A model generated the notes under the pieces. The model had not been told where the DNA came from. It made no database searches and saw only the letters and a list, made by a program, of their open reading frames with translations. This document shows, piece by piece, positions 1-64,000 of a stretch of 64,000 bases of DNA; the stretch's first letter is position 1, and each line of letters opens with the position of its first letter. Source of the DNA: Candidatus Sulfotelmatobacter kueseliae (lineage in GTDB: Bacteria > Acidobacteriota > Terriglobia > Terriglobales > Acidobacteriaceae); assembly GCA_900290255.1 (NCBI GenBank), contig OMOD01000141.1, positions 870-64,869 on the forward strand. Reading direction: 5' to 3'. A program made the position numbers and the translations under genes.

Positions 1-75
<75 letters not shown>

Positions 76-146
76 GATTTTCCTCCTCCACCCGCTCATT
101 GTCCCGGATGGACTTTTCTGAGCGGGGACGCTAAGGTATTCAATAG

Positions 147-224
<78 letters not shown>

Positions 225-318
225 CTCCCTGAGGTCCATGGCGGTGCCAGGTCCCTCGCTTCGCTCAGGATTTCGCCTGCGGGCTTCCGCTTCGCTCACG
301 CCCGCAAGGGCGGCTCAA

Positions 319-343
319 GTTCGATGCCGACCCGCGCCTCCAA
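319..343 (+). repeat. Duplicate of tRNA-Cys 3' end (att-like direct repeat)
   Basis: Twenty-five bases starting GTTCGATGCCGACCCGCG match the tRNA-Cys T-loop-to-CCA segment at 198-222 with one mismatch (T to G). The intervening ~96 bases contain a half of the CCTTCGCTTCGCTCAGGAT-type palindrome found elsewhere in the window and no gene. Known: integrases often recreate a tRNA 3' end on insertion, leaving such direct repeats. Inferred: this could be the scar of an excised element or a small repeat that captured the tRNA tail. Confidence 0.75.
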
Positions 344-642
344 CCTTCAAAGTTCAAGAAGCCCCTTAAGCACTGCGTTTCCCCCGTACCTTCCCAAAGA
401 TGTCTCCCAATTGTGCTAATCCTGTGCTTTGAAGGGTTTGGAAAGCGCCGGAGAGCGCATGGTTTCTTCCATCACAATTTACATCCGGCACTTGGCTGGG
501 AAGAGAAGTGGAGCTAGAAGACAGATCGGCATTTGCTCTGGATCAGTTTCCCCGCACACCTTTGAGTGTATGATTCCACTTTTCTCGCCGCTCGAAACTC
601 CGAATGCGCCCACGGCGAGACTTCATCCCAAGGAGGAATACT
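344..642. other. Gene-free leader upstream of beta-galactosidase
   Basis: I see no convincing coding frame here. The track ORFs at 429, 543 and 566 overlap one another on both strands and have low-complexity Arg/Ser-rich translations. The segment ends in a strong Shine-Dalgarno AAGGAGG at about 630-636 serving the gene that follows. Its promoter is presumably here, but I cannot point to convincing -35/-10 boxes. Confidence 0.5.
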
Positions 643-3171
643 ATGTCTGGCATCTCTCGTCGCGACCTGCTTTGTTCCGGACTGGCGATTTCCGCGTCTT
701 CCCTGCTGGCTCGATCTGCCTGGGGACGCACCGCTGCGCTCGTCGCCGGTTATCCGGAGGCTGGGTCAGCCGGGGCGTTGGCGGCGGTGGCGCCGCGTGA
801 GCAATTGCTCTTCGACTTTGGCTGGAAGTTCCAGTTTGGCCACGGCACCGACCCAGTCCGGGATCTGGGCTTTGGCAACGACCAGGGCGACTTTGCCAAG
901 ACCGGAGAATTCGAGTTCTCCAAGGCCAAGTTCGACGACTCCAAGTGGCGCGCGCTGAACCTGCCGCACGATTGGGCCATTGAGTTGCCCTTCGTGCGCG
1001 ACGAGGAGCAGAATTCGCACGGCTACAAGCCGCTCGGCCGCCGTTATCCGGAGACCAGCGTCGGCTGGTACCGGCGCGAGTTCGAGATTCCGGCCAGCGA
1101 TTTGGGCCGCCGCATCACGGTCGAGTTTGATGGCGCCTTCCGCAGCGTGCTGATCTTTGTCAACGGCTGCTTCATCGGACGCAACGATAACGGTTACGCG
1201 CCCTTCCGCTTCGACCTGACGGACTTTCTGAGCTACGGTCAAAAGAACTACATTGTGGCGCGCGTGGACGCCAGCTTTGGCGATGGTTGGTTCTACGAGG
1301 GCGCCGGCATCTACCGCCATGTGTGGCTGACCAAGACCGATGCGTTGCACCTGGGCAAATGGAAGAGCACCGTACGCACCGCGGTCGGCGGCAATGTCGC
1401 CACATTGACGCTGGGCACGGTGGTCGAGAATCAGGGCAAGCAGGCGGAGAGCGCCAAAGTAAGCTGGCAGATTCTCGACGCCGCGGGTAACACTGTGGCT
1501 GCGGCTGATGCGCCCGTGCAATCGATTGCGCTGGACGGAGCGGCAACCTTCATCGCGACTGCGAAGCTGGCCAATCCGGCGCTCTGGTCGGTGGAAGCGC
1601 CGAACCTCTATTCGGCGATTGTGAGTGTCAAAGTCGGGGACAAAGTGCGCGATGCGGAGCGCGTAAGCTTTGGCGTGCGCACCGCCGTCTTCGACGCGGA
1701 CAAAGGCTTCTTCCTCAACGGCAAGCCGCTGAAGATCCAGGGTACCTGCAATCACCAGGACCACGCCGGCGTGGGTGCTGCGGTCCCGGACCGGCTGCAA
1801 TGGTTCCGCTTGGGAGTGCTGCGCCAGATGGGCTGCAACGCGGTGAGAACTTCGCACAACATGCCAACGCCCGAGTGGGTCGAGGGCTGCGACCGCATTG
1901 GCCTCATGATGATGTGCGAAACGCGCCAGATGAGCTCAAGTCCCGAGGGCCTGGCGCAACTGGAGGCGATGGTGAAGCGCTATCGCAACTCACCGGCGAT
2001 CATCCTGTGGTCGATCGGCAACGAGGAATGGCAACTGCAGTACGACGAGGCCGAGCAGGGCGCGAAGATTGGCGCCACCATGGTGCGGCGGGTCCACGAA
2101 CTCGACCCCACGCGCGTTGTGTCGGCCGCGGTGAACGGCGACAACCAAGCCGGCCCCTCCGCTGCGTTCGACGTTATCGGGTTCAATTACTCCCTGCAAT
2201 TTCTCGACGAGTATCACAAGAAAAATCCCAAGCGACCTCTTTATGGCTCGGAGACGGCCAGCGCCGTTTCTACCCGCGGCGTATATTCGACCGACCCGCT
2301 GCGCAACACAGTAAGCGCCTACGACACCGAAGAAGGCCGAGGGCAGGATTATGAGACGGCCGAGAAGTGGTGGACGTTTTATGGGACGCGGGAGTGGGAG
2401 GCGGGCGGCTTTGCCTGGACTGGCTTCGATTATCGTGGCGAGCCCTCGCCCTACGGATGGCCCTCCATCAACTCGCAGTTCGGCATTGTGGATATGTGCG
2501 GATTCCCCAAGGACAGCTTCTTCTATTACAAGGCGTGGTGGGGCGCCGATCCGGTGCTGCATCTGTTTCCGCACTGGAACTTCGCGGGCAGGGAGGGGGA
2601 CGAAATTCCAGTGTGGGTGCACTCGAACCTGGACGAAGTCGAACTCTTGGTCAACGGCAAGAGCCAGGGGACTCAGAAGGTTCCGCGCCTGGGGCACGTG
2701 GAGTGGAAGGTCAGGTACGAGCCGGGTGCCATTGAGGCGCGGGGCGTGAAGGGCGGCAAAGTTTTGTTGACCGAGAAGCGGGAGACAACCGGACCTACGG
2801 CGGCCATCCGTCTGACGGCGGACCGGAAGGAAATCGATGCGGACGGCGAGGACGTGGCAATCCTGAAAGTGGAGGCCTTGGACAAGGAGGGCCGGCCGGT
2901 TCCGACGGCCAGCAATCTGATTGGGTTCAAGATCTCGGGCGAGGGCGCGTTGATCGGCGTGGGGAACGGCGACCCCAACTGTCAAGAGAGCGACAGGGAA
3001 CCCAGGCGCTCACTCTTCAACGGTCTGGCACAGGCGATCGTGCAGTCCAACAAGACGCCGGGCGAAATTCACATCGAAGCGGTAAAGGAGGGCTGGGATG
3101 GCCCCGAACTGACCCCGGCCAAGCTGGTGATCACGACGAAGAAGGTCGAGCCGCGGCCGGCGGTCAGTTGA
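643..3171 (+). CDS. Tat-exported GH2 beta-galactosidase-like glycoside hydrolase
   Basis: Predicted retaining GH2-type glycosidase of the beta-galactosidase/beta-glucuronidase group, exported folded to the periplasm. The ORF track starts at 604, but ATG 643 sits 6 bases after AAGGAGG and gives a twin-arginine signal SRRDLLCSG followed by a hydrophobic stretch. Seen: jelly-roll sugar-binding domain (about 50-220, HDWAIELPF), Ig-like domain, then TIM barrel with acid/base Glu461 in WSIGNEEW and nucleophile Glu537 in YGSETAS. The C-terminal third holds further beta-sandwich modules (VWVHSNLDEVELLVNG, then an invasin/Big-like module). Length 842 residues fits multi-module GH2 enzymes. The exact substrate cannot be read from sequence; beta-galactosides are the most likely. 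Confidence 0.9.
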   Translation: MSGISRRDLLCSGLAISASSLLARSAWGRTAALVAGYPEAGSAGALAAVAPREQLLFDFGWKFQFGHGTDPVRDLGFGNDQGDFAKTGEFEFSKAKFDDSKWRALNLPHDWAIELPFVRDEEQNSHGYKPLGRRYPETSVGWYRREFEIPASDLGRRITVEFDGAFRSVLIFVNGCFIGRNDNGYAPFRFDLTDFLSYGQKNYIVARVDASFGDGWFYEGAGIYRHVWLTKTDALHLGKWKSTVRTAVGGNVATLTLGTVVENQGKQAESAKVSWQILDAAGNTVAAADAPVQSIALDGAATFIATAKLANPALWSVEAPNLYSAIVSVKVGDKVRDAERVSFGVRTAVFDADKGFFLNGKPLKIQGTCNHQDHAGVGAAVPDRLQWFRLGVLRQMGCNAVRTSHNMPTPEWVEGCDRIGLMMMCETRQMSSSPEGLAQLEAMVKRYRNSPAIILWSIGNEEWQLQYDEAEQGAKIGATMVRRVHELDPTRVVSAAVNGDNQAGPSAAFDVIGFNYSLQFLDEYHKKNPKRPLYGSETASAVSTRGVYSTDPLRNTVSAYDTEEGRGQDYETAEKWWTFYGTREWEAGGFAWTGFDYRGEPSPYGWPSINSQFGIVDMCGFPKDSFFYYKAWWGADPVLHLFPHWNFAGREGDEIPVWVHSNLDEVELLVNGKSQGTQKVPRLGHVEWKVRYEPGAIEARGVKGGKVLLTEKRETTGPTAAIRLTADRKEIDADGEDVAILKVEALDKEGRPVPTASNLIGFKISGEGALIGVGNGDPNCQESDREPRRSLFNGLAQAIVQSNKTPGEIHIEAVKEGWDGPELTPAKLVITTKKVEPRPAVS

Positions 3172-3341
3172 GCGACACAGATCAATACTTTTGCCTCACT
3201 AATGGGTGCCCCGCACTGAGCGCGATGGACAACCGTCGCACCACGCGCTCTTCCCTGCCTTGCCTCCGTGCTCACAACTTCTCTACACTGGGCGAACCTG
3301 AATTGGGGCACGGCATTCTGCCCCGCGAAAGCAGAAGGCGC

Positions 3342-5525
3342 GTGAACTGGTACTTCATCTTCTTTTTCATCTCTGGCTTTTGCAGCGTTCTGTACGAACT
3401 GGTTTGGCTGCGGCTGGCCATGGCGCAATTTGGAGTCACCACTGCCATGGTCTCCATAGTGCTTTCGGTATTCATGGCCGGGCTTGGGCTCGGGTCCTGG
3501 GCGAGCGGCCGATGGCTTGACGCGCAGGCAGGCCGCCGGACGATTCCTGCCCTGCGGCTTTACGCGCTGACCGAACTGCTCATTGGAATGTCGGGCCTGC
3601 TCGTTCCTTACGCATTCGTTTTGGGCCGCCGCCTTCTGGAACACTTCGGACTCTCCTCGCTCGGCTACTACGGTGTGGCCGGCGTGTGGGTCGGAGTCTC
3701 GCTCATTCCCTGGTGCGCTCTCATGGGAGCCACGGTACCGGTGGCCATGGCCGCGATTGCGCAGATGATTCCGGCCGAGTCGCGCCGCTCCTTCAGTTAT
3801 CTCTACACGGCCAACGTCGCGGGTGCGGTGGTCGGCACGCATGTGCCTTTGTTCCTGATTGAACTGTTGGGATTCCGTGGAACCCTGAAAGTCGGCATCG
3901 CTTGTAATTGCCTGATTGCCGTGTCGGCTCTGCTTTTATCGCGGAACCTGCCGCCCTCCGCAATCAAACCTGCCGCGGTCATTCCTTCTGCCGCCATCCC
4001 GGGAGGCAACAAGATTCTCGCGCTTCTGTTTCTCAGTGGCCTGACCTGCATGGCCATGGAAGTGGTCTGGGTGCGCTGCTATACGCCTTACTTCGGGACC
4101 GTCGTTTACGCGTTCGCCTCGATTCTCGGCGTCTATCTGCTGGGAACGCTCATTGGCTCGGTCGTCTATCGCCGCTGGAGTTCCCACCGGAGCGAAGAGA
4201 GCCCGGTGATCTGGGCACTGCTGGCGACCTGCGGTTTGCTCCCCCTGGTCGCGGCCAGTCCTTTCATTCACGTGCATCAACTGCTGCGCCTGGTAGTGGG
4301 CGTCGCGGGTTTTACCGGCCTGCTCGGATTCATCACGCCTATGCTGGTCGACCGCTTCTCCGCAGGCGATCCAGGCAAAGCAGGAATGGCATACGCGACC
4401 AACGTAGTGGGCTGCATTCTCGGGCCGCTGCTCGCCGGTTTTGTGCTCCTGCCCCTGATGAGCGAACGCTGGGCGCTGATTGTGCTTTCGTTCCCCTGGC
4501 TGGTCATAGGACTTGCTCCGCTGCGGCCTCAGGCTCCAACTCGCCCCGTCGCCCGCGCTGCCGTGTGTGCGTCGTTGGCGATCTCCGTCTGTCTGATGGC
4601 TGTGGGCAAGGGCTACGAAGACAGATTTTCCGAACACGTGGTGCTGCGTGATGCGACCGCGACCGTCATCGCCACCGGCACGGGGATGGACAAGAAGCTG
4701 CTCGTCAACGGCTACGGCATTACCAACCTGACGACGATCACCAAGCTGATGGCCCATGTTCCTCTGGCTTCTCTCGACCGTCGGCCGCAGGACGCTCTCG
4801 TAATCTGCTTTGGCATGGGCACGACCTTCCGTTCGCTGCACTCCTGGGGCATTCCCGTAACGGCGGTGGAACTGGTGCCCAGCGTCCCGCGTCTGTTCAC
4901 CTACTACCACAGCGACGGTGACACAGTTCTCGCGTCGCCGCTCTCGCATGTGGTCATTGACGACGGCCGCCGCTATTTGGAACGCACCCGGCAGCAATAC
5001 GACGTCATCACGGTCGATCCTCCACCGCCGATGCAAGCGGCAGGGTCGAGCCTGCTCTACTCCGAAGAATTCTATCGGGCAGCGCGGCAACGGCTGCGCC
5101 GGGGGGGAATTCTGCAACAGTGGATCGCCGCGACCAGCGCAGTCGACCCGGTCGACGTGGCTGCCGTCGCTCGTGCGCTGCACAATTCCTTCCCCTATGT
5201 GCGAACTTTCGCCGATGAATTCGGAATGCACTTCCTGGGCAGCGATCAGCCCATTCCCAACCGCAGCGCGCAAGATCTGCTGGCGCGCATGCCGGCGAGC
5301 GCGGTGGCCGATCTTGCGGAATGGGAACTGCGACCAGGCGACAACATTATGGACGCTGCCTATCGTCGCCTGAATGCCCTGCTCACGCGGGAATCGTCTC
5401 TGGATCAGATGATCGCGGCTTCTCCGCACACTCCGTCGTTGACCGACGATCGTCCGGTCAACGAGTACTACATCGTGCGCAAATGGGTGCAGCGATGGCA
5501 CCGGTTCATGGCCCGTCATCATTGA
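3342..5525 (+). CDS. Fused MFS transporter / spermidine synthase-like membrane protein
   Basis: An integral membrane protein joining an MFS-like helix bundle (roughly the first 400 residues) to a cytoplasmic Rossmann domain of the spermidine synthase/SAM-methyltransferase type. Seen: many hydrophobic helices beginning FIFFFISGFCSVLYELVWLRL, the usual opening of this family; a nucleotide-binding turn CFGMGTTFRSL; and DDGRRYL plus VDPPPPMQAAGSSLLYSEEF, resembling the polyamine synthase active-site loop. The ORF track starts at TTG 3168 inside the stop of the preceding gene. I prefer GTG 3342 because it opens right at the family N-terminus and follows AGAAGG; ATG 3225 is an alternative. True polyamine synthesis is unproven for such fusions, and substrate and direction of transport are unknown. 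Confidence 0.82.
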   Translation: MNWYFIFFFISGFCSVLYELVWLRLAMAQFGVTTAMVSIVLSVFMAGLGLGSWASGRWLDAQAGRRTIPALRLYALTELLIGMSGLLVPYAFVLGRRLLEHFGLSSLGYYGVAGVWVGVSLIPWCALMGATVPVAMAAIAQMIPAESRRSFSYLYTANVAGAVVGTHVPLFLIELLGFRGTLKVGIACNCLIAVSALLLSRNLPPSAIKPAAVIPSAAIPGGNKILALLFLSGLTCMAMEVVWVRCYTPYFGTVVYAFASILGVYLLGTLIGSVVYRRWSSHRSEESPVIWALLATCGLLPLVAASPFIHVHQLLRLVVGVAGFTGLLGFITPMLVDRFSAGDPGKAGMAYATNVVGCILGPLLAGFVLLPLMSERWALIVLSFPWLVIGLAPLRPQAPTRPVARAAVCASLAISVCLMAVGKGYEDRFSEHVVLRDATATVIATGTGMDKKLLVNGYGITNLTTITKLMAHVPLASLDRRPQDALVICFGMGTTFRSLHSWGIPVTAVELVPSVPRLFTYYHSDGDTVLASPLSHVVIDDGRRYLERTRQQYDVITVDPPPPMQAAGSSLLYSEEFYRAARQRLRRGGILQQWIAATSAVDPVDVAAVARALHNSFPYVRTFADEFGMHFLGSDQPIPNRSAQDLLARMPASAVADLAEWELRPGDNIMDAAYRRLNALLTRESSLDQMIAASPHTPSLTDDRPVNEYYIVRKWVQRWHRFMARHH

Positions 5526-5584
5526 TATGAAGTCGCCTTGGCTGTAAACTCGCGGAGCTGAAAATCTGTCTTCGGGGACCTCCC

Positions 5585-6673
5585 GTGAATTTCCGCAAGT
5601 TTTTCAAATCAACGCCGCTGATCGGCCTTGGTCTCTTTTTCGCCGTCTGCGCGCCACAGGCGCAAAACCCCGCTACCGACAGCGCCGTTACTGACTACGT
5701 CAAAGCCGAGATGCAGCGCCAGCACATTCCTGGCCTGTCGCTGCTGGTGGTGAAAGAGGGAAAAACTCTTCGTGCCGAGGGTTTCGGCCTGGCCAACGTG
5801 GAACTGCAAGCTCCTGTGAAGCCAGAGACTCTATTCCAGTCAGGATCGGTGGGCAAGCAGTTCACGGCCACTGCAGTCATGATGCTGGTCGAAGAGGGCA
5901 AGGTCGGCCTGGAAGATCCCCTGACAAAATATTTTCCCGATGTTCCTGCCGCCTGGAAGGATGTTACCGTGCGCGAATTACTCAGTCACACTGCCGGCTT
6001 CGGCGACTATCCCGAGGATTTCGATTTCCGCAAGGACTGGACCGAAGAAGGATTGCTGAAGCTGGTCGAGGGCATTCCCCTGGCATACCCTCCGGGCACG
6101 AAGTGGGAGTACAGCAATCTCGGATATCTCACGCTGGGCATCCTGATTCATCGCGTGACCGGCGAGTTCTACGGCGACTTTCTTGAGCAACGCATCTTCC
6201 GTCCGCTGGGCATGACCACCACGCGCATCATCAGCGAAGCCGACATCATTCCGAATCGCGCCGCGGGCTACCGGCTGGAGAAAGGGGAGTTGAAAAATCA
6301 GGAGTGGGTCGCGCCCACGATCAACACGACCGCGGACGGCAGCCTCTACTTCTCGATCCTCGACCTGGCCAAGTGGGACGCTGCTCTCTACACGGAAAAG
6401 CTGCTGAAGCGCTCCAGTTTCGATCTGATGTGGACTCCGGTGAAGCTGAAGAACGGCCAGCCCAACAAGGATGGTTACGGCTTCGGCTGGTATATCGAGC
6501 AGAGGCACGGGCATCGCTGCCTTCACCACACCGGCTCATGGCAGGGATTCGAGAACGTCATTGACCGCTACGTGGACGACGAGCTGACCGTGGTCGTACT
6601 CACGAACCAGGGAGACGCGGAATCGGGAAAGATCAGCCGCCACGTCGCAGAGATGTACTTAGGGGAAAAGTAG
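5585..6673 (+). CDS. Serine hydrolase of the beta-lactamase (class C/ PBP4-like) family
   Basis: Secreted serine hydrolase with the DD-peptidase/class C beta-lactamase fold. Seen: signal peptide [21 protein letters not shown]; active-site SxxK as Ser88-Val-Gly-Lys91; a Tyr-Ser-Asn motif in WEYSNLGY; and HTGSW in the position of the KTG box. At 362 residues it is the compact single-domain form. These families include esterases, D-aminopeptidases and cell-wall peptidases as well as beta-lactamases, so antibiotic resistance should not be assumed. GTG start at 5585 is supported by the signal peptide. A hairpin follows 39 bases after the stop, separating it from the convergent peroxiredoxin gene. 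Confidence 0.85.
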
Positions 6674-6711
6674 CCCTGCCCATTAAACGGGTTTAGCGTG
6701 AACGTGGAAGA

Positions 6712-6729
6712 GCGGCCCTTTAGGGCCGC
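6712..6729. terminator. Hairpin between convergent genes
   Basis: GCGGCCC-TTTA-GGGCCGC is a perfect 7-bp GC stem with a four-base loop, lying between the stop codons of two convergent genes (6673 and 6784). There is no clear T-run, so it may act as a bidirectional stem rather than a classic intrinsic terminator. Confidence 0.55.
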
Positions 6730-6783
6730 GTCACAGGTTGGGAAAACTCGTGGGCTTTAGCCCCTGTGAGGAACTCGCCTCTC

Positions 6784-7335
6784 TCACTGCCTCGCCGGTG
6801 TTGCCTTCTCCAGTCCATCCAACTCCGCCAGTACCTCCTGACTATGCTTCGCCGGATCCACGCTGGTGTAGACCTTCGCAATCTTGCCGGTGGGATCAAT
6901 CAGGAAGGTGTGCCGGGCGGCAAACTTCACCAGGCACAGATTGGTCAGCGAGCCGTAGGAGTCGCTCACTTTATGCTCAGTGTCGGCCAACAGCTTGAAG
7001 TTCAACCCTTCTTTGGCGCAGAACTTTTTGTGCGAATCCACGCTGTCCACGCTCACGCCTAACACGACAGCGTCGCGCTCGGCATACTTCGGCTGATCCA
7101 TTTGAAAGTTGTGCGCCTCGCGCGAGCAGCCCGGCGTTTGATCCTTGGGATAGAAATAGAGAACCACCCACTTGCCGCGGTAATCCTTAAGGCTGACCGG
7201 CGAGCCTTCCTGCGAAGTCAGAGTGAAGTCGGGGGCGTTCGTGCCCTCCGCCGGAGTTGCCGAGCGCGAGGTAAGCCGAAAGAGCACCACGATTACGATC
7301 ACGACAACGATGAGCACCACGATCCGTAACAACAT
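6784..7335 (-). CDS. Membrane-anchored peroxiredoxin (BCP/PrxQ family)
   Basis: Thiol peroxidase of the AhpC/TSA BCP type. Seen: N-terminal transmembrane anchor LRIVVLIVVVIVIVVLF, linker, then thioredoxin fold starting NAPDFTLTSQEGSPVSLKDY and the peroxidatic cysteine in YPKDQTPGCSREA. The usual PrxQ resolving cysteine five residues later is absent (His there instead), so recycling must use another cysteine (KFCAKEG or NLCLVKF) or an external thiol. The ORF track begins at GTG 7350, but AGGAGG lies exactly between it and ATG 7335, so ATG 7335 is the start. The anchor suggests activity at the membrane face; export side is not certain. Confidence 0.9.
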   Translation of the reverse strand: MLLRIVVLIVVVIVIVVLFRLTSRSATPAEGTNAPDFTLTSQEGSPVSLKDYRGKWVVLYFYPKDQTPGCSREAHNFQMDQPKYAERDAVVLGVSVDSVDSHKKFCAKEGLNFKLLADTEHKVSDSYGSLTNLCLVKFAARHTFLIDPTGKIAKVYTSVDPAKHSQEVLAELDGLEKATPARQ

Positions 7336-7457
7336 GGAAACCTCCTGCACCGACGGGATGCGATTCTAAACCAGCCGCGTCTCCCTTTCCGCCAGCAAAA
7401 ATCTTCAGGATTGCTTTATGATGAAGTATTGCGCTTTGCGCGCCGGAGAAACCAGAC

Positions 7458-10136
7458 GTGGCTCAGACGGAAACTGACGGCTCAGAGGTTTTAGAAACCA
7501 GGGAATGGGTCGACTCCCTGGACTATGTCCTGACAAAAAGCGGCCCCAACCGGGCTGGCCGCCTGCTGCAGCAGTTGGCGCTGCACGCCCGGCGCGAAGC
7601 CGGCGTGAATCTGCCTTTCTCGGCCACCACGCCTTACCAGAATACGATTCCCGCGCGGCAGCAGCCTCCTTTTCCCGGCAGCCAGGAGATGGAGCGCCGC
7701 ATCAAGAGCCTGGTGCGCTGGAACGCCCTGGCCATGGTCGTCCGCGCCAACAAGATTCAGGAAGGCATCGGCGGCCACATCTCGACCTACGCCTCCGCCG
7801 CCACGTTGTATGAAGTCGCGTTCAATCATTTTCTGCGGGCCCAGACTGAAAGCGGCGATCGCGACATCGTCTACTTCCAAGGCCACGCCGCGCCAGGAAT
7901 GTATGCCCGCGCCTATCTCGAAGGCCGCATTTCGAAAGAAAAACTGCAGAACTTCCGCCGCGAATTGAAGCCGGGCGGCGGACTCAGTTCCTATCCGCAT
8001 CCCTGGCTCATGCCCGATTTCTGGGAGTTTCCGACGGTCTCCATGGGCCTCGGGCCGATTCAGGCCATTTATCACGCCCGCTTTATCAGGTATCTGGAAA
8101 ACCGCGGGCTGAAGCAGTCCACCGGTGGCAAGGTCTGGGCGTTTCTGGGCGACGGTGAGATGGACGAACCTGAATCACTCGGCTCCATCACCCTGGCCTC
8201 GCGCGAGAAGCTCGACAACCTGATCTTCGTCGTGAACTGCAACCTGCAGCGCCTGGACGGCCCGGTGCGCGGTAACGGAAAGATCATCCAGGAACTGGAA
8301 GCCATTTTTCGCGGCGCCGGCTGGAACGTCATTAAAGTCGTCTGGGGTACCGACTGGGACAGCCTCATCCAAAACGACCGCGACGGCTTGCTGGTGCGGC
8401 GTCTGGGCGAGATCAGCGACGGACAATACCAGAAATATTTTGTCGAAAGCGGCGCCTACTTCCGCCAGAACCTGTTCGGCAGCGATCCGCGCCTGCTCAA
8501 GATGGTCGAACATCTCTCCGACGAGCAACTGGCGCGCATGCGCCTGGGTGGCCACGATCCGATCAAGGTCAATGCGGCTTACGACGCCGCCGTGAACCAC
8601 ACCGGTTCGCCCACCATCATTCTGGCCAAAACCATCAAAGGCTACGGCTTGGGCGAAGCGGGCGAAGGCAAGAACATCACCCACCAGCAGAAGAAGTTGA
8701 ACGACGACGAATTGCAGATGTTCCGCTCGCGCTTCGGCATTCCCATCCCTGACGACGAATTGCACAATGCGCCGTTCTACCGCCCCGCCGACGACAGCGC
8801 CGAAATCAAGTACCTGCAGGCGCGCCGCCAGCAGCTTGGCGGATACATGCCGACCCGCAAAGTGCGCGCCACGCCGATGAAACCTTTCCCCGAGTCGCAT
8901 TTCGAGGAGTTTCACAAAGGCACCGAAGGCCGCGAGGTCTCCACCACCATGGTTTTCGTGCGCCTGCTGGCCAAGCTGCTGCGCGATCCGGAACTCGGCA
9001 AGTTCATCGTGCCCATCGTTCCCGATGAAGCCCGCACCTTCGGCATGGAGGCGCTCTTCCGCCAGGTGGGAATCTATTCTAATGTGGGCCAAAACTACGA
9101 GCCCGTGGATATGGACACGCTGCTCTACTACAAGGAAGCGAAGAACGGTCAGATTCTGGAAGAAGGGATCACCGAGGCCGGTTCGGTGTGCTCGTTCATC
9201 GCGGCGGGCACGGCCTATGCCAACCACGGCATCAACACGATTCCCTTCTTCATTTACTATTCGATGTTCGGCTTCCAGCGGATTGGCGATCTGATCTGGG
9301 CCGCAGCCGACATGCGCTGCCGCGGATTCCTCGTCGGCGGTACCGCCGGCCGCACCACGCTCGCTGGCGAAGGCCTGCAGCACCAGGACGGCCACAGCCA
9401 CGTGCTTGCGCTTCCCGTGCCCAACCTGCTCGCCTACGACCCTGCTTTCGCTTACGAGATCGCCATCATCATTCAGGATGGCATCAAGCGGATGTACGTC
9501 GATCAGGAGTCGATCTTCTATTATTTGACCGTCACCAACGAGCCTCTGCCCATGCCTGAAATGCCCGCCGATCCTGCGATTCGCGAGGGGATATTGAAAG
9601 GTCTGTACCGCTTCAAGGCTTCGGCAAAGAGCGACGCCAAGCTGCGGGCGCAGTTGCTGGGCAGCGGCACAATTATGTACGAGACGCTCAAAGCGCAGCA
9701 GATTCTGGAAGAGAAATACGGCGTTGCCGCTGATGTGTGGAGCGTCACCAGCTACAAGCAACTTTATCGCGATGCCAACGATTGCGAGCGCTGGAATATG
9801 CTGCATCCGGCCGGGCCAGCGAAAGTTCCTTACCTCACGGCAACTTTGAAAGATGCGCCCGGGCCGTTCATCGCCGCATCGGATTACATGAAGGTGTTGC
9901 CGGAGAGCCTGGCGAAGTGGGTGCCCGGGCAACTTGTGTCGCTTGGAACCGACGGCTTCGGCCGAAGTGAAAACCGCGCCGCTCTGCGTGACTTTTTCGA
10001 AGTCGACGCCAAGCACATCGTGCTTGCAACTCTGGGAGCATTGGCGAGAGAGAAGAAGATCGGCACAGACGTGGTGCAGCGCGCGATCCAGGAACTGGGA
10101 ATTCATTCAGAAAAGGCGAACCCGGCGGTGAGCTGA
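7458..10136 (+). CDS. aceE: Pyruvate dehydrogenase E1 component (homodimeric type)
   Basis: Thiamine-diphosphate enzyme that decarboxylates pyruvate and reductively acetylates the lipoyl domain of E2. Length 892 residues matches homodimeric AceE (about 890), not the split alpha/beta form. Seen: ThDP/Mg site GDGEMDEPES at residues 231-240 followed by NCNLQRLDG; WNVIKVVWG; TIKGYGLGEAGEG; and the C-terminal transketolase domains with FIYYSMFGFQRIGDLIW. The GTG start at 7458 gives the normal family N-terminus (SLDYVLTKSGPNRAGRLLQQL). It is the first gene of an E1-E2-E3 operon; downstream genes are on the same strand, with repeat-bearing gaps of 176 and 204 bases. Confidence 0.97.
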   Translation: MAQTETDGSEVLETREWVDSLDYVLTKSGPNRAGRLLQQLALHARREAGVNLPFSATTPYQNTIPARQQPPFPGSQEMERRIKSLVRWNALAMVVRANKIQEGIGGHISTYASAATLYEVAFNHFLRAQTESGDRDIVYFQGHAAPGMYARAYLEGRISKEKLQNFRRELKPGGGLSSYPHPWLMPDFWEFPTVSMGLGPIQAIYHARFIRYLENRGLKQSTGGKVWAFLGDGEMDEPESLGSITLASREKLDNLIFVVNCNLQRLDGPVRGNGKIIQELEAIFRGAGWNVIKVVWGTDWDSLIQNDRDGLLVRRLGEISDGQYQKYFVESGAYFRQNLFGSDPRLLKMVEHLSDEQLARMRLGGHDPIKVNAAYDAAVNHTGSPTIILAKTIKGYGLGEAGEGKNITHQQKKLNDDELQMFRSRFGIPIPDDELHNAPFYRPADDSAEIKYLQARRQQLGGYMPTRKVRATPMKPFPESHFEEFHKGTEGREVSTTMVFVRLLAKLLRDPELGKFIVPIVPDEARTFGMEALFRQVGIYSNVGQNYEPVDMDTLLYYKEAKNGQILEEGITEAGSVCSFIAAGTAYANHGINTIPFFIYYSMFGFQRIGDLIWAAADMRCRGFLVGGTAGRTTLAGEGLQHQDGHSHVLALPVPNLLAYDPAFAYEIAIIIQDGIKRMYVDQESIFYYLTVTNEPLPMPEMPADPAIREGILKGLYRFKASAKSDAKLRAQLLGSGTIMYETLKAQQILEEKYGVAADVWSVTSYKQLYRDANDCERWNMLHPAGPAKVPYLTATLKDAPGPFIAASDYMKVLPESLAKWVPGQLVSLGTDGFGRSENRAALRDFFEVDAKHIVLATLGALAREKKIGTDVVQRAIQELGIHSEKANPAVS

Positions 10137-10160
10137 GCCGCGGCTAATGTTCTATGATAT

Positions 10161-10283
10161 GCGTCATTCCGAAGCCCCGCGCTTTCACCAGCGGGGCGAG
10201 GAATCTCGCGTGGAGCCAGTGAGGTTGCGATGCGCACGAGATCCCTCCCTCCGCCTGAAAAACGGCTTCGGTCGGGATGACGC
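10161..10283. repeat. Palindrome-bounded repeat between aceE and aceF
   Basis: Ends GCGTCATTCCGA and TCGGGATGACGC are inverted copies (11 of 12 bases) about 100 bases apart, with an internal short GC palindrome (GCCCCGCGCTTTCACCAGCGGGGC). The element fills almost the whole aceE-aceF gap and ends 29 bases before the aceF start. It resembles non-autonomous palindromic repeats rather than a gene or a T-tailed terminator. Confidence 0.7.
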
Positions 10284-10312
10284 CTCAAGCGCAAAATGCG
10301 GGTCGCAGAGGA

Positions 10313-12082
10313 ATGACTCAATTGATTGAATTCAAACTTCCCGAGCTGGGAGAGAACATCGAACAAGGCGACTTGGTGCGCCTGATGATCGCTCCGGGCA
10401 AAACGGTCAGCCCCGGTCAGTCGGTCATGGAGATTGAAACCGACAAGGCTGTCGTCGAAGTGCCTTCGTCGGTGAGCGGAACCGTGCAGGAGATTCGCGT
10501 CAAGGAAGGTGAAAAGATCAAAGTCGGGCAAGTGATCTTCACCGTGGATGGAGCCGACGCAAAAGCTCCCGCCGTTCGCGCCGCCGCGGCGGTCGCTACT
10601 CCAGTTCCGCAAGACCCGCCCCCAATAGCGCTGCCGGGTGCTCCGCGAGTTCCAGCACGGACTCCTGCAGTCGCCGCTCCCGGCACGGCTTCCGAACTCG
10701 CCTCGGGGTCCGGCGAGTTTAGGCTCCCCGAACTTGGTGAAAACATCTCCCAGGGAGATCTCGTCCGGTTGATGATCGCGCCCGGCGCCAAGGTTTCCGA
10801 AGGTCAGCCGGTCATGGAACTGGAGACTGACAAGGCAGTCGTCGAAGTCCCGTCGTCAGTAAGTGGCATCGTCAAGGAAGTGAAAGTCAAAGAAGGCGAG
10901 AAGATCAAAGTCGGCCAGGTCATTTTCACCCTTGAAGGCGGAGTGCCCGCGCAACTCGAACCTTCCCGCGCCCGCACCGCGCCCGTGGAACACGTTTCCG
11001 GACAGCATGGAGCGCGCCTGGCTTTTCAGGCTGCGATTCGCGCCGAGGGCAAAACCGAAGAACAGGCGTTGCCCCCCGACCAACCGCTGCCCGCGCCGCT
11101 GGTCTTCAGCATGCCCGTGCAACTGGGCAAAGTCGCGGGCACCGAACAGCGCCAGCCGATTCCCGCGGCACCGCATGTGCGGCGGCTGGCTCGCGAAGTC
11201 GGCGTGGACATCTATGAGGTAAAAGGTACAGGCCCTGGCGGCCGCATCAGCGAAGACGACGTCAAGGCCTATGCCAAGTCCCTGCTGCAGGCCGCGTCAG
11301 CCGCGGCGCAAGCTCCGCCGCGAGCCACTCGCTTGGCCGCGCCTCCGCTTCCCGATTTCGCCAAATGGGGCAAAATCGAGCGCGTTTCCATTCGCGGCGT
11401 GCGCCGCAAAACAGCCGAGCACCTGGCCGAATCCTGGAACACGATCCCCCATGTCACGCAGCACGACCGCGCCGACATCACTGAACTTGAGCAACTGCGC
11501 GCCCGCTTCGCTCCCAAGGCCGAAGAAGCCGGCGGCAAAATGACCGTCACCGCGATCGCACTGAAAGTCTGCGCCGCGGCGCTGAAAGTTTTCCCGCAGT
11601 TCAACGCCAGCATCGACATCGAGAAGGAAGAAATCGTCTACAAGCAATACATCCACATCGGCGTGGCCGCTGATACGGACCGCGGCCTGCTCGTTCCCGT
11701 CATCCGCGACGTGGACAAGAAAAACATTGTGGAGCTCGCAGTCGAGTTGTCGCAGCTTTCGAAAAAGGCGCGGGAGAAGAAACTCACGCCCGCCGAAATG
11801 GAAGGCGGCACATTTACCATCACGAATCTGGGCGGCATTGGCGGCATCGGCTTTACGCCCATTGTGAATTATCCCGAAGTCGCGATCCTGGGCATCTCGC
11901 GGTCGCGCATGGAGCCGGAGTGGGTGCAACACAAAGGCGGCGGGAAGTTCGAGCCGCGGCTGATTCTGCCGCTCTCGCTTTCCTACGACCATCGGTTGAT
12001 TGACGGCGCCGACGCCGCTCGCTTCCTGCGCTGGATCGCCGAAGCGTTCGAGCAGCCGTTCTTGCTGTCGGTGCAGGGATAA
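10313..12082 (+). CDS. aceF: Dihydrolipoamide acetyltransferase (pyruvate dehydrogenase E2), two lipoyl domains
   Basis: Core E2 of the pyruvate dehydrogenase complex, transferring acetyl groups to CoA. Domains in order: lipoyl 1 (about 1-75, lysine in ETDKAVVEV), Ala/Pro linker, lipoyl 2 (about 135-215, same motif), linker, peripheral-subunit-binding domain APHVRRLAREVGVDIYEVKGTGPGGRI (about 285-320), and the catalytic acyltransferase domain with active-site SYDHRLIDGADAARFLR near the end. The track start at 10277 adds repeat-derived residues; ATG 10313 follows CAGAGGA and gives MTQLIEFKLPELGENIEQGD, the family N-terminus. The two lipoyl domains are strikingly similar, suggesting recent internal duplication. 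Confidence 0.97.
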   Translation: MTQLIEFKLPELGENIEQGDLVRLMIAPGKTVSPGQSVMEIETDKAVVEVPSSVSGTVQEIRVKEGEKIKVGQVIFTVDGADAKAPAVRAAAAVATPVPQDPPPIALPGAPRVPARTPAVAAPGTASELASGSGEFRLPELGENISQGDLVRLMIAPGAKVSEGQPVMELETDKAVVEVPSSVSGIVKEVKVKEGEKIKVGQVIFTLEGGVPAQLEPSRARTAPVEHVSGQHGARLAFQAAIRAEGKTEEQALPPDQPLPAPLVFSMPVQLGKVAGTEQRQPIPAAPHVRRLAREVGVDIYEVKGTGPGGRISEDDVKAYAKSLLQAASAAAQAPPRATRLAAPPLPDFAKWGKIERVSIRGVRRKTAEHLAESWNTIPHVTQHDRADITELEQLRARFAPKAEEAGGKMTVTAIALKVCAAALKVFPQFNASIDIEKEEIVYKQYIHIGVAADTDRGLLVPVIRDVDKKNIVELAVELSQLSKKAREKKLTPAEMEGGTFTITNLGGIGGIGFTPIVNYPEVAILGISRSRMEPEWVQHKGGGKFEPRLILPLSLSYDHRLIDGADAARFLRWIAEAFEQPFLLSVQG

Positions 12083-12104
12083 GGAAAGTTTCAAAGTTTC
12101 TCAG

Positions 12105-12274
12105 GTTTCAAGGTTTCAACGTTTCGGGGCTTTGGGGTCGTAAATTCTTTGAGCCTCGTGTTTGGGTCGTCATCCTGAGCGAAGCGAAGGATCTATGCAC
12201 TTTGCCTGCACCGCCCGAGCTGCATTCACCAGCAGTTTTAACTTTGCAACCATGAAACTCTGAAACCTTGAAAC
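12105..12274. repeat. MITE-like inverted repeat between aceF and lpdA
   Basis: A 14-base core GTTTCAAGGTTTCA at 12105-12118 is perfectly inverted at 12261-12274, and further GTTTC heptads flank the left arm. The interior holds CATCCTGAGCGAAGCGAAGGAT, the window's recurrent palindrome half. The element fills the gap between aceF and lpdA and stops 12 bases before the lpdA ATG. No coding capacity is seen. Confidence 0.72.
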
Positions 12275-12286
12275 TTTTTCTCACAC

Positions 12287-13726
12287 ATGCCTGACTCCCA
12301 ATCGCTACACATCGCTGTCGTCGGCGCCGGTCCAGGAGGCTACGCCGCTGCTTTTCTCGCTGCCGATCTCGGCATGACCGTCACCCTCATTGATCCTGAA
12401 CTGAATCCCGGCGGAGTCTGCCTTCACCGCGGCTGCATTCCGTCGAAGGCACTGCTGCACGTGGCCAAGTTGCTCGAAGAATCCGCGCAGGCCAAGAACT
12501 GGGGCATTGACTTCGCCTCGCCGAAGATTGATCTGGCGCGTTTGCGCTCGTGGAAAGAGAGTGTGGTGAAAAAGCTCACGGGCGGGCTCGGCGTTCTCTC
12601 CAAACAACGCAAGGTGAACTACGTCCAGGGCCGCGCCGCTTTTGAAGATTCCACCAGGCTGCGCATCACGAAATCCGACGGATCAGAAGAAAGACTGGCC
12701 TTCGACCGCGTCATTATTGCGACAGGCTCGCGCCCCGCGATCATCCCATCTCTCAAGCTCGATACGCCGCGCATGATGGATTCCACCGGAGCACTGAATC
12801 TCGAAGACATCCCCGGCACCCTGCTCGTGGTCGGTGGCGGATACATCGGCCTGGAGCTTGGCTCCGTCTACGCCGCCTTGGGCACACGCGTCACCGTGGT
12901 CGAGATGCTGCCCGGCCTGCTTCCTGGCGCCGATCGCGACCTCGTCCTTCCGCTGCACAAGCGTCTGGAAAAAATGTTCGACGGAATCCTGCTCAACACC
13001 ACCGTTGCTTCTCTCAAAGACGAAGGCAGCGGCATCCGCGCCACCTTCGAAGGACCCGAGGTCGGGGTTGCCGAAGCCAACCCGCGCGAGAAAGTCTTCG
13101 ATCGCGTGCTCGTTTCGGTAGGCCGCAAGCCGAATTCGGAAATTCCGGGCCTCGAAAAGACGCGCGTGCAAGTCGGCCCGCGCGGTTTTATTCAGGTCAA
13201 CAAGCAGCTTCAAACCGAAGATCCTTCCATCTACGCCATCGGCGACGTTGTCGGCGAGCCCATGCTCGCGCATAAGGCCTCGCATGAAGGCCGCGTCGCC
13301 GTCGAAGCCATTGCCGGACAAAAAGTGGCCTTCGAGCCGAACGCTATTCCCGCCGTCGTCTTTACCGACCCCGAAGTCGCGTGGTGCGGCTTGACGGAAA
13401 CTCAGGCGCAGAACGAAAACCGCGAGATCAAGGTTGCCAGGTTTCCCTGGGCTGCGTCGGGCCGCGCCATCACGATCGATCGCCCCGAGGGTATGACCAA
13501 GCTCCTCTTCGATCCGCAGACGGAGCGCTTGCTGGGCATGGGCATCGTTGGCGCGGGCGCGGGCGAGCTGATCGCCGAAGGGGTGCTCGCCATCGAAATG
13601 GCAGCTCTGGCCAAAGACGTGGCGCTGACCATTCATCCGCATCCCACGCTCTCGGAGACGATCATGGAATCGGCCGAGGTTTTCTTTGGCACCAGTACGC
13701 ACATCTACCGGCCCAAGCGCGCATAG
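12287..13726 (+). CDS. lpdA: Dihydrolipoamide dehydrogenase (E3)
   Basis: FAD flavoprotein that reoxidises dihydrolipoamide and reduces NAD+. Seen: FAD-binding [13 protein letters not shown] at the N-terminus, redox disulfide in [19 protein letters not shown]-binding [20 protein letters not shown]-binding [21 protein letters not shown], and the C-terminal dimerisation domain with the catalytic His-Glu dyad in [14 protein letters not shown]. Length 479 is typical. It completes the pyruvate dehydrogenase operon, although the same E3 may serve other 2-oxoacid complexes. There is no strong Shine-Dalgarno before ATG 12287, which directly follows the inverted repeat; translation initiation may be weak or leader-dependent. 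Confidence 0.96.
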
Positions 13727-13741
13727 CGGCAGGAGACGATC

Positions 13742-15661
13742 ATGCTCTCTTCCATCAACAATTCTGTCATCCTGAGCGGAGTTTGCGTCCGCGAAGAGCG
13801 GACGCAAACGCAGTCGAAGGACCCCGTGTCCCCCTCGACCACCAGCGGCCTCCATAGGAATCTGCGCCAATACGGGGAAAGCCCCCTCCAAAGCGCTCTC
13901 GTTCTTCTCGCTGGAATATTCTTTCTTGCCTTTTGCCTCCGTTCCCCAGCCCAGACGCCGCTCAGCCAGGTTCTGCAACCTTCCTCGACGGCAAGCATCC
14001 CTAGCGCTCCCCTCGATCCTCTCGGGCGCGGCACGCCGTCAGGCGCTGTTCTCGGATTTCTGCAGGCCGCGCAGTCCGGCAACAACGCGATTGCCGCGCA
14101 ATATCTGCAGATGAGCGCCGCGCATCGCCAGTCGGAAGGCGAACCGATGGCAATGCAGCTCAAATTTGTCATGGACCACAGCACCTTCACCGGGCGAGTG
14201 GGCAACTTCACCCAGCCCGAAGGAACTCCACAGGAAGGCGTTCCCCCGGGCCGGCAGAAGCTCGGCACGATGTCATCCGGCGATGTTGAGGTCGATCTCG
14301 ACCTGGTGCGCGTATCCGATCCCAACGCGGGCAAGATCTGGCTGATTTCTTCCGACACGCTGGCGCAGGTCCCCGAACTCTACGATCAGGTGCAGGCGCG
14401 CCAAGTGGAGAGCAAGCTCCCCAGCGTCGTGGTCAAGCACCAGTTAGCGGGAATGCCGGTGTGGCAGTGGCTGGTGCTGTTGCTCGCCCTCCCGTTGGCT
14501 GCGGCCGTCGGCTGGCTGATCCTGGCCCTGCTTGAGATTCCCCTGCGCTGGTGGGCGCGGCGGCGCGGCCAGATGGAACTCGCCAGTTGGCGCTCGGTCT
14601 CGGGTCCGGCGTGGCTGCTCGCCGGGACTCTTGCCCATCAAGCTTTCGCCCGCTACCTGGGCATGCCGCTGCTGGATCGTCACTATTATTTTCAAGCAAC
14701 TTCGATCGCACTCATCATCAGCGTCACCTGGATTTGCTGGCGCGTCGTGCGCTGGTCGCTAGGCCGCGTGCGCAATCGCGCCCTGGCCCGCGGGCACGCC
14801 GGCACCGGATCGCTCATGCTGCTGGGCGAGCGCATCGTCAAAGCGGTGATTTTTCTGGTAGGCCTGTTTGCCGTGCTCGGCAGCCTGGGCTTCAATATGA
14901 GCACCGCGCTCGCCGGCCTGGGCATTGGCGGGCTGGCCATCGGCTTCGGCGCCCAGAAGACGATTGAGAATCTGTTCGGCGGCGTTTCTGTTCTCGGCGA
15001 CGAAGTCATCCGCGTCGGAGACTATTGCCGCTTCGGCGATCGCACTGGCACAGTCGAAGATATCGGCCTGCGCTCCACCCGCATCCGCACCGATGAGCGA
15101 ACCCTGGTCGCCATTCCCAACGGCACCGTCGCCAGCATTAACGTCGAAAACTTCAGCCGCCGCGACAAGATTCTCTTCAAAACCAATCTCGGCGTGCGCA
15201 GCGAGACCTCGGCTGATCATTTGCGCTTCGTTCTGTCGGAGGTGCGGCGCCTGCTGTACAGCCATCCCAAGGTCGAGACGGGCAGCGTTCGCGTGCGCCT
15301 CACTGACATCGCAGGCAGTTCCCTCAGCGTAGAGGTGTTCTGCTATATCCTGACGCGCGACTTCAACGAGTTCGCGGCCATCCGTGAAGACCTGCTGCTG
15401 CGCATGATGGAGATCGTGGAGCAGTCCGGCAGCGGGCTGGCTCTTCCTTCGCAGACTCTTTATCTCAGTCGCGACTCGGGACTGGAAAAAGAAAAAGCCG
15501 ATGCCGCCGTCCAGAAAGTCGCGGAATTGCGCGACGGAAAACAGTTGCCGTTTCCGGACTTTCATGAGAAAGACATCTCTTCGTTCAAAGGATCGATCGA
15601 GTATCCGCCGGCAGATTCGGCGGTGCGGAAGAAGGCGGGCGAGTCCGGCAAGATCAGTTAG
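13742..15661 (+). CDS. MscS-family mechanosensitive channel-like protein with repeat-derived N-terminus
   Basis: Predicted inner-membrane small-conductance mechanosensitive channel. Seen: hydrophobic/signal-like segment SALVLLAGIFFLAFCLRSPAQ at about 46-70, a periplasmic-type region to about residue 235, several helices, then the MscS pore helix and beta domain GLGIGGLAIGFGAQKTIENLFGG (quoted in part), RVGDYCRFGDRTGTVEDIG and VAIPNGTVASINVENFSRR. ATG 13742 follows GGCAGGAGA at good spacing, so the first ~28 residues are encoded by a palindromic repeat (13765-13822). GTG 13826 is an alternative start that would exclude it. The gene starts 15 bases after the lpdA stop and may be read from the pdh operon. 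Confidence 0.88.
   Translation: MLSSINNSVILSGVCVREERTQTQSKDPVSPSTTSGLHRNLRQYGESPLQSALVLLAGIFFLAFCLRSPAQTPLSQVLQPSSTASIPSAPLDPLGRGTPSGAVLGFLQAAQSGNNAIAAQYLQMSAAHRQSEGEPMAMQLKFVMDHSTFTGRVGNFTQPEGTPQEGVPPGRQKLGTMSSGDVEVDLDLVRVSDPNAGKIWLISSDTLAQVPELYDQVQARQVESKLPSVVVKHQLAGMPVWQWLVLLLALPLAAAVGWLILALLEIPLRWWARRRGQMELASWRSVSGPAWLLAGTLAHQAFARYLGMPLLDRHYYFQATSIALIISVTWICWRVVRWSLGRVRNRALARGHAGTGSLMLLGERIVKAVIFLVGLFAVLGSLGFNMSTALAGLGIGGLAIGFGAQKTIENLFGGVSVLGDEVIRVGDYCRFGDRTGTVEDIGLRSTRIRTDERTLVAIPNGTVASINVENFSRRDKILFKTNLGVRSETSADHLRFVLSEVRRLLYSHPKVETGSVRVRLTDIAGSSLSVEVFCYILTRDFNEFAAIREDLLLRMMEIVEQSGSGLALPSQTLYLSRDSGLEKEKADAAVQKVAELRDGKQLPFPDFHEKDISSFKGSIEYPPADSAVRKKAGESGKIS
13765..13822. repeat. Palindromic repeat inside the 5' coding region of the MscS gene
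   Basis: Begins TGTCATCCTGAGCGGA and ends with GTCGAAGGACC, the same flanks as the repeat at 37192-37310. The centre is a perfect 12-bp stem GTTTGCGTCCGC / GCGGACGCAAAC with loop GAAGA. It is read in frame by the MscS-like gene (translation NSVILSGVCVREERTQTQSK). Confidence 0.8.
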
Positions 15662-15693
15662 GCGCGGGGAAAATCAGCAACGTACCCGGCCGA

Positions 15694-17373
15694 TCACTTC
15701 GCCGCTGAGCCGTCACCTGCGTGTCTAGAGCCGAATTTTTCCCCAAAGAAGTCGCCGTTGTTCCAGGTCGGCGCGGCATCCTGCTGCGCAATGTCATACC
15801 CGACGAGGAAGTTGACTCCTGCCGCTCTGGCTCCCGAGGCGTAGTCGAGCACTTGATCCATGTTGTCGAGCGGGGTGTGATATTTCGTCACCATCCATTC
15901 CTTCTGCACTTTGAGTCCGTCGATTTTAGGATCGACGCTTTTTATCCCGTCTCCGACTTCGACCGCGGGAACGCCCTGCTGCACGAAGGAATACTGGTCG
16001 CTGCGAATGAAAAAATTCTCTTCCGGCATGGGATCAGGTGTGAGGGAATAGCCGATCTGCTTCGCGGCCGATTGCACCTGCTGTTCGAGACTGGAGTGCT
16101 CGATGCCGAGCACGATCAAGTCCTTCATGTCGTAGTACAGACCGGGCGCACCGTCGATGTTGATGTCCGCAGCAATCGCGCTTCGCGGGACGGTGGGAAA
16201 GTGCGCGAAGTAATCGGAACCGAGCAGGCCCATCTCTTCACCGGTTACAAAGACAAACAGGATGGAGCGGCGAGGAACCTTGGGCAGGCTGGCAAAGGCA
16301 CGCGCGATTTCGAGCAGGCTCGCAACTCCGCTGGCATTGTCGAGAGCGCCGTGGCAAACGTTATCGCCATTCTTCGGCGGGCAGATTCCCAGATGATCGA
16401 CGTGCGCGGTGTAGACCACATACTGGTTGCGCAGCACCGGATCGGAGCCGGGGACCTCGCCGATGATGTTGGGGCTGTCGGCCGAGGTATGCGAACTGAT
16501 CGTATGGATGCGGGCGGTGACGGGCAGAGCGAGCGATTGCGGCTGGCTGGCCCGGGCCGTATCGAAGACTTGGTCCAGAGTTTTGCCGGCTCCGGCGAAC
16601 AGCTTCTCAGCTCCCGATTGATTGAGCTCTACCCAGCAGCGCAGGCCCGGAAATCCGTTGTGCGGGCCGCCATCCTTCTGCAGCCATTCCATGTTTCCCA
16701 TCTGGACCTGCGGCATATTCCAGTCCCACGGATTGCGCTTCTGATCTTCCGGCGTCAGCAGGTCGATGAACCCAACCGCCCCGTGCGCTACCGCGTTCTT
16801 TGCCTTTACGGCGTAGTCGGAATAGTACGCTCGCACCGTGGAAGGAAACTTTGCCGGTGCATTGCCCAGCACGGCCACGATCTTGCCCTTCACGTCGGCG
16901 CTGGCGTAGTCGTCGTAATTGTGTTCCGGCGCGGTTACGCCGAATCCTACGAACACGACCGGAGCCTCAACGCTGCTGTCGGTCCGGTTCAGGTCGCCGT
17001 AGAGCACGTAATCCTTCAGGGAAACCAGAGTTTGCTCGCCGCTCTTGGTGATCAGCACCAGGGAACTCTTGCCGTCGTCAACTACCGACTTGCGCAGCGG
17101 CACCGTTTGATACCAGGTTCCGTTCACGCCGGCAGGATGCAGGCCTGCGGCCTCGAGTTGCGTTGCCACGTATCGGGCCGCGATCTCGTAGCTTGTTGTG
17201 CCCGTGCCTCGACCCTGTAGGAGCGAGTCCGACAGAAAACGCATGTGGGCACGAATAGCATCGGGGCGGATCGCATTCATAGCTGCCTGCTCGGGCGCAG
17301 ACGGCGATCCTTGTGCGAAAGCGCAGGCACAAAGGCAAAGTATGAGCGACGACCTTAGAAGGCAGAGTTTCAC
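15694..17373 (-). CDS. Secreted M28-family zinc aminopeptidase
   Basis: Exported metallopeptidase of the M28 (aminopeptidase Y/S-like) family. Seen: signal peptide LCLLRSSLILCLCACAFAQ, a PA (protease-associated) insert in the first half (VVFVGFGVTAPEHNYDDYASADVKGKIV quoted in part), then the dinuclear zinc site: HVDHLG, GALDNASGVA, FVTGEEMGLLGS (catalytic Glu-Glu) and NIDGAPG. Length 559 is usual. The track start at 17403 is replaced by GTG 17373, which lies 7 bases after AAGGAG and opens directly into the signal peptide. Function is inferred as peptide or protein scavenging; specificity is not readable. It is convergent with the MscS-like gene. Confidence 0.88.
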   Translation of the reverse strand: MKLCLLRSSLILCLCACAFAQGSPSAPEQAAMNAIRPDAIRAHMRFLSDSLLQGRGTGTTSYEIAARYVATQLEAAGLHPAGVNGTWYQTVPLRKSVVDDGKSSLVLITKSGEQTLVSLKDYVLYGDLNRTDSSVEAPVVFVGFGVTAPEHNYDDYASADVKGKIVAVLGNAPAKFPSTVRAYYSDYAVKAKNAVAHGAVGFIDLLTPEDQKRNPWDWNMPQVQMGNMEWLQKDGGPHNGFPGLRCWVELNQSGAEKLFAGAGKTLDQVFDTARASQPQSLALPVTARIHTISSHTSADSPNIIGEVPGSDPVLRNQYVVYTAHVDHLGICPPKNGDNVCHGALDNASGVASLLEIARAFASLPKVPRRSILFVFVTGEEMGLLGSDYFAHFPTVPRSAIAADINIDGAPGLYYDMKDLIVLGIEHSSLEQQVQSAAKQIGYSLTPDPMPEENFFIRSDQYSFVQQGVPAVEVGDGIKSVDPKIDGLKVQKEWMVTKYHTPLDNMDQVLDYASGARAAGVNFLVGYDIAQQDAAPTWNNGDFFGEKFGSRHAGDGSAAK

Positions 17374-17490
17374 CGGAATCTCCTTTTGCTTCAAAAACGG
17401 CACTGATCATACACCCATCTCGGCGTTCGCCGACGACGTCTGTCAACTCCGGATGATGGGCGCTAGGCTCAATCCTTCGCACTCAGACGA

Positions 17491-18135
17491 CTACACTGTC
17501 TGTTCCAAATGTCGAGCCTCCCACCGGTGGCTGAGCCAGTTCAAAAGTAAATGCGTCGGAAAATAAACACACAGTGGCACTACGACCAAATAGCCCGCCA
17601 GATATGCCCATCCCGGCATGGCATGCTGCTGGTGGAAGAACAGGCCGCGAGCCCAGTTCACGTCCATCTCTGGCCGCCAGAAATAATTGATGGGCACCAC
17701 AATCCACGCCGTCAGGGTCTGCAATTTCCATCCCCGCCGGTCGTAGCCCAGCCGCCAGATCGCCCAAACGAGCATTGGCGGCGTGGCTACATGAAACAGG
17801 CTCAGGAGACGAACGAACAGCCGCAGCCCCGGATCAAACATATACTCCGTGCCTCCGACGATGTGACGACCGGTCGCCAGAGCCCCGGCAAGGTCCACAA
17901 CATAGAGCGACTGGAACAGCAGCAGCCCGCAGGCCACCCAGGAAAAAATCAGCGGACTCTCCAGCCATAAACCGATTCCGATCAGCACGTTCCCGATGTC
18001 GCAAAAGAACAGAAAGTTCTGCGGCCCGTATTGCCGCCAATACACCGGCGCCCAGACGATCAGCCAGACCGTCCACGCAATCTTGAGCCACCGCGGCACC
18101 CGCGACCTCATGGCCTGCCATTGTATGCCGCCCAT
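17491..18135 (-). CDS. Conserved hypothetical multi-pass membrane protein
   Basis: I do not recognise a named family. The 214-residue protein has about six hydrophobic segments (for example WLKIAWTVWLIVWAPVYW, FLFFCDIGNVLIGIGLWL, FSWVACGLLLFQSLYVVDL, LAGYLVVVPLCVYF). Between them are aromatic- and histidine-rich loops (HHQQ-type FFHQQHAM, NYFWRPEMDVNWARG). Such His/Trp loops occur in membrane enzymes and carotenoid-type proteins but no catalytic motif can be assigned. Start at ATG 18135 follows a weak GAGGA; ATG 18111 is also possible. It stands alone between divergent and convergent neighbours. Confidence 0.72.
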   Translation of the reverse strand: MGGIQWQAMRSRVPRWLKIAWTVWLIVWAPVYWRQYGPQNFLFFCDIGNVLIGIGLWLESPLIFSWVACGLLLFQSLYVVDLAGALATGRHIVGGTEYMFDPGLRLFVRLLSLFHVATPPMLVWAIWRLGYDRRGWKLQTLTAWIVVPINYFWRPEMDVNWARGLFFHQQHAMPGWAYLAGYLVVVPLCVYFPTHLLLNWLSHRWEARHLEQTV

Positions 18136-18285
18136 TCATTCCTCAGCGATCTCCGCGTGCTCGGCGCCTGGGCTGCATCTGGCCCCCGGGTTTCCTCGCC
18201 CGGAAGAAACCCCACGAAAGCACCTGATCCCGGATTACTAGCGTAACTTGATGCCCCTTACGCCTGTACCTAGGATGAGATCGGT

Positions 18286-20013
18286 ATGGGTTTCCAAGCT
18301 CTTCTCTTCTGTCCCGATGACAAAACCGCCCGCTCGGTGACGCAAGTCTTAAGCGAGCTGGAGTTCAACGTCGAGTCTTGCAACGAACCTTTCGCTGCAG
18401 TGAAGAAGTTGATGGGCACACACTTCGACGCGATTGTGGTGGACTGCGATAACGAGCAGAACGCCGCACTATTGTTCAAGAGCGCGCGGAATTCGACGTC
18501 CAACCAGGCGTCGCTGGCCGTAGCCGTCGTGGAAGGTCAGGCCGGGGTGGCCAAAGCATTTCGCATTGGTGCCAACCTGGTCCTGACCAAACCCATCAAT
18601 ATCGAACAGGCCAAGGGCACGTTGCGGGTGGCCCGCGGACTGCTGCGGAAGGGCGATCCGGCAAAACCGGCGGCGCCCGCAGCAACCGCAGCTGCGCCTG
18701 GAACCTCAGTTGCGGCGCCGGCCAAGGCGCCCGCGAGTGCTCCGGCAGCGCGTCCGGCCACGCCGGCCGTTGCCAAGCCGACCGCCGTTCCGGCACGCCC
18801 GGCACCGGCGGCGAGCGCGAGTGCGGCTTCGGTTGTTCCGGCCGCGGTTAAGAAAATTGATGCGCCGGTTCTTCCCGCAGCCAAGTCGCCTGTTGCGGCC
18901 GTCCCGGCAATGCACGCACCTGCGGCCGAAGCGAGCCCGGTCAAGTCTGCCGCACACGCTCCCTCCGCTTCATGGAGCAGCGGAGCTGCCAGCGCGCCTG
19001 CGCCGGCCCGTGAAATTCTGGAAATTCCGCCGGTGGAACTGAAGCCGACGAGCGCTCCCCGTGAAGACGACGAGATTCTTGAAGCCCCTGGCGCAGAACG
19101 GCCAAGCGCGTCAACCGAATCTGCGAAGAATGTGCCCGCGCCCTCTTTCACCTTCGGCGGAGCCAATGCTCCCGCAAAATCAGGCGGAGCCAAGAAGGTT
19201 GTGTTGGCAATCGCAGCGGCCGTAATCGTAGCCGTAGGATCATACGCTGGGTTGACGTACTATCAGGGACGTGCGAACCAGAACCAGCCTGTTAAAACCC
19301 CCATGCCCACGAAAGTTGCGGATTTGCTGGCGGAGAAGCCATCTGGCGCGCAGCCTGCTCCGGCGCCTGCAGCCGCCGCGCTGGAACCGCAACTTGCGTC
19401 GCAGCCAGCGGCAACCACGACGGCACCCGCCCCGAGCGCGGCAAATGACGACAGTGAATCCGCGCCCGAGGAAAGCGCACCTCCTGCAGCACCGACTTCC
19501 GTCAAGCCGAAGAGTTCCTCGTCCCCGGCCAGCAAAGCTGCCTCAGCCGCAGCGTCGGCACCTGCACCAGCGCCTCTTATGGTCAAGGGGGGCGCGGCCC
19601 CGGCGAAGACAGCACCAGTGGAGCCCGATGCTCAGGCTCCCAGCGTAATGGGAATCGCGGCAGCGGGTTCGAGCGGCCCCCTGCCGGACCTCGGCACAAC
19701 CGACGGCTCCAAACCTGTGCTCCAGCGGTTGAACATTTCCCAGGGAGTATCCACGGGATTGCTCATCAAGAAGGTCGACCCGGTCTATCCGCCTACCGCT
19801 TTGCGCATGCGGGTTGAGGGCGCCGTCCAGTTGATGGCGACGGTTTCCAAAGCCGGTGACATCACCCAAGTGCAAGTGCTGAGCGGCGACCAGCAACTGA
19901 CGCAGGCGGCAGTCGATGCCGTCAAGCGTTGGAAATACAAGCCATACCTGCTCAACGGCGAGCCGGTCGAAATTCAGACGCAGGTCACCATCAACTTCAG
20001 ACTGCCGCACTAG
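18286..20013 (+). CDS. Receiver-like domain fused to a TonB-type energy transducer
   Basis: Unusual three-part protein. Residues 1-120 look like a CheY-type receiver (ALLFCPDD start, Asp53 in IVVDCDNEQ, Lys102 in LVLTKPIN), though the usual Thr/Ser switch residue is not apparent. Residues ~125-300 are Ala/Pro-rich low-complexity linker. A transmembrane helix VLAIAAAVIVAVGSYAGLTYY follows at about 305-326, then a second Ala/Pro linker. Residues ~485-575 form a TonB C-terminal domain (KKVDPVYPPTALRMRVEG, VKRWKYKPYLLNGEPV). Topology implies a cytosolic receiver and periplasmic TonB domain. Inferred: a TonB-like protein whose state might depend on a cytosolic signal. The neighbour on the opposite strand has the same linker style with a kinase-like domain. 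Confidence 0.85.
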   Translation: MGFQALLFCPDDKTARSVTQVLSELEFNVESCNEPFAAVKKLMGTHFDAIVVDCDNEQNAALLFKSARNSTSNQASLAVAVVEGQAGVAKAFRIGANLVLTKPINIEQAKGTLRVARGLLRKGDPAKPAAPAATAAAPGTSVAAPAKAPASAPAARPATPAVAKPTAVPARPAPAASASAASVVPAAVKKIDAPVLPAAKSPVAAVPAMHAPAAEASPVKSAAHAPSASWSSGAASAPAPAREILEIPPVELKPTSAPREDDEILEAPGAERPSASTESAKNVPAPSFTFGGANAPAKSGGAKKVVLAIAAAVIVAVGSYAGLTYYQGRANQNQPVKTPMPTKVADLLAEKPSGAQPAPAPAAAALEPQLASQPAATTTAPAPSAANDDSESAPEESAPPAAPTSVKPKSSSSPASKAASAAASAPAPAPLMVKGGAAPAKTAPVEPDAQAPSVMGIAAAGSSGPLPDLGTTDGSKPVLQRLNISQGVSTGLLIKKVDPVYPPTALRMRVEGAVQLMATVSKAGDITQVQVLSGDQQLTQAAVDAVKRWKYKPYLLNGEPVEIQTQVTINFRLPH

Positions 20014-20020
20014 AACAATC

Positions 20021-20114
20021 GGTCTTGGGTCTTAGGTCTTGGGTCTGAAGCCCGAGGTCTGAGGTCTGCGGTCTGAGGTCCGAGGTCTGAGGTCCGCGGT
20101 CCGCGGTCCGCGGT
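20021..20114. repeat. Degenerate GGTCTGAG/GGTCCGCG tandem repeat
   Basis: About 94 bases of imperfect 7-8-base units (GGTCTTG, GGTCTGAG, GGTCCGAG, GGTCCGCG), ending in three successive GGTCCGC copies. It begins 7 bases after the stop of the TonB-fusion gene. The rest of the gap up to 20372 holds no gene I can support. Confidence 0.8.
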
Positions 20115-20372
20115 ATGGCCTTCCCACAACTTTTCTGGCCTTCGTAACCCGTGAACTTCACTTTGGATTTCCACTCTCCTAATCTGGCAGCGTAGGTACC
20201 GAATGTGGACGCGGCGCCCGTCCCAGGAAACTCGCCGCCCCGCAACCTCCCCATGTGAGTGAGGGACAGAGGGACGACCGTTCAGGCGCTTCAGGTGAGC
20301 TACCCCAAATAACTAGGGGCTGGCGCCCGTGGTGGGAGTGATCACTCTCGAGCTTTCAAGAAACTAGAGGCC

Positions 20373-20528
20373 TCAATAAAGGGAAGCCAGAAAGGAGACC
20401 AGCAGGGAAGCCAGGAAGAAGCCCAAGAGACAAGAGGCCAGGAGCAGAAAGGACCAGCCTCCGCCGGAATCGGGCAAGGAGGGTGCGCCCACTGTTTCCG
20501 CGCAGGCTTCTTGCCCCTCCATCCTCAT
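20373..20528 (-). CDS. Small single-pass membrane protein (51 residues) behind the pseudokinase
   Basis: Not in the supplied ORF track because it is too short. On the minus strand an ATG at 20528 (or 20522) opens a 51-residue frame ending TGA at 20373-20375: an acidic/Cys-containing head (MRMEGQEACAETV), a Gly-rich hinge (PDSGGGW) and one long hydrophobic helix (SFLLLASCLLGFFLASLLVS). It starts 8 bases after the stop codon of the kinase-like gene on the same strand, so co-transcription and translational coupling are likely. The pyrimidine-rich coding strand explains the odd purine-rich look of the plus strand here. Function unknown; a membrane partner of the upstream protein is an inference. 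Confidence 0.6.
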   Translation of the reverse strand: MRMEGQEACAETVGAPSLPDSGGGWSFLLLASCLLGFFLASLLVSFLASLY

Positions 20529-20536
20529 TGCGGGGC

Positions 20537-23146
20537 TCATTGCGGTTGCAGCACTTCATCCACCACCACCTTGTCGTTCTTATCGGCAGTGATGATCTTG
20601 TGTACGGGCGCGTAACCGGTCAGCGTGATGTCAATGACATAGTTCCCCGGATCAAGCGCCACATCCAGCGGAGAAGTCTTTTCCAGCAGGTGCTGGTTGA
20701 TGGCCACTTGCGCGCCTTTGGGCTGGGTGCGGATGCTCACGGTGGCTTGCCCGGCCTGGACACCCTTGCCGCCGAACAGCTTCGACATTTTGCCGACGGT
20801 CTTGATGTTGTCCGCATTGCCCAGCGGCCGCAGTGTCGGCGAAAAGCTCAAGGTCTGCCCCAGAGCGAACTGGCTGTTCGTGGTTTCGTCCAGATAGCCC
20901 ATCAGCCGCACCAGAACCACGTGCTGGCCTTTGTCCACGCTCACCTGAGCGGGTGTCTTTGCGCCCACGTCCCGGCCATCCACATAAATATTGGCTCCGG
21001 GCGGATCGCTCTTCACGATCAGCGTGGCCATCAACTGCGCCAGATGAGAGATGATGGTCACGCGGTTTCCCGAGACCCCTTCAACCGTACGTGTGTCGGT
21101 GGAGTAGCCCGGCTTGCTCACCGTGATGGTGTGCGGTCCGGGCAGAAGATTCGTGAAATTGAACGGGGTGAGCCACGCCGGTTGGGTGCGTCCGTCGATC
21201 TGCACCTGCGCGCCTTGCGGCGTCGAATCCACCGATAATTGTCCGGGAATGATCATTGGCGCAGGGGGCGGAGACTTCTTCCTTCCGGGAGCCGATCTCG
21301 CACTCACGACCGGCTGAGCCATAGGAGCCACCGGCTCGGGCGTCTCTTCCGGTTGGGATGCAGCGACTGGCGGTGCCGCAGGCTGAGGTGCGGGCTGGGG
21401 TGCTGGCTGAGCAGCCTCAGGCTGTGCCGGAGCCTCAGTCTGGGCAGCAGTACGTCCCGCGCCCGCGTCATCGTCGGTGCTGAGATTGTGTACGTACATC
21501 GTGAACCCGACTGCGATGACCAGAATGAGCGCGGCCGCGCCTCCCAGGGCATAGAGCATCAGCCGGGGCGGAACGTTCTTGATTTCCTGGATCGCCTTCT
21601 CCGCTACTTCTCGCGGCTGAACCTTGGGTTTCTCGTCCTGTTTCAGGCTGCCCCGGAACATGGTCGGCGTAGTGGGCGCCTTTGCAGCCGGCTCGAAAGC
21701 AGGCGGCGGTGGAGGCGGAGGCGGCGCGATATAGACTTCCTTCAGCGGTGGCAATTCGTCGAGATCAGAGAAACTGGTGCTGCCGCCGCTGCCGCTCTTC
21801 CCGCCTTCAGCCATCATCGGATCCACTGCGATTTTCGGAGCTTCGGCGACCTGGGGCTCCGACGTCTCGACCTGCGGCTCATCAGCTACAGCCGACGACA
21901 TGTATGCGGATGGAGCCTCCGGCGACTCGATAGCCGGCTTCGCCGGGGCAGCCATGAACTGATCTGACAGATCAAGATCAACCTCTTCGCTGCCAGCCGG
22001 TGCGGTGGTGCTGCTGCCAGCGCCGGCCGCGGCCGCCGCCGCTTTTAGAGCAGGCAGGCTACTGGCCGGCTGGGCCAGGGTTGATGGCCGTTCTGCGCTT
22101 GCCGCAGGCATTTCTTTTTTCTTCTCCGCCGGCTTCGGAAATGTCGGTTTTGCTTCTGCCGGGCGCGCGGCCGGGGTCGCCAGCCCGGACGACCGAGGCA
22201 TGCCCGGCGCGGTTGGAGCCGCTGGCTTGGCAGCGGGTTTTGCCCCGACAGATTTCGATGGCGCCGCTACCTTCCCTGTTCCAGAAGCCCCAGGTCCCTT
22301 GGGCGCCGCCTGCTTCTTGGCTGCGAGCGGCTTGGACTCCTTGCACTTCTCGAGATCGTCAAGCAGGGCCCGGCCGGTCTGGTAGCGCTCGGCCGGATCC
22401 TTGACTAGCACCTTCATGATGAGGTCGCTGAGCAGAGGATGTACCTTCGGATTCACCTGAACTGGCGCCACCGGCATGCTGCCCAGAATGCATTGCCGCA
22501 ACCCCTCGGCCTCTTCCCGGTCGAACGCCTTCCGCTCCGTCACCATTTCGTACAGCATGGCGCCCAGGCTGAACAGATTCGACCGCCCATCCATGGGCTG
22601 GCCCAGAATCTGCTCTGGCGACATGTAATGCAGGAAGGAAGGAACTCCCTCGGGAACGTGCTGCACAAAGTGACCCACGGCGGAGACGCCGTAACTGAGA
22701 ATCCTGACCGTACCATCCCAGCCGCACATGATCTTTGCCGGTTCCAGGCTGCCGTGAACGACGTTTTGTGACGTCGCGTAATCGAGGCCGGCGGTGAGCT
22801 GGCGCCCGATGTCGAGCAGATCCCAGATAGAAAATCCCTCTTTGCGAGCCAGCATGGTGGCAATGCTGTTGCCCTGGACGTAATCCATGGCGGCGCAAAA
22901 CAGGCCCTCGATTTCGCCCGCGCCAAACACATTGGTAATGTTGGGACTGCTGAGGACTTTGGTGCTCTCTGCCTCTTCCAGCAGCGCCTGTTCCAGAGCC
23001 ACGGCACTATCGCCGAACGCGCTCAATCGGATGGCTTTCAGCGCGATCGTTTGCCCGGTCTCGGGATCGGTGGCTTTGTAGACCGATCCAGTGGGCGACT
23101 TCGCCAGTTCACTGAGAATCTCAAATGGGCCGATTTTCGTTGCCAT
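20537..23146 (-). CDS. Predicted Ser/Thr pseudokinase with transmembrane helix and PEGA domains
   Basis: Residues 1-280 have a Hanks-type kinase fold (starts IGPFEILSELAKSPTGSVYK, beta-3 lysine Lys37 in IALKAIR, MSPEQILG, GRSNLFSLGAMLYEM). The catalytic residues are lost: HRDLKPxN reads HGSLEPAK (131-138, Asp to Ser, Lys to Glu, Asn to Lys), DFG reads SYG (151-153), and the Gly-rich loop is degraded. Then come an Ala/Pro linker, a Pro run (APPPPPPPPAFEP), a transmembrane helix LMLYALGGAAALILVIAVGF, and a periplasmic part with about three PEGA repeats (LSVDSTPQGAQVQIDG, LIVKSDPPGANIYVDG, VSIRTQPKGAQVAI). The start ATG 23146 follows GGAG and gives MATKIGPFEIL; the track start 23194 is upstream. 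Likely a non-phosphorylating scaffold or sensor. Confidence 0.88.
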   Translation of the reverse strand: MATKIGPFEILSELAKSPTGSVYKATDPETGQTIALKAIRLSAFGDSAVALEQALLEEAESTKVLSSPNITNVFGAGEIEGLFCAAMDYVQGNSIATMLARKEGFSIWDLLDIGRQLTAGLDYATSQNVVHGSLEPAKIMCGWDGTVRILSYGVSAVGHFVQHVPEGVPSFLHYMSPEQILGQPMDGRSNLFSLGAMLYEMVTERKAFDREEAEGLRQCILGSMPVAPVQVNPKVHPLLSDLIMKVLVKDPAERYQTGRALLDDLEKCKESKPLAAKKQAAPKGPGASGTGKVAAPSKSVGAKPAAKPAAPTAPGMPRSSGLATPAARPAEAKPTFPKPAEKKKEMPAASAERPSTLAQPASSLPALKAAAAAAGAGSSTTAPAGSEEVDLDLSDQFMAAPAKPAIESPEAPSAYMSSAVADEPQVETSEPQVAEAPKIAVDPMMAEGGKSGSGGSTSFSDLDELPPLKEVYIAPPPPPPPPAFEPAAKAPTTPTMFRGSLKQDEKPKVQPREVAEKAIQEIKNVPPRLMLYALGGAAALILVIAVGFTMYVHNLSTDDDAGAGRTAAQTEAPAQPEAAQPAPQPAPQPAAPPVAASQPEETPEPVAPMAQPVVSARSAPGRKKSPPPAPMIIPGQLSVDSTPQGAQVQIDGRTQPAWLTPFNFTNLLPGPHTITVSKPGYSTDTRTVEGVSGNRVTIISHLAQLMATLIVKSDPPGANIYVDGRDVGAKTPAQVSVDKGQHVVLVRLMGYLDETTNSQFALGQTLSFSPTLRPLGNADNIKTVGKMSKLFGGKGVQAGQATVSIRTQPKGAQVAINQHLLEKTSPLDVALDPGNYVIDITLTGYAPVHKIITADKNDKVVVDEVLQPQ

Positions 23147-23303
23147 TTTCTTGCCGCTCCATTCCATCACGAGCTGGTCACGTCGCCGCGACAAGGCTCG
23201 GCCGGCGGAGGCCCGGGGGATGGGGTAGGCCTAGCATAGCGCTGCTGGTGCTTGTCTTCGAGTTACGAAAGTAAGCCAGGTATCCCCATTGCAGGACTCC
23301 CCT

Positions 23304-23516
23304 TCCGGCGTCCGCAACGATCCGACATCGTTATTGGCTGACGAGCCGACCGGCGATCTGGATAGTCATTCCGCGACAGAAGTTCTGGAGATTCTGAAGC
23401 GGCTGAATGAGGGTTTTCACAAGACGATCATGATGGTCACGCACGATCCGCATGCCGCCTCTTACGCGCACGTGACCCGTCACCTGGAAAAAGGGATGCT
23501 GCTCCCTCCCGGGTAG
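23304..23516 (+). pseudogene. C-terminal remnant of a MacB/LolD-type ABC transporter ATPase
   Basis: About 70 residues matching the end of an ABC ATPase: a piece of the signature-to-Walker B region ([17 protein letters not shown]), D-loop, and H-loop ([13 protein letters not shown]). Walker A, Q-loop and the LSGGQ signature are missing upstream, where the sequence is non-coding. No permease gene is nearby. The track start at 23289 is not a plausible initiation site. This is a decayed fragment; a functional product is unlikely. Confidence 0.8.
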
Positions 23517-23559
23517 GGAGACAGCAGCGCGGGGTTCGGTAAAAGAGGACCAGTACCAC

Positions 23560-24084
23560 TTACGCCACGGGCGCGAGGCCGATTCCGTTGCCGTTACCCT
23601 GCCCTGTGGCTGATTCCGCCACCCACCGCCAAGCCCGCCGGCCGGTGTTCAGAGCTACGGCCTCCGCTTCCCCATAGTCCACCAAGCGGTTCAGAACGGT
23701 GGTGACCGAAGCCATGGGATCCTTGTGGCGGGCCAGCATCGCCGGCATCTTCTCCTGGAAGCTCTCGCAGATATCGCGCGCGCTCAAGGGTCGGCCCGCT
23801 TCCATCAGGATCATCCGGCAGGCTTTGGTGAAGCCTGGCTGGCGGCCGTTGGTCTTGCGATCCACCAGTTCCAGCAGTTCTTCATTCAAGACGCCGTCGC
23901 CAAACAGGTTGGCTAGCCCGGCGATGGTCTGCTTGACGGTACCGATACGCTTCATGATCTCGGCGCGCTGTTGCAGAAGCAGATGCAGTTCTTCCTGCGC
24001 CTGTCGCACCACTTCCTGCACGTGACCGACGTCATAGCGGTCACTCATTTTGATCAGGCTGTTCCCGTTCTGCCGATTTTCCAT
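23560..24084 (-). CDS. Hypothetical coiled-coil plus winged-helix-like protein
   Basis: No named family recognised. Residues ~15-60 form an amphipathic coiled coil (VGHVQEVVRQAQEELHLLLQQRAEI quoted in part), followed by a C-terminal region that reads like a winged helix (GFTKACRMILMEAGRPLSARDICESF then SVTTVLNRLVDYGEAEAV). That second half resembles the helix-turn-helix of acidobacterial and RNA-polymerase-delta-like (HARE-HTH) domains. GAGGAG sits 8 bases before ATG 24084, so the start is secure. Inferred: a small dimeric DNA-associated regulator. No operon partner is present. Confidence 0.72.
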   Translation of the reverse strand: MENRQNGNSLIKMSDRYDVGHVQEVVRQAQEELHLLLQQRAEIMKRIGTVKQTIAGLANLFGDGVLNEELLELVDRKTNGRQPGFTKACRMILMEAGRPLSARDICESFQEKMPAMLARHKDPMASVTTVLNRLVDYGEAEAVALNTGRRAWRWVAESATGQGNGNGIGLAPVA

Positions 24085-24407
24085 ACAAACTCCTCATTCG
24101 GTTGGACGTGCGTTGATGTCCGGCGCGATCACCCCGCGCCCGCAGACGAATCAGCATTTTCCCTACAGCCGGCGGCCGCAGAAGCGCGGTCCGTCCCCAC
24201 ACCCCAATTGGCCTTCCGCGTCGGAAGCGTCAGGCAGGGCGGCAGAAACCCACCAAAACCCTATACGCGGAATGTTCTCCTGGTGTTCCTATAATTCTCC
24301 CGCAACGGCCCCGGGCCTTTTTTGTTTAGACGCGGAGGTCCCCGATATGGTTAACAAGAATTGAAATTTCGCTGCGGTTTCTGTGAACCAGTTCAGCCAA
24401 CCACCCT
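24085..24407. other. Gene-free gap with orphan expression signals
   Basis: No protein of useful length. On the plus strand it contains TATAAT at 24290-24295, a short GGCC-CCG-GGCC stem followed by six T at 24307-24323, and GGAGG at 24334-24338 followed by a five-codon frame (MVNKN, 24347-24364). These signals do not lead into any downstream gene and may be debris of a deleted one. Confidence 0.4.
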
Positions 24408-25658
24408 TTACTGCAAGAAGACCACCAGCAACCGGCCGTCGGAGTGGTAGCCGTCGCCAGTGGCGTTCTTCGCCTCCTGCACGGGGTTGGGAGGCAGGTA
24501 GTAAGTTAAGGTCTTCGTTTTGTTTGCCTTCTGCAGGCTACCGCCGATATTGTCACGCTCGCCATCCACCACGGGATCAATTTTGTGCGTGACATTTCCG
24601 TTGCGCTTGTCCTTGGCAAAGCCGATGTCGTGGGTGCCAGCACCCACCCAGACTTCCTGCCCCTTCCAGGTGAAGGGAGCCTTCCAGATGCGGAAATGGT
24701 GGCGGCTGGCGACCATGGCGATCGGCTCCGCCATCTCGTAGCCGAAATCCTGCATGCGCCCAAACAGATACAGCGTGCTCATCGGCATCTGCAGGTAGTC
24801 CTTGTTTTCGTAAGTCTCCTGGATGGCATCGAGCAGAGCTTTTTTCGTGCTGATATCGGCGACGTGCCAGTTGGCCGCGTCGAGCGCGGCCTGCACGTCT
24901 TTTTGCGAACCCACGATCACGAAGTTCACCATGTCGCCCAGATTGTTGAACTGGTCGTTGACCCGGCGCGGCAGGCTGTCCAGATCTTTTCGCAGGTCAG
25001 AGTCGAGAGGAGCATCAGAGACCTTGAGCGAGGATGAAGCTGCCGAACTTTCAGAAGTCGCGGTATTCCCCGGGCTAGCTGTGCCGGAGGAGTTCGCGCT
25101 GGAGTCAGTCTTGCTCGCACCAAACTGTCCTGACATGAAGATTTGCGCGGCAGTTCCGAGCTGGGACTTGAGCTGGTCGCTGCGGGACTTCTCCTGACTG
25201 TCGCTGGTCTCGGTCTTCGCAGCTGAACTCGCCGAAGTCCTGCGGACAATAACAGCAATCGCCCCTTGGCAGGGCGGACTGCCTGCGATGTTCATGCCAA
25301 GAAACAGATGAGAAGGTTCTTCGATGTTCAGCTTCGTGTGCGCGCCCACGAGAACGGGAGCCGCTCCCTGCGAGTGCAGGCGCGCGATGACGGCACCGGC
25401 GGAGGCACTGGGTAACGGCAGGTCCGCGGTAGCCACGCCCACACCCTCGGGAACACAATCGGGCGGATTGACGAAGGCCCGAGCGGAGGCGGCTGCTGAG
25501 ATTTCCAGCGCGTCTCCGGATGCCAGGTCGAGACCCGTGTCCGTCCATGCCCGCGCGGGAGAGACCTGAAAGGTGAATTGCTGCGCCTGTGTTTGAGCTC
25601 TTAACTCAGGCGTACAGAATAGGAGAGCTGCGAGCAGTAGAGTCCATTGCTTGGCCAT
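24408..25658 (-). CDS. Secreted LssY-C domain protein
   Basis: Signal peptide WTLLLAALLFCTPELRAQ, an N-terminal beta-rich part of ~130 residues, a Ser/Thr-rich linker, and from about residue 200 a domain that I recognise as the LssY C-terminal type. Seen landmarks: DQFNNLGDMVNFVIVGS, NWHVADISTKKALLD, HHFRIWKAPFTWKGQEVWVGAGTHDIGF and THKIDPVVDGERD. The family is known only by homology to the C-terminus of the Legionella secretion-linked LssY; its biochemical role is not established. At 416 residues this is a stand-alone secreted form, without the phosphatase domain some relatives carry. Confidence 0.78.
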   Translation of the reverse strand: MAKQWTLLLAALLFCTPELRAQTQAQQFTFQVSPARAWTDTGLDLASGDALEISAAASARAFVNPPDCVPEGVGVATADLPLPSASAGAVIARLHSQGAAPVLVGAHTKLNIEEPSHLFLGMNIAGSPPCQGAIAVIVRRTSASSAAKTETSDSQEKSRSDQLKSQLGTAAQIFMSGQFGASKTDSSANSSGTASPGNTATSESSAASSSLKVSDAPLDSDLRKDLDSLPRRVNDQFNNLGDMVNFVIVGSQKDVQAALDAANWHVADISTKKALLDAIQETYENKDYLQMPMSTLYLFGRMQDFGYEMAEPIAMVASRHHFRIWKAPFTWKGQEVWVGAGTHDIGFAKDKRNGNVTHKIDPVVDGERDNIGGSLQKANKTKTLTYYLPPNPVQEAKNATGDGYHSDGRLLVVFLQ

Positions 25659-25768
25659 GGTGCACTTCCCCGATCAGGTCGCGTCACTCCAGCTTTTGGA
25701 TTGTCGCCAACCCATCGTCCAACATTATCGTCCAGGTGCGGTACCTTGCAGCAAGTCGGACCGCAGGC

Positions 25769-27913
25769 ATGGTCAGGAAGTGGGACACGGTTACCGGTCG
25801 AACGGTTCCGATCCCAAATCGGACCCTTCTCCCGAATTGGGATTTGCGCGCCCGGCTGACCGAATTAACTCAGGCTCGCGCTGCAACGCGATGGCAGTTC
25901 CCTTCCGATGGTAATAGGTTCAGTGAGCTAGTTTCCTTGTTGACGGCAGCTAAACCCGCCCCTGCTCCTCTGCGCGTCTTGTTGGTGAGCGCGAAGGAGG
26001 AGGACTTTTTTCTGATCCGCGAGATTCTCGAGCGGACCCGCAACACGCTGGCGGCGGAACTCGATCACGCGCAATCGCTGGGCGAGGCCCGGGCGATGCT
26101 GGAACGCCAGGCCCACGATCTGGTCTTGTTTGCCCACGAAACGGCAGACGCCGAAGCGGTCCAGTTGCAGGCGGAAGTTGTGCGCGCCGGGACCCCGGTC
26201 CCTTTTATTCTGCTGACCGAGGATGCCGACGAGAACACAGTCGCGGAGATCATCGAGGCGGGCGCGTGGGATTGCCTCTCGAAATCGCAACTCAACGGAG
26301 TGAATCTGACCCGCACCATCCGAACGACTCTGGCTCTGCACTTCCTGCGCCGGGACCAGCAAGTCGCGGGAGAGGCATTGCGCAAACTGTCGCAGGCGGT
26401 CGAAGCCTCCGCCGACCTGGTGGTGATCACCAACCGCGAAGGCATCATCGAATACGTCAACCCGGCGTTTGAGGCGCTGACCGGTTATCGCCATGAAGAA
26501 GTTTGCGGGCAATCGCCGCGCATCCTCAAGTCGGGCGAACAGGGGCCGGAAGTCTACCAGGAAATGTGGCAGACGATCCTCGGGGGCAATGTTTTTCGCG
26601 GCATTCTGGTGAATCGCAAGAAGAATGGCGAGTTGTTCTATCTGGAACAGAGCATCTGCCCGGTGCGGGACGGCACCGGGCAAATCACGCATTTTATCTC
26701 CAATGGACGCGACCTGACCGAGCGCCTTCGCTTGGAGGCGCAACTCACGCAGGCGCAGAAAATGGATGCCATCGGGCGGTTGGCTGGGGGCGTCGCCCAC
26801 GACTTCAACAACCTGCTGACGATTATTACCAGCTACTCCGAACTCGCCCTCGACGCCGTGGCGAAAACCGGCGCGCTCGAAGCCAAGATCCAAGAGATTC
26901 TTCAGGCTGCCCGGCGGGCCGCGGAATTGACCCGGCAATTGCTCGCTTTCAGCCGCAAGCAGCCTCAGGCTCTGCGGGTGGTGGAACTCAATCCAATCAT
27001 CGGCGACATCCTTCGAACCCTCCGCCGCCTGATCGGCGAAGACATCGAACTGACGTTCCAGCCGGGAGAGGACCTGGGACGCCTACGGGTGGATCCAGTG
27101 CAGATTGAGCAGATTCTGATGAACCTGGCGGCCAATGCGCGCGACGCGATGCCGCAGGGCGGCCACCTGCACATCGAGACCGCCAGCGTGATCCTCGACG
27201 ATGCCTACATCCATTGCAAACCCGCCGTCATCGCCAAGGGGCATTACGCCCGCATCACCGTCAACGATGACGGCGCCGGCATTCCGCGCAAGGACCTGCC
27301 TCACATTTTCGAGCCTTTCTACACCACCAAACCTGAAGGCGAAGGCACCGGGCTGGGTCTGGCGACGGTCTACGGAATCGTGAAACAGAACAAGGGCTTC
27401 GTCTGGGTCTATAGCGAGCCGGGCCAGGGCAGTGTCTTCAAGATCTACCTGCCGTGCGTGACCGAGCACAAACCGGTCGCTGAGTCGAAGGACACGAAAC
27501 CCGAGGCCCCGGCCCGCGGTTCAGAAACCATCCTGCTGGTGGAGGACGAGACAGCGGTCCGGCGTTCGACTGCGGAGTTTCTGGGTCTGCAGGGCTACAC
27601 GGTGCTCGAGGCCAAGGATGGCCTCGACGCCCTTGCCGTAGCGAAGGACTTCGGCTCAGCCATTCATTTGGCGGTCACCGACGTGGTCATGCCTCACATG
27701 AGCGGCGGGCAGCTGGCCAAGGAACTCAAGCGCCTGCGCCCCGAAACCCGCCTACTGTTTGTTTCCGGATATGCCGGCCAAACGGTGTTGGAGCATAACG
27801 TATTCGATCTCGAAACCGACTTCCTGCAAAAGCCTTTCAGCCTGAAACAGCTCTCGTCCAAGATTCGTGAAGCGCTGAAGCGCGGGCAGGGGGCGGCCGC
27901 CACTCCGCACTGA
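25769..27913 (+). CDS. Hybrid sensor histidine kinase with N- and C-terminal receiver domains
   Basis: Cytoplasmic hybrid kinase with no transmembrane helix. Order: divergent receiver (LRVLLVSAKEEDFFLIREIL to DCLSKSQLNG), PAS (SADLVVITNREGIIEYVNPAFEALTGY), PAC, HisKA with phospho-acceptor His in GGVAHDFNNLLT, HATPase (NLAANARDAMPQGG, DDGAGIPRKDLPHIFEPFYTTK), and a C-terminal receiver with acceptor Asp in AVTDVVMPHMSGG and KPFS. The HDFNNLL box is typical of stand-alone hybrid kinases. The track start at 25589 overlaps the opposite gene; ATG 25769 removes the overlap but lacks a strong Shine-Dalgarno, so the start is uncertain. No cognate regulator gene is adjacent. Confidence 0.87.
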   Translation: MVRKWDTVTGRTVPIPNRTLLPNWDLRARLTELTQARAATRWQFPSDGNRFSELVSLLTAAKPAPAPLRVLLVSAKEEDFFLIREILERTRNTLAAELDHAQSLGEARAMLERQAHDLVLFAHETADAEAVQLQAEVVRAGTPVPFILLTEDADENTVAEIIEAGAWDCLSKSQLNGVNLTRTIRTTLALHFLRRDQQVAGEALRKLSQAVEASADLVVITNREGIIEYVNPAFEALTGYRHEEVCGQSPRILKSGEQGPEVYQEMWQTILGGNVFRGILVNRKKNGELFYLEQSICPVRDGTGQITHFISNGRDLTERLRLEAQLTQAQKMDAIGRLAGGVAHDFNNLLTIITSYSELALDAVAKTGALEAKIQEILQAARRAAELTRQLLAFSRKQPQALRVVELNPIIGDILRTLRRLIGEDIELTFQPGEDLGRLRVDPVQIEQILMNLAANARDAMPQGGHLHIETASVILDDAYIHCKPAVIAKGHYARITVNDDGAGIPRKDLPHIFEPFYTTKPEGEGTGLGLATVYGIVKQNKGFVWVYSEPGQGSVFKIYLPCVTEHKPVAESKDTKPEAPARGSETILLVEDETAVRRSTAEFLGLQGYTVLEAKDGLDALAVAKDFGSAIHLAVTDVVMPHMSGGQLAKELKRLRPETRLLFVSGYAGQTVLEHNVFDLETDFLQKPFSLKQLSSKIREALKRGQGAAATPH

Positions 27914-27924
27914 ACGCGCCGGGT

Positions 27925-27953
27925 TTGATCCCCCTCCCACAACCCCCTATAAT
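27925..27953 (+). promoter_or_regulatory. Sigma-70-type promoter for the ArnT-like gene
   Basis: TTGATC, a 17-base spacer and a perfect TATAAT, placing a start of transcription about 15 bases before the ATG at 27975. It lies right after the stop of the hybrid kinase gene, so the glycosyltransferase can be expressed independently. Confidence 0.6.
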
Positions 27954-27974
27954 CAGCCTGCACAAAAACTCCGC

Positions 27975-29810
27975 ATGACTCCTGCAACCGGCCCTCAGGC
28001 TGTTTCGATCCGGCGGACCACCTTCCTATCACTCTCGATCCTGGTCGCACTGTGGCTGGCGATTTATGTAGCCAGCATGTTCACTCCGCCGTTGCTCGAC
28101 GACGTGGACACCATTCACGCCGAGGCGGCGCGAGAGATGCTGCTGCGTCACGATTGGGTCACGCTTTACACCGACGGCCTACGCTACCTGGAGAAGGCGC
28201 CCCTGATGTACTGGAGCCTGGCCGCGAGCTACGAAGTGTTCGGCATCAGCGACTGGAGCACACGCCTGCCGCTCATGCTGGGCGTGCTGGCCCTGGTGCT
28301 GGCCACGTACGGGCTGGGCCGATATGCCTTCGGCGAGCGTGGCGGATTTTATTCGGCTCTGGCTCTGGTCACCTCAATCGGACCCTATGTCTTTACCCGC
28401 TTTCTGATCCCCGACGTTCTGGTGGGCCTGTGGCTGGTTATTTCGTATTACTTCTTCCTGCGTTCGCTGGAGGAAGAGACACCGTCGCGTTTTGTCTGCT
28501 GGGGATTCGCCGCGGCCTGCGCCTTGAACGTGCTCACCAAAGGCCTGATCGGACTGGTATTTCCTATCGGCACGATCGGGCTTTATCTGCTGCTGACGCG
28601 GAACCTGCGCCACTTGCTGAAATTGAGGGTGCTTTCCAGCACGCTGGTTTTCTTTGCGTTGGCCGCGCCGTGGCACGCGCTCGCCGCCATCCGCAATCCG
28701 GCCCAGGGCGAGGCGCGCGGGTTTCTCTGGTTCTACTTCATTAACGAGCACGTCAGACGGTTCCTCGGCACGCGCCAACCGCCCGGATTCGACACGGTTC
28801 CGCTCGTGCTGTTCTGGGCCTTTCTGCTTCTGTGGCTTGTACCTTGGGCGGTCTTCCTGCCGCAGGCGTTGCGGGACGTTCCACTGCGTGCGGAGCGGTC
28901 GCCCTCCCCCCTGCGATCGAAAGCGAATCTCCTTTTCTTTCTGTGGGCGATCGTGATTTTGCTTTTCTTCAGTTTTTCGACGCGGCAGGAGTACTACACC
29001 ATTCCGGCGCTGCCGGGAGTTGCGCTGCTGGCGGGAGGCTGGCTGGCACGTGAATCGGGAGCGGAGGCAAGCGAAGGCGATCGCCGCGCCGGGCGTGCGT
29101 CTGCTCTGGTCCTGATGGTTGTGGGGATTCTTGCGGCTGTAATTGGCCTGGCACTTTTCTTCCGCACCCACCAGCCGCCGCCGGGAGTGGACCTGGCGGA
29201 TCTACTGAAGAAAAATCCTCAAGACTACGATCTCTCTTTGGGGCACGTGCTCGACTTCACGACCGATGCCCTGGGAATATTCCGCGGGCCGCTGCTGGGC
29301 GCGTCTCTGTCGCTGCTGCTGGGGACCACCCTGAACTGGTGGATGCGGCGGCGCGGCCGGCTGGCTCTGGGCAACGCCGCGCTTTCTCTAATGATGGTCG
29401 GGCTGCTGACCTGCGTCCATGTTTCGTTCTCCCGATTCTCGCCGATTCTCTCGTCCCACGATCTGGCTGTGGCCATCCAGAAGGAATATCGGCCAGGCGA
29501 CGTGATCGTGATCGACGGCCAGTATCACGAGGCTTCGACTCTCAACTTCTATACTCATGTTCCCGGCACCCGTGATCCCGTTCCCGTGCGGATTCTGCAC
29601 GCGCCCAGCGGCAACCTGTGGTATGGCGCAAAATTTCCCGATGCACCCCATGTGTTCGAGACACCGCAGTCATTTGCTCTGCTATGGTCGGGGCCGGCGC
29701 GTGTTTTTCTCTGGACAGACCAGGACGATCCAAAAGAACTGGCGGGCATGCCACACTTTCTGCTCGCGCGCAGCGGCGGAAAAGCCATCTTCACCAATCG
29801 GGAGCGGTGA
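27975..29810 (+). CDS. ArnT-like integral membrane glycosyltransferase (GT-C fold)
   Basis: Polyprenyl-phosphate-sugar-dependent glycosyltransferase of the ArnT/PMT clan, acting at the periplasmic face. Seen: first helix then the conserved loop PPLLDDVDTIHAEAAREML with the catalytic-type acidic pair, KAPLMYWSLAASYEVFG, about eleven further helices, and a soluble C-terminal part (RPGDVIVIDGQYHEASTLNFYTH). Length 611 fits. Known family members transfer aminoarabinose to lipid A, mannose to protein, or other sugars to cell-envelope acceptors; the acceptor here cannot be told. No arn operon surrounds it. Confidence 0.85.
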   Translation: MTPATGPQAVSIRRTTFLSLSILVALWLAIYVASMFTPPLLDDVDTIHAEAAREMLLRHDWVTLYTDGLRYLEKAPLMYWSLAASYEVFGISDWSTRLPLMLGVLALVLATYGLGRYAFGERGGFYSALALVTSIGPYVFTRFLIPDVLVGLWLVISYYFFLRSLEEETPSRFVCWGFAAACALNVLTKGLIGLVFPIGTIGLYLLLTRNLRHLLKLRVLSSTLVFFALAAPWHALAAIRNPAQGEARGFLWFYFINEHVRRFLGTRQPPGFDTVPLVLFWAFLLLWLVPWAVFLPQALRDVPLRAERSPSPLRSKANLLFFLWAIVILLFFSFSTRQEYYTIPALPGVALLAGGWLARESGAEASEGDRRAGRASALVLMVVGILAAVIGLALFFRTHQPPPGVDLADLLKKNPQDYDLSLGHVLDFTTDALGIFRGPLLGASLSLLLGTTLNWWMRRRGRLALGNAALSLMMVGLLTCVHVSFSRFSPILSSHDLAVAIQKEYRPGDVIVIDGQYHEASTLNFYTHVPGTRDPVPVRILHAPSGNLWYGAKFPDAPHVFETPQSFALLWSGPARVFLWTDQDDPKELAGMPHFLLARSGGKAIFTNRER

Positions 29811-30005
29811 ATCGGCGGGGAACACTGACTCCGGGTCTCCCGAGAGCTAAGATCAAGGGAACCAAATGATTTTCAGAACAGGGCATGGCCACAACAGTAT
29901 CGTCGTAGCCGGCCACTTTGTTTAGCCACCCGCATCACAGTTTAGCAGTTGGTGCCAAGCCGGGCATGTAGCAACCGGCAACTCTACCCAAGGGGATCTC
30001 TAACG

Positions 30006-31307
30006 ATGCACCGATCGAGTCTCACAAACACAAAAGAGGAACACGGGCTTTTTCCGGCGGGACACATCTTTCCGTTTGTGCTGGTGACGGCGTTGTTTTT
30101 CTTGTGGGGCATCCCGAACAACCTGAACGACGTACTGATCCGGCAATTCATGAAATCGTTTGCCATTAACCGGTTCCAGGCGGGGCTGGTGCAATCGGCC
30201 TTTTATCTGGGATATTTTCTGCTGGCCATCCCCGCAGCCTTGCTCATGCGACGGCTGGGGTACAAAGCAGGATTTGTGACCGGCCTCTTTTTGTACGGAA
30301 TTGGAGCTTTTCTTTTCTGGCCGGCGGCGCTGAGCGGAAAGTATGCATTCTTCCTTATGGCGCTCTTTGTGATTGCGAGCGGTCTGTCGTTCCTGGAAAC
30401 CGCGGCCAATCCTTTTATCGCCCAACTCGGCGATCCGGAGAGCTCGGAACGGCGGCTTAACTTCTCTCAGGCATTCAATCCGCTCGGCTCGATCACCGGA
30501 GTTTTGATCGGGACCGTATTCATTTTTTCCGGGGTAGAGCTGACTGCGCCGCAAATTGACGCGCTCAAAACCCAGCACATTTATGACGCGTATCTGCGAT
30601 CCGAGACGTTGCGCGTGGTTAAGCCCTATCTGGTTCTGGGAACGTTCACCATTTTCTGGGCGTTGCTGATTCTGCGCACGAAGTTTCCTGCCATTCAAAG
30701 CGAGCACGAAGCCAGCAAGGAAGATCACGGGCACTTTCGGGATCTGCTCCGCTACCCGCATTTCCTGCTGGCGGTTGTGGCTCAGTTCATGTACGTCGGC
30801 GCGCAGGTGGGCACCTGGAGCTATTTCATCCAATACGTGCAGGAGTCGACGCACCAGCCGGAAAAAATTGCCGGGTATTTTCTGACCGGCACGCTGGCCG
30901 CGTTCGGATCCGGGCGGTTTATCTCGGCTTACCTGATGCGCTTCCTGGCACCGACCAGGTTGCTGGGCGCGTATGCCTTAATTAACGTGGCGCTAGTCGC
31001 GGTCGGTGTCTTGAGGCCGGGATGGGTGGGACTGTGGGCGGTATTTCTCACCAGCTTCTTCATGTCGGTCATGTTTCCGACCATCTTCGCCCTGGGATTG
31101 AAGAAGCTGGGGCCAAACACCAAGATTGGCGGCTCACTTCTGGTAATGGCAATCGTCGGTGGCGCAGTGTTGACGCCTGCTATGGGACTGATCTCGCAGG
31201 CCTATAGCATCGCAGCAGCCTATCTGGTCCCACTGATCGCGTACCTTTTCGTGGCTGCTTACGCTTTCTTCGGAGCGCATATTCGTCCCAGCACAGAACT
31301 CGCATGA
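30006..31307 (+). CDS. fucP: FHS-family sugar permease (L-fucose:H+ symporter-like)
   Basis: MFS sugar transporter with 12 predicted helices, of the FucP (fucose/galactose/glucose symporter) family. Seen: opening FPFVLVTALFFLWGIPNNLNDVLIRQFMK quoted in part, where Asn/Asp residues are conserved in FucP; FLETAANPFIAQLGDPESSERRLNFSQAFNPLG is the family hallmark loop. The track start at 29949 is replaced by ATG 30006, preceded by AAGGGGA. It precedes an aldo-keto reductase on the same strand and lies near a fucose-isomerase-like operon on the other, supporting uptake of a deoxy- or neutral hexose. The symbol reflects family, not proven substrate. Confidence 0.85.
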   Translation: MHRSSLTNTKEEHGLFPAGHIFPFVLVTALFFLWGIPNNLNDVLIRQFMKSFAINRFQAGLVQSAFYLGYFLLAIPAALLMRRLGYKAGFVTGLFLYGIGAFLFWPAALSGKYAFFLMALFVIASGLSFLETAANPFIAQLGDPESSERRLNFSQAFNPLGSITGVLIGTVFIFSGVELTAPQIDALKTQHIYDAYLRSETLRVVKPYLVLGTFTIFWALLILRTKFPAIQSEHEASKEDHGHFRDLLRYPHFLLAVVAQFMYVGAQVGTWSYFIQYVQESTHQPEKIAGYFLTGTLAAFGSGRFISAYLMRFLAPTRLLGAYALINVALVAVGVLRPGWVGLWAVFLTSFFMSVMFPTIFALGLKKLGPNTKIGGSLLVMAIVGGAVLTPAMGLISQAYSIAAAYLVPLIAYLFVAAYAFFGAHIRPSTELA

Positions 31308-31464
31308 GGGGACGCCATTGCCGGCCATCTCGTGCCACTGCCTCCGCCCAGAACAAAAACGGTCGCGGTGAAAGCGACTTTGCGTTAGTCTTTTCGGTTG
31401 GCACCGCCGCAGGATGGTGCGGCTGATTTTACGATTCCGACCCCAATATCGCCGAGGAAGCTTT

Positions 31465-32454
31465 ATGACCTACGTTCCAGCCAGTTCGCGCTACGACACC
31501 ATGCAATACCGCCGCTGCGGGCGCAGCGGATTGCTGCTCCCGGCTATTTCGCTCGGCCTTTGGCACAACTTTGGCGGCGTCGATCGGCTCGAGAACTGCC
31601 GCGCCATGCTCCGCCGCGCTTTCGACCTCGGGATCACCCACTTCGACCTGGCAAACAATTACGGCCCTCCGCCCGGATCCGCCGAGGAGAATTTCGGCCG
31701 CATCCTGCATGCGGATTTCGCGGCGCATCGCGACGAACTGATCATCAGCACGAAAGCCGGTTGGGATATGTGGCCCGGTCCCTACGGCGACTGGGGCTCG
31801 CGCAAGTATCTGCTGGCCAGCCTGGACCAAAGCCTGCGCCGCATGCAGCTTGATTACGTGGACATCTTTTATTCCCACCGTCCCGACCCGTCGACACCGG
31901 TGGAAGAAACCCTGTCGGCGCTTGAGCACGCGGTGCGCTCCGGCAAAGCGCTTTACGCTGGCATTTCCAGTTACGACGCGGTGCAAACCGCGGTTGCGGC
32001 CAAAGAACTGCGACGCCTGGGCACGCCGTGCCTGATTCACCAACCCATGTATTCCATGTTCGAAAGAAACATCGAAGCCGGTTTGCTCGAGCTGCTGGAA
32101 AAGGAGGGAATCGGTTGCATCGCCTTCTGCCCACTGGCCCAGGGCCTGCTCACGGATCGCTATCTCAAGGGCATTCCGGCCGATTCCCGGGCCGGCAAAC
32201 CGGACACTTTTCTGCAGCGAGATGACGTCACGGAACGGGCGGTCGCGCAAGTTCGCGAGCTCAGCAAGCTGGCGCTGTCGCGTGGCCAGTCCGTGGCTCA
32301 GATGGCCCTGGCTTGGGTTCTGCGCGATGCGCGTATGACCAGCGCCCTTATCGGGGCAAGCCGCGTCGAACAAATCGAGCAGAACGTCGCGGCTCTAGCG
32401 AATCTGCGTTTCTCTTCCGCGGAACTCGCGCAGATCGACGCTATTCTCACTTAG
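31465..32454 (+). CDS. Aldo/keto reductase, L-glyceraldehyde 3-phosphate reductase type
   Basis: NADPH-dependent reductase of the AKR14/YghZ-Gpr type with a TIM barrel. Seen: MQYRRCGRSGLLLPAISLGLWHNFG quoted in part, catalytic Asp/Tyr in THFDLANNYGPPPGSAEENFG, STKAGWDMWPGPYGDWGSRKYLL, DYVDIFYSHRPD with the active-site His, and the NADP-binding tail ALIGASRVEQIEQN. The start ATG 31465 follows GAGGAAG; track start 31414 is upstream. Close relatives reduce L-glyceraldehyde 3-phosphate and methylglyoxal. Next to a sugar isomerase-kinase-aldolase operon it could dispose of the aldehyde released by the aldolase (inference). Confidence 0.9.
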   Translation: MTYVPASSRYDTMQYRRCGRSGLLLPAISLGLWHNFGGVDRLENCRAMLRRAFDLGITHFDLANNYGPPPGSAEENFGRILHADFAAHRDELIISTKAGWDMWPGPYGDWGSRKYLLASLDQSLRRMQLDYVDIFYSHRPDPSTPVEETLSALEHAVRSGKALYAGISSYDAVQTAVAAKELRRLGTPCLIHQPMYSMFERNIEAGLLELLEKEGIGCIAFCPLAQGLLTDRYLKGIPADSRAGKPDTFLQRDDVTERAVAQVRELSKLALSRGQSVAQMALAWVLRDARMTSALIGASRVEQIEQNVAALANLRFSSAELAQIDAILT

Positions 32455-32514
32455 TGCGAGCGCGGAATGAGTGATTGAACAATGTTGTGAGGGCTACCGT
32501 TCAGATGGCAGAGA

Positions 32515-32775
32515 TCACCTGTGCCGGACGCACGTATGCTCGGCGCACTGCTCCAGAGCGTGCAATGCCTGGAAGGCGTCGTCAATGGCACTTTGCTCCT
32601 GCAGATGGTCTTCCGGAGTCTGGAAAAGCTCACGGGCACGCACGACCAATGCGCTCTTAGCTTCCGCAATCCGGCCTACCATGCGTTGCTCATCCTTCTC
32701 AAAGAGCGCCGCGACATAGAGTCCTCGCCAAACTGGTGATGCAGGTGCTCCTGGCGGACCGCTGGTGTCACTCAT
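32515..32775 (-). CDS. Small hypothetical protein with helical repeat character
   Basis: An 86-residue frame starting at ATG 32775 (MSDTSGPPGAPASPVWRGLYVAALFEKD), with a predicted helical body AKSALVVRARELFQ and a C-terminal helix DAFQALHALEQC. I recall similar short proteins (LYVAALFE...RI.EAE.ALV.RARELF) in Acidobacteriota, with no assigned function. The track start 32859 runs into the GH57 remnant upstream and is unlikely. No membrane segment or metal site is seen. Confidence 0.6.
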   Translation of the reverse strand: MSDTSGPPGAPASPVWRGLYVAALFEKDEQRMVGRIAEAKSALVVRARELFQTPEDHLQEQSAIDDAFQALHALEQCAEHTCVRHR

Positions 32776-32784
32776 GTTTGTTTT

Positions 32785-33045
32785 CAGCGGTATGTGACTC
32801 CAGTGCGGAAGGAAGTGTCGAATTGATCGCATACTGAGCCTCGAAACTTTTTTTCTCACCTACTGCAACCGCAATTCACAAACCAATACGGCGGCGTCCC
32901 CGTTCGGCAGATTGCACTCCGCCGTGACCCGCGTGTTCCATTCATGGTAGGGAGAAGCAGAATCTTTTAGTTCGACTACTTCGAGCCAAGGATTTTCCTG
33001 AGGTGGCTGGTAGAAATGACAACGGACGCACACGTCGCGCTGCAT
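32785..33045 (-). pseudogene. N-terminal remnant of a GH57 (DUF3536) amylase-type protein
   Basis: The 61-residue frame opens like the start of GH57/DUF3536 proteins: CVRCHFYQPPQENPWLEVVE and YHEWNTRVTAECNLPN resemble the family's HFYQPPRENPWLE and HDWNERITAECY blocks. After about 45 residues the alignment breaks and the frame stops. A further stretch in a shifted frame (VSRLSMRS) loosely resembles the next family block (YSRISFNFGP). The remaining several hundred residues are missing. Catalytic residues of GH57 lie downstream and are absent, so this is a broken gene. The end coordinate is approximate. Confidence 0.65.
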
Positions 33046-33222
33046 CGCACCGCTCCTGCGGCCGGCCTACGCAGCATGGAGAATACTTTCTTGCCGGCGA
33101 GGCCGTACTCGCGCAAGAAAAGGGGACAGGCGATTCCCCGCCGTCTCCCGACATAAGACAACACTAGCGCTGCGTCGCGCGCAAGGGTAGAGACATCTCG
33201 GATACCCCCCGCAGAGCGAAGC

Positions 33223-34605
33223 CTAGGGCAAGATGGGCTTGATGCCGGTAACTTCGCAGAAATCGATCAGCGCGGGATACAGGTCGGCTCCGTAGCCGAG
33301 GCACGCGTATTCGTTCGTCCAGCTCTCCAGCATTTTGTCCATATCGCAATGAGCAGTCACAAAGCCGTGCGGCCAGAAGGGAATGCCGCACTCGTGAAGC
33401 CGCTTCTGAATTTTGTCCTTCGGCGGCTCGAAGATGGTCGCCCGAGTAATCACCATCTGGAATTCGCCGTTAACGCGGCCGAGTCGTGCTAGGACTCCTT
33501 CGCCTACTTTGCAAATCAGCTTGACAGAAAGCCCGCCGGCTTCGCCCTCGGTGGGAATGCCATGTTCGGAAAAACCCGCCGGACCGAGTTTGCCGGCAAG
33601 CGAGGGAGGACAGGCTCCATCGCCGATGATCTTGATTTCTTTGTTCTTTTTGTCAATGTGCTGAAGGTCGCCGTAATACACCGGTTCTTTGCTGAGCCTG
33701 GTTAAGAGCAGGACGGTCAGCGCCGTGTTGAAGTCTCCCAGAGTGGAGGTGCCGTAGCCATCCTCCAGCATCATGCTTTGCGCGAAGCAGGTGGCGGAAT
33801 AATCGTCGCCCAAACCGGGAAAGGATTGGATGGTGTAAAAATCAAATTTCTCTTTTTCGACCAGCTTCCTGAGCGCAAGGTAAAGACGAATGGAACGTTC
33901 GTTGACGATGTCTTTTTCCGGCGCCGTGCCGAAAAGCTTCTTCAGGCGAGGCTGGAAACCGGAGATTTCCCTGGCAGTGACTGCCTCGGCGGCACGAATG
34001 AGTTCAGTTGTGTCGCGCGAGTCGATATCAACTCCAAACATCCGCATCCATTGTGAGGGATCGGCGACACCGCACGTCTGCCCCATGCCGCGGCCGCCGA
34101 ACGTGCCCATCGTAGACATGTTCAGCAGATTCTTGCAGTGCGCGGCGCGGGCGTAGCTCGAAATCCTGAGGATGGTGTCCGCGTCACCGGCTTCGCCATA
34201 GACGAATTTATGCGGCACACCGATTTCGAGGAGACCGCCGTGCATCACCAACCCTCCGACCGGCCGCCAGCCTTGCGAACCCGGGTGCGTCCACAACAGA
34301 ACCGCTTTGCCTGTAGCTGCGTAGTCGCGGATGGCCGCGACCAAGTGTGCCGCCCACACCCAGGTTCCAGAAAACAGCACGACCATGTCGATCCGATCGT
34401 CGGTTTTCATCTTCTTGAGCGCACTGCGGGCTTCGTCTTTCGTAGCAATCACAAGGTCGTGCTCAATGACCTTCAAGCCCGCTTGGCGGAGAGCGGCTTT
34501 GGATCGCTTGACGATGGCGTTGTCGATAAAGGGAGTTCCCATGGGATCTTTGAGCCCGTCTTTATGAACTCCATACACAATGAAACCTACTGTCGGTTGA
34601 ATCAC
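33223..34605 (-). CDS. L-fucose/L-arabinose isomerase-family protein
   Basis: Predicted aldose-ketose isomerase of the fucose/arabinose isomerase-like superfamily. GTG 34605 is the start: it follows GAGGAGG and overlaps the kinase stop (GTGA), giving VIQPTVGFIVYGVHKDG; the track start 34818 lies deep inside the kinase gene. Seen: SGTWVWAAHLVAAI, NMSTMGTFGGRGMGQTCGV, and metal-site-like acidic residues in FGVDIDSRDT and QSFPGLGDDYSATCFA. Length 460 is shorter than canonical FucI (about 590) and closer to the divergent isomerase-like group. The four-base overlap with the kinase indicates translational coupling. Substrate unknown; fucose-like or pentose sugars are candidates. Confidence 0.82.
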   Translation of the reverse strand: MIQPTVGFIVYGVHKDGLKDPMGTPFIDNAIVKRSKAALRQAGLKVIEHDLVIATKDEARSALKKMKTDDRIDMVVLFSGTWVWAAHLVAAIRDYAATGKAVLLWTHPGSQGWRPVGGLVMHGGLLEIGVPHKFVYGEAGDADTILRISSYARAAHCKNLLNMSTMGTFGGRGMGQTCGVADPSQWMRMFGVDIDSRDTTELIRAAEAVTAREISGFQPRLKKLFGTAPEKDIVNERSIRLYLALRKLVEKEKFDFYTIQSFPGLGDDYSATCFAQSMMLEDGYGTSTLGDFNTALTVLLLTRLSKEPVYYGDLQHIDKKNKEIKIIGDGACPPSLAGKLGPAGFSEHGIPTEGEAGGLSVKLICKVGEGVLARLGRVNGEFQMVITRATIFEPPKDKIQKRLHECGIPFWPHGFVTAHCDMDKMLESWTNEYACLGYGADLYPALIDFCEVTGIKPILP

Positions 34606-36137
34606 GCTTCCTCCTCGTCTGTCAGAAAAAATCTTTCGCTCTGTTCGACCACCGTGGATCTTAGCTGCTTGTAGCGTTTGGTTTGACCACGATAACTCGC
34701 GGCCATTGCCGGATCGGGATGGAGCACTGAGCTTTCTTCCACCACTCCGGCAACTGCCTGTTGAATGCTCGCGTATTCGCCAATGGCCACACCGGCCAGG
34801 ATGGCGGTGCCGAGGCAAACGGATTCCTGCCGGCTCATGATATGCAGGCGACGGCCGGTGAGGGCGGCTCGAAGTTGCAAACCTAGCGCCGAGCGCGTGC
34901 CGCCGCCCGTGACGTAGATGTCCTCGAATTCTCCCACCGCCTCCGCCAACACTTCGGCGACAATGGTCAATTCGCAGGCGAGTCCTTCCAGAATGCCCTT
35001 ATAAATGTGCGCCCGGTCAGTCGCGGGCGTGAGGCCGCTGATCAAGCCGCGAGCTCGAGGGTTGAACTCGGGATTGCAGGTTCCGATCAAATGCGGAGTG
35101 ATGCAGAGGCCGGTTGGACCTTTCGGAGCGTGCGTTTCAAGAGACGCATAGTGGCTGCTTTCGAGGTCCTGGGCGTCGGAACGGACTTCGCATGCTCCAT
35201 TGCCATACAACAAATCGTGGAACCACTTGACCATGATCCCGGAGGGAAAGTAAGCGATGGTCACAAATGTGTCGGCAACAACATGACAATAGGAGTTCAG
35301 CGAGCCATCAAGCGCTTTGTCATTCAGGATGGGCGCGGCAGAGGCAGCAAGCAGAGACTCGTACGTGCCGATCGAATCGTAGACCCGGCCCCCCCCAATC
35401 ACCCCGGCGCCCAGGGCTCCGCAAGGCTGGTCGTGACCGCCTAACACAACGGGAGTCCCTGACAAAAGGCCCAGCTGGTTCGCCATTTCTGAATTCAGTC
35501 TTCCCGTAATCGTACCCGCAGGAACGGGGACGGGGAAGAGTTTCTTATCCAGTTCTACCGCCGCGAGAATCTCATCGGACCACGAAAGCTTTTGCACGTC
35601 GAAGGCGAGGAAGCGCGACGCCAGCGAATAGTCCGCGTAGGGAGGATGGCGCATCTTTTCGAGGAGATAGCCGATCAAAGTGAGGAACGACCGGGTGGAA
35701 GCAAAGACCTCCGGCCGGTTCTTTCGCAGCCAGAGAATCTTGGGGATGGGGTACATGGGATGCGCGAGGTGCCCGGTGATTTTAAACAGACGCTGGCGTC
35801 CGATCGTTTCTTCGCATTGAGCCGATTCACGCATTGCGCGGCTGTCCTGATTGAGGATTGCAGCCATCAGCGGCCTGCCTTGGGAATCAACCGCGACAAA
35901 TGTTTCGCCATGCGAACTCAAACAAAGAGCATGAACGGGATCCTTCAGGTCTTTGGCCGCGGTGCGGGAGCAAACGCAGACGGCATCCCAGAACTTCTCA
36001 GGATTGATTTCGGCAAAACCTGGGCGAGGGAACTCCGGTATGTAGCTCGATGAGTGCTGCGCGAGGATCGCTCCACTGGCGGCAAAGACTACGGCTTTAC
36101 ATCTGCTTGACCCGATATCAATTGCCAGCAGGCTCAC
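34602..36137 (-). CDS. FGGY-family carbohydrate kinase
   Basis: ATP-dependent sugar kinase (xylulokinase/fuculokinase/rhamnulokinase superfamily). Seen: phosphate-binding start LLAIDIGSSRCKAVVF, substrate-site motif CLSSHGETFVAVD, ILNQDSRA, catalytic Asp in LGGHDQPCGALGAGV, and the FGGY C-terminal ATP site YVTGGGTRSALGLQLRAA with TGRRLHIMSRQESVCLGTAILA (quoted in part). GTG start at 36137 follows GAGGAG. It is the middle gene of aldolase-kinase-isomerase: 76 bases after the aldolase and overlapping the isomerase start by four bases. The expected job is phosphorylation of the ketose made by the isomerase; the sugar cannot be named. Confidence 0.9.
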   Translation of the reverse strand: MSLLAIDIGSSRCKAVVFAASGAILAQHSSSYIPEFPRPGFAEINPEKFWDAVCVCSRTAAKDLKDPVHALCLSSHGETFVAVDSQGRPLMAAILNQDSRAMRESAQCEETIGRQRLFKITGHLAHPMYPIPKILWLRKNRPEVFASTRSFLTLIGYLLEKMRHPPYADYSLASRFLAFDVQKLSWSDEILAAVELDKKLFPVPVPAGTITGRLNSEMANQLGLLSGTPVVLGGHDQPCGALGAGVIGGGRVYDSIGTYESLLAASAAPILNDKALDGSLNSYCHVVADTFVTIAYFPSGIMVKWFHDLLYGNGACEVRSDAQDLESSHYASLETHAPKGPTGLCITPHLIGTCNPEFNPRARGLISGLTPATDRAHIYKGILEGLACELTIVAEVLAEAVGEFEDIYVTGGGTRSALGLQLRAALTGRRLHIMSRQESVCLGTAILAGVAIGEYASIQQAVAGVVEESSVLHPDPAMAASYRGQTKRYKQLRSTVVEQSERFFLTDEEEA

Positions 36138-36213
36138 GTTTCGAGAATCTCCTCGCTGTTGCGGGCGAGACGCGCAATGTCAACGGTTGCGGCTTAACTT
36201 TGCCAATGTGAAG

Positions 36214-37029
36214 TTATCGTTTCGGCTGAAGCGCTTTGCCGTCAAGAACTGCGCGGGCTCGCTGCAGGAACAATTCCATGTCCGCAGCCTGGAACACATT
36301 TCGGCCAAAGAACACCCCGGCGGCCCCGGCGAGGACTATGTCCCGGATCGTATCCAACGCTTCTTGATCGGAGCCTTGACGGCTGCCGCCCAGCACGAGA
36401 ATCGGGATGGGACAGCCCTCTACGACCGACCGCATCGACGTCGGGTCACCCGTGTAATCGGTCTTCACGGCGTCGGCGCCAAGCTCAGCCGCCATGCGAG
36501 TGTGCAGGTTCAGCCACTTTGGTTCTCCAGGATTGGCTACGTTCTTCCCGCGCGCCAGGGACTCGACGATCAGCGGTATGCCGATGCGTTCACACTCGCG
36601 CGCGACCTCGGCGGTGCGAGCGACTTCCTTGCTCTCGAAATCGGCGTCGCCTGTGCCCACCACCATGTAGGTCAAAACCGCGTCTGCGCCATGGCGCAAA
36701 GCGTCTTCCGGGCGGGCCAACAGAGCACTGCGCAGGGCACCACCTCCGTTGGTGGAGACTGCCGACCAGACCGTGGTCCAGTCAATGCGGGCGATGAGCG
36801 CCGGCAAGGGACCGGCAGGAATGGAATTCGCAAACTGACGAATGAGGCCGAGATTCAACAAAAGCGCATCGACCTTAGCCTCTGCGAACCGCCGAATCTG
36901 GCCGAGCGGGTCTTCAGTTCCGGGAATCGGCCCCAAAACCAAAGCGTGGTCGAAGGCAACGACCAAAGCGCGATGCCCCGCGCCGCCAAGCACCCGGCAC
37001 AACCTTACTTTCTTGCCGCAGTCGCTCAA
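36214..37029 (-). CDS. Class I aldolase of the DeoC/LacD (FBA class I) family
   Basis: Schiff-base aldolase with a TIM barrel of the DeoC/FbaB/LacD/LsrF group. Seen: VVAFDHALVLGP with Asp27, VESLARG, Schiff-base lysine Lys189 in GADAVKTDYTGD, and phosphate-binding VLGGSR and GVFFGRNVFQ. TTG 37029 is the start, 5 bases after AAGGAGG. First gene of the operon with the FGGY kinase and isomerase-like protein. Known relatives cleave fructose-1,6-bisphosphate, tagatose-1,6-bisphosphate or sulfofructose-1-phosphate; a canonical fucose pathway would instead use a class II zinc aldolase, so the pathway here is non-standard. Confidence 0.87.
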   Translation of the reverse strand: MSDCGKKVRLCRVLGGAGHRALVVAFDHALVLGPIPGTEDPLGQIRRFAEAKVDALLLNLGLIRQFANSIPAGPLPALIARIDWTTVWSAVSTNGGGALRSALLARPEDALRHGADAVLTYMVVGTGDADFESKEVARTAEVARECERIGIPLIVESLARGKNVANPGEPKWLNLHTRMAAELGADAVKTDYTGDPTSMRSVVEGCPIPILVLGGSRQGSDQEALDTIRDIVLAGAAGVFFGRNVFQAADMELFLQRARAVLDGKALQPKR

Positions 37030-37191
37030 GAATCCTCCTTAATTTCTAGTTCCGGCGATAAAACTAGTCCGTATGTGAGCCCTCCTCCAACACCTACGGA
37101 ACGGCCCAGCCCAGAGTCATTCAATTCGCAATGAAGTTCTCATTCTAAGCCGGAAAGCTAGAGCAGTTTCGTTTTTACTATAGTCCAAAGT

Positions 37192-37310
37192 TTTGTCATC
37201 CTGAGCGGCGCTCTTTGCCGCGAAAGCCTGCCCTGAGCGTAGTCGAAGGGGACCTATGCAACTGGCCGACAAGTGCTACATAGGTCCTTCGCTTCGCTCA
37301 GGATGACAAA
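37192..37310. repeat. Palindromic GTCATCCTGAGCG element
   Basis: About 119 bases bounded by TTTGTCATCCTGAGCG and its inverse CGCTCAGGATGACAAA, with a nested inverted pair GGACCTATG / CATAGGTCC. The segment between the aldolase operon promoter region and the alpha-galactosidase stop holds nothing else. It shares its ends with repeats near 230-300, 12105-12274 and 13765-13822. Confidence 0.82.
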
Positions 37311-37340
37311 TGTATAGATCACACTATTTCCGAAAATGCT

Positions 37341-39860
37341 CTAATCGGGCTTGTACGGGCTCGGAGACGCAATAACCATCTCTCCGCTCACAGAAACTGA
37401 CCCCTGCTTTTCCGCCGGAATCGCGTCGACGCCATCCACCACCAGCCGGACGGTAAAGTCGCCACTCTTCGTGTAGGCATGACGCACCTCCCTGCCGTCC
37501 TCATGCGTGCCGTCGCCAAAGTCCCAGTGGTAGCCAAGAGCAGGAACTCCTTTGGGATCCGCGGTGCAGGAGAAATTGAGATCTTCATAGATCTTCGCGT
37601 GCTGCGGAATCTCAGCGGCGATTTGGGGCGCCGCAGCCGGTACAGAAGCATCGATGATCTTGACGATCCTCACCGAATGGGCGGGTTGCTCCAAGTGGAT
37701 GGAACTGCCGTCCGTTGACAGGTGATGCGCGGGGTCGAGTGCGTCTTCGAAATCGTAGGGGTGGCCGGGGACAAGACCGATCTCAGAAAGCGAGAAGCCA
37801 TGCGACCTCGGTTGCTCAGTCCAATTGAAAACCGCGAGCATCGATTGCCGGGCGTCTTCGCGCAGCAGAAATACGCTGGGCTGCTCGTCTTCGGGACGAT
37901 ACGCCAGAAGATCGAGGGGGATCGCAGCACGTCCCAGCTTGGCCATCTGCAGCAGGTCCGGGTTCTTGAGCAGCGCTACCCGGTCAGGATCGGCTCCCAA
38001 AGTTGGGAGGTCATCGCCGATTTCGTACATTCCCCCTGAAACGGCGGAGAGCGCAATCGACACCTGTGCCTCGTTCAACGTAAGCGGAGCCTGGATTTCC
38101 CGCTCCTCGATCATTTGCCGCGATACGGTGAACGCGTCCGGATCACTGACAAAAAAATTCCGGTGCATGTAGTAGCGGGCGGCAATACCGGGAGCGGCTT
38201 CCTTGCTGCGCTCGAAACTATGGCCGGTGTCCTGCGATATGCGCCCGTCGTCGACGATGCCCACCGGACTCAACATCGGGCTGCCGTCTTTATCCAGCAG
38301 GCAGTCGTTGCCCACGGCTTTGCGGATGACCTGCAACCCAATTCGCTGCGTCTCCAGGGCAGTCGTGTTGGGCCGGAAGTGGTAGCCTTCGATCGCCGTG
38401 TTGTCCATGAAATCCAGTTTGATATATTTCACACCCCACTCTCGAACCAGAGTTCGGTAGGTCTGGCGGAGAAACTCCTGCGCTCCCGGGTGGGTGGCAT
38501 CCAGCACAAAGACTTGCTCATTAGGAACCTCTTCGTCCATCGTGACCGGGATGGGATTTCCCTTCGCGTTGTGCACCAGCCAGTCTTTGTGGTTCTCATA
38601 GACCGAACTGCGCTCTCCGACCTCAAACGGCGAGGTCCAGATGCCAATCTTCAGGCCCAGTTGCTGGATGCGCTGGGTGAGGGGCCGCATGCCATGGGGG
38701 AACTTGGATGCGTTCGGAACGGCGTAGTCCACTCGCGCATATCCGTAGCCGAAATCGAAATGGAACCAGTCATAGCCGAGAGACTTCAGCCGCTCCGCCT
38801 GCCACAGCGCGTTAGTAAACGTGTTGCCTTCCGTGATCTTCATGTAGAAGGCCGTCCAACTCCACCAGCCCAGCATGTTGTCTTGCGGAATGCGGCTGTG
38901 GTGCAGGTCACGGATCGCAGCTCCATAATTCTCAAGCTGGGCGTGGTAATCGGACCCGACGGCGAACATCAGGCGTTCCGCAGACATGCTCTCGCCGTTC
39001 GCCAGAGGCAGGCTCAGTTCGATCAGGTTCTCTGCCGGGCCCTTGCGCATTCCCGATTCCTCTTCCGTCGCCTGAATCTCGGTTGTGCCGGTGGACTCCA
39101 CGGTGAAGCTGGCAATCTGAGGGCCGGCCGCGGTTGGCTGCGTTTGCAAATGGAGAATTGTCAAGAGGCGATCCGAGGTGAGCGCCCCGAAAAATACGCT
39201 CTCCTTACTTTGCTGGTTGTAAACCTGTTGGCTCCCAACGGCCCGATGCATGCCGTTCGGCGCTTTGCCCAGATCGTAGATTTGCATCGCAGGCCAATCT
39301 TCGCTGTAGCTGTCAGACAACACGCGATCCGAGGCGGGACTCGCATGCAGATCGAGAATGGTCTTGCCCACGGCCTCCACACTGCGAATGCTTTCGAGTT
39401 CAAGCGACCGGCCGGAGTGGTTCTGGACCTGCACCTGGATCTCACCGAATGAGTGCGTCTGGTACAGGCGAATCGTATAAACAAGATCGGGACGATCGGC
39501 GAGGCCGCTTGCCCTTACCTGCACTTGCCGGCCCCGTCCCAACGTGTCTTCGAAATCTGCGGCGGTGACCTCATGCTTGGGATATTCGGCGGACTTGATC
39601 CAGTGATGATCCACTTCAGCCGCGACACCTGCGTATACCACGGGAGACGGCGTCCCCTTCGCCGAGATCGCATACGAACCGTCGGCCGCATCAATCCTGA
39701 CGAGCACGGCATCGTTCTTGAGCTCAGTGTCTGCAGAATAGGCGAAGGCTGTGAACAGGCAGGCAACCGCCGCCGAGAAAATCAGGGTTTGGGCACGGAA
39801 TCGGCGTGCGGAGGAAGAGCGAGTTTTCGAGACACTGCGAGATCCTTGCTTCAAGGGCAC
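37341..39860 (-). CDS. Secreted alpha-galactosidase (GH36-like) with C-terminal PKD domain
   Basis: Exported retaining alpha-galactosidase-type enzyme. Seen: signal peptide LIFSAAVACLFTAFAYSA, N-terminal beta-supersandwich (to about 290), then a barrel starting GWWSWTAFYMKI, FHFDFGYGYARVDY, nucleophile Asp in KYIKLDFMDN, acid/base Asp in VDDGRISQDTGH, a C-terminal beta domain, and a PKD/Ig-like domain at about 745-825 (FSCTADPKGVPALGYHWDFGDGTHEDG quoted in part, DFTVRLVVDG). The 839-residue length reflects this appended PKD module, which may bind polysaccharide or act as a spacer. Substrate likely raffinose-type or galactomannan side chains. Confidence 0.85.
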   Translation of the reverse strand: MPLKQGSRSVSKTRSSSARRFRAQTLIFSAAVACLFTAFAYSADTELKNDAVLVRIDAADGSYAISAKGTPSPVVYAGVAAEVDHHWIKSAEYPKHEVTAADFEDTLGRGRQVQVRASGLADRPDLVYTIRLYQTHSFGEIQVQVQNHSGRSLELESIRSVEAVGKTILDLHASPASDRVLSDSYSEDWPAMQIYDLGKAPNGMHRAVGSQQVYNQQSKESVFFGALTSDRLLTILHLQTQPTAAGPQIASFTVESTGTTEIQATEEESGMRKGPAENLIELSLPLANGESMSAERLMFAVGSDYHAQLENYGAAIRDLHHSRIPQDNMLGWWSWTAFYMKITEGNTFTNALWQAERLKSLGYDWFHFDFGYGYARVDYAVPNASKFPHGMRPLTQRIQQLGLKIGIWTSPFEVGERSSVYENHKDWLVHNAKGNPIPVTMDEEVPNEQVFVLDATHPGAQEFLRQTYRTLVREWGVKYIKLDFMDNTAIEGYHFRPNTTALETQRIGLQVIRKAVGNDCLLDKDGSPMLSPVGIVDDGRISQDTGHSFERSKEAAPGIAARYYMHRNFFVSDPDAFTVSRQMIEEREIQAPLTLNEAQVSIALSAVSGGMYEIGDDLPTLGADPDRVALLKNPDLLQMAKLGRAAIPLDLLAYRPEDEQPSVFLLREDARQSMLAVFNWTEQPRSHGFSLSEIGLVPGHPYDFEDALDPAHHLSTDGSSIHLEQPAHSVRIVKIIDASVPAAAPQIAAEIPQHAKIYEDLNFSCTADPKGVPALGYHWDFGDGTHEDGREVRHAYTKSGDFTVRLVVDGVDAIPAEKQGSVSVSGEMVIASPSPYKPD

Positions 39861-39959
39861 GTTTCACCTCGGGATAGCTGGGAGTCCGACCGCATTCAAT
39901 CGCAAACGAACACGAATGACATGCAAGACGTCACAAAGGTATTGACCGCCGCGCGTCCT

Positions 39960-39986
39960 TGTCAACGAAAGGCGGCGTTTGTTGAC
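39960..39986. promoter_or_regulatory. Operator-like inverted repeat upstream of alpha-galactosidase
   Basis: GTCAAC at 39961-39966 and GTTGAC at 39981-39986 are perfect inverses with a 14-base spacer, about 100 bases before the alpha-galactosidase start. The first arm overlaps a minus-strand TTGACA (39965-39960) that could be a -35 box; no good -10 is visible. Low-certainty prediction. Confidence 0.35.
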
Positions 39987-40007
39987 CGGCAGGGACAGCC
40001 CAATCCC

Positions 40008-40031
40008 GCAGGGCGGCGCTCGCCGCCCTGC
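40008..40031 (-). terminator. Strong hairpin after the DUF1080 gene
   Basis: GCAGGGCGGC-GCTC-GCCGCCCTGC is a perfect 10-bp stem with a four-base loop, 14 bases beyond the DUF1080 stop. There is no T-run, so it may stabilise the 3' end or stop transcription in a Rho-dependent way. Confidence 0.5.
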
Positions 40032-40044
40032 CGGAGAGGTGCAC

Positions 40045-41022
40045 CTACTTCTTCGCTGGGGTGATCACAATGTTGCGAAAAGCAACGTGGCCGGCCTCAC
40101 TACCCTGCAGATAGATGGGGCCGGGCAATGCTTCATGACTATCCAAAGCCCCGCCTGTGATGCCCGGAATTTCCTGTTTGTCAATAATTGTCTGACCGTT
40201 TTGCATAACGGTGACCATTCGTCCAACGAGCGTGATGTCGTAGGTCTGCCATACTCCTGGCCTGCGTGGCTGTTCCGGCGACGGGGCCAGGAAACCATAT
40301 ATGCCTCCGGTGCGCATCGTCGGCCCTTCTGGCTCCGGGTCGTCTTCGATCTGAAGTTCGTATCGACCGCGCAGGTAGACGCCGCTATTCGACCCTGGCG
40401 CGCAATTGAATTCCACGTGTAACTTGAAATCTTCGAACTTAGCATCGCTGATAAGCTCAGGACCATGTCCGGGACTCACCAGCGTTCCGTTTTCGACCTT
40501 CCACGCCACCGTTGGCGCCGGATCGCTCGCCGTCCAGCCGCTGAGATCCTTACCGTTGAACAACTGGATTGCCTTTCCCCATGCGGGAGCCTTGGTTTCG
40601 ATCAGCGCGGGCGCGCGCTTCCCGGTCCACGACCAGGAGGTCCCGTCCGGAGCGGCTACCGATCCGGAGAGCGTTTCCCCAACCAACTTGCCCTCGAACA
40701 CCATGTCGCTCTTGCTGTCTTCTTGTTCTTTGGGAGAGACAAAGGTGAGGCGCCCTTCCGTCAATTCAACTTTTGGGAGAGGCCGGGCGTTGCCCCACCG
40801 ACCCACCATCTGGGCCGTCAGCTTTCCATTTTCTTCAAGCCTCAACTCCAACCATGAGGGGTACTCTCGGTCGGGAGCTTTCAACGTGAGGTCCCATGGG
40901 CCGAGGAAGGGCTTAACCGCCGAAGCGTCCAGCTTGTTGTCTTGGCAGACGGCGCAGGCTGAGAGAAGGGTTGCTATCGTTAAAACAAACAATGCGGTCT
41001 TGCGTACGATGATTGAGAACAT
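40045..41022 (-). CDS. Secreted DUF1080 (3-keto-disaccharide hydrolase family) protein
   Basis: Signal peptide TALFVLTIATLLSACAVCQ, possibly a lipoprotein-type or soluble exported protein. An N-terminal beta module (FLGPWDLTLKAPDREYPSW) of about 110 residues precedes the DUF1080 concanavalin-like domain starting IQLFNGKDLSGWTASD, with SNSGVYLRGRYELQIEDD and WQTYDITLVG, all family hallmarks. Known members were shown to act on 3-keto-glycosides or remain uncharacterised. It is followed by the alpha-galactosidase in the same direction. A minus-strand TTGACA at 41099-41094 lies ~70 bases upstream. Confidence 0.85.
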   Translation of the reverse strand: MFSIIVRKTALFVLTIATLLSACAVCQDNKLDASAVKPFLGPWDLTLKAPDREYPSWLELRLEENGKLTAQMVGRWGNARPLPKVELTEGRLTFVSPKEQEDSKSDMVFEGKLVGETLSGSVAAPDGTSWSWTGKRAPALIETKAPAWGKAIQLFNGKDLSGWTASDPAPTVAWKVENGTLVSPGHGPELISDAKFEDFKLHVEFNCAPGSNSGVYLRGRYELQIEDDPEPEGPTMRTGGIYGFLAPSPEQPRRPGVWQTYDITLVGRMVTVMQNGQTIIDKQEIPGITGGALDSHEALPGPIYLQGSEAGHVAFRNIVITPAKK

Positions 41023-41502
41023 GGTTCCTCCGGAGACAACTGGTCTCTGCGAATGATTGCGACTGCCAACCGTTTATGCTTCTCGTTGGCGCTTGTCAAG
41101 TCTCTGCCTGTAATTTTTCTGCATTCAGGCCGCAACCTTACGCAATTGTCGCCACTGTGAAGCCAAGGTAGATCATGTATTTGAACTAGGTTCCTCTTTG
41201 TCTCATCGTCCTCGCATAGTCCTATAATGACCGGAGATGTGAGGGTTGGCTTTGACTTGTTCGATCTTTAGCGCTGTTTCTTAATCCGTGGCTGCGAAAC
41301 TACATCTAAGAAGCGGGGTTAAATTAATTGCAGCGCGGCTGCCAGCGGTCGCGCCGGACCCTTCCCCGGAAGTTGCCCACGGAAGACGGGTGGAAAGATT
41401 CCGTGGTCAGACGGGAACCGAGCAGAGAGTAACGTGACCCGGGAAAATAAGCCCTTGATGTTACTGAGTTGGAATCAGTAAAACGAATCGCAGGAGGACA
41501 CT
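41023..41502. other. Long gene-free leader between divergent genes
   Basis: The 480-base gap separates DUF1080 (minus) from the YXWGXW gene (plus). No coding frame of quality is seen. It includes TTGACTTG and TCTTAATCC near 41254-41285, a small CTTC-CCCG-GAAG hairpin near 41364, and ends with AGGAGG before ATG 41503. A long 5' untranslated leader of the downstream gene is possible. Confidence 0.4.
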
Positions 41503-42576
41503 ATGCGCTTTGCGTTCGTCCGTATGGTAGTGCTCGCGCTCGCTGTGCTGAGCGTGTCGACCGCAGCATTCGGTCAAATCGGCATTTCAGTGAATTTTGG
41601 ACCTCCGGCTATCCCTGTTTACGAACAGTCCATTTGTCCCGGCGACGGCTATATGTGGACGCCCGGTTATTGGGCATGGGACCCTGATGCCGGCGACTAC
41701 TACTGGGTTCCGGGAACCTGGATTCTGGCCCCGGAAGTCGGCTTCCTGTGGACTCCTCCCTGGTGGGGATGGGAAGGCAGCAGGTTTTTCTTCCATGATG
41801 GATATTGGGGACCGCATATCGGCTTCTATGGCGGGATCAACTACGGTTTCGGCTATTTCGGGGTGGGTTTCGCAGGCGGACGCTGGGACGGCGGACACTT
41901 CTTTTACAACCGCTCCGTGACCAATATTAATGTCGTCAACATTCACAACGTGTACAACGAGACGGTGATCAACAACAACGTTCACATCAGCTACAACGGC
42001 GGTCCGGGCGGAATCGAGCGGCGCTCGACGCCGGAAGAAGAAAGGTGGGGCCAGGAGCGGCACATTGGACCGGTAGCGGCACAGACGCAACATTTCGAAC
42101 AGGCCCGCGCGAACCGGGAACTGCGCGCGTCGGTCAATCAGGGCAGACCACCCATCGCCGCCACGGGCCGCCCGGGAGAATTCTCCGGCCGCGAGGTCGT
42201 ACCATCCAGGGAAGCCGGAGCGCCCTATCATCCTCCCGCCGAACACGGTGGAAATCCACCGTCCGGTGGTGGCGGTTCTCGTCCAGTGCATCCCAACGAG
42301 CTTCCTCCGTTTCAACGGCCGGCTCCGCCTAACACCGGCGATGTCAATCGCGACCGGAAATACCAGCAGCAACAAGACAAGTTGTTTGCCAAACAACAAC
42401 AGGAGCGGCAGCAACTCCAGCAAAAGCAGGAGCAGGAACACCAGCGCATGGATCGCCAGAACGCTAGCCAGGCTCAAAGGCAACAGACGGAGCAGCGGCA
42501 CCAGCAACAGACCCAGCAGCTGTCCGAGAAACACACGCAGCAGCAACAGCGGATACAACAAAAACAGCACAGATAA
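41503..42576 (+). CDS. Secreted YXWGXW-repeat protein with Gln-rich coiled-coil tail
   Basis: Signal peptide VVLALAVLSVSTAAFGQ, then tandem aromatic repeats of the YXWGXW type (YMWTPGYWAWDPDAGDYYW, FLWTPPWWGWEG, FHDGYWGPHIGFYGG), an Asn-rich stretch (NINVVNIHNVYNETVINNN), a Pro/Gly-rich middle, and a C-terminal ~80 residues dominated by Gln/Arg/Lys with a heptad pattern (QQQERQQLQQKQEQEHQRM). AGGAGG lies 8 bases before ATG 41503. Function is not established for the family; an envelope or surface structural role is the usual guess. Confidence 0.85.
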   Translation: MRFAFVRMVVLALAVLSVSTAAFGQIGISVNFGPPAIPVYEQSICPGDGYMWTPGYWAWDPDAGDYYWVPGTWILAPEVGFLWTPPWWGWEGSRFFFHDGYWGPHIGFYGGINYGFGYFGVGFAGGRWDGGHFFYNRSVTNINVVNIHNVYNETVINNNVHISYNGGPGGIERRSTPEEERWGQERHIGPVAAQTQHFEQARANRELRASVNQGRPPIAATGRPGEFSGREVVPSREAGAPYHPPAEHGGNPPSGGGGSRPVHPNELPPFQRPAPPNTGDVNRDRKYQQQQDKLFAKQQQERQQLQQKQEQEHQRMDRQNASQAQRQQTEQRHQQQTQQLSEKHTQQQQRIQQKQHR

Positions 42577-42591
42577 CAAAAGGCTAACATC

Positions 42592-42640
42592 GCCCCCTCT
42601 TCGACTCGGTATGGTCCGAACCGACCCGGTCGAAGGGGGG
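42592..42640 (+). terminator. Imperfect long hairpin after the YXWGXW gene
   Basis: CCCCCTCTTCGAC and GTCGAAGGGGGG form an imperfect inverted repeat (one bulged base) around a ~20-base interior containing CGGT/ACCG pairing. It starts 15 bases after the stop codon and is a plausible transcript end. Confidence 0.5.
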
Positions 42641-42891
42641 CTACTTTCTGCAGAGAAGCTAATGCGGCTCGCTCCCATTTCGGGATCGAATCCGCCCGTC
42701 CACAGAAACCACTCGCCTCTTAAGCGAACACTTCGTCTCGCGGCGTGCAGGCGACGTTAGAATCCCCTCATGCCCAATTAAGTCACCGCCATCGAAAACG
42801 TTCCCATCCAATCGTCAGTGCTTCGTCCAAGGATCGCCCGAAAGCTGATGCGGCGCAGCCGCGGACTGTAAGCGACCAGCAAAAAGCAAAT
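42641..42891. other. Gene-free upstream region of the hydrogenase operon
   Basis: Part of a ~530-base gap between the hairpin and the hydrogenase operon. I see no coding frame worth calling; the 67-residue track ORF at 42745 has low-complexity composition. Two CRP/FNR-like palindromes follow at 42892 and 43077. Confidence 0.4.
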
Positions 42892-42907
42892 TGTGCGCGA
42901 AATCACA
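42892..42907. promoter_or_regulatory. CRP/FNR-type palindrome, distal site
   Basis: TGTGC-GCGAAA-TCACA matches the CRP consensus TGTGA-N6-TCACA at nine of ten half-site bases. It lies 283 bases before the hydrogenase start codon and 185 bases upstream of a second such site. Confidence 0.5.
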
Positions 42908-43076
42908 CGCGTCAGCTAAGCCACCAGCCCGATAGTGTCTACAGATGATCGTTATGCCCAAAATGGGACAAATCACGCGAAGAGAACAAAAATGCGGCTA
43001 TGAACGAGGTTGCTGGCCCTGCACTTGCAAGATGCTCCCGAAGGTCACAGTTACTGCCCGCTGCCTGATCGGGGGT

Positions 43077-43092
43077 TGTGATTCACATCACT
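43077..43092. promoter_or_regulatory. CRP/FNR-type palindrome, proximal site
   Basis: TGTGA-TTCACA-TCACT matches CRP consensus at nine of ten half-site bases, and the core GTGAT-TCAC-ATCAC is a perfect inverted repeat with the 4-base spacing typical of FNR-family sites. It is 83 bases before the first hydrogenase gene. A TATGTT at 43137-43142 could be the -10 box, placing the site near -64. Confidence 0.55.
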
Positions 43093-43174
43093 TAGATGCG
43101 TGTTTGTAGTTCTGGCCGGCACTGACCCCGACTCGCTATGTTCTTAGACAGGGGAATTTGCGGAAAGGAATGCG

Positions 43175-43714
43175 ATGTCCACACCTCTGCAAGTGCATCT
43201 TCCAACCGACGAGCAAGCTTTTATTGACAAACTGGTAGCTGAGAGCACCGGACGTCCCGGGGCGCTGCTGGGGATTCTCGAAGCGGTGCAGGAGAGAAAT
43301 CCGCACAAGTATCTGCCGGTCGAGACGCTGCGCTACATCGCCGTGAAGACCAGAACGCCATTTTCACGGATCTACAGCGTGGCCACCTTTTATGCCCTGT
43401 TCAATCTGCAGCCGCAGGGAGAACACACCATCTGCATCTGCCGCGGCACAGCGTGCCACACCCGCGGCTCGCGCAATCTGCTGCAGGGGGCGCGGCTGGA
43501 TCTGGGCCTGGGGCTGGAAGATGACGAGAGTAACGGGAACGAGGCGGACAAGCTGGTGCTGACCACTCCGGACGGAAAGTTCACGGTGCGGACGGTGGCT
43601 TGCTTCGGGCAGTGCGCGATGGCTCCGGTGGTGGAGGTGAATCACCGCATCTGCGGACACGCGACGGAACGCACGGTACAGCGCGAGATTGCCACGATTC
43701 AAGGGGGAGAGTGA
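43175..43714 (+). CDS. hoxE: Hydrogenase diaphorase subunit HoxE (NuoE-like [2Fe-2S] protein)
   Basis: Thioredoxin-fold [2Fe-2S] subunit homologous to complex I NuoE. Seen: N-terminal helical bundle (VAESTGRPGALLGILEAVQE), PHKYLPVETLRYIAVKT, SVATFYALFNLQPQGEH, and the four cluster cysteines Cys89, Cys94 (CRGTAC) and Cys143, Cys147 (ACFGQC). ATG 43175 follows AAAGGAA. It is the first gene of a six-gene same-strand run, 3 bases before the fused diaphorase gene, and is expected to pass electrons between the FMN site and the iron-sulfur chain. Confidence 0.92.
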   Translation: MSTPLQVHLPTDEQAFIDKLVAESTGRPGALLGILEAVQERNPHKYLPVETLRYIAVKTRTPFSRIYSVATFYALFNLQPQGEHTICICRGTACHTRGSRNLLQGARLDLGLGLEDDESNGNEADKLVLTTPDGKFTVRTVACFGQCAMAPVVEVNHRICGHATERTVQREIATIQGGE

Positions 43715-43717
43715 GCG

Positions 43718-46700
43718 ATGCCCCGGATTCAGGATATTGGAGCGTTTAACACAGTGCGTGAGGCCGGGCTGGCCAAGCTGGTGCCGGCGGTGCCCAGACT
43801 GACCGTGGGCATGGGGACGTGCGGGCGCGGCAACGGCGCCGAGGGTCTCTACCAGGCGTTTTCCGAAGCGATCGAGCGCAGCGGAGCCGATGTCATGCTG
43901 GCGCCCGTGGGATGTTTCGGCGCCTGCTTCCAGGAACCGCTGGTCAGCGTGCGCCTGCCGGGAAAACCGCTGGTGATTTTGCGGAAAGTGCAGGCCAATG
44001 ACGCCAACCGCATTCTGGAAGATATTGCGGAAGGCAACCTGTCTCCCGATCTCGTCTACTGCAAGATCGAAGAGTGGGACCACCTGACCGGGCACGTGAG
44101 ATATGGCGAGGGCTATCCCGAGGTGCAGGCGTGGAATGAGGTTCCGTTTTTCAAGGGCCAGCGGAAAATCGTGCTGCGGAATTGCGGGATCATCAATCCG
44201 GATGACATCGAGGAGTACATCGCCGTGGGCGGCTACCAGGCGCTGTACAAGGTGCTGATTGACGCGCATCCGGAGGCGGTGATCGAGCAGATCAAAGCCT
44301 CGAAGCTGCGCGGGCGGGGCGGGGCCGGCTATCTGACGGGCAACAAGTGGGAGTTCCTGGCCAAGGCCAAGGCCGAGCCGAAGTACATCATCTGCAACGC
44401 CGATGAAGGCGATCCCGGCGCGTACATGAACCGCAACGAAATTGAAAGCGATCCTCATGCGCTGCTGGAAGGCATGATTATCGGCGGCTATGTGATGGGC
44501 GCCAGCGAGGGAATCATCTATGTGCGGGCGGAATATCCGCTGGCGGTGCATCGCCTGAACCGGGCTATCGAACAGGCGCGAGAATGCGGCATGCTGGGGG
44601 AGAACATCCTCGGGCGCGGATTCAAGTTCGACATTTCCCTCGTAGAAGGTGCAGGCGCATTCGTGTGCGGCGAAGAGACGGCGCTGATCGCTTCGCTGGA
44701 AGGTGAGGCGGGCCGTCCCCGGCCGCGGCCGCCGTTCCCGGCGCAGAAGGGTTTGTGGGGCAAGCCCACCAACATCAACAACGTCGAGACCTGGTACAAC
44801 ATCGCGCCCATTGTCATGCGCGGGCCGGCATGGTTTACCGAAACCGGCAGCCCCAAGAGTTCGGGGACGAAAGTCTTCTCGCTGGTCGGCAAAATCAAGA
44901 ATACGGGCCTGGTGGAGATGCCACTGGGCACATCGCTGAAGACGTTCATTTACGACATCGGAGACGGCGCGGCCGAAGGCCGGCAGGTGAAGGCGGTGCA
45001 GACCGGCGGTCCTTCCGGCGGGTGCATTCCGCACGAGATGTTCGAAACCCCGGTGGATTACGAAAACCTGGCGCAGTTGGGCTCGATCATGGGATCGGGC
45101 GGCATGGTGGTGATGGATGAAGACAACTGCATGGTGGATGTGGCCCGCTACTTCATCGAGTTCACGCACTCGGAGTCGTGCGGCAAGTGCATCCCCTGCC
45201 GGGTCGGTCTCAACAAGTGCCTGCGCATCCTGAACCGCGTCACGGAAGGAGCGGGCACGACGCACCACATTGAACTGCTCGATGAACTGAGCCGCTACAT
45301 CCGCGACTGCTCGTTGTGCGGGCTGGGGCAAACGGCGCCCAATCCGGTACTGACCACGCTGCGCCATTTCCGCAGCGAGTTCGAGGACCACATTCTTGCC
45401 CGGCGCTGCGTGGCCGGCGTGTGCGAAGAACTGGCCCTGTCGCCATGCGAGAATAGCTGCCCGCTGCACATGAACATCCCGCGGTTCCTCCAGCTCTATA
45501 AAGAGGGGCAACTGGAGCAGGCATTCCTGTCGGTCATTCTCGACAATCCACTGCCTTCCTCGACGGGCAGAGTGTGCCAGCATCCCTGCGACAACCGCTG
45601 CCGGCGCCAGACCCTGGATCAACCAGTGAACATGCGCGAGGTGCACCGCTTCATCGCCGATTCCATTTTCCAGTCCGATAAATACGAAGCGATGGTCAAG
45701 GCGGTGGTGGCGCGCAAGCTGGAACCGACCGGGCGCAAGATCGCAGTCGTGGGCGCGGGACCGGCCGGGCTGACCGCTGCCTTTTATCTGGCTCTGCTCG
45801 GCCACGACGTCACGGTGTACGACAGCAAACCCGAGGCGGGTGGGATGTTGCGCTTCGCGCTGCCCGAATACCGGCTGCCGAAGAGCATTTTGAGCCGCGA
45901 AATCTCGCTCATCGAACGGATGGGCGTGAAGTTCATCTTCAACACGCGGTTGGGAACCGATCTCACGTTTGGCGAACTGGACGATCATTTCGACGCGATC
46001 TTCGTTTCCGTGGGGACGTGGAAAGAAAGCGGGGTGGATCAGCCCGGTACGGAATTGAAAGGTGTGTACGGCGCCTTGAACTTCCTGGAAGCCACGGCCG
46101 CTGGCGAGAACGTGGCCCTGGGCCGGAGAGTCGCCATTATCGGAGGCGGCAATGCCGCCATTGATTCGGCGCGCACCACCCTGCGCAAGGGAGCGGAGGC
46201 AACGGTTTTCTACCGGCGCGAGCGCAAAGATATGCCTGCCATCGAAGAGGAAACCAACGCGGCCAGGGAGGAAGGCGCAAGGTTCGTTTTTCTGGCCGCT
46301 CCCCACCGCATCGTCGGCGACGCCAAGGGCAACGTGAAGGCGATTGAAATCGTGACCACGCGGCTGGGTGCTTATGACACCTCGGGTCGAAGGAAGCCGG
46401 TTTCGACGGGTCAGATCCAGCGTTTTGATTGTGATTCCGTGATTCTGGCGGTGGGTGAGGGCGTGGACGCGGAATTCGCCAAGGAGTCCGGGATGGCGCT
46501 GAAAAAGGCGGGAACGATCGAAGTGAACCGTTTCACGCTGGAAACCAGCCGCGCCAAGTTTTATGCCGGCGGTGATGTGGTGAGCGGCGCGTCCAATGTT
46601 TCCGGCGCGATGGGCTATGGCAAGCAGGCAGCCCGCAACATTGACCGCCAACTGATGGAAGGGGAGCGCTGGAGCAGCCTGTTCCCCGAATTCGAATACG

Positions 46701-46876
46701 AGCAGGTCCCGCCCGAGGAGCCCAGTCCCAGCCGCCGGCATTCGGGAACGCATTTGCCGGCAGCCGCCCGCGTGCGTTCGCAGGATGAGGTGGTCTCCGG
46801 GTTGGACCAGGAGACCGCGCACGATGAAGCTTGCCGTTGTCTGCGCTGCGACGTGAAAGCCGTCGCTGTGGGCTAG
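43718..46876 (+). CDS. hoxF: HoxF-type NADH diaphorase fused to a GltD/NfnB-like FAD-NADPH module
   Basis: A 1052-residue fusion. Residues 1-120: thioredoxin-like [2Fe-2S] domain (Cys35, Cys66, Cys70). 140-540: NuoF/HoxF core with FMN/NADH motifs GRGGAGYLTGNKW (199-211), CNADEGDPGAYMNR (226-239), GAGAFVCGEETAL, and [4Fe-4S] ligands SCGKCIPCR (Cys488/491/494) with Cys531 or 534. 560-650: GltD-type [4Fe-4S] domain (Cys564, 569, 577, 581, 620, 624, 628). 675-1040: FAD site VVGAGPAGL and NADPH site GGGNAAIDSART with the phosphate-contact motif YRRERKDMPA (832-841). It therefore carries separate NAD(H)-FMN and NADP(H)-FAD sites. Ordinary HoxF is about 540-600 residues. A bifurcating or transhydrogenase-type role is inferred, not shown. 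Confidence 0.93.
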   Translation: MPRIQDIGAFNTVREAGLAKLVPAVPRLTVGMGTCGRGNGAEGLYQAFSEAIERSGADVMLAPVGCFGACFQEPLVSVRLPGKPLVILRKVQANDANRILEDIAEGNLSPDLVYCKIEEWDHLTGHVRYGEGYPEVQAWNEVPFFKGQRKIVLRNCGIINPDDIEEYIAVGGYQALYKVLIDAHPEAVIEQIKASKLRGRGGAGYLTGNKWEFLAKAKAEPKYIICNADEGDPGAYMNRNEIESDPHALLEGMIIGGYVMGASEGIIYVRAEYPLAVHRLNRAIEQARECGMLGENILGRGFKFDISLVEGAGAFVCGEETALIASLEGEAGRPRPRPPFPAQKGLWGKPTNINNVETWYNIAPIVMRGPAWFTETGSPKSSGTKVFSLVGKIKNTGLVEMPLGTSLKTFIYDIGDGAAEGRQVKAVQTGGPSGGCIPHEMFETPVDYENLAQLGSIMGSGGMVVMDEDNCMVDVARYFIEFTHSESCGKCIPCRVGLNKCLRILNRVTEGAGTTHHIELLDELSRYIRDCSLCGLGQTAPNPVLTTLRHFRSEFEDHILARRCVAGVCEELALSPCENSCPLHMNIPRFLQLYKEGQLEQAFLSVILDNPLPSSTGRVCQHPCDNRCRRQTLDQPVNMREVHRFIADSIFQSDKYEAMVKAVVARKLEPTGRKIAVVGAGPAGLTAAFYLALLGHDVTVYDSKPEAGGMLRFALPEYRLPKSILSREISLIERMGVKFIFNTRLGTDLTFGELDDHFDAIFVSVGTWKESGVDQPGTELKGVYGALNFLEATAAGENVALGRRVAIIGGGNAAIDSARTTLRKGAEATVFYRRERKDMPAIEEETNAAREEGARFVFLAAPHRIVGDAKGNVKAIEIVTTRLGAYDTSGRRKPVSTGQIQRFDCDSVILAVGEGVDAEFAKESGMALKKAGTIEVNRFTLETSRAKFYAGGDVVSGASNVSGAMGYGKQAARNIDRQLMEGERWSSLFPEFEYEQVPPEEPSPSRRHSGTHLPAAARVRSQDEVVSGLDQETAHDEACRCLRCDVKAVAVG

Positions 46877-46903
46877 CTGTACGGGAAGTGAAAGGAGCCA
46901 GTC

Positions 46904-47617
46904 TTGGCACAGAAGAAGCTGTCAATCCGCATCGACGGGCAACTGATCACCGCCGAGGAGGGCCAGACGATCCTCGAGGCGGCCAAGGCGAACGGGAAAT
47001 ATATTCCCACGCTTTGCGCCCTGGATGGTCTGACGTCGGTGGGAGCTTGCCGGGTTTGCCTGGTGGAAGTGTCGGGTGTGGACCGGTTGTTTCCGGCGTG
47101 CACCACGCCCATCCAGGACGGAATGTCGGTGACTACCAACTCGGCTCGGCTGACCCGCTATCGCCGCATGTCGGTGCAGTTGCTGCTGATCGAGCGCAAT
47201 CACATCTGCTCGGTGTGCGTATCGAATGGGCATTGCGAACTGCAATCCATGGCGACCGCGCTGGGGGTAAACACGGTCGAATTTGCCTACAACTATCCCA
47301 AGCTGAGCGTGGACACATCCCATCCGCGCTACGTTCTCGACCACAACCGCTGCATTCTGTGCACGCGCTGCGTGCGGGTGTGCGCGGAACTCGAAGGCGC
47401 GCACGTTTGGGATGTTACGTCACGGGGCATTCACGCGCGCGTGACCAGCGAAATGAATGAAAAGTGGGGACAGAGCGCGAGTTGCACCAACTGCGGCAAA
47501 TGTGTGCAGGCGTGTCCCACCGGGGCGCTGGCGGAGAAAGGCTGGGCGGTCGAGGAAATGGTGAAGAAGCTTGGCACCATTACCTCGCTGGCGCACAGAA
47601 GAGGAGTGCAGGTATGA
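46904..47617 (+). CDS. hoxU: Hydrogenase diaphorase subunit HoxU (NuoG-like iron-sulfur protein)
   Basis: Electron-relay subunit homologous to the N-terminus of NuoG. Seen: plant-type [2Fe-2S] site Cys38, Cys49, Cys52, Cys66 (LCALDGLTSVGACRVC), a His-Cys3 cluster motif HICSVCVSNGHC, and two ferredoxin-like [4Fe-4S] motifs (CILCTRCVRVC and CTNCGKCVQACP). TTG 46904 is the start: AAGGAG lies 7 bases upstream and the family N-terminus begins immediately. Its stop overlaps the next start (ATGA), indicating coupling with hoxY. Length 237 is typical for HoxU. Confidence 0.93.
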   Translation: MAQKKLSIRIDGQLITAEEGQTILEAAKANGKYIPTLCALDGLTSVGACRVCLVEVSGVDRLFPACTTPIQDGMSVTTNSARLTRYRRMSVQLLLIERNHICSVCVSNGHCELQSMATALGVNTVEFAYNYPKLSVDTSHPRYVLDHNRCILCTRCVRVCAELEGAHVWDVTSRGIHARVTSEMNEKWGQSASCTNCGKCVQACPTGALAEKGWAVEEMVKKLGTITSLAHRRGVQV

Positions 47618-48144
47618 AGAAGGCGAAAGTGGCGACCGTGTGGCTGGATGGCTGCTCGGGATGCCACATGTCCCTGCTCGACATGGATGCGGCCATCATT
47701 TCGCTGGGCCGCAAGATTGACATCGTGTACGGCCCCCTGGTGGACGCTCAGGAGTTTCCCGAGGACGTCGATGTCACCCTGGTCGAAGGCGCGGTGAGTT
47801 CGCAGGATGATCTGAACAAAATCCGCAAGATCCGCCAGCGGACGCAAGTGCTGGTCTCGCTGGGCGACTGCGCCGTAGCGGGGAACGTGCCCGCGATGCG
47901 CAACAACATTCCCGTGAACAAACTGCTGCAGCGCGTTTACATTGACGGAGCCGATGAGAGAAAGTTGATTCCCACCGACCGGGTACCCGCGTTGTTGAAA
48001 CAGGCGCGGCCGCTGCGTGAGTTTGTGAAAGTCGACTATTGGCTTCCGGGCTGCCCGCCGCCCGCCAAAACGATTCTGGGACTGATTACCGACTTGCTGG
48101 AAGGGCGGAAGCCGGAAGCCAGCCAGCCGGTGAAGTTTGGATAA
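47614..48144 (+). CDS. hoxY: [NiFe]-hydrogenase small subunit HoxY
   Basis: Small subunit carrying the proximal [4Fe-4S] cluster. Seen: Cys14 and Cys17 in WLDGCSGCHMSLLD, LGDCAVAGNVPAMRN, and YWLPGCPPPAKTILGLI. ATG 47614 overlaps the hoxU stop; the track start 47464 is in the wrong context. At 176 residues it is the short cytoplasmic form without a Tat signal or extra ferredoxin domain, as in bidirectional group 3d hydrogenases. Confidence 0.93.
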   Translation: MKKAKVATVWLDGCSGCHMSLLDMDAAIISLGRKIDIVYGPLVDAQEFPEDVDVTLVEGAVSSQDDLNKIRKIRQRTQVLVSLGDCAVAGNVPAMRNNIPVNKLLQRVYIDGADERKLIPTDRVPALLKQARPLREFVKVDYWLPGCPPPAKTILGLITDLLEGRKPEASQPVKFG

Positions 48145-48154
48145 GGAGCGACGC

Positions 48155-49576
48155 GTGACCAAGCGCATCACCATCGAACCCATCAGCCGCATTGAAGGAC
48201 ACGGGAAAATCACCATTCATCTGGACGGGGAAGGCCACGTGGCCAGTTCAGAATTTCATGTCACCCAGATTCGCGGCTTCGAGAAGTTCACCGAAGGGCG
48301 CCCCTTCTATGAGATGCCGGGGATCACGGCACGGATTTGCGGGATTTGTCCGATCAGCCACCTGCTGGCCTCCGCCAAGGCTTGCGACGCGATCATGGCG
48401 GTGAGAATTCCCCCCGCGGCGCGCAAGTTGCGGGAACTGGTGCATTGTGCGCAGATGGTGCAATCCCATGCCCTGAGCTTCTTCTATCTGTCGGCTCCCG
48501 ACCTTCTGCTCGGCATGAACAGCGACCCGGCTACGCGCAATGTCATGGGTGTCATCGCCGATCATCCCGAACTGGCGCGCGACGGAATTGAATTGCGCAA
48601 GTTCGGTCTGCACATTGTCGAGGGACTGGCACAGGAACGTGTACATCCCTCCTGGATTGTGCCCGGAGGAGTGGAAACGCCGCTGGCGCCGCAGGTGCGC
48701 GACCACATTCTCTCCGAACTGCCGTCGGCCAGAGCGATTACCGAACGCACCATGCGTTTCTTCAAGGGGGCGCTCGATAACTACAAGGAAGAGATCAGCG
48801 TCTTTGGCTCGTTCCCCACCATGTACGCGGGGCTGGTGGATGGGAAAGGCAACCTGCAGTTTTACGATGGCAATCTGCGTTTTCGCGGGGCGTCGGGCGA
48901 GATTATCGAGGACCAGATCGCTGCCGAGGATTACAAGCAGTGGATCGGCGAAGCCAGCCTGCGCGAGTCCTACCTGAAAGCTCCATATTTCATACCGCAA
49001 GGCTTTCCGGGGGGCGTTTATCGTGTCGGTCCGCTGGGGCGACTCAACGCGGCCGGAGCCTGCGGAACCCCCGCGGCGGACGCCGAGTTCCGTGAGTTCC
49101 ACGAACGCTTCGGGGCAGTTGCCCACAGCGCATTTCTGTATCACTACGCACGGCTGATTGAGATCACGCACGCGCTGGAAAAGATCGAGATGTTGCTGAA
49201 CGATCCGCATATTCTCGACACGCACGTGCGCGCGACCGCCGGAGTGAACGCTCTGGAAGGCGTGGGAATGATCGAGGCGCCGCGTGGGACCCTGATTCAT
49301 CACTACAAGGTCAACGAAGAAGGGGCCATTACCTGGGCCAATCTGATCGTAGCCACCGGGCACAACAACCTGGCGATCGGACGAAGCGTTCAGCAGGTTG
49401 CAGCCCACTACGTCGACGGAACAAAACTGAATGAGGGAATGCTCAACCACGTCTCGGCGGTCGTGCGCGCCTATGACCCCTGCCTGAGCTGTTCGACCCA
49501 CGCCGACGGTTCGCTGGCGATGCGGATCCGGTTGCTGGACGCCGAAGGGCGCCTGCTGGACGAAGTGGCAAATTGA
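48155..49576 (+). CDS. hoxH: [NiFe]-hydrogenase large subunit HoxH
   Basis: Catalytic subunit with the Ni-Fe(CN)2CO site. Seen: N-terminal [13 protein letters not shown]1 motif [11 protein letters not shown] (Cys62, Cys65) and L2 motif DPCLSCSTH (Cys443, Cys446), both complete. A 24-residue tail after His449 (starting [10 protein letters not shown]) is the expected maturation peptide removed after nickel insertion. GTG 48155 is the start, 6 bases after AAGGAG; the track's TTG 48137 lies inside hoxY. Motif form and partner genes place it with group 3 cytoplasmic NAD(P)-linked enzymes. Hyp assembly genes are not in the window and must be elsewhere. Confidence 0.95.
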
Positions 49577-49595
49577 ATTTCGAAACGGAGGAAGA

Positions 49596-49817
49596 ATGGC
49601 GGTACAGGCTGGTGATGAATTCAAGGCAACTGACGTCTGCCTGAGGTCTGGGATTTACAAAGTCACCCACGACCCGGCGCACGCGCCGGAGCACGAAGTA
49701 ACCTGCATCAAAGGCAGAAAGTTTCCCCGATGCCGCACCTGCGGACACCCCCGCTTTGTACTCGTCAAAGGCGCTCACCGGGTCGAAACCCACGAACTCT
49801 TTCGGGACCAGTTGTAA
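49596..49817 (+). CDS. Small zinc-ribbon-like protein of the hydrogenase operon
   Basis: A 73-residue protein starting 19 bases after hoxH, with GGAGGAAG before ATG 49596, so it is very likely translated. It has Cys residues at VCLRSG, VTCIKG and a CRTCG pair, plus several His (HDPAHAPEH), compatible with a single zinc site. I recognise no named family with certainty; the opening GDEFKATDVCLRSGIY loosely recalls small YjzC-like proteins. Position suggests an accessory role in hydrogenase assembly or stability (inference). Confidence 0.72.
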   Translation: MAVQAGDEFKATDVCLRSGIYKVTHDPAHAPEHEVTCIKGRKFPRCRTCGHPRFVLVKGAHRVETHELFRDQL

Positions 49818-49850
49818 GGGTTCGCTGGATTCGCCGTAGCGGGCCGAATA

Positions 49851-50312
49851 CTACCCGGGGTCCTCTTCTCCGCGGCGATCCATGAAATGGCAAATTTGCG
49901 CCTTCAAAGCAGGTACGGAGGCGGCCACTGCAGCCGACAAAGCGTCGCCGGTGGCAAAGGACTCTCCTGCGATCGTGAGCAGATATGCGGGAGGACAGCG
50001 GCCGTAAAGCTCCTGCGCCAACTGCAGAATGCCTGCGGGCGATAAGTCATGAGAATGTCGACTGGGCGCGGCGGAAGGCATAATCCGTTCGCATTTGAAC
50101 GTTCCCGGTTTGCCGCCATGGGCCGCATCAATGAACAAAACCTGCTGCGCGTGGCTCGCAAAATCGGATATCTCGGGCGTCAACTGCTGCGTAGCGATGA
50201 CGTGAATTTCATCGTCCAGCACTTCGCGGGAAAGTTCGCGCGCGACGTGCCAGCCCAACCCGTCATCGGAACGGAGAGGATTGCCAACGCCAACGATAAG
50301 TATCCGGGCCAT
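49851..50312 (-). CDS. hoxW: Hydrogenase maturation endopeptidase (HoxW/HycI family)
   Basis: Protease that trims the C-terminal peptide of the nickel-loaded large subunit. Seen: ILIVGVGNPLRSDDGLGWHVA with the first nickel-sensing acidic residue, FIDAAHGGKPG with the second, and HDLSPAGILQLA with the His. Length 153 is normal. It is encoded convergent to the hydrogenase operon, ending 34 bases past the zinc-ribbon gene, so it must have its own promoter. Its presence fits the uncleaved tail seen on HoxH. Confidence 0.9.
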   Translation of the reverse strand: MARILIVGVGNPLRSDDGLGWHVARELSREVLDDEIHVIATQQLTPEISDFASHAQQVLFIDAAHGGKPGTFKCERIMPSAAPSRHSHDLSPAGILQLAQELYGRCPPAYLLTIAGESFATGDALSAAVAASVPALKAQICHFMDRRGEEDPG

Positions 50313-50345
50313 CTCCCTGAAATGCCGTAAGCGGCTTTCGCGCCT

Positions 50346-51920
50346 TTATTTCAACTCGGGTACGATTCTTGTCGCAGCCTCGAGGATTTCGCCATCCTTC
50401 GCGGCTTTCGCGAGGGTGTTGATGTCGTCAAACAACGGTCGATCTTCCTCGAGTTTCTTGACGCGCTTGCGGACCGCTTCGTAGGCAGCCTGAGTAGCCG
50501 GCGCAGGCTTCGCGGGAGCGCGGAAATCAAAAGCCTGCGCAGCAGCCATCAACTCAATTGCCACCACGTACCACGCGTTCTCGATGATCTGCCGCGTTTT
50601 GATCGCGGTGGTCATTCCCATGGATACGAAATCTTCCTGGTCGGCTGCGGCAGGAATGGATCCGGTGGCGGCAGGATGGCTTAGCACACGATTCTCGCAA
50701 ACCAACGCCCCCGCCGTGTATTGCGTGAGCATCAGCCCCGAGAACATGCCGGCTCCTTTAGTCAGGAACGCAGGCAAGCCCATCGACAGATGCGGGTTCA
50801 GCAGACGGTTCAATCTCCGCTCCGAGAGCGTGGCCACCGTGGTCACGGACATGCCGACCGTTTCCAGCGCGAAAGCCATCGGCGTTCCCTGGAAATTAGC
50901 CCCGGTCAGTACGGTGTCGTCATCCGGGAAAAATGTTGGGTTATCAGCGGCGTGGTTAAGCTCGATTTCGAGCATGTAGCGCGCCCATTTGAACGCCTCT
51001 CTTGCCGCCCCGATAACCTGCGGACTGGAGCGCAGCGAATAGGCATCCTGCACTTTCTTGCCTGGCCGCTGCAGCATCTCTGATCCATCGGTGAGTTTAC
51101 GGATGTTTTCTGCGCATTCCTGCGCGCCGGGATAGCCGCGCACCGCATGCACCCGTGGATCGTACGCTTTCATGTTGGCGTTGAGCGCTTCCAGAGTCAT
51201 GGCCAGCGCGACTTCCTGTGTTCTCAGCCAGCACTCGGCATCGCTCAGCTCAAGGCAGCCCATCCCGCTGATGAAGTTGGAGCCATTGATGGCCGCCAGT
51301 CCGTCTCGTTCGCGAAAAACGATGGTCGGAATACCAGCCTCGGCCATTCCCTGTTTTGCCGGCAACCTTCTTCCCTGATAAAAAACTTCTCCCTCGCCCA
51401 TGAGCGTGATCGCCATTTGCGCCATGGGCGACAGATCACCGCAAGCTCCGACCGATCCCTTCTGGCACACCACGGGAGTGACTCCGCGATTGAGCATCTC
51501 AACCTGCGTCTGAACCACTTCGAGGCGGATCCCGGAATGCCCCCAGCAATGCGTGTTGAGGCGGGAAAGCATCGCCGCCCGCACGTTCTCCTCGGTGCAT
51601 GGATCGCCGCAACCGGCGGCGTGAGAGTAGAGCAGGAATTTCTGATATTGCTCGACCTGCTCGGGAGTGAGCACCACCTCGGAAAGCTCCCCGATGCCCG
51701 TGTTCACGCCGTACATGATTTCGTGCGAGTGGATTTTGCGCTCCAGCATGCCGCGGCACTGGTTGATGCGGGCGACGGCATCTGGGTGCAGGCTGATTCT
51801 TTGCCGGTTCCGCGCGATGGCCACTACGTCTTCAATGGTCAGGGAATGCCCGTCCAGACGATTCGTGCCATTACCGCTTTTTGTGTTCTGTCGCGAGCGT
51901 TCATCGGCCAGCAGCGTCAT
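50346..51920 (-). CDS. hutH: Histidine ammonia-lyase-type MIO enzyme with Ala-Cys-Gly triad
   Basis: Member of the histidine/phenylalanine ammonia-lyase family. Seen: YGVNTGIG, SRLNTHCWGHSGIR, GSVGACGDLSPMAQMA, NGSNFISG, QDAYSLRSSPQVIGAAREA, and QEDFVSMGM. The triad that self-cyclises to the MIO cofactor is normally Ala-Ser-Gly; here it is Ala159-Cys160-Gly161 (codon TGC). Otherwise the motifs follow the histidase pattern, and 524 residues is near the usual 500-520. Activity with Cys in the triad is chemically possible but must be tested; tyrosine or other aromatic lyase/aminomutase activity cannot be excluded. No other hut gene is adjacent. Start ATG 51920 follows AGAGGA. Confidence 0.85.
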   Translation of the reverse strand: MTLLADERSRQNTKSGNGTNRLDGHSLTIEDVVAIARNRQRISLHPDAVARINQCRGMLERKIHSHEIMYGVNTGIGELSEVVLTPEQVEQYQKFLLYSHAAGCGDPCTEENVRAAMLSRLNTHCWGHSGIRLEVVQTQVEMLNRGVTPVVCQKGSVGACGDLSPMAQMAITLMGEGEVFYQGRRLPAKQGMAEAGIPTIVFRERDGLAAINGSNFISGMGCLELSDAECWLRTQEVALAMTLEALNANMKAYDPRVHAVRGYPGAQECAENIRKLTDGSEMLQRPGKKVQDAYSLRSSPQVIGAAREAFKWARYMLEIELNHAADNPTFFPDDDTVLTGANFQGTPMAFALETVGMSVTTVATLSERRLNRLLNPHLSMGLPAFLTKGAGMFSGLMLTQYTAGALVCENRVLSHPAATGSIPAAADQEDFVSMGMTTAIKTRQIIENAWYVVAIELMAAAQAFDFRAPAKPAPATQAAYEAVRKRVKKLEEDRPLFDDINTLAKAAKDGEILEAATRIVPELK

Positions 51921-52213
51921 GAGTCCTCTAAAGTGTGGGAATTGAATCTATTCTGTTTAGCTGGTTCTGTTCAGTGGGAGTCTGCGGAATGATGCGGCAT
52001 TTCATTGTCGATTTCTGGAACTGCAACGATTGTACAACTGTCTTGCGGCCTTTAGCCTCGTGAAATGGCGCAGCGACGCTTGCTGAGGCGCGGCGCCTTG
52101 GCGAATGACTTCCGGGTCGCAGATCCGGGCATCGGTCCAGTTGCCGACTCTTCAGACTTCAGAGTTGCGGCAGGCCCGTGCGCGCATCGAAGAATCAGTC
52201 GCCCGCTGCTCCT
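51921..52213. other. Gene-free gap between hutH and the TonB-dependent receptor
   Basis: About 290 bases without a convincing frame. It should contain the hutH promoter (minus strand) and the receptor transcript end, but I see neither a clear hairpin nor clear promoter boxes. Confidence 0.4.
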
Positions 52214-55200
52214 CTACCAATAAAGCTTCAGCGCCAGTTGCAGTTGGCGCGGGGCGTTACAGGTGTAGAAGATCTTGCCAAAATTCTGATCCCCAAAGCC
52301 TGTGTCCGGTCCGCAGAACTGCGGGTGATTGGAGGCATTGAAGGCCTCGAAGCGAAACTCCAGCCGCATCCCTTCGCGAATCCCGCCCATGGCGAATTCT
52401 TTGAAGACGGATAGATCCGCGTTTTCAGCTCCGGGGTTGCGCACCGCACCCCAGGCGCGAGGAGCGTTGCCCAGCGTGTAGTCGTTTGGCTGCGCAAAGA
52501 ACGCGCTGCCATCGGCGCTTGTGAAATATTGATTTATCCAGTCTGAGTCCTTGCCGCCGGCACGATGCGGCAGGCCGATGATGTTCGGGCGCATCGGTCC
52601 GTACGTAGGAAGGGTGTTGTACGAATACAACGCTGGATTGATGGGCCGCCCGCTGTTGAAGCGCCAGATGCCATTGGTGCGCCATCCGCCCACGAAGGCG
52701 TTGAGCACGGAGTTCATTCCTCCTCCAATCCACTTGCCGCGCCCGATGGGAAGTTCGTAGGTATAACTGAACTGCAGCACCTGTGGTATGTCGAAGGAGG
52801 ACAGACTCCACTCTCCACTGGGATTGTTGGGATTTTGCAGGCTGGCGAAGCTTCCCAGCCAAATGTTGTTGGTGCTGGTCAGGGAAGCGTCGTCCATGGA
52901 CTTGGAGAGCGTATAAGTCGCCAGGAACTCGAGGCCATGCGAGAAACGTTTCTCCGCGCGGATTTGCAAGGCGCTATAAAAAGCGTTGGCGATGGGAGGC
53001 TCGTCGCCGCTGAACCCGTAGGTGAATTGCGGATAAGGCACCATCAACTGATCTTCCGGCACAGTAAGATTTGCCAAAAGCGGATTGGTCGGGTCGGTAA
53101 TCAGTTGTGATGCATTGGAGAGCGTGGGATCAGTAAAGGGATTCGTGACATAGTTGTAAATAAGGCATTTCACAGTGAGGGTGGCCGTACAGGGGTCGGA
53201 AGTTTGGACGGGCAGACTCTCTACCCAGGAGCCCAAGTGGTTCAGGCTCCCAGCGTTGGCAAAGTACAGGTGTGTGCCTTTCTTACCGATGTAGGACACG
53301 TCCAGCACCATGTTCCCTGGCATCTGTTGTTGAACACCCAGGCTCCAGCTCTGTTCGTTCGGCACCTTGTTGCTGATGTAACGGATGGGACCGTAGCCGA
53401 AATAGCCGACATCATTCATCAGGCCCAGGCTGCTGCCCGGCGGCTTAAGCGGGCCATAGGGATACGGATTGCTCATGCGTGCCGCGGGCGTGGCTCCGTC
53501 ACCCTGGAACGATGCAACCAGGTTCGTGACCTCGTCGAAACCCTGCTGGCCAACGCCCGACGTCCCGGCCACGGCTCCCCTCCAGGCCGAGAAATAGATG
53601 CCATAGCCGCCGCGGATAACCATCTTGGGAAACAGCTTATAAGCAAAGCCGAAGCGCGGTTGATAGTTGTTGTAGGAGGGAGCGTAGGAATAGCGGTCGT
53701 TGGAATTGGCAAACCGCTCGCCGCCCAAGAGGTTTTGGCCGTTGAGGGTAATGGGGGATATCGCTTTGGGATCGAGCCAGTTCAGCTCGTTGTGCCGCTC
53801 GGTGCGGGGCATAACCACTTCGTAGCGCAATCCCAGATTCAGCGTCAGCTTGTCGCTCGTCTTCCAGTTATCCTGAACGAATCCGCCAGCCTCGAAATTC
53901 TGGCTGGCCACCGAATTGGGGATCTCGTACTGGCCATAGCTGTTCGGTTGGGCACCGATCAGGAAGGTCGCCATGGCGTCCCCGCCGACGGGAAGGCAGT
54001 TCGATCCGCATCCCGGGTACTGGTAGTTCGATGTTCCGGTCTGATCGAAGTAGTTGGTCCCGCCGGGGGCGTAGTTAGGTTGCGTATAGTTAAGCCGGTG
54101 CAGGCGGCCCTCAGCACCGAACTTCAATTCGTGCGTGCCTTTTATCCAGCTCACAGTCCCGATCAGATGGTGTGTTTCCTGACCCAGTTTGCCGTAGGTC
54201 CAGGGATTGGTGCCGATGGCGTAGTACGAGGCGGAGGCGTAGTTGCCGCCGACACTGACTGCCGGAAACCAGTTGTAGCCGGAATCCTTCATATACTGCG
54301 GTTCACCGAGGGCGTCCACGGGGGATATGTTCTTGTAGGTGCTGGGCACTCCGGCGTAAAAATAAGTGCCGCGCGACAGACCGTAGGAGACCGTCAACAG
54401 CGTCTTGGGGCTAAAGGTGTGTGTGTCGTTGAGCGCGAACATATGTGCGCCGCCAGTGGTGGGACCGCTGCTGCAAGGATCGGCGGCGTTGCCGAAGCAG
54501 TTAAAGGAACCTGAATCGCTGTAGTTGCGGGAGTATTTGCCGCTCATCAGATTCTTCTGGTTGAAGCGGTAGTCAATTTTCAGGTCCCACTGGTCGCTGC
54601 GGCTCCTCACTGATCCCGAGTCCACGCGGTTGACATAGGGATTGTAGTTCCCATTGTTCACGTTGACGTTGGGTTCCGGATAGTAGTTCATCAACTTTTG
54701 GGCGACCGGGTCGATCAGATTTCCCGGACCGGTGGGCAGGCGGTAAGGAGCACCAGATGGATTCTTCGCCAGAACAAAGTTGCCGGGGTGGTTGGCGTCG
54801 ACCGTGCTTGTGTAGCTGCCGAGATCGTTGAAGGGGATAGGTACGTTGCGCATCACGAGGCCCGCGGTCTGGTTTATGTAGCCGGAGTACGGATCCCAGA
54901 GCTGGCCTGCGGGATCGGAACAAATGCCGTTCGCATCGAACGACGCACCCGGCACAGGCCCGTTGGGACCATCCCCGCCGCAGAGTTCGCCGAAATTGCC
55001 CGCCCGCTCGGCGTCGCTGGGGACACCGTAGAAGACAGGCCCTGCCTGGCTATCCTCACGCACACCTTCGTAGTCGAAGAAGAAGAATGTCTTGTTCTTG
55101 AAGATTGGCCCACCGACTGTTCCCCCAAAATTGCTGCGGCGCAGCGCGGGAATAGGGATTCCCTGCTGGTTGTTAAACCAGCTGTTCGCGTCTGTCTTGT

Positions 55201-56059
55201 AATAGCGCTGAAACTCGTACAAGCCTCCGTGAAAGTCGTTGGTGCCCGAGCGCGTAACCATGTTGACGATGGTTGCTCCGCTGAAACCGTATTCGGAGCT
55301 GAAATTCGTTTCCTGCACGTTGAATTCTTCGACGGCATCAACCGAGGGCGTGTAGGTATCCACGCGGATGCCGCTGTTCTGCTCGTAATTCGTAGTGGTC
55401 ACTCCATCCATCAGAATGTCCGCGGTGGCGTTGCGCGTGCCGTTCGAAATAAAGTTGTTGGCCGAGCAACCGATGCATGAGGCATCCACTTCCGTAACGC
55501 CGGGCGCGAGAAATGCCAGACCCCAAACGTCGCGGCCGTTCAAAGGAAGGTCGTTGATGAACTTCCGATCCACCACCTGCCCGGTGGTCGCATCCTGGGT
55601 GGCCAGCAAGGGGGCCTCGGCAGAAACATTCACCGTTTCTTTTCCGGCACCAACCTGCAGGACAAAGTCCGCTGATACGTTTTGACCCACGTCCACGCGA
55701 ATGCCGCCGCGAGACTCATTCTTGAATCCAGTCATCTTGACGGAGAGCCGATAGGTCGCCGGCGGGACGCTACGGAAAAGATAGCGGCCGCTGGCATCCG
55801 TCGTGGCGGTAAAGGAAAAGCCTCTTTCCTCGTCCACCAGCGTGACGGTTGCTCCCGCGATCATTGCTCCCGATGAGTCCTTCACAACGCCGGTCACCGA
55901 TCCGGCATAGAGTTGGGCGTGCGCCGGAGTAGCGAACGCCACTAATAGGACCACCGCCATGAGGGCCGATAGTATGAAGCCACCGTCAACGGGAAGGATC
56001 GAGGCCCTCTGCCAACTGCGGTCCCGGGATACGACATTCGACGTAGTAATTGCGGTCAT
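52214..56059 (-). CDS. TonB-dependent receptor, Oar-like, with carboxypeptidase-regulatory N-domain
   Basis: Outer-membrane receptor of 1281 residues. Seen: signal MAVVLLVAFATPAHAQ; a CarboxypepD_reg/Cna-B-like domain (SVTGVVKDSSGAMIAGATVTL quoted in part) at ~50-140; plug domain with NDLPLNGRDVWGLAFLAPGV and VQETNFSSEYGFSGATIVNMVTR (in part); then a long beta-barrel rich in aromatic strands ending in RQLQLALKLYW, a terminal aromatic as in barrel proteins. AAGGAG precedes ATG 56059. Such receptors are greatly expanded in Acidobacteriota and thought to import oligosaccharides or large complexes. It follows a secreted glycosidase-like gene on the same strand, suggesting a paired uptake locus. 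Confidence 0.92.
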   Translation of the reverse strand: MTAITTSNVVSRDRSWQRASILPVDGGFILSALMAVVLLVAFATPAHAQLYAGSVTGVVKDSSGAMIAGATVTLVDEERGFSFTATTDASGRYLFRSVPPATYRLSVKMTGFKNESRGGIRVDVGQNVSADFVLQVGAGKETVNVSAEAPLLATQDATTGQVVDRKFINDLPLNGRDVWGLAFLAPGVTEVDASCIGCSANNFISNGTRNATADILMDGVTTTNYEQNSGIRVDTYTPSVDAVEEFNVQETNFSSEYGFSGATIVNMVTRSGTNDFHGGLYEFQRYYKTDANSWFNNQQGIPIPALRRSNFGGTVGGPIFKNKTFFFFDYEGVREDSQAGPVFYGVPSDAERAGNFGELCGGDGPNGPVPGASFDANGICSDPAGQLWDPYSGYINQTAGLVMRNVPIPFNDLGSYTSTVDANHPGNFVLAKNPSGAPYRLPTGPGNLIDPVAQKLMNYYPEPNVNVNNGNYNPYVNRVDSGSVRSRSDQWDLKIDYRFNQKNLMSGKYSRNYSDSGSFNCFGNAADPCSSGPTTGGAHMFALNDTHTFSPKTLLTVSYGLSRGTYFYAGVPSTYKNISPVDALGEPQYMKDSGYNWFPAVSVGGNYASASYYAIGTNPWTYGKLGQETHHLIGTVSWIKGTHELKFGAEGRLHRLNYTQPNYAPGGTNYFDQTGTSNYQYPGCGSNCLPVGGDAMATFLIGAQPNSYGQYEIPNSVASQNFEAGGFVQDNWKTSDKLTLNLGLRYEVVMPRTERHNELNWLDPKAISPITLNGQNLLGGERFANSNDRYSYAPSYNNYQPRFGFAYKLFPKMVIRGGYGIYFSAWRGAVAGTSGVGQQGFDEVTNLVASFQGDGATPAARMSNPYPYGPLKPPGSSLGLMNDVGYFGYGPIRYISNKVPNEQSWSLGVQQQMPGNMVLDVSYIGKKGTHLYFANAGSLNHLGSWVESLPVQTSDPCTATLTVKCLIYNYVTNPFTDPTLSNASQLITDPTNPLLANLTVPEDQLMVPYPQFTYGFSGDEPPIANAFYSALQIRAEKRFSHGLEFLATYTLSKSMDDASLTSTNNIWLGSFASLQNPNNPSGEWSLSSFDIPQVLQFSYTYELPIGRGKWIGGGMNSVLNAFVGGWRTNGIWRFNSGRPINPALYSYNTLPTYGPMRPNIIGLPHRAGGKDSDWINQYFTSADGSAFFAQPNDYTLGNAPRAWGAVRNPGAENADLSVFKEFAMGGIREGMRLEFRFEAFNASNHPQFCGPDTGFGDQNFGKIFYTCNAPRQLQLALKLYW

Positions 56060-56176
56060 CGCGGGTCTCCTTGTTTCTCCAAACTCGTTTTATGTTTTTC
56101 GCCAATTACGCGCAAGCTGGCGAGCCCACGCACGGTGTAAAGGCACCGCCGGCTGCTCGTGCCACGCTGACAATCC

Positions 56177-57316
56177 TTACTTCTGGTTCTTCAATGCCGC
56201 ATCGATCGTGCTCCACAATGACCCGGAAGCGGGATCGTAAGGAACCATGTCGATGGCAAACTCCCAATAGAATCCACCGCCTACCCAGTTCGGAACGTTG
56301 GGATGAACGGCATAAGTTCTGCTGATCAGATCCTTGATGACCGACTCGTCCGCAGGCCTGGAGTCTGACCATCCGAACTCGGAGAACCCCAACTTGGCGT
56401 TTGGAAACAGCGCGGCCAGTTGGGTGAAAACCTGCTGCCAGTCGGGCCTGATTCCGTTGCAATCCAATTCGTAATAGCTCACCAGCACGTAATCCAGCCC
56501 AGTCTTCATGCGTGCCGGGACGTGATCGTTCACCCAACCGAACATCTCGTTGGCAGCGGGCCTGACACACGGCGTGTTGTAGTAAAGCGTCAACTCTGTG
56601 ACTCTGCCCTGGGATTTTAGGTAGTCGTAGGTGTCCGTCATCTTGGTCACAACATCCGCCTGCGAGGTGGTTTTCACCGACGCCTGTGGCACGCACTCTT
56701 CCGTGGTACCGAAGAGCCACTCCCCGTTGATTTCATTACCCACTTCCCAGATGTCGACGACCTTGCCCAGCGTGTTCACGTAACCCTTGAAGCGGTTGAG
56801 GTACTCAGCCGGCGTGAAGCATTTCATGTAGAAGGAATCTACGGGCTGGCCGAGAACAGGTCCTGCGCCTCGAATCTGCGTGGTGGCGTCGAGGTACGAA
56901 TTCGCGGAAAAGGAGCCGTTCTTATTTCCCGGCGCATAGACGATCCGGGTAGTCGGTGTTACTGAGAGATGGCCTAGCGATGGGAGCAACTTCTTGAGGA
57001 AGACGTCGTCTCGAATGTCGTTGCGATCGTCCACGGTGACGCCGTGAATGGGCACGGATATTGCGGTCTGCGCCGGAGAAATGGCGCGGCCCAGGAGGAG
57101 AAGCAAAACAAGGCAACAAATCCAGAGTGCAGGCCGATCCCGCCATTGCGAGTGCCTGTATCTGCCGCGCAACGAGGCGCCGGCGCACCGGCTGTTTCCA
57201 CCGGCCGTGGCGGAGTAACACAACAGGGCGAGGAGTGAGGCTACGGCGCTGCGCATGAACCAGAACACGCCGCAGAGAACTCGAGGCGAAGTTCGGCACC
57301 CGTTGGCGGCGGACAT
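56177..57316 (-). CDS. Secreted glycosidase-like TIM-barrel protein (clan GH-A-like)
   Basis: Seen: a TIM-barrel-like body with two glutamates in positions typical of clan GH-A: IWEVGNEINGEW (acid/base) and LGFSEFGWSD (nucleophile), plus WVGGGFYWEFAID. No exact GH family can be named. The mature part begins near the hydrophobic segment LWICCLVLLLLLGRAISPAQ, which looks like the true signal peptide. ATG 57316 follows GGAGGGG and is a reasonable start, but it leaves ~70 odd residues before that segment, so a downstream non-ATG start is possible; the track start is 57430. It lies 117 bases upstream of the receptor gene. Confidence 0.7.
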   Translation of the reverse strand: MSAANGCRTSPRVLCGVFWFMRSAVASLLALLCYSATAGGNSRCAGASLRGRYRHSQWRDRPALWICCLVLLLLLGRAISPAQTAISVPIHGVTVDDRNDIRDDVFLKKLLPSLGHLSVTPTTRIVYAPGNKNGSFSANSYLDATTQIRGAGPVLGQPVDSFYMKCFTPAEYLNRFKGYVNTLGKVVDIWEVGNEINGEWLFGTTEECVPQASVKTTSQADVVTKMTDTYDYLKSQGRVTELTLYYNTPCVRPAANEMFGWVNDHVPARMKTGLDYVLVSYYELDCNGIRPDWQQVFTQLAALFPNAKLGFSEFGWSDSRPADESVIKDLISRTYAVHPNVPNWVGGGFYWEFAIDMVPYDPASGSLWSTIDAALKNQK

Positions 57317-57522
57317 GAGGTGGCCCCTCCAATTGGGGCGCCTTTGTTTCAACGGCAATACAAACCTCTTATGCACATATGGTGTCAAGACATATTTTTG
57401 TCGGTGTCGACTCTGGCCAATTCGGAACATTGTCTATAACTTATTGCAGGGACTGCATGTTGTTGGGTTTTCGTATGGTGGGGGGACGTCCACACCCGAG
57501 GGCCAGGCGGGAAGTCCTGCAA

Positions 57523-57538
57523 ACATTGCATACAATGT
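57523..57538. promoter_or_regulatory. GntR-type operator-like palindrome
   Basis: ACATTG-CATA-CAATGT has perfect six-base arms, and the core TTGCATACAA resembles the TTGTATACAA-like operators of FadR/UxuR-subfamily GntR regulators of sugar-acid genes. It sits 33 bases before the SDR remnant and about 200 bases before the divergent glycosidase gene. No regulator gene is nearby. Confidence 0.45.
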
Positions 57539-57570
57539 ACCAATGTCGACCGCCGACCCTTCGCCGGCGT

Positions 57571-57734
57571 GCGGCAAGGTACACATCCTGGTCAATGCGG
57601 CTGGCATCACGAAACGCGCGCTCGAAGAACTGATCGGAGCGGCAGTTTTCCTGGCCTCGGATGCCGCCAGTTTTGTCACCGGCGCCGTGTTGCCCGTGGA
57701 TGGCGGTGTGCTGGCCAGCGGCGTCAATCAGTAA
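57571..57734 (+). pseudogene. Short-chain dehydrogenase remnant with internal deletion (KduD-like)
   Basis: The frame joins two separate SDR pieces: GKVHILVNAAGITKR (the NAG structural motif, normally about residue 80-95) is followed at once by LEELIGAAVFLASDAASFVTG and AVLPVDGGVLASGVNQ, the extreme C-terminus of the gluconate 5-dehydrogenase/KduD group. The N-terminal NAD-binding TGxxxGIG and the catalytic Ser-Tyr-Lys region (about 100 residues) are missing. The frame is still open, suggesting a fairly recent deletion. The adjacent KDG kinase and KDPG aldolase genes fit a former role in sugar-acid metabolism. Confidence 0.8.
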
Positions 57735-57769
57735 TGCGTTTCTGAAATGCGTTTCTGACTCGCTTGAGA

Positions 57770-58441
57770 TCAAAGCGCCTTTTTCTCGGGCAACGCTGCC
57801 CGCGCGGAAGCGACAGCCTGCGCCAACTCACGCGCACCCGATGTGATCTTCTCCAAATTCCCGGCACGCAACGCTGCCGTATCCACCAGATCTGCACCCA
57901 CGCCCAGGGCGAAGGCTCCGGCCGCAATGAACTCGCCGGCGTTGGCCGCGTTTACGCCTCCAGTCGGAATCAATGACGCGTTGGGAAACGGAGCTTTCAG
58001 GGACCGCAAGTACTTGGCGCCTCCCACATTCCCGCAAGGGAAGATCTTCACCAGCCGCGCGCCATGATCGTGAGCATTCATGAGTTCGGTTGGAGTCAGC
58101 GCCCCCGGAATGGCTAATTTCGCGCAGGTTTGCGCAACCGAGAGAACCGAAGTCGCCAAACCCGGGCTTACGAGGAACTCAGCTCCGGCCCGGATGCACA
58201 ACTCGGCCTGTTCGGCAGTAGTCACGGTCCCGGCTCCAATTAGCACCTTGCCTTCGTACTGCTGCGCTACCTCGCGGATCACCGACATCGCATTCGGAAC
58301 AGTCATGGTGATTTCGACAACTGGAATCCCGCCGGCGCAGATGGCCTGGACGGCGCGCATTGCTTCATCGATGGTCGATGCCCGGACTACGGGGACGATT
58401 CCGATTTCTCCGATCCTGCGAATCACATCGTCAATGGTCAT
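57770..58441 (-). CDS. eda: KDPG/KHG aldolase
   Basis: Class I aldolase cleaving 2-keto-3-deoxy-6-phosphogluconate to pyruvate and glyceraldehyde 3-phosphate. Seen: VPVVRAST, Glu43 in GIPVVEITMTVP, IGAGTV, SPGLATSV, TPTE at 116-119, Schiff-base Lys132 in ARLVKIFPCG, and phosphate loop PTGGVNAANAGEFIAAGA. Length 223 is typical. ATG 58441 starts 40 bases after the KDG kinase stop; these two genes plus the DUF4380 gene form a same-strand operon. Confidence 0.94.
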   Translation of the reverse strand: MTIDDVIRRIGEIGIVPVVRASTIDEAMRAVQAICAGGIPVVEITMTVPNAMSVIREVAQQYEGKVLIGAGTVTTAEQAELCIRAGAEFLVSPGLATSVLSVAQTCAKLAIPGALTPTELMNAHDHGARLVKIFPCGNVGGAKYLRSLKAPFPNASLIPTGGVNAANAGEFIAAGAFALGVGADLVDTAALRAGNLEKITSGARELAQAVASARAALPEKKAL

Positions 58442-58481
58442 AATGTTCCCAGCCTGCGTAATAACCGGCTGCCGGCTTCTC

Positions 58482-59582
58482 TCAGCGCTCGATCCGCGCG
58501 GTCTTTGATGTCATGGCCTGCATGACTTCAGCGAGCGTTGCCATGGTGGTGTCGCCCGGCGTGGTCATTGCCAGGGCGCCATGCGCGGCCCCGCATTCGA
58601 CCGACCACCGCGGGTCTTTGCCCGACAGGAATCCGTAGATCAATCCTGAAGCAAAGGAGTCGCCGCCGCCCACGCGATCATAGATCTCCAAATTTTCGCG
58701 CACCGGCGCGTCGTAGAACTTGCCATCGTAATAACAGAGCGCTCCCCAGTCGTTCAGCGTGGCAGTCTTCGCATGACGAAGAGTAGTCGCAATCACGGCC
58801 AGCGACGGATACTCCTTCACAACGTTTTCAATCATCTGCTTGAACCCGGCTGCCTCCAGCCGGGAGTGATGTTCGTCCAAGCCGGAGACCGAAAAGCCCA
58901 GCGCGGCCGTGAAGTCCTCCTCGTTGCCCAGCATCACGTCGACCAGAGGCGCCAGACGGCGGTTCGTCTCCTGAGCCTTCGCTTTTCCACCGATCGACTT
59001 CCAGAGCGAAGCACGGTAGTTCAAATCGCAGGAGACAACCGTGCCAGCGCGCTTAGCCGCTTCCATAGCTTCGCAGGCCACAAGCGGCGTGGTTTCGGAA
59101 AGCGCGCAGAAAATTCCTCCGGTATGAAACCAGCGTGCTCCATCCTTGGAAAAAATCTGATCCCAATCGATTTCGCCCGGCTTCAGCTGCGAGATAGCGG
59201 TGTGGCCGCGATCGGAGCAGCCGAGCGCAGGACGTATGCCAAATCCGCGTTCGGTAAAATTCAATCCGTTGCGCACGGTGCGCCCGACTCCATCAAAAGG
59301 CACCCAGCGGACATACTTCTGGCTAACTCCCCCTTGCAGCATGAGGTCTTCGACGAGACGGCCGACGGAGTTATCCGCGAGGGCGGTGACGATGGCCGTT
59401 TCCATTCCGAAGCAGCGCCGAAGGCCGCGGGCCACGTTGTATTCGCCGCCGCCCTCCCAGGCGCGGAAATGACGTGTGTTGGAAATGCGCTCGTCGCCTG
59501 GATCGAGGCGCAGCATGACTTCTCCCAGGCTGACCATATCCCACATGCAGTCGTGTTTTGCTTTGATGTTCAGTTTCGCCAT
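58482..59582 (-). CDS. kdgK: 2-keto-3-deoxygluconate kinase (PfkB family)
   Basis: Ribokinase-fold sugar kinase that makes KDPG for the adjacent aldolase. Seen: VSLGEVMLRLDPGD, GGGEYNVARGLRRCFG (substrate-binding GG), GIFCALSE, CDLNYRASLWKS, LGNEEDFTAALGF, and the PfkB C-terminal signature YDRVGGGDSFASGLIYG with catalytic Asp. The kinase begins 15 bases after the DUF4380 gene ends. At 366 residues it is slightly longer than usual (about 310-340) because of inserts. Assignment as KDG kinase rests on motif pattern plus the neighbouring eda. Confidence 0.88.
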   Translation of the reverse strand: MAKLNIKAKHDCMWDMVSLGEVMLRLDPGDERISNTRHFRAWEGGGEYNVARGLRRCFGMETAIVTALADNSVGRLVEDLMLQGGVSQKYVRWVPFDGVGRTVRNGLNFTERGFGIRPALGCSDRGHTAISQLKPGEIDWDQIFSKDGARWFHTGGIFCALSETTPLVACEAMEAAKRAGTVVSCDLNYRASLWKSIGGKAKAQETNRRLAPLVDVMLGNEEDFTAALGFSVSGLDEHHSRLEAAGFKQMIENVVKEYPSLAVIATTLRHAKTATLNDWGALCYYDGKFYDAPVRENLEIYDRVGGGDSFASGLIYGFLSGKDPRWSVECGAAHGALAMTTPGDTTMATLAEVMQAMTSKTARIER

Positions 59583-59596
59583 GATTTGGTCGTTTG

Positions 59597-61048
59597 CTAC
59601 TGGGTAACTTCAGCCTCGCTCAAGACACCAAGGTCCGCGCCCTGCTCATCATCGAGCTGCAAGGAGACGCGAACTACTTTGGGAGCTACCTGAATCGTCT
59701 GGTTCAGTTGCACGGTATGCAGCGGATCCACCAGGCCCAGATTCATGTGCTGCTCCACGCCGCTCGTATCGTAAAACCGGGCGCTCAGCTTCCCCGGGAA
59801 AAAGACGCCAAACTTGCCTGCGAGCCGTATTCCGTCTGATTCGAGGACCGCGGTCAGCGAAATCTCAACCACTCCAGCCGACCCCACATATTTCAGGTTC
59901 TTGTCCGCACGCACCGGGTACCACTTGGTATCAAATGCGGAAGAAGCTCCCGGTTCCAGGCGAATCATTGGGCTGTTGAGCTCTGCCTCCATATAGTACG
60001 GCGCGCGCTGCGGATCGGAAGAGCGAAGCCGGGGCATGCCGCTAGCGTCCAGTTCGAGTGCCCCGCCGTTCTTGTAGAAGATGACCGATGCCCGCCCCGG
60101 ATATCCGGCATCCTTGACGTAGTGGAATTTTTCAATCATGCCGAATTGCGAGGAATCATCCACGACCGCAATCCAACCCGCATCGGAGTCGAGCCAGACT
60201 TCGTTTTCCAGATACAGCCAGTGCAGAGTGAACCAACCGTCTTTGACGGAAAACGAAGGGTCGTCCGCCAGGCCGGCGCGCACCAGATAACCGTCAACGA
60301 AGGCACTCTGCGGGTTTGTGGGTGCGAACGCCCAGAAATCGTGGTTGTACCGCGTTCTGTCTTGTGTGTCAGCAGTGTCGTATTGGGTCACCGACTGAAC
60401 CGACCAGCGGATGGGGTGGTCGCTGGCATTCTTCATTTCCGCGTGGAACGAAATCTCCGGCGAAGAAGTGCCGATGGCAATCTCGCGCGAATACTGCAGT
60501 CCCGTAGATAAATCCGACGGACCTTCGAGGCGAACGGTGCATGCAGTTTTCTCTAAGACAATGCGGAAACTGTATTCGCCGTCGTCAAGCACATCCGACA
60601 CCGGCCCCGGCCAGTGCTCCGCGTCGCCCTGGCCCTCCGGCAGCGGCCACAGCTTGTCGCCGCCGTAGTTGATCCAGTGAGCTGTCTTGGCGGCTGCCGC
60701 GGGAGGAATGTACTGTCCCTTGTACCGGGCATTCACGAAGAGATAATCGTGTTCGCCGAATTTAACCTGCATCACCCGTCCGCCGAGTTGAGGCACGATG
60801 ATCACATGAACCCATTCATTGAATAGCTCTTGGGCTTTCCATCCCTCATAGTCAACAGCTTGCACTTGGCAGCCCTTGGGCGATGCGGCCGGAGGCAGCG
60901 CCCAGGCCCCTTTCGTGATGAACTGAATCAGCAACGCGAAAATGGTGATCCGCAGAATTGCCGTGATCAATCGGGACATGGATTGAAGTCTCTCAGATCT
61001 CTTGACCGCTTCCACCAGCGACTTGAATTGCTCGATGACGGTGTACAT
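59597..61048 (-). CDS. Secreted DUF4380 protein (aldose-epimerase-like fold)
   Basis: ATG 61048 is the start, preceded by AAGGAG; the track ORF begins 214 codons earlier and runs across the divergent gene. The N-terminus has a positively charged stretch then a hydrophobic signal/anchor ITAILRITIFALLIQFITKGAWA. The domain begins with HVIIVPQLGGRVMQVKFGEHDYLFVN (in part), the GGR-containing opening of DUF4380, and reads as an all-beta, galactose-mutarotase-like fold. Biochemical activity is unknown. First gene of the kdgK-eda operon, suggesting a role in handling a sugar or oligosaccharide feeding that route (inference). Confidence 0.8.
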   Translation of the reverse strand: MYTVIEQFKSLVEAVKRSERLQSMSRLITAILRITIFALLIQFITKGAWALPPAASPKGCQVQAVDYEGWKAQELFNEWVHVIIVPQLGGRVMQVKFGEHDYLFVNARYKGQYIPPAAAAKTAHWINYGGDKLWPLPEGQGDAEHWPGPVSDVLDDGEYSFRIVLEKTACTVRLEGPSDLSTGLQYSREIAIGTSSPEISFHAEMKNASDHPIRWSVQSVTQYDTADTQDRTRYNHDFWAFAPTNPQSAFVDGYLVRAGLADDPSFSVKDGWFTLHWLYLENEVWLDSDAGWIAVVDDSSQFGMIEKFHYVKDAGYPGRASVIFYKNGGALELDASGMPRLRSSDPQRAPYYMEAELNSPMIRLEPGASSAFDTKWYPVRADKNLKYVGSAGVVEISLTAVLESDGIRLAGKFGVFFPGKLSARFYDTSGVEQHMNLGLVDPLHTVQLNQTIQVAPKVVRVSLQLDDEQGADLGVLSEAEVTQ

Positions 61049-61243
61049 GGAATGCTCCTTATAATCGATCTGCTGGGCCAGAGCAAGCACGGGCTGAGCC
61101 TGCGCTCTCGGCACGACGTCGGCCGTTTCAAACCGCGTGGCATTGAGAGAATGTGAACCAGGCCGTAGAATCGGTCGTTGCATCAGGCGGAGATTCGACG
61201 GACGCTTCATGAGTGTTCGTATTCTTCGTCCAGGAGGGATCAC

Positions 61244-62362
61244 GTGAACCGGAGACAGTGGCTCAAGGCGACTGGGGGTTTGGGTGCAGGATCGGTTTTG
61301 GCGAACTGGGTATCGCTGCCCGGGCTGGCACAAGAACGTCCGGCCTGCAGTTGGGACGCGAGCATTACGCGGCTCAAGTTGCGGCACACATGGACCACCA
61401 CCATGTCGTCGAGCGAGTACCGCGATACCCTCCAGGTTCGTCTCTCCAGCGATGGAGTCACCGGGGTTGGAGAAGGGGCTCCGATTGTTCGATATCACGA
61501 GAACGCCGAAGACGGGAAGAAGGCCATCGCGTCGATTCTTCCCCTTTTGCAGACGGTGAATCCCTGGCATTTTGAAAAGACAATGACGGATGTCTTTCGG
61601 GCGATGCCCGGCCAATTTGCTGCTAAAGCAGCTTTGGATATCGCGCTGATGGATTGGGCCGGAAAGAAAATGAATGTGCCGCTGTACCAACTGCTCGGAC
61701 TCGATCCGGCAGATACTCCGATTACGACTTTTTCTATCGGCATTGATACGCCGGAGATCACGCGGCAGAAGGTCCGGGAGGCGGAGTCATTTCCGGTGCT
61801 CAAGATCAAGGTTGGTCTGGACACGGACGAAGCTACCATCGCCGCCGTGCGCAGCGTGACCAAGAAACCGCTGCGCGTGGATGCCAACGAGGGCTGGAAA
61901 GACAAGGAGGAAGCCGTCCGCAAAATCAACTGGCTGGAATCGCAGGGCGTGGAATTCATCGAGCAACCCATGCCGGCGGAAATGATCGAAGAAACCCGAT
62001 GGGTGAGAAGCCGTGTGCACCTGCCGATCATCGCCGATGAGGCTGCCGTAAGTGCCAGCTCCATCCGCAAGTTGATCGACGCTTATGACGGAGTCAACGT
62101 CAAACTCGACAAGTGTGGCGGCATACAGGAATCTCTGCGCATGATCTACGTGGCCAAGTCCCTGGGGATGAAAACCATGCTCGGCTGCATGGTTTCGAGT
62201 TCGGTCAGCGTCACCGCAGCGGCGCATCTTTCGCCGCTGGTCGACTATGCCGACCTGGATGGAAACTTGCTCATCGCCAACGATCCCTACACTGGCGTCA
62301 CCGTTCAGAAGGGGAAACTGATTCTTCCCGAGGGGCCAGGATTAGGGTTGAAGCCAGTTTGA
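61244..62362 (+). CDS. Tat-exported dipeptide epimerase-like enolase-superfamily enzyme
   Basis: Muconate-lactonizing/AEE subgroup of the enolase superfamily. GTG 61244, 4 bases after GGAGGGAT, opens a twin-arginine signal NRRQWLKATGGLGAGSVLA, so the enzyme is probably exported folded; the track start 61178 would bury it. Seen: Lys187-x-Lys189 (LKIKVG), metal ligands Asp213 (RVDANEGW), Glu240 (FIEQP) and Asp265 (IADEA), and Lys287/Lys290 (NVKLDKCGG), the pattern of L-Ala-D/L-Glu and related dipeptide epimerases. The usual enzymes are cytoplasmic peptidoglycan-recycling enzymes; export is notable. It diverges from the DUF4380 operon. Confidence 0.85.
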   Translation: MNRRQWLKATGGLGAGSVLANWVSLPGLAQERPACSWDASITRLKLRHTWTTTMSSSEYRDTLQVRLSSDGVTGVGEGAPIVRYHENAEDGKKAIASILPLLQTVNPWHFEKTMTDVFRAMPGQFAAKAALDIALMDWAGKKMNVPLYQLLGLDPADTPITTFSIGIDTPEITRQKVREAESFPVLKIKVGLDTDEATIAAVRSVTKKPLRVDANEGWKDKEEAVRKINWLESQGVEFIEQPMPAEMIEETRWVRSRVHLPIIADEAAVSASSIRKLIDAYDGVNVKLDKCGGIQESLRMIYVAKSLGMKTMLGCMVSSSVSVTAAAHLSPLVDYADLDGNLLIANDPYTGVTVQKGKLILPEGPGLGLKPV

Positions 62363-62525
62363 CATGATGGTTCGACCAGCCCCGCGATCGGCTAAAGCAC
62401 TTCTCGGATTGCTGTAGATCGCCAACCGAAACCGGGAAGGGCACGAGTTCACACGTGCCGCAACCGCTGCAGAGTAAGGCGGCTTCAGCCGCTGAGGGTC
62501 AGAGGGATTTTTCCGGGCCACTTTC

Positions 62526-62545
62526 GGCACGACTGAAGTCGTGCC
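62526..62545. terminator. Perfect hairpin between convergent genes
   Basis: GGCACGACT-GA-AGTCGTGCC is a perfect palindrome (the minimal loop would open to 4-6 bases), and AGTCGTGCC occurs once more just downstream at 62552. It lies between the stops of two convergent genes. It may be a bidirectional terminator or another dispersed palindromic repeat. Confidence 0.5.
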
Positions 62546-62595
62546 CTTCCCAGTCGTGCCTTCCTCTACAAGAAACGCCTTCAGATGCAGGTCTG

Positions 62596-64000
62596 CTATC
62601 GGTCTGGTTCCTTCACCACGATGATCCGGTCTGCCGCCACGTCGTGCAGTTGCTGCACGACGCCCGAAGGCCAGCGGATTTCGACCAGATCTGCTGAAGC
62701 ATTGGCTCCCAGTCCAAAATGAACCGGACCGGCGCTCGACGAGGCATAACCCGCGCTGGTGGTCATCTGGTTGTACTGCGCTCCGGACTTGGTGACGAGC
62801 TTGATTCTTGCCCCGATTCCGTCGCGGTTGCTCCTGGTTCCCTGTAGCTTGAACTCCAGCCAATGGTTGTTGCCCGGGCTTTGGTTGATCCAGACTTCCG
62901 CCGGCGCGCTGAGCGCACTCACGACGACGTCCAACCGCCCATCGCCGTTCAGGTCTCCGATGGCGGAGCCTCGGTGTCGCGCGGGAGGTTGCGCCGTCAA
63001 TCCCGCCTCGGCGGTCAAAGCCTGGAACTTCATGCCGCCAAGATTGCGGAAGACGGTGTTGGGCTGCTCAATGGGCAGGTTCGCTGCCGACGCCAGCGAC
63101 TGCACGTGACCGCGCGAGACAAAAATATCTTTCCAACCGTCGTTGTCAAAATCCGCGATGGTGGGAGAATAACCGGCCATGGGCAGGCTCATCCGGGTCA
63201 TTCCGCTCTCCCGTGTTACCTCCACAAAACTTCCTTTCCCGGTGTTGCGATAGAGAGGGAATGTCTCGCCATCGAGAGCAACCAGAAAAATGTCGGGGTA
63301 GCCATCGTTATCGAGATCGCGAAAATCCACGCCCATGCCGGAAATATAGGTGCCATCCTCGCGCAGTGCGACATTCTCGTCGAAAGCTGCTTCCTCGAAC
63401 TTGCCGCCTCCCTGGTTGCGGAAGAACGAATTCATCAGCTTGTCGTTGGTGACCATGAGGTCCATCTTGCCGGAAAGTGTCGAATCGGCGGCGGCGACTC
63501 CCATGCCTTTGCCGGGATGCGCGCGGAAACCCGCTTCCACCGAAGCGTCGCGGAAAGTGCCGTCGCCGTTGTTGATGAACAACTGGTTGGGAGTGGGTTT
63601 GTACATCTTGGGATGGCAGTAGTCGCGATGCCCATAGCCTTCGCAAACCGGCTCGTGGTCCACATCCCATTTCAGATAGTTGATGACCACGAGATCAAGC
63701 AGGCCATCGTTGTTCACATCCACCCACGCGGCGGCCACCGCCCATAGCGGCCCGTACTCCGGATCGGGTTTGTTCAGGCCCGCCTTGGCGGTCACATCGG
63801 TAAAGGTGCCGTCGCCGTTATTGTGATAAAGCGTGTTGCGATGCACGCCGGCGACAAAAATGTCTTCGTAGCCATCGTTGTCATAGTCCCCAATGGCGAC
63901 GCCGGTGTCGTAGCCGGTTCCGGCCAATCCGGCTTTCTCGGTTACGTCCGTGAAATGTCCGTGGCCGTCGTTCTCGAAGAGACGGTTGTAGTATTTCGGG
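62596..64000 (-). CDS. Secreted FG-GAP/VCBS repeat protein with ASPIC/UnbV domain (5' end off window)
   Basis: The frame runs open to the last base, so the N-terminus lies beyond the window; the track's TTG 63927 is not a real start. Seen: at least five VCBS/FG-GAP beta-propeller repeats with calcium-type loops (DYDNDGYEDIFVAG, DVNNDGLLDLVVIN, DLDNDGYPDIFLVA, DFDNDGWKDIFVSR, DLNGDGRLDVVVSA), then the C-terminal ASPIC/UnbV domain (SNRDGIGARIKL, SAGYASSSAGPVHFGLG, VEIRWPSGVVQQL). Members are secreted or surface-exposed and abundant in Acidobacteriota; function is not known. Confidence 0.92.
   Translation of the reverse strand, partial: PKYYNRLFENDGHGHFTDVTEKAGLAGTGYDTGVAIGDYDNDGYEDIFVAGVHRNTLYHNNGDGTFTDVTAKAGLNKPDPEYGPLWAVAAAWVDVNNDGLLDLVVINYLKWDVDHEPVCEGYGHRDYCHPKMYKPTPNQLFINNGDGTFRDASVEAGFRAHPGKGMGVAAADSTLSGKMDLMVTNDKLMNSFFRNQGGGKFEEAAFDENVALREDGTYISGMGVDFRDLDNDGYPDIFLVALDGETFPLYRNTGKGSFVEVTRESGMTRMSLPMAGYSPTIADFDNDGWKDIFVSRGHVQSLASAANLPIEQPNTVFRNLGGMKFQALTAEAGLTAQPPARHRGSAIGDLNGDGRLDVVVSALSAPAEVWINQSPGNNHWLEFKLQGTRSNRDGIGARIKLVTKSGAQYNQMTTSAGYASSSAGPVHFGLGANASADLVEIRWPSGVVQQLHDVAADRIIVVKEPDR

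Follow-up and report, generated by a model that had tools for sequence, protein, structure and literature searches.

Does a receptor gene whose kinase domain has lost several catalytic residues encode a decaying enzyme, or a protein with a role of its own? This question is raised by an 869-residue open reading frame in the 64,000-nucleotide stretch of DNA that we analysed (the window). The original prediction, made from the sequence of the window, had described an intact frame and proposed a retained non-catalytic role for its product. The frame is indeed intact; it starts with the ATG at position 23146, and the MxTKIG start is conserved among orthologues. Because the catalytic residues have been lost and yet the domain has changed very little in dozens of related soil bacteria, the product is in all likelihood a signalling protein built for a non-enzymatic role rather than the remnant of a decaying gene. 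We named this acidobacterial family of inner-membrane receptor pseudokinases SLEPAK, after its replaced catalytic loop.

Domain layout and structure models

The N-terminal part of the protein matched the Pfam Pkinase profile (PF00069) at 101 bits, against a cut-off of 31.7, and the C-terminus matched PEGA (PF08308) at 134 bits, against a cut-off of 20.8, in three stretches. A predicted disordered linker of about 255 residues lies ahead of the membrane helix (Table 1). By analogy with PknB-type receptors, the pseudokinase domain would be cytoplasmic and the PEGA domains would lie outside the inner membrane. The NF033483 profile for Stk1/PknB PASTA kinases gave 153 bits, below its cut-off of 450, and the outer domains that we found were PEGA, not PASTA.

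An AlphaFold2 model of the kinase domain, built from a 25-sequence alignment, reached a mean pLDDT of 89. Its matches in the PDB were PknB, PknA and PknI, with PDB kinases at TM scores of 0.7-0.8. On the strength of the profile match and the predicted bilobal fold, the domain is of the Hanks-type (eukaryotic-like) protein kinase fold. In a full-length model built from 62 sequences, the kinase and PEGA parts were confident, the latter with a beta-sandwich pattern and a pLDDT above 90 over most of its length; the pTM was 0.46, so the relative arrangement of the domains is not informative. The models differ at residues 7-15, which one shows as a strand and the other as a helix, and the beta-1 and Gly-loop region is therefore not interpretable from the models.

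Table 1. Positions in the window of the receptor pseudokinase gene, its domains and motifs, and the convergent neighbouring gene.
Feature	Residues	Position	Strand	Basis
PEGA receptor pseudokinase, whole gene	869 aa	20537..23146	-	ORF; Pfam Pkinase and three PEGA; start kept in orthologues
Pseudokinase domain	1-270	22337..23146	-	Pfam 18-258; AlphaFold2 pLDDT 89; nearest PDB folds PknB/PknA/PknI
Degraded Gly-rich loop, LAKSPTGSV for LGxGxxGxV	14-22	23081..23107	-	Compared with orthologues and active relatives
Beta-3 Lys, kept	37	23036..23038	-	93/93 orthologues covering the position
AlphaC Glu, kept	58	22973..22975	-	93/93 orthologues covering the position
Pseudokinase-specific FSIWDLLD, alphaD-alphaE loop and start of alphaE	105-112	22811..22834	-	Helix borders from model
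HGSLEPAK in place of HRDLKPxN	131-138	22733..22756	-	D133 absent 94/94; E135 93/94; K138 93/94
Pseudokinase-specific Trp, beta7-beta8 turn	143	22718..22720	-	94/94 orthologues vs 0/9 active relatives
SYG in place of DFG	151-153	22688..22696	-	Asp lost 92/94; aromatic and Gly kept 94/94
Asn replacing alphaF Asp	190	22577..22579	-	Asn 87/94; Asp in 9/9 active relatives
Pro/Ala-rich cytoplasmic linker, predicted disordered	271-526	21569..22336	-	pLDDT mostly <50
Linker motif KIAVDPMM...SFSD..ELPPLKEVY	438-475	21722..21835	-	86/87 full-length orthologues, 0/9 active relatives
Membrane helix	527-556	21479..21568	-	Predicted helix; hydrophobic segment
Three PEGA domains, predicted outside inner membrane	633-869	20540..21250	-	Pfam 134 bits
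Convergent neighbour: receiver-like domain, linker, TonB_C		18286..20013	+	Pfam

Catalytic residues lost and kept

Pairwise alignment to Staphylococcus aureus PknB paired HGSLEPAK with HRDIKPQN and SYG with DFG unambiguously, bearing out the motif readings of the original prediction. The HRD-Asp is thus replaced by S133, the catalytic-loop Lys by E135, the catalytic-loop Asn by K138 and the DFG-Asp by S151. Three catalytic positions had been predicted as lost; S133, K138 and S151 stand, and the count was too low, as E135, N190 and two glycines of the Gly-rich loop have to be added. The same replacements recur among 94 distinct orthologues. None of them has Asp at the HRD-Asp position and 88 have Ser there; Gly or Ser replaces the DFG-Asp in 92 out of 94; and the catalytic-loop exchanges of Lys for Glu and Asn for Lys are fixed across the family (93/94 each). 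The first two glycines of the Gly-rich loop are replaced in nearly all 94 and kept in nine out of nine active relatives. By contrast with these losses, the HRD-His, the DFG aromatic residue and the DFG-Gly each occur in all 94 orthologues. The exceptions are two orthologues with the DFG-Asp and one with the catalytic-loop Asn, all three without the HRD-Asp. In divergent members of the clade, L220 reads HKRLHPAN, with the catalytic-loop Asn kept, and L194 and L211 have LDFG with the HRD-Asp still absent; an inquiry into the order of the losses could best start from these three.

Of the residues expected in an active Ser/Thr kinase, the HRD-Asp, the DFG-Asp and the catalytic-loop Asn are therefore missing, and the beta-3 Lys (Lys37, as predicted) and the alphaC Glu are present. 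We mapped the gatekeeper, hinge and spine positions following the established assignments in PKA. The gatekeeper and hinge are kept (mostly M87, then E88, Y89 in 94/94 and I/V90, as E-Y-[IV]), as are the C-spine residues A35 and M140 and the R-spine residues H131 and [YF]152. With these hinge and spine residues in place, the domain could plausibly adopt an active-like shape with a pocket for adenine. Other kinase domains of the same genome, taken from search hits, kept both HRD and DFG in all 30 examined, with one weaker kinase-like match lying outside this set. Because these 30 kinases keep the motifs and the 94 orthologues share the losses, we conclude from the alignments that the losses are not due to chance or mis-alignment. 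Pseudokinases have been defined as lacking at least one of the beta-3 Lys, the HRD Asp and the DFG Asp (PMC12599244); two of these three are lost here.

A single conserved clade under purifying selection

A scan of our sequence collection recovered 24 orthologues at 55-80% identity, followed by a drop to 35%. Whole-genome searches placed the family in 44 out of 45 genomes of the genus, there as a single copy and including all 20 of the most complete ones, and in 81 out of 329 sampled genomes of the taxonomic family, spread over 22 out of 79 genera. Outside this taxonomic family, we found no SLEPAK pseudokinase in a class-wide sample. The only duplication seen was in genome G251, from another genus, which carries two copies (L107 and L119).

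In a maximum-likelihood tree, all pseudokinases fell on one side of a single branch (stem length 0.83, support 100/100). Their closest neighbours were a clade (support 97/92) of PEGA kinases from the same taxonomic family with every motif intact. This clade held L112-L118, and the comparisons with active relatives used these together with L221 and L222; HRD, Asn, DFG and the Gly-rich loop are intact in all nine. The active relatives sit in neighbourhoods unrelated to the pseudokinase locus, and we accordingly rejected the idea that the pseudokinase is an orthologous replacement of an active relative at the same locus. Median pairwise dN/dS (a Nei-Gojobori-type count) was 0.12 for the pseudokinase domain, 0.18 for the membrane and PEGA part and 0.30 for the linker. 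By this measure the kinase half is the most constrained part of the protein, the opposite of what decay would leave. We conclude from these comparisons that the pseudokinase clade is of single origin, a core gene of its genus and under purifying selection.

These results bear directly on the view that the gene is a kinase that has lost catalysis and is now drifting. The simultaneous loss of several catalytic residues would fit such decay, but 94 orthologues share the same losses with fixed replacement residues, no internal stops interrupted the matched frame among the family matches listed, the kinase domain has the lowest dN/dS of all parts, about 0.12, and the gene is near-universal in the genus. 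We regard decay as highly improbable. The original prediction had asked whether the losses define a conserved clade, which they do, and had allowed that orthologues with intact motifs might expose the gene as merely decaying; no such orthologue was found among the 94, none having the HRD-Asp. The conserved clade, the uniform absence of this residue and the strong purifying selection thus effectively rule out mere decay and support the predicted non-catalytic role well.

New constraints outside the active site

The pseudokinases have gained residues of their own. F105, W108, D109 and D112 each occur in all 94 orthologues, and W108 occurs in none of the nine active relatives; as a set, F105-S-I-W108-D109, D112 and W143 show little or no variation among the pseudokinases and are absent or rare in the active relatives. 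The docking groove of MAP kinases runs from alphaD to alphaE, in the crevice that these make with the reverse turn between beta7 and beta8 (PMC4861982). The W108/D109/D112/W143 patch resembles this groove in position and is a putative docking site.

The linker carries a further conserved block, counted in Table 1 with the loose pattern DPMM...SFS[DE]..ELPPLKE; its residues D442, P443, F459, S460, P466 and P467 are invariant in 62 sequences. A 61-residue query covering the motif matched only this gene in the genome, so that we found no sign of a docking tag shared with other proteins. In the full-length model, the motif showed a weak rise in confidence (block pLDDT at most about 62) and no confident docking onto the pseudokinase. 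The linker is mostly longer in the pseudokinases: their membrane segment starts at about residue 487 (median), against residues 324-351 in eight and residue 444 in one of the nine active relatives. The conservation of the putative docking site and of the linker motif favours a scaffold or receptor role.

Comparison with known kinases and pseudokinases

The SLEPAK family has the layout of the PknB/Stk1-type PASTA kinases, in which a linker and a single membrane helix connect the kinase domain to repeated outer domains, and among solved structures theirs are the closest to it in both sequence and fold; unlike them, the protein studied here is a pseudokinase without catalytic and metal-binding residues, and PEGA replaces PASTA. 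The intact acidobacterial PEGA kinases (the nine active relatives) are alike in domain order and outer-domain layout. They differ in having HRD, Asn, DFG, the Gly-rich loop and the alphaF Asp, in their mostly shorter linker and in lacking the linker motif and W108/W143.

A 2025 review describes seven families of bacterial pseudokinases, a group on which, it states, experiments are still largely lacking (PMC12599244). The primary classification into 42 families is known to us through this review, and the following comparison is limited to the descriptions given there. ActPs1, ActPs2, ActPs3 and GLW have the beta-3 Lys lost or replaced together with HRD/DFG, whereas Lys37 is kept here in 93 out of 93 orthologues; CP1 has no membrane region and is linked to COG3899, whereas a membrane helix and PEGA domains are present here; and DYD and DLHK combine a divergent ATP-binding motif with a kept HRD and/or DFG, the opposite of the pattern here (PMC12599244). 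As far as these descriptions go, sequence features set the SLEPAK family apart from all seven. In the open-licence literature, we found nothing relevant on acidobacterial or PEGA pseudokinases.

The nearest bacterial precedent is MviN of Mycobacterium tuberculosis, a membrane pseudokinase of the ActPs3 family that is phosphorylated by PknB and recruits FhaA (PMC12599244). Both are membrane-anchored bacterial pseudokinases, MviN with a scaffold role; however, ActPs3 members lack the beta-3 Lys and have a deletion in the activation loop, MviN does not bind ATP, and no PEGA domains are described for it (PMC12599244). STRADalpha offers a likeness in working principle only: its DFG and Asn positions are replaced, its active-like fold regulates a partner, and it binds ATP without a cation through substituted basic residues, Arg and His (PMC4718504). 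It is eukaryotic, acts in a STRAD-MO25-LKB1 complex and has other replacement residues, and ATP binding was measured for STRADalpha but would be an extrapolation here. VRK3 shows convergent motif loss, with HRD Asp changed to Asn, DyG Asp changed to Gly and structural residues kept (PMC2639636); its ATP pocket is filled and binds no ATP, whereas the hinge and C-spine residues are kept here.

Against this background, the SLEPAK family is a clean case, with one origin, a close intact relative, phosphotransfer residues lost, the Lys/Glu pair kept, a fixed charge exchange in the catalytic loop and near-universal presence in a soil genus. The family makes it testable how a receptor kinase becomes a non-catalytic receptor and what use bacteria make of one.

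Proposed function and alternatives

Taken as a whole, the evidence is probably best explained by a receptor-type, phosphotransfer-dead docking scaffold, perhaps binding nucleotide without metal. The kept hydrophobic-spine and hinge residues would hold an active-like kinase shape that serves as a docking platform, and nucleotide might bind to it without metal, Lys138 taking the place of the cation. The Trp/Asp patch, from alphaD-alphaE to the beta7-beta8 turn, and the linker motif would recruit a partner, for which the candidates are an effector or an active kinase that has the pseudokinase as its substrate; the PEGA domains would signal to this complex what state the envelope is in. The conserved S458 and S460 of the linker motif would suit an MviN-like phosphorylation. 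Our confidence differs between the parts: it is high that the replaced phosphotransfer and metal-binding residues would exclude ordinary phosphotransfer, moderate for a docking scaffold or receptor acting through the linker motif and the patch gained in the C-lobe, and low for STRADalpha-like, metal-free nucleotide binding through Lys138. The degraded Gly-rich loop counts against nucleotide binding, which is uncertain because a degraded loop goes with the lack of ATP binding in VRK3 (PMC2639636). A more specific version, in which the dead kinase domain is a bacterial counterpart of STRADalpha that binds ATP or another nucleotide metal-free and thereby switches partner docking on the alphaD-alphaE/beta7-beta8 groove, seems unlikely; if true, a non-enzymatic receptor would read nucleotide level and envelope state together.

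Enzymatic alternatives would have to work with what the domain has kept. An atypical phosphotransferase that works, like CASK or other former pseudokinases, with other residues (for example Glu135 and Lys138) could draw on the kept beta-3 Lys, alphaC Glu, hinge and C-spine, and CASK phosphorylates without a DFG Asp (PMC4718504). The HRD catalytic base is, however, absent in 94 out of 94 orthologues, and other residues have taken the place of both metal ligands and of the Lys that contacts phosphate, so we consider this improbable. We give equally little credence to a kinase fold turned to other ATP-dependent chemistry, such as the AMP transfer of SelO or the glutamylation of SidJ: the new invariant charged pair in the former catalytic loop, Glu135 and Lys138, and the kept Lys37/Glu58 would be in its favour, but SelO and SidJ keep a DFG-type Asp (PMC12599244, Table 1), which is lost here in 92 out of 94. 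The pseudokinase might instead be an allosteric partner rather than a docking scaffold, forming hetero-dimers through its N-lobe with the cell's active kinases, which it would activate or restrain. PknB-type kinases are the closest to it in fold, the genome encodes about 30 active-looking kinases, and back-to-back dimers of this kind are formed by the MviN pseudokinase (PMC12599244). We nevertheless think this unlikely: outside the active site, the new constraints are strongest in the alphaD-alphaE/beta7-beta8 region of the C-lobe, not in the N-lobe, and the nearest intact clade occurs in only 2 out of 81 pseudokinase genomes (about ten expected, in a count that ignores ancestry), which argues against a dedicated sister kinase.

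Neighbouring genes and a second pseudokinase family

The product of the convergent gene at 18286-20013 joins a receiver-like domain to TonB_C by a long Pro/Ala linker; across the taxonomic family, the first 124 residues of this product share about 70-93% identity, and they score below the Pfam Response_reg cut-off. The receiver-TonB gene lies within 4-13 kb of the pseudokinase gene in 37 genomes and on a different contig in 37 genomes, and it occurs in 75 out of 81 pseudokinase genomes, compared with 84 out of 329 overall. We rejected this co-occurrence as evidence of a partnership: the neighbouring gene at 23560-24084, used as a control, shows a comparable pattern, and the co-occurrence therefore reflects shared gene content of the clade. 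The control gene, on the minus strand, encodes 174 residues without a Pfam match; it is found at about 60-83% identity in about 70 genomes of the taxonomic family, has some paralogues and is often near the pseudokinase gene.

The weaker kinase-like match set apart from the 30 kinases of this genome belongs to a second conserved pseudokinase family, encoded outside the window (L232:616-1968, plus strand). It brings together a kinase-like domain, a membrane segment and the C-terminal domain of TonB (33.2 bits with NCBIfam tonB_Cterm, against a cut-off of 27.1), and we found no paper on a pseudokinase-TonB fusion in the open-licence literature. In this family, HRD mostly reads HG[HRG] and DFG roughly S[SA]DG, and the HRD-Asp is absent in 30 out of 30 aligned sequences. 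The family occurs in 65 out of 200 genomes of the taxonomic family and in 33 out of 79 genera.
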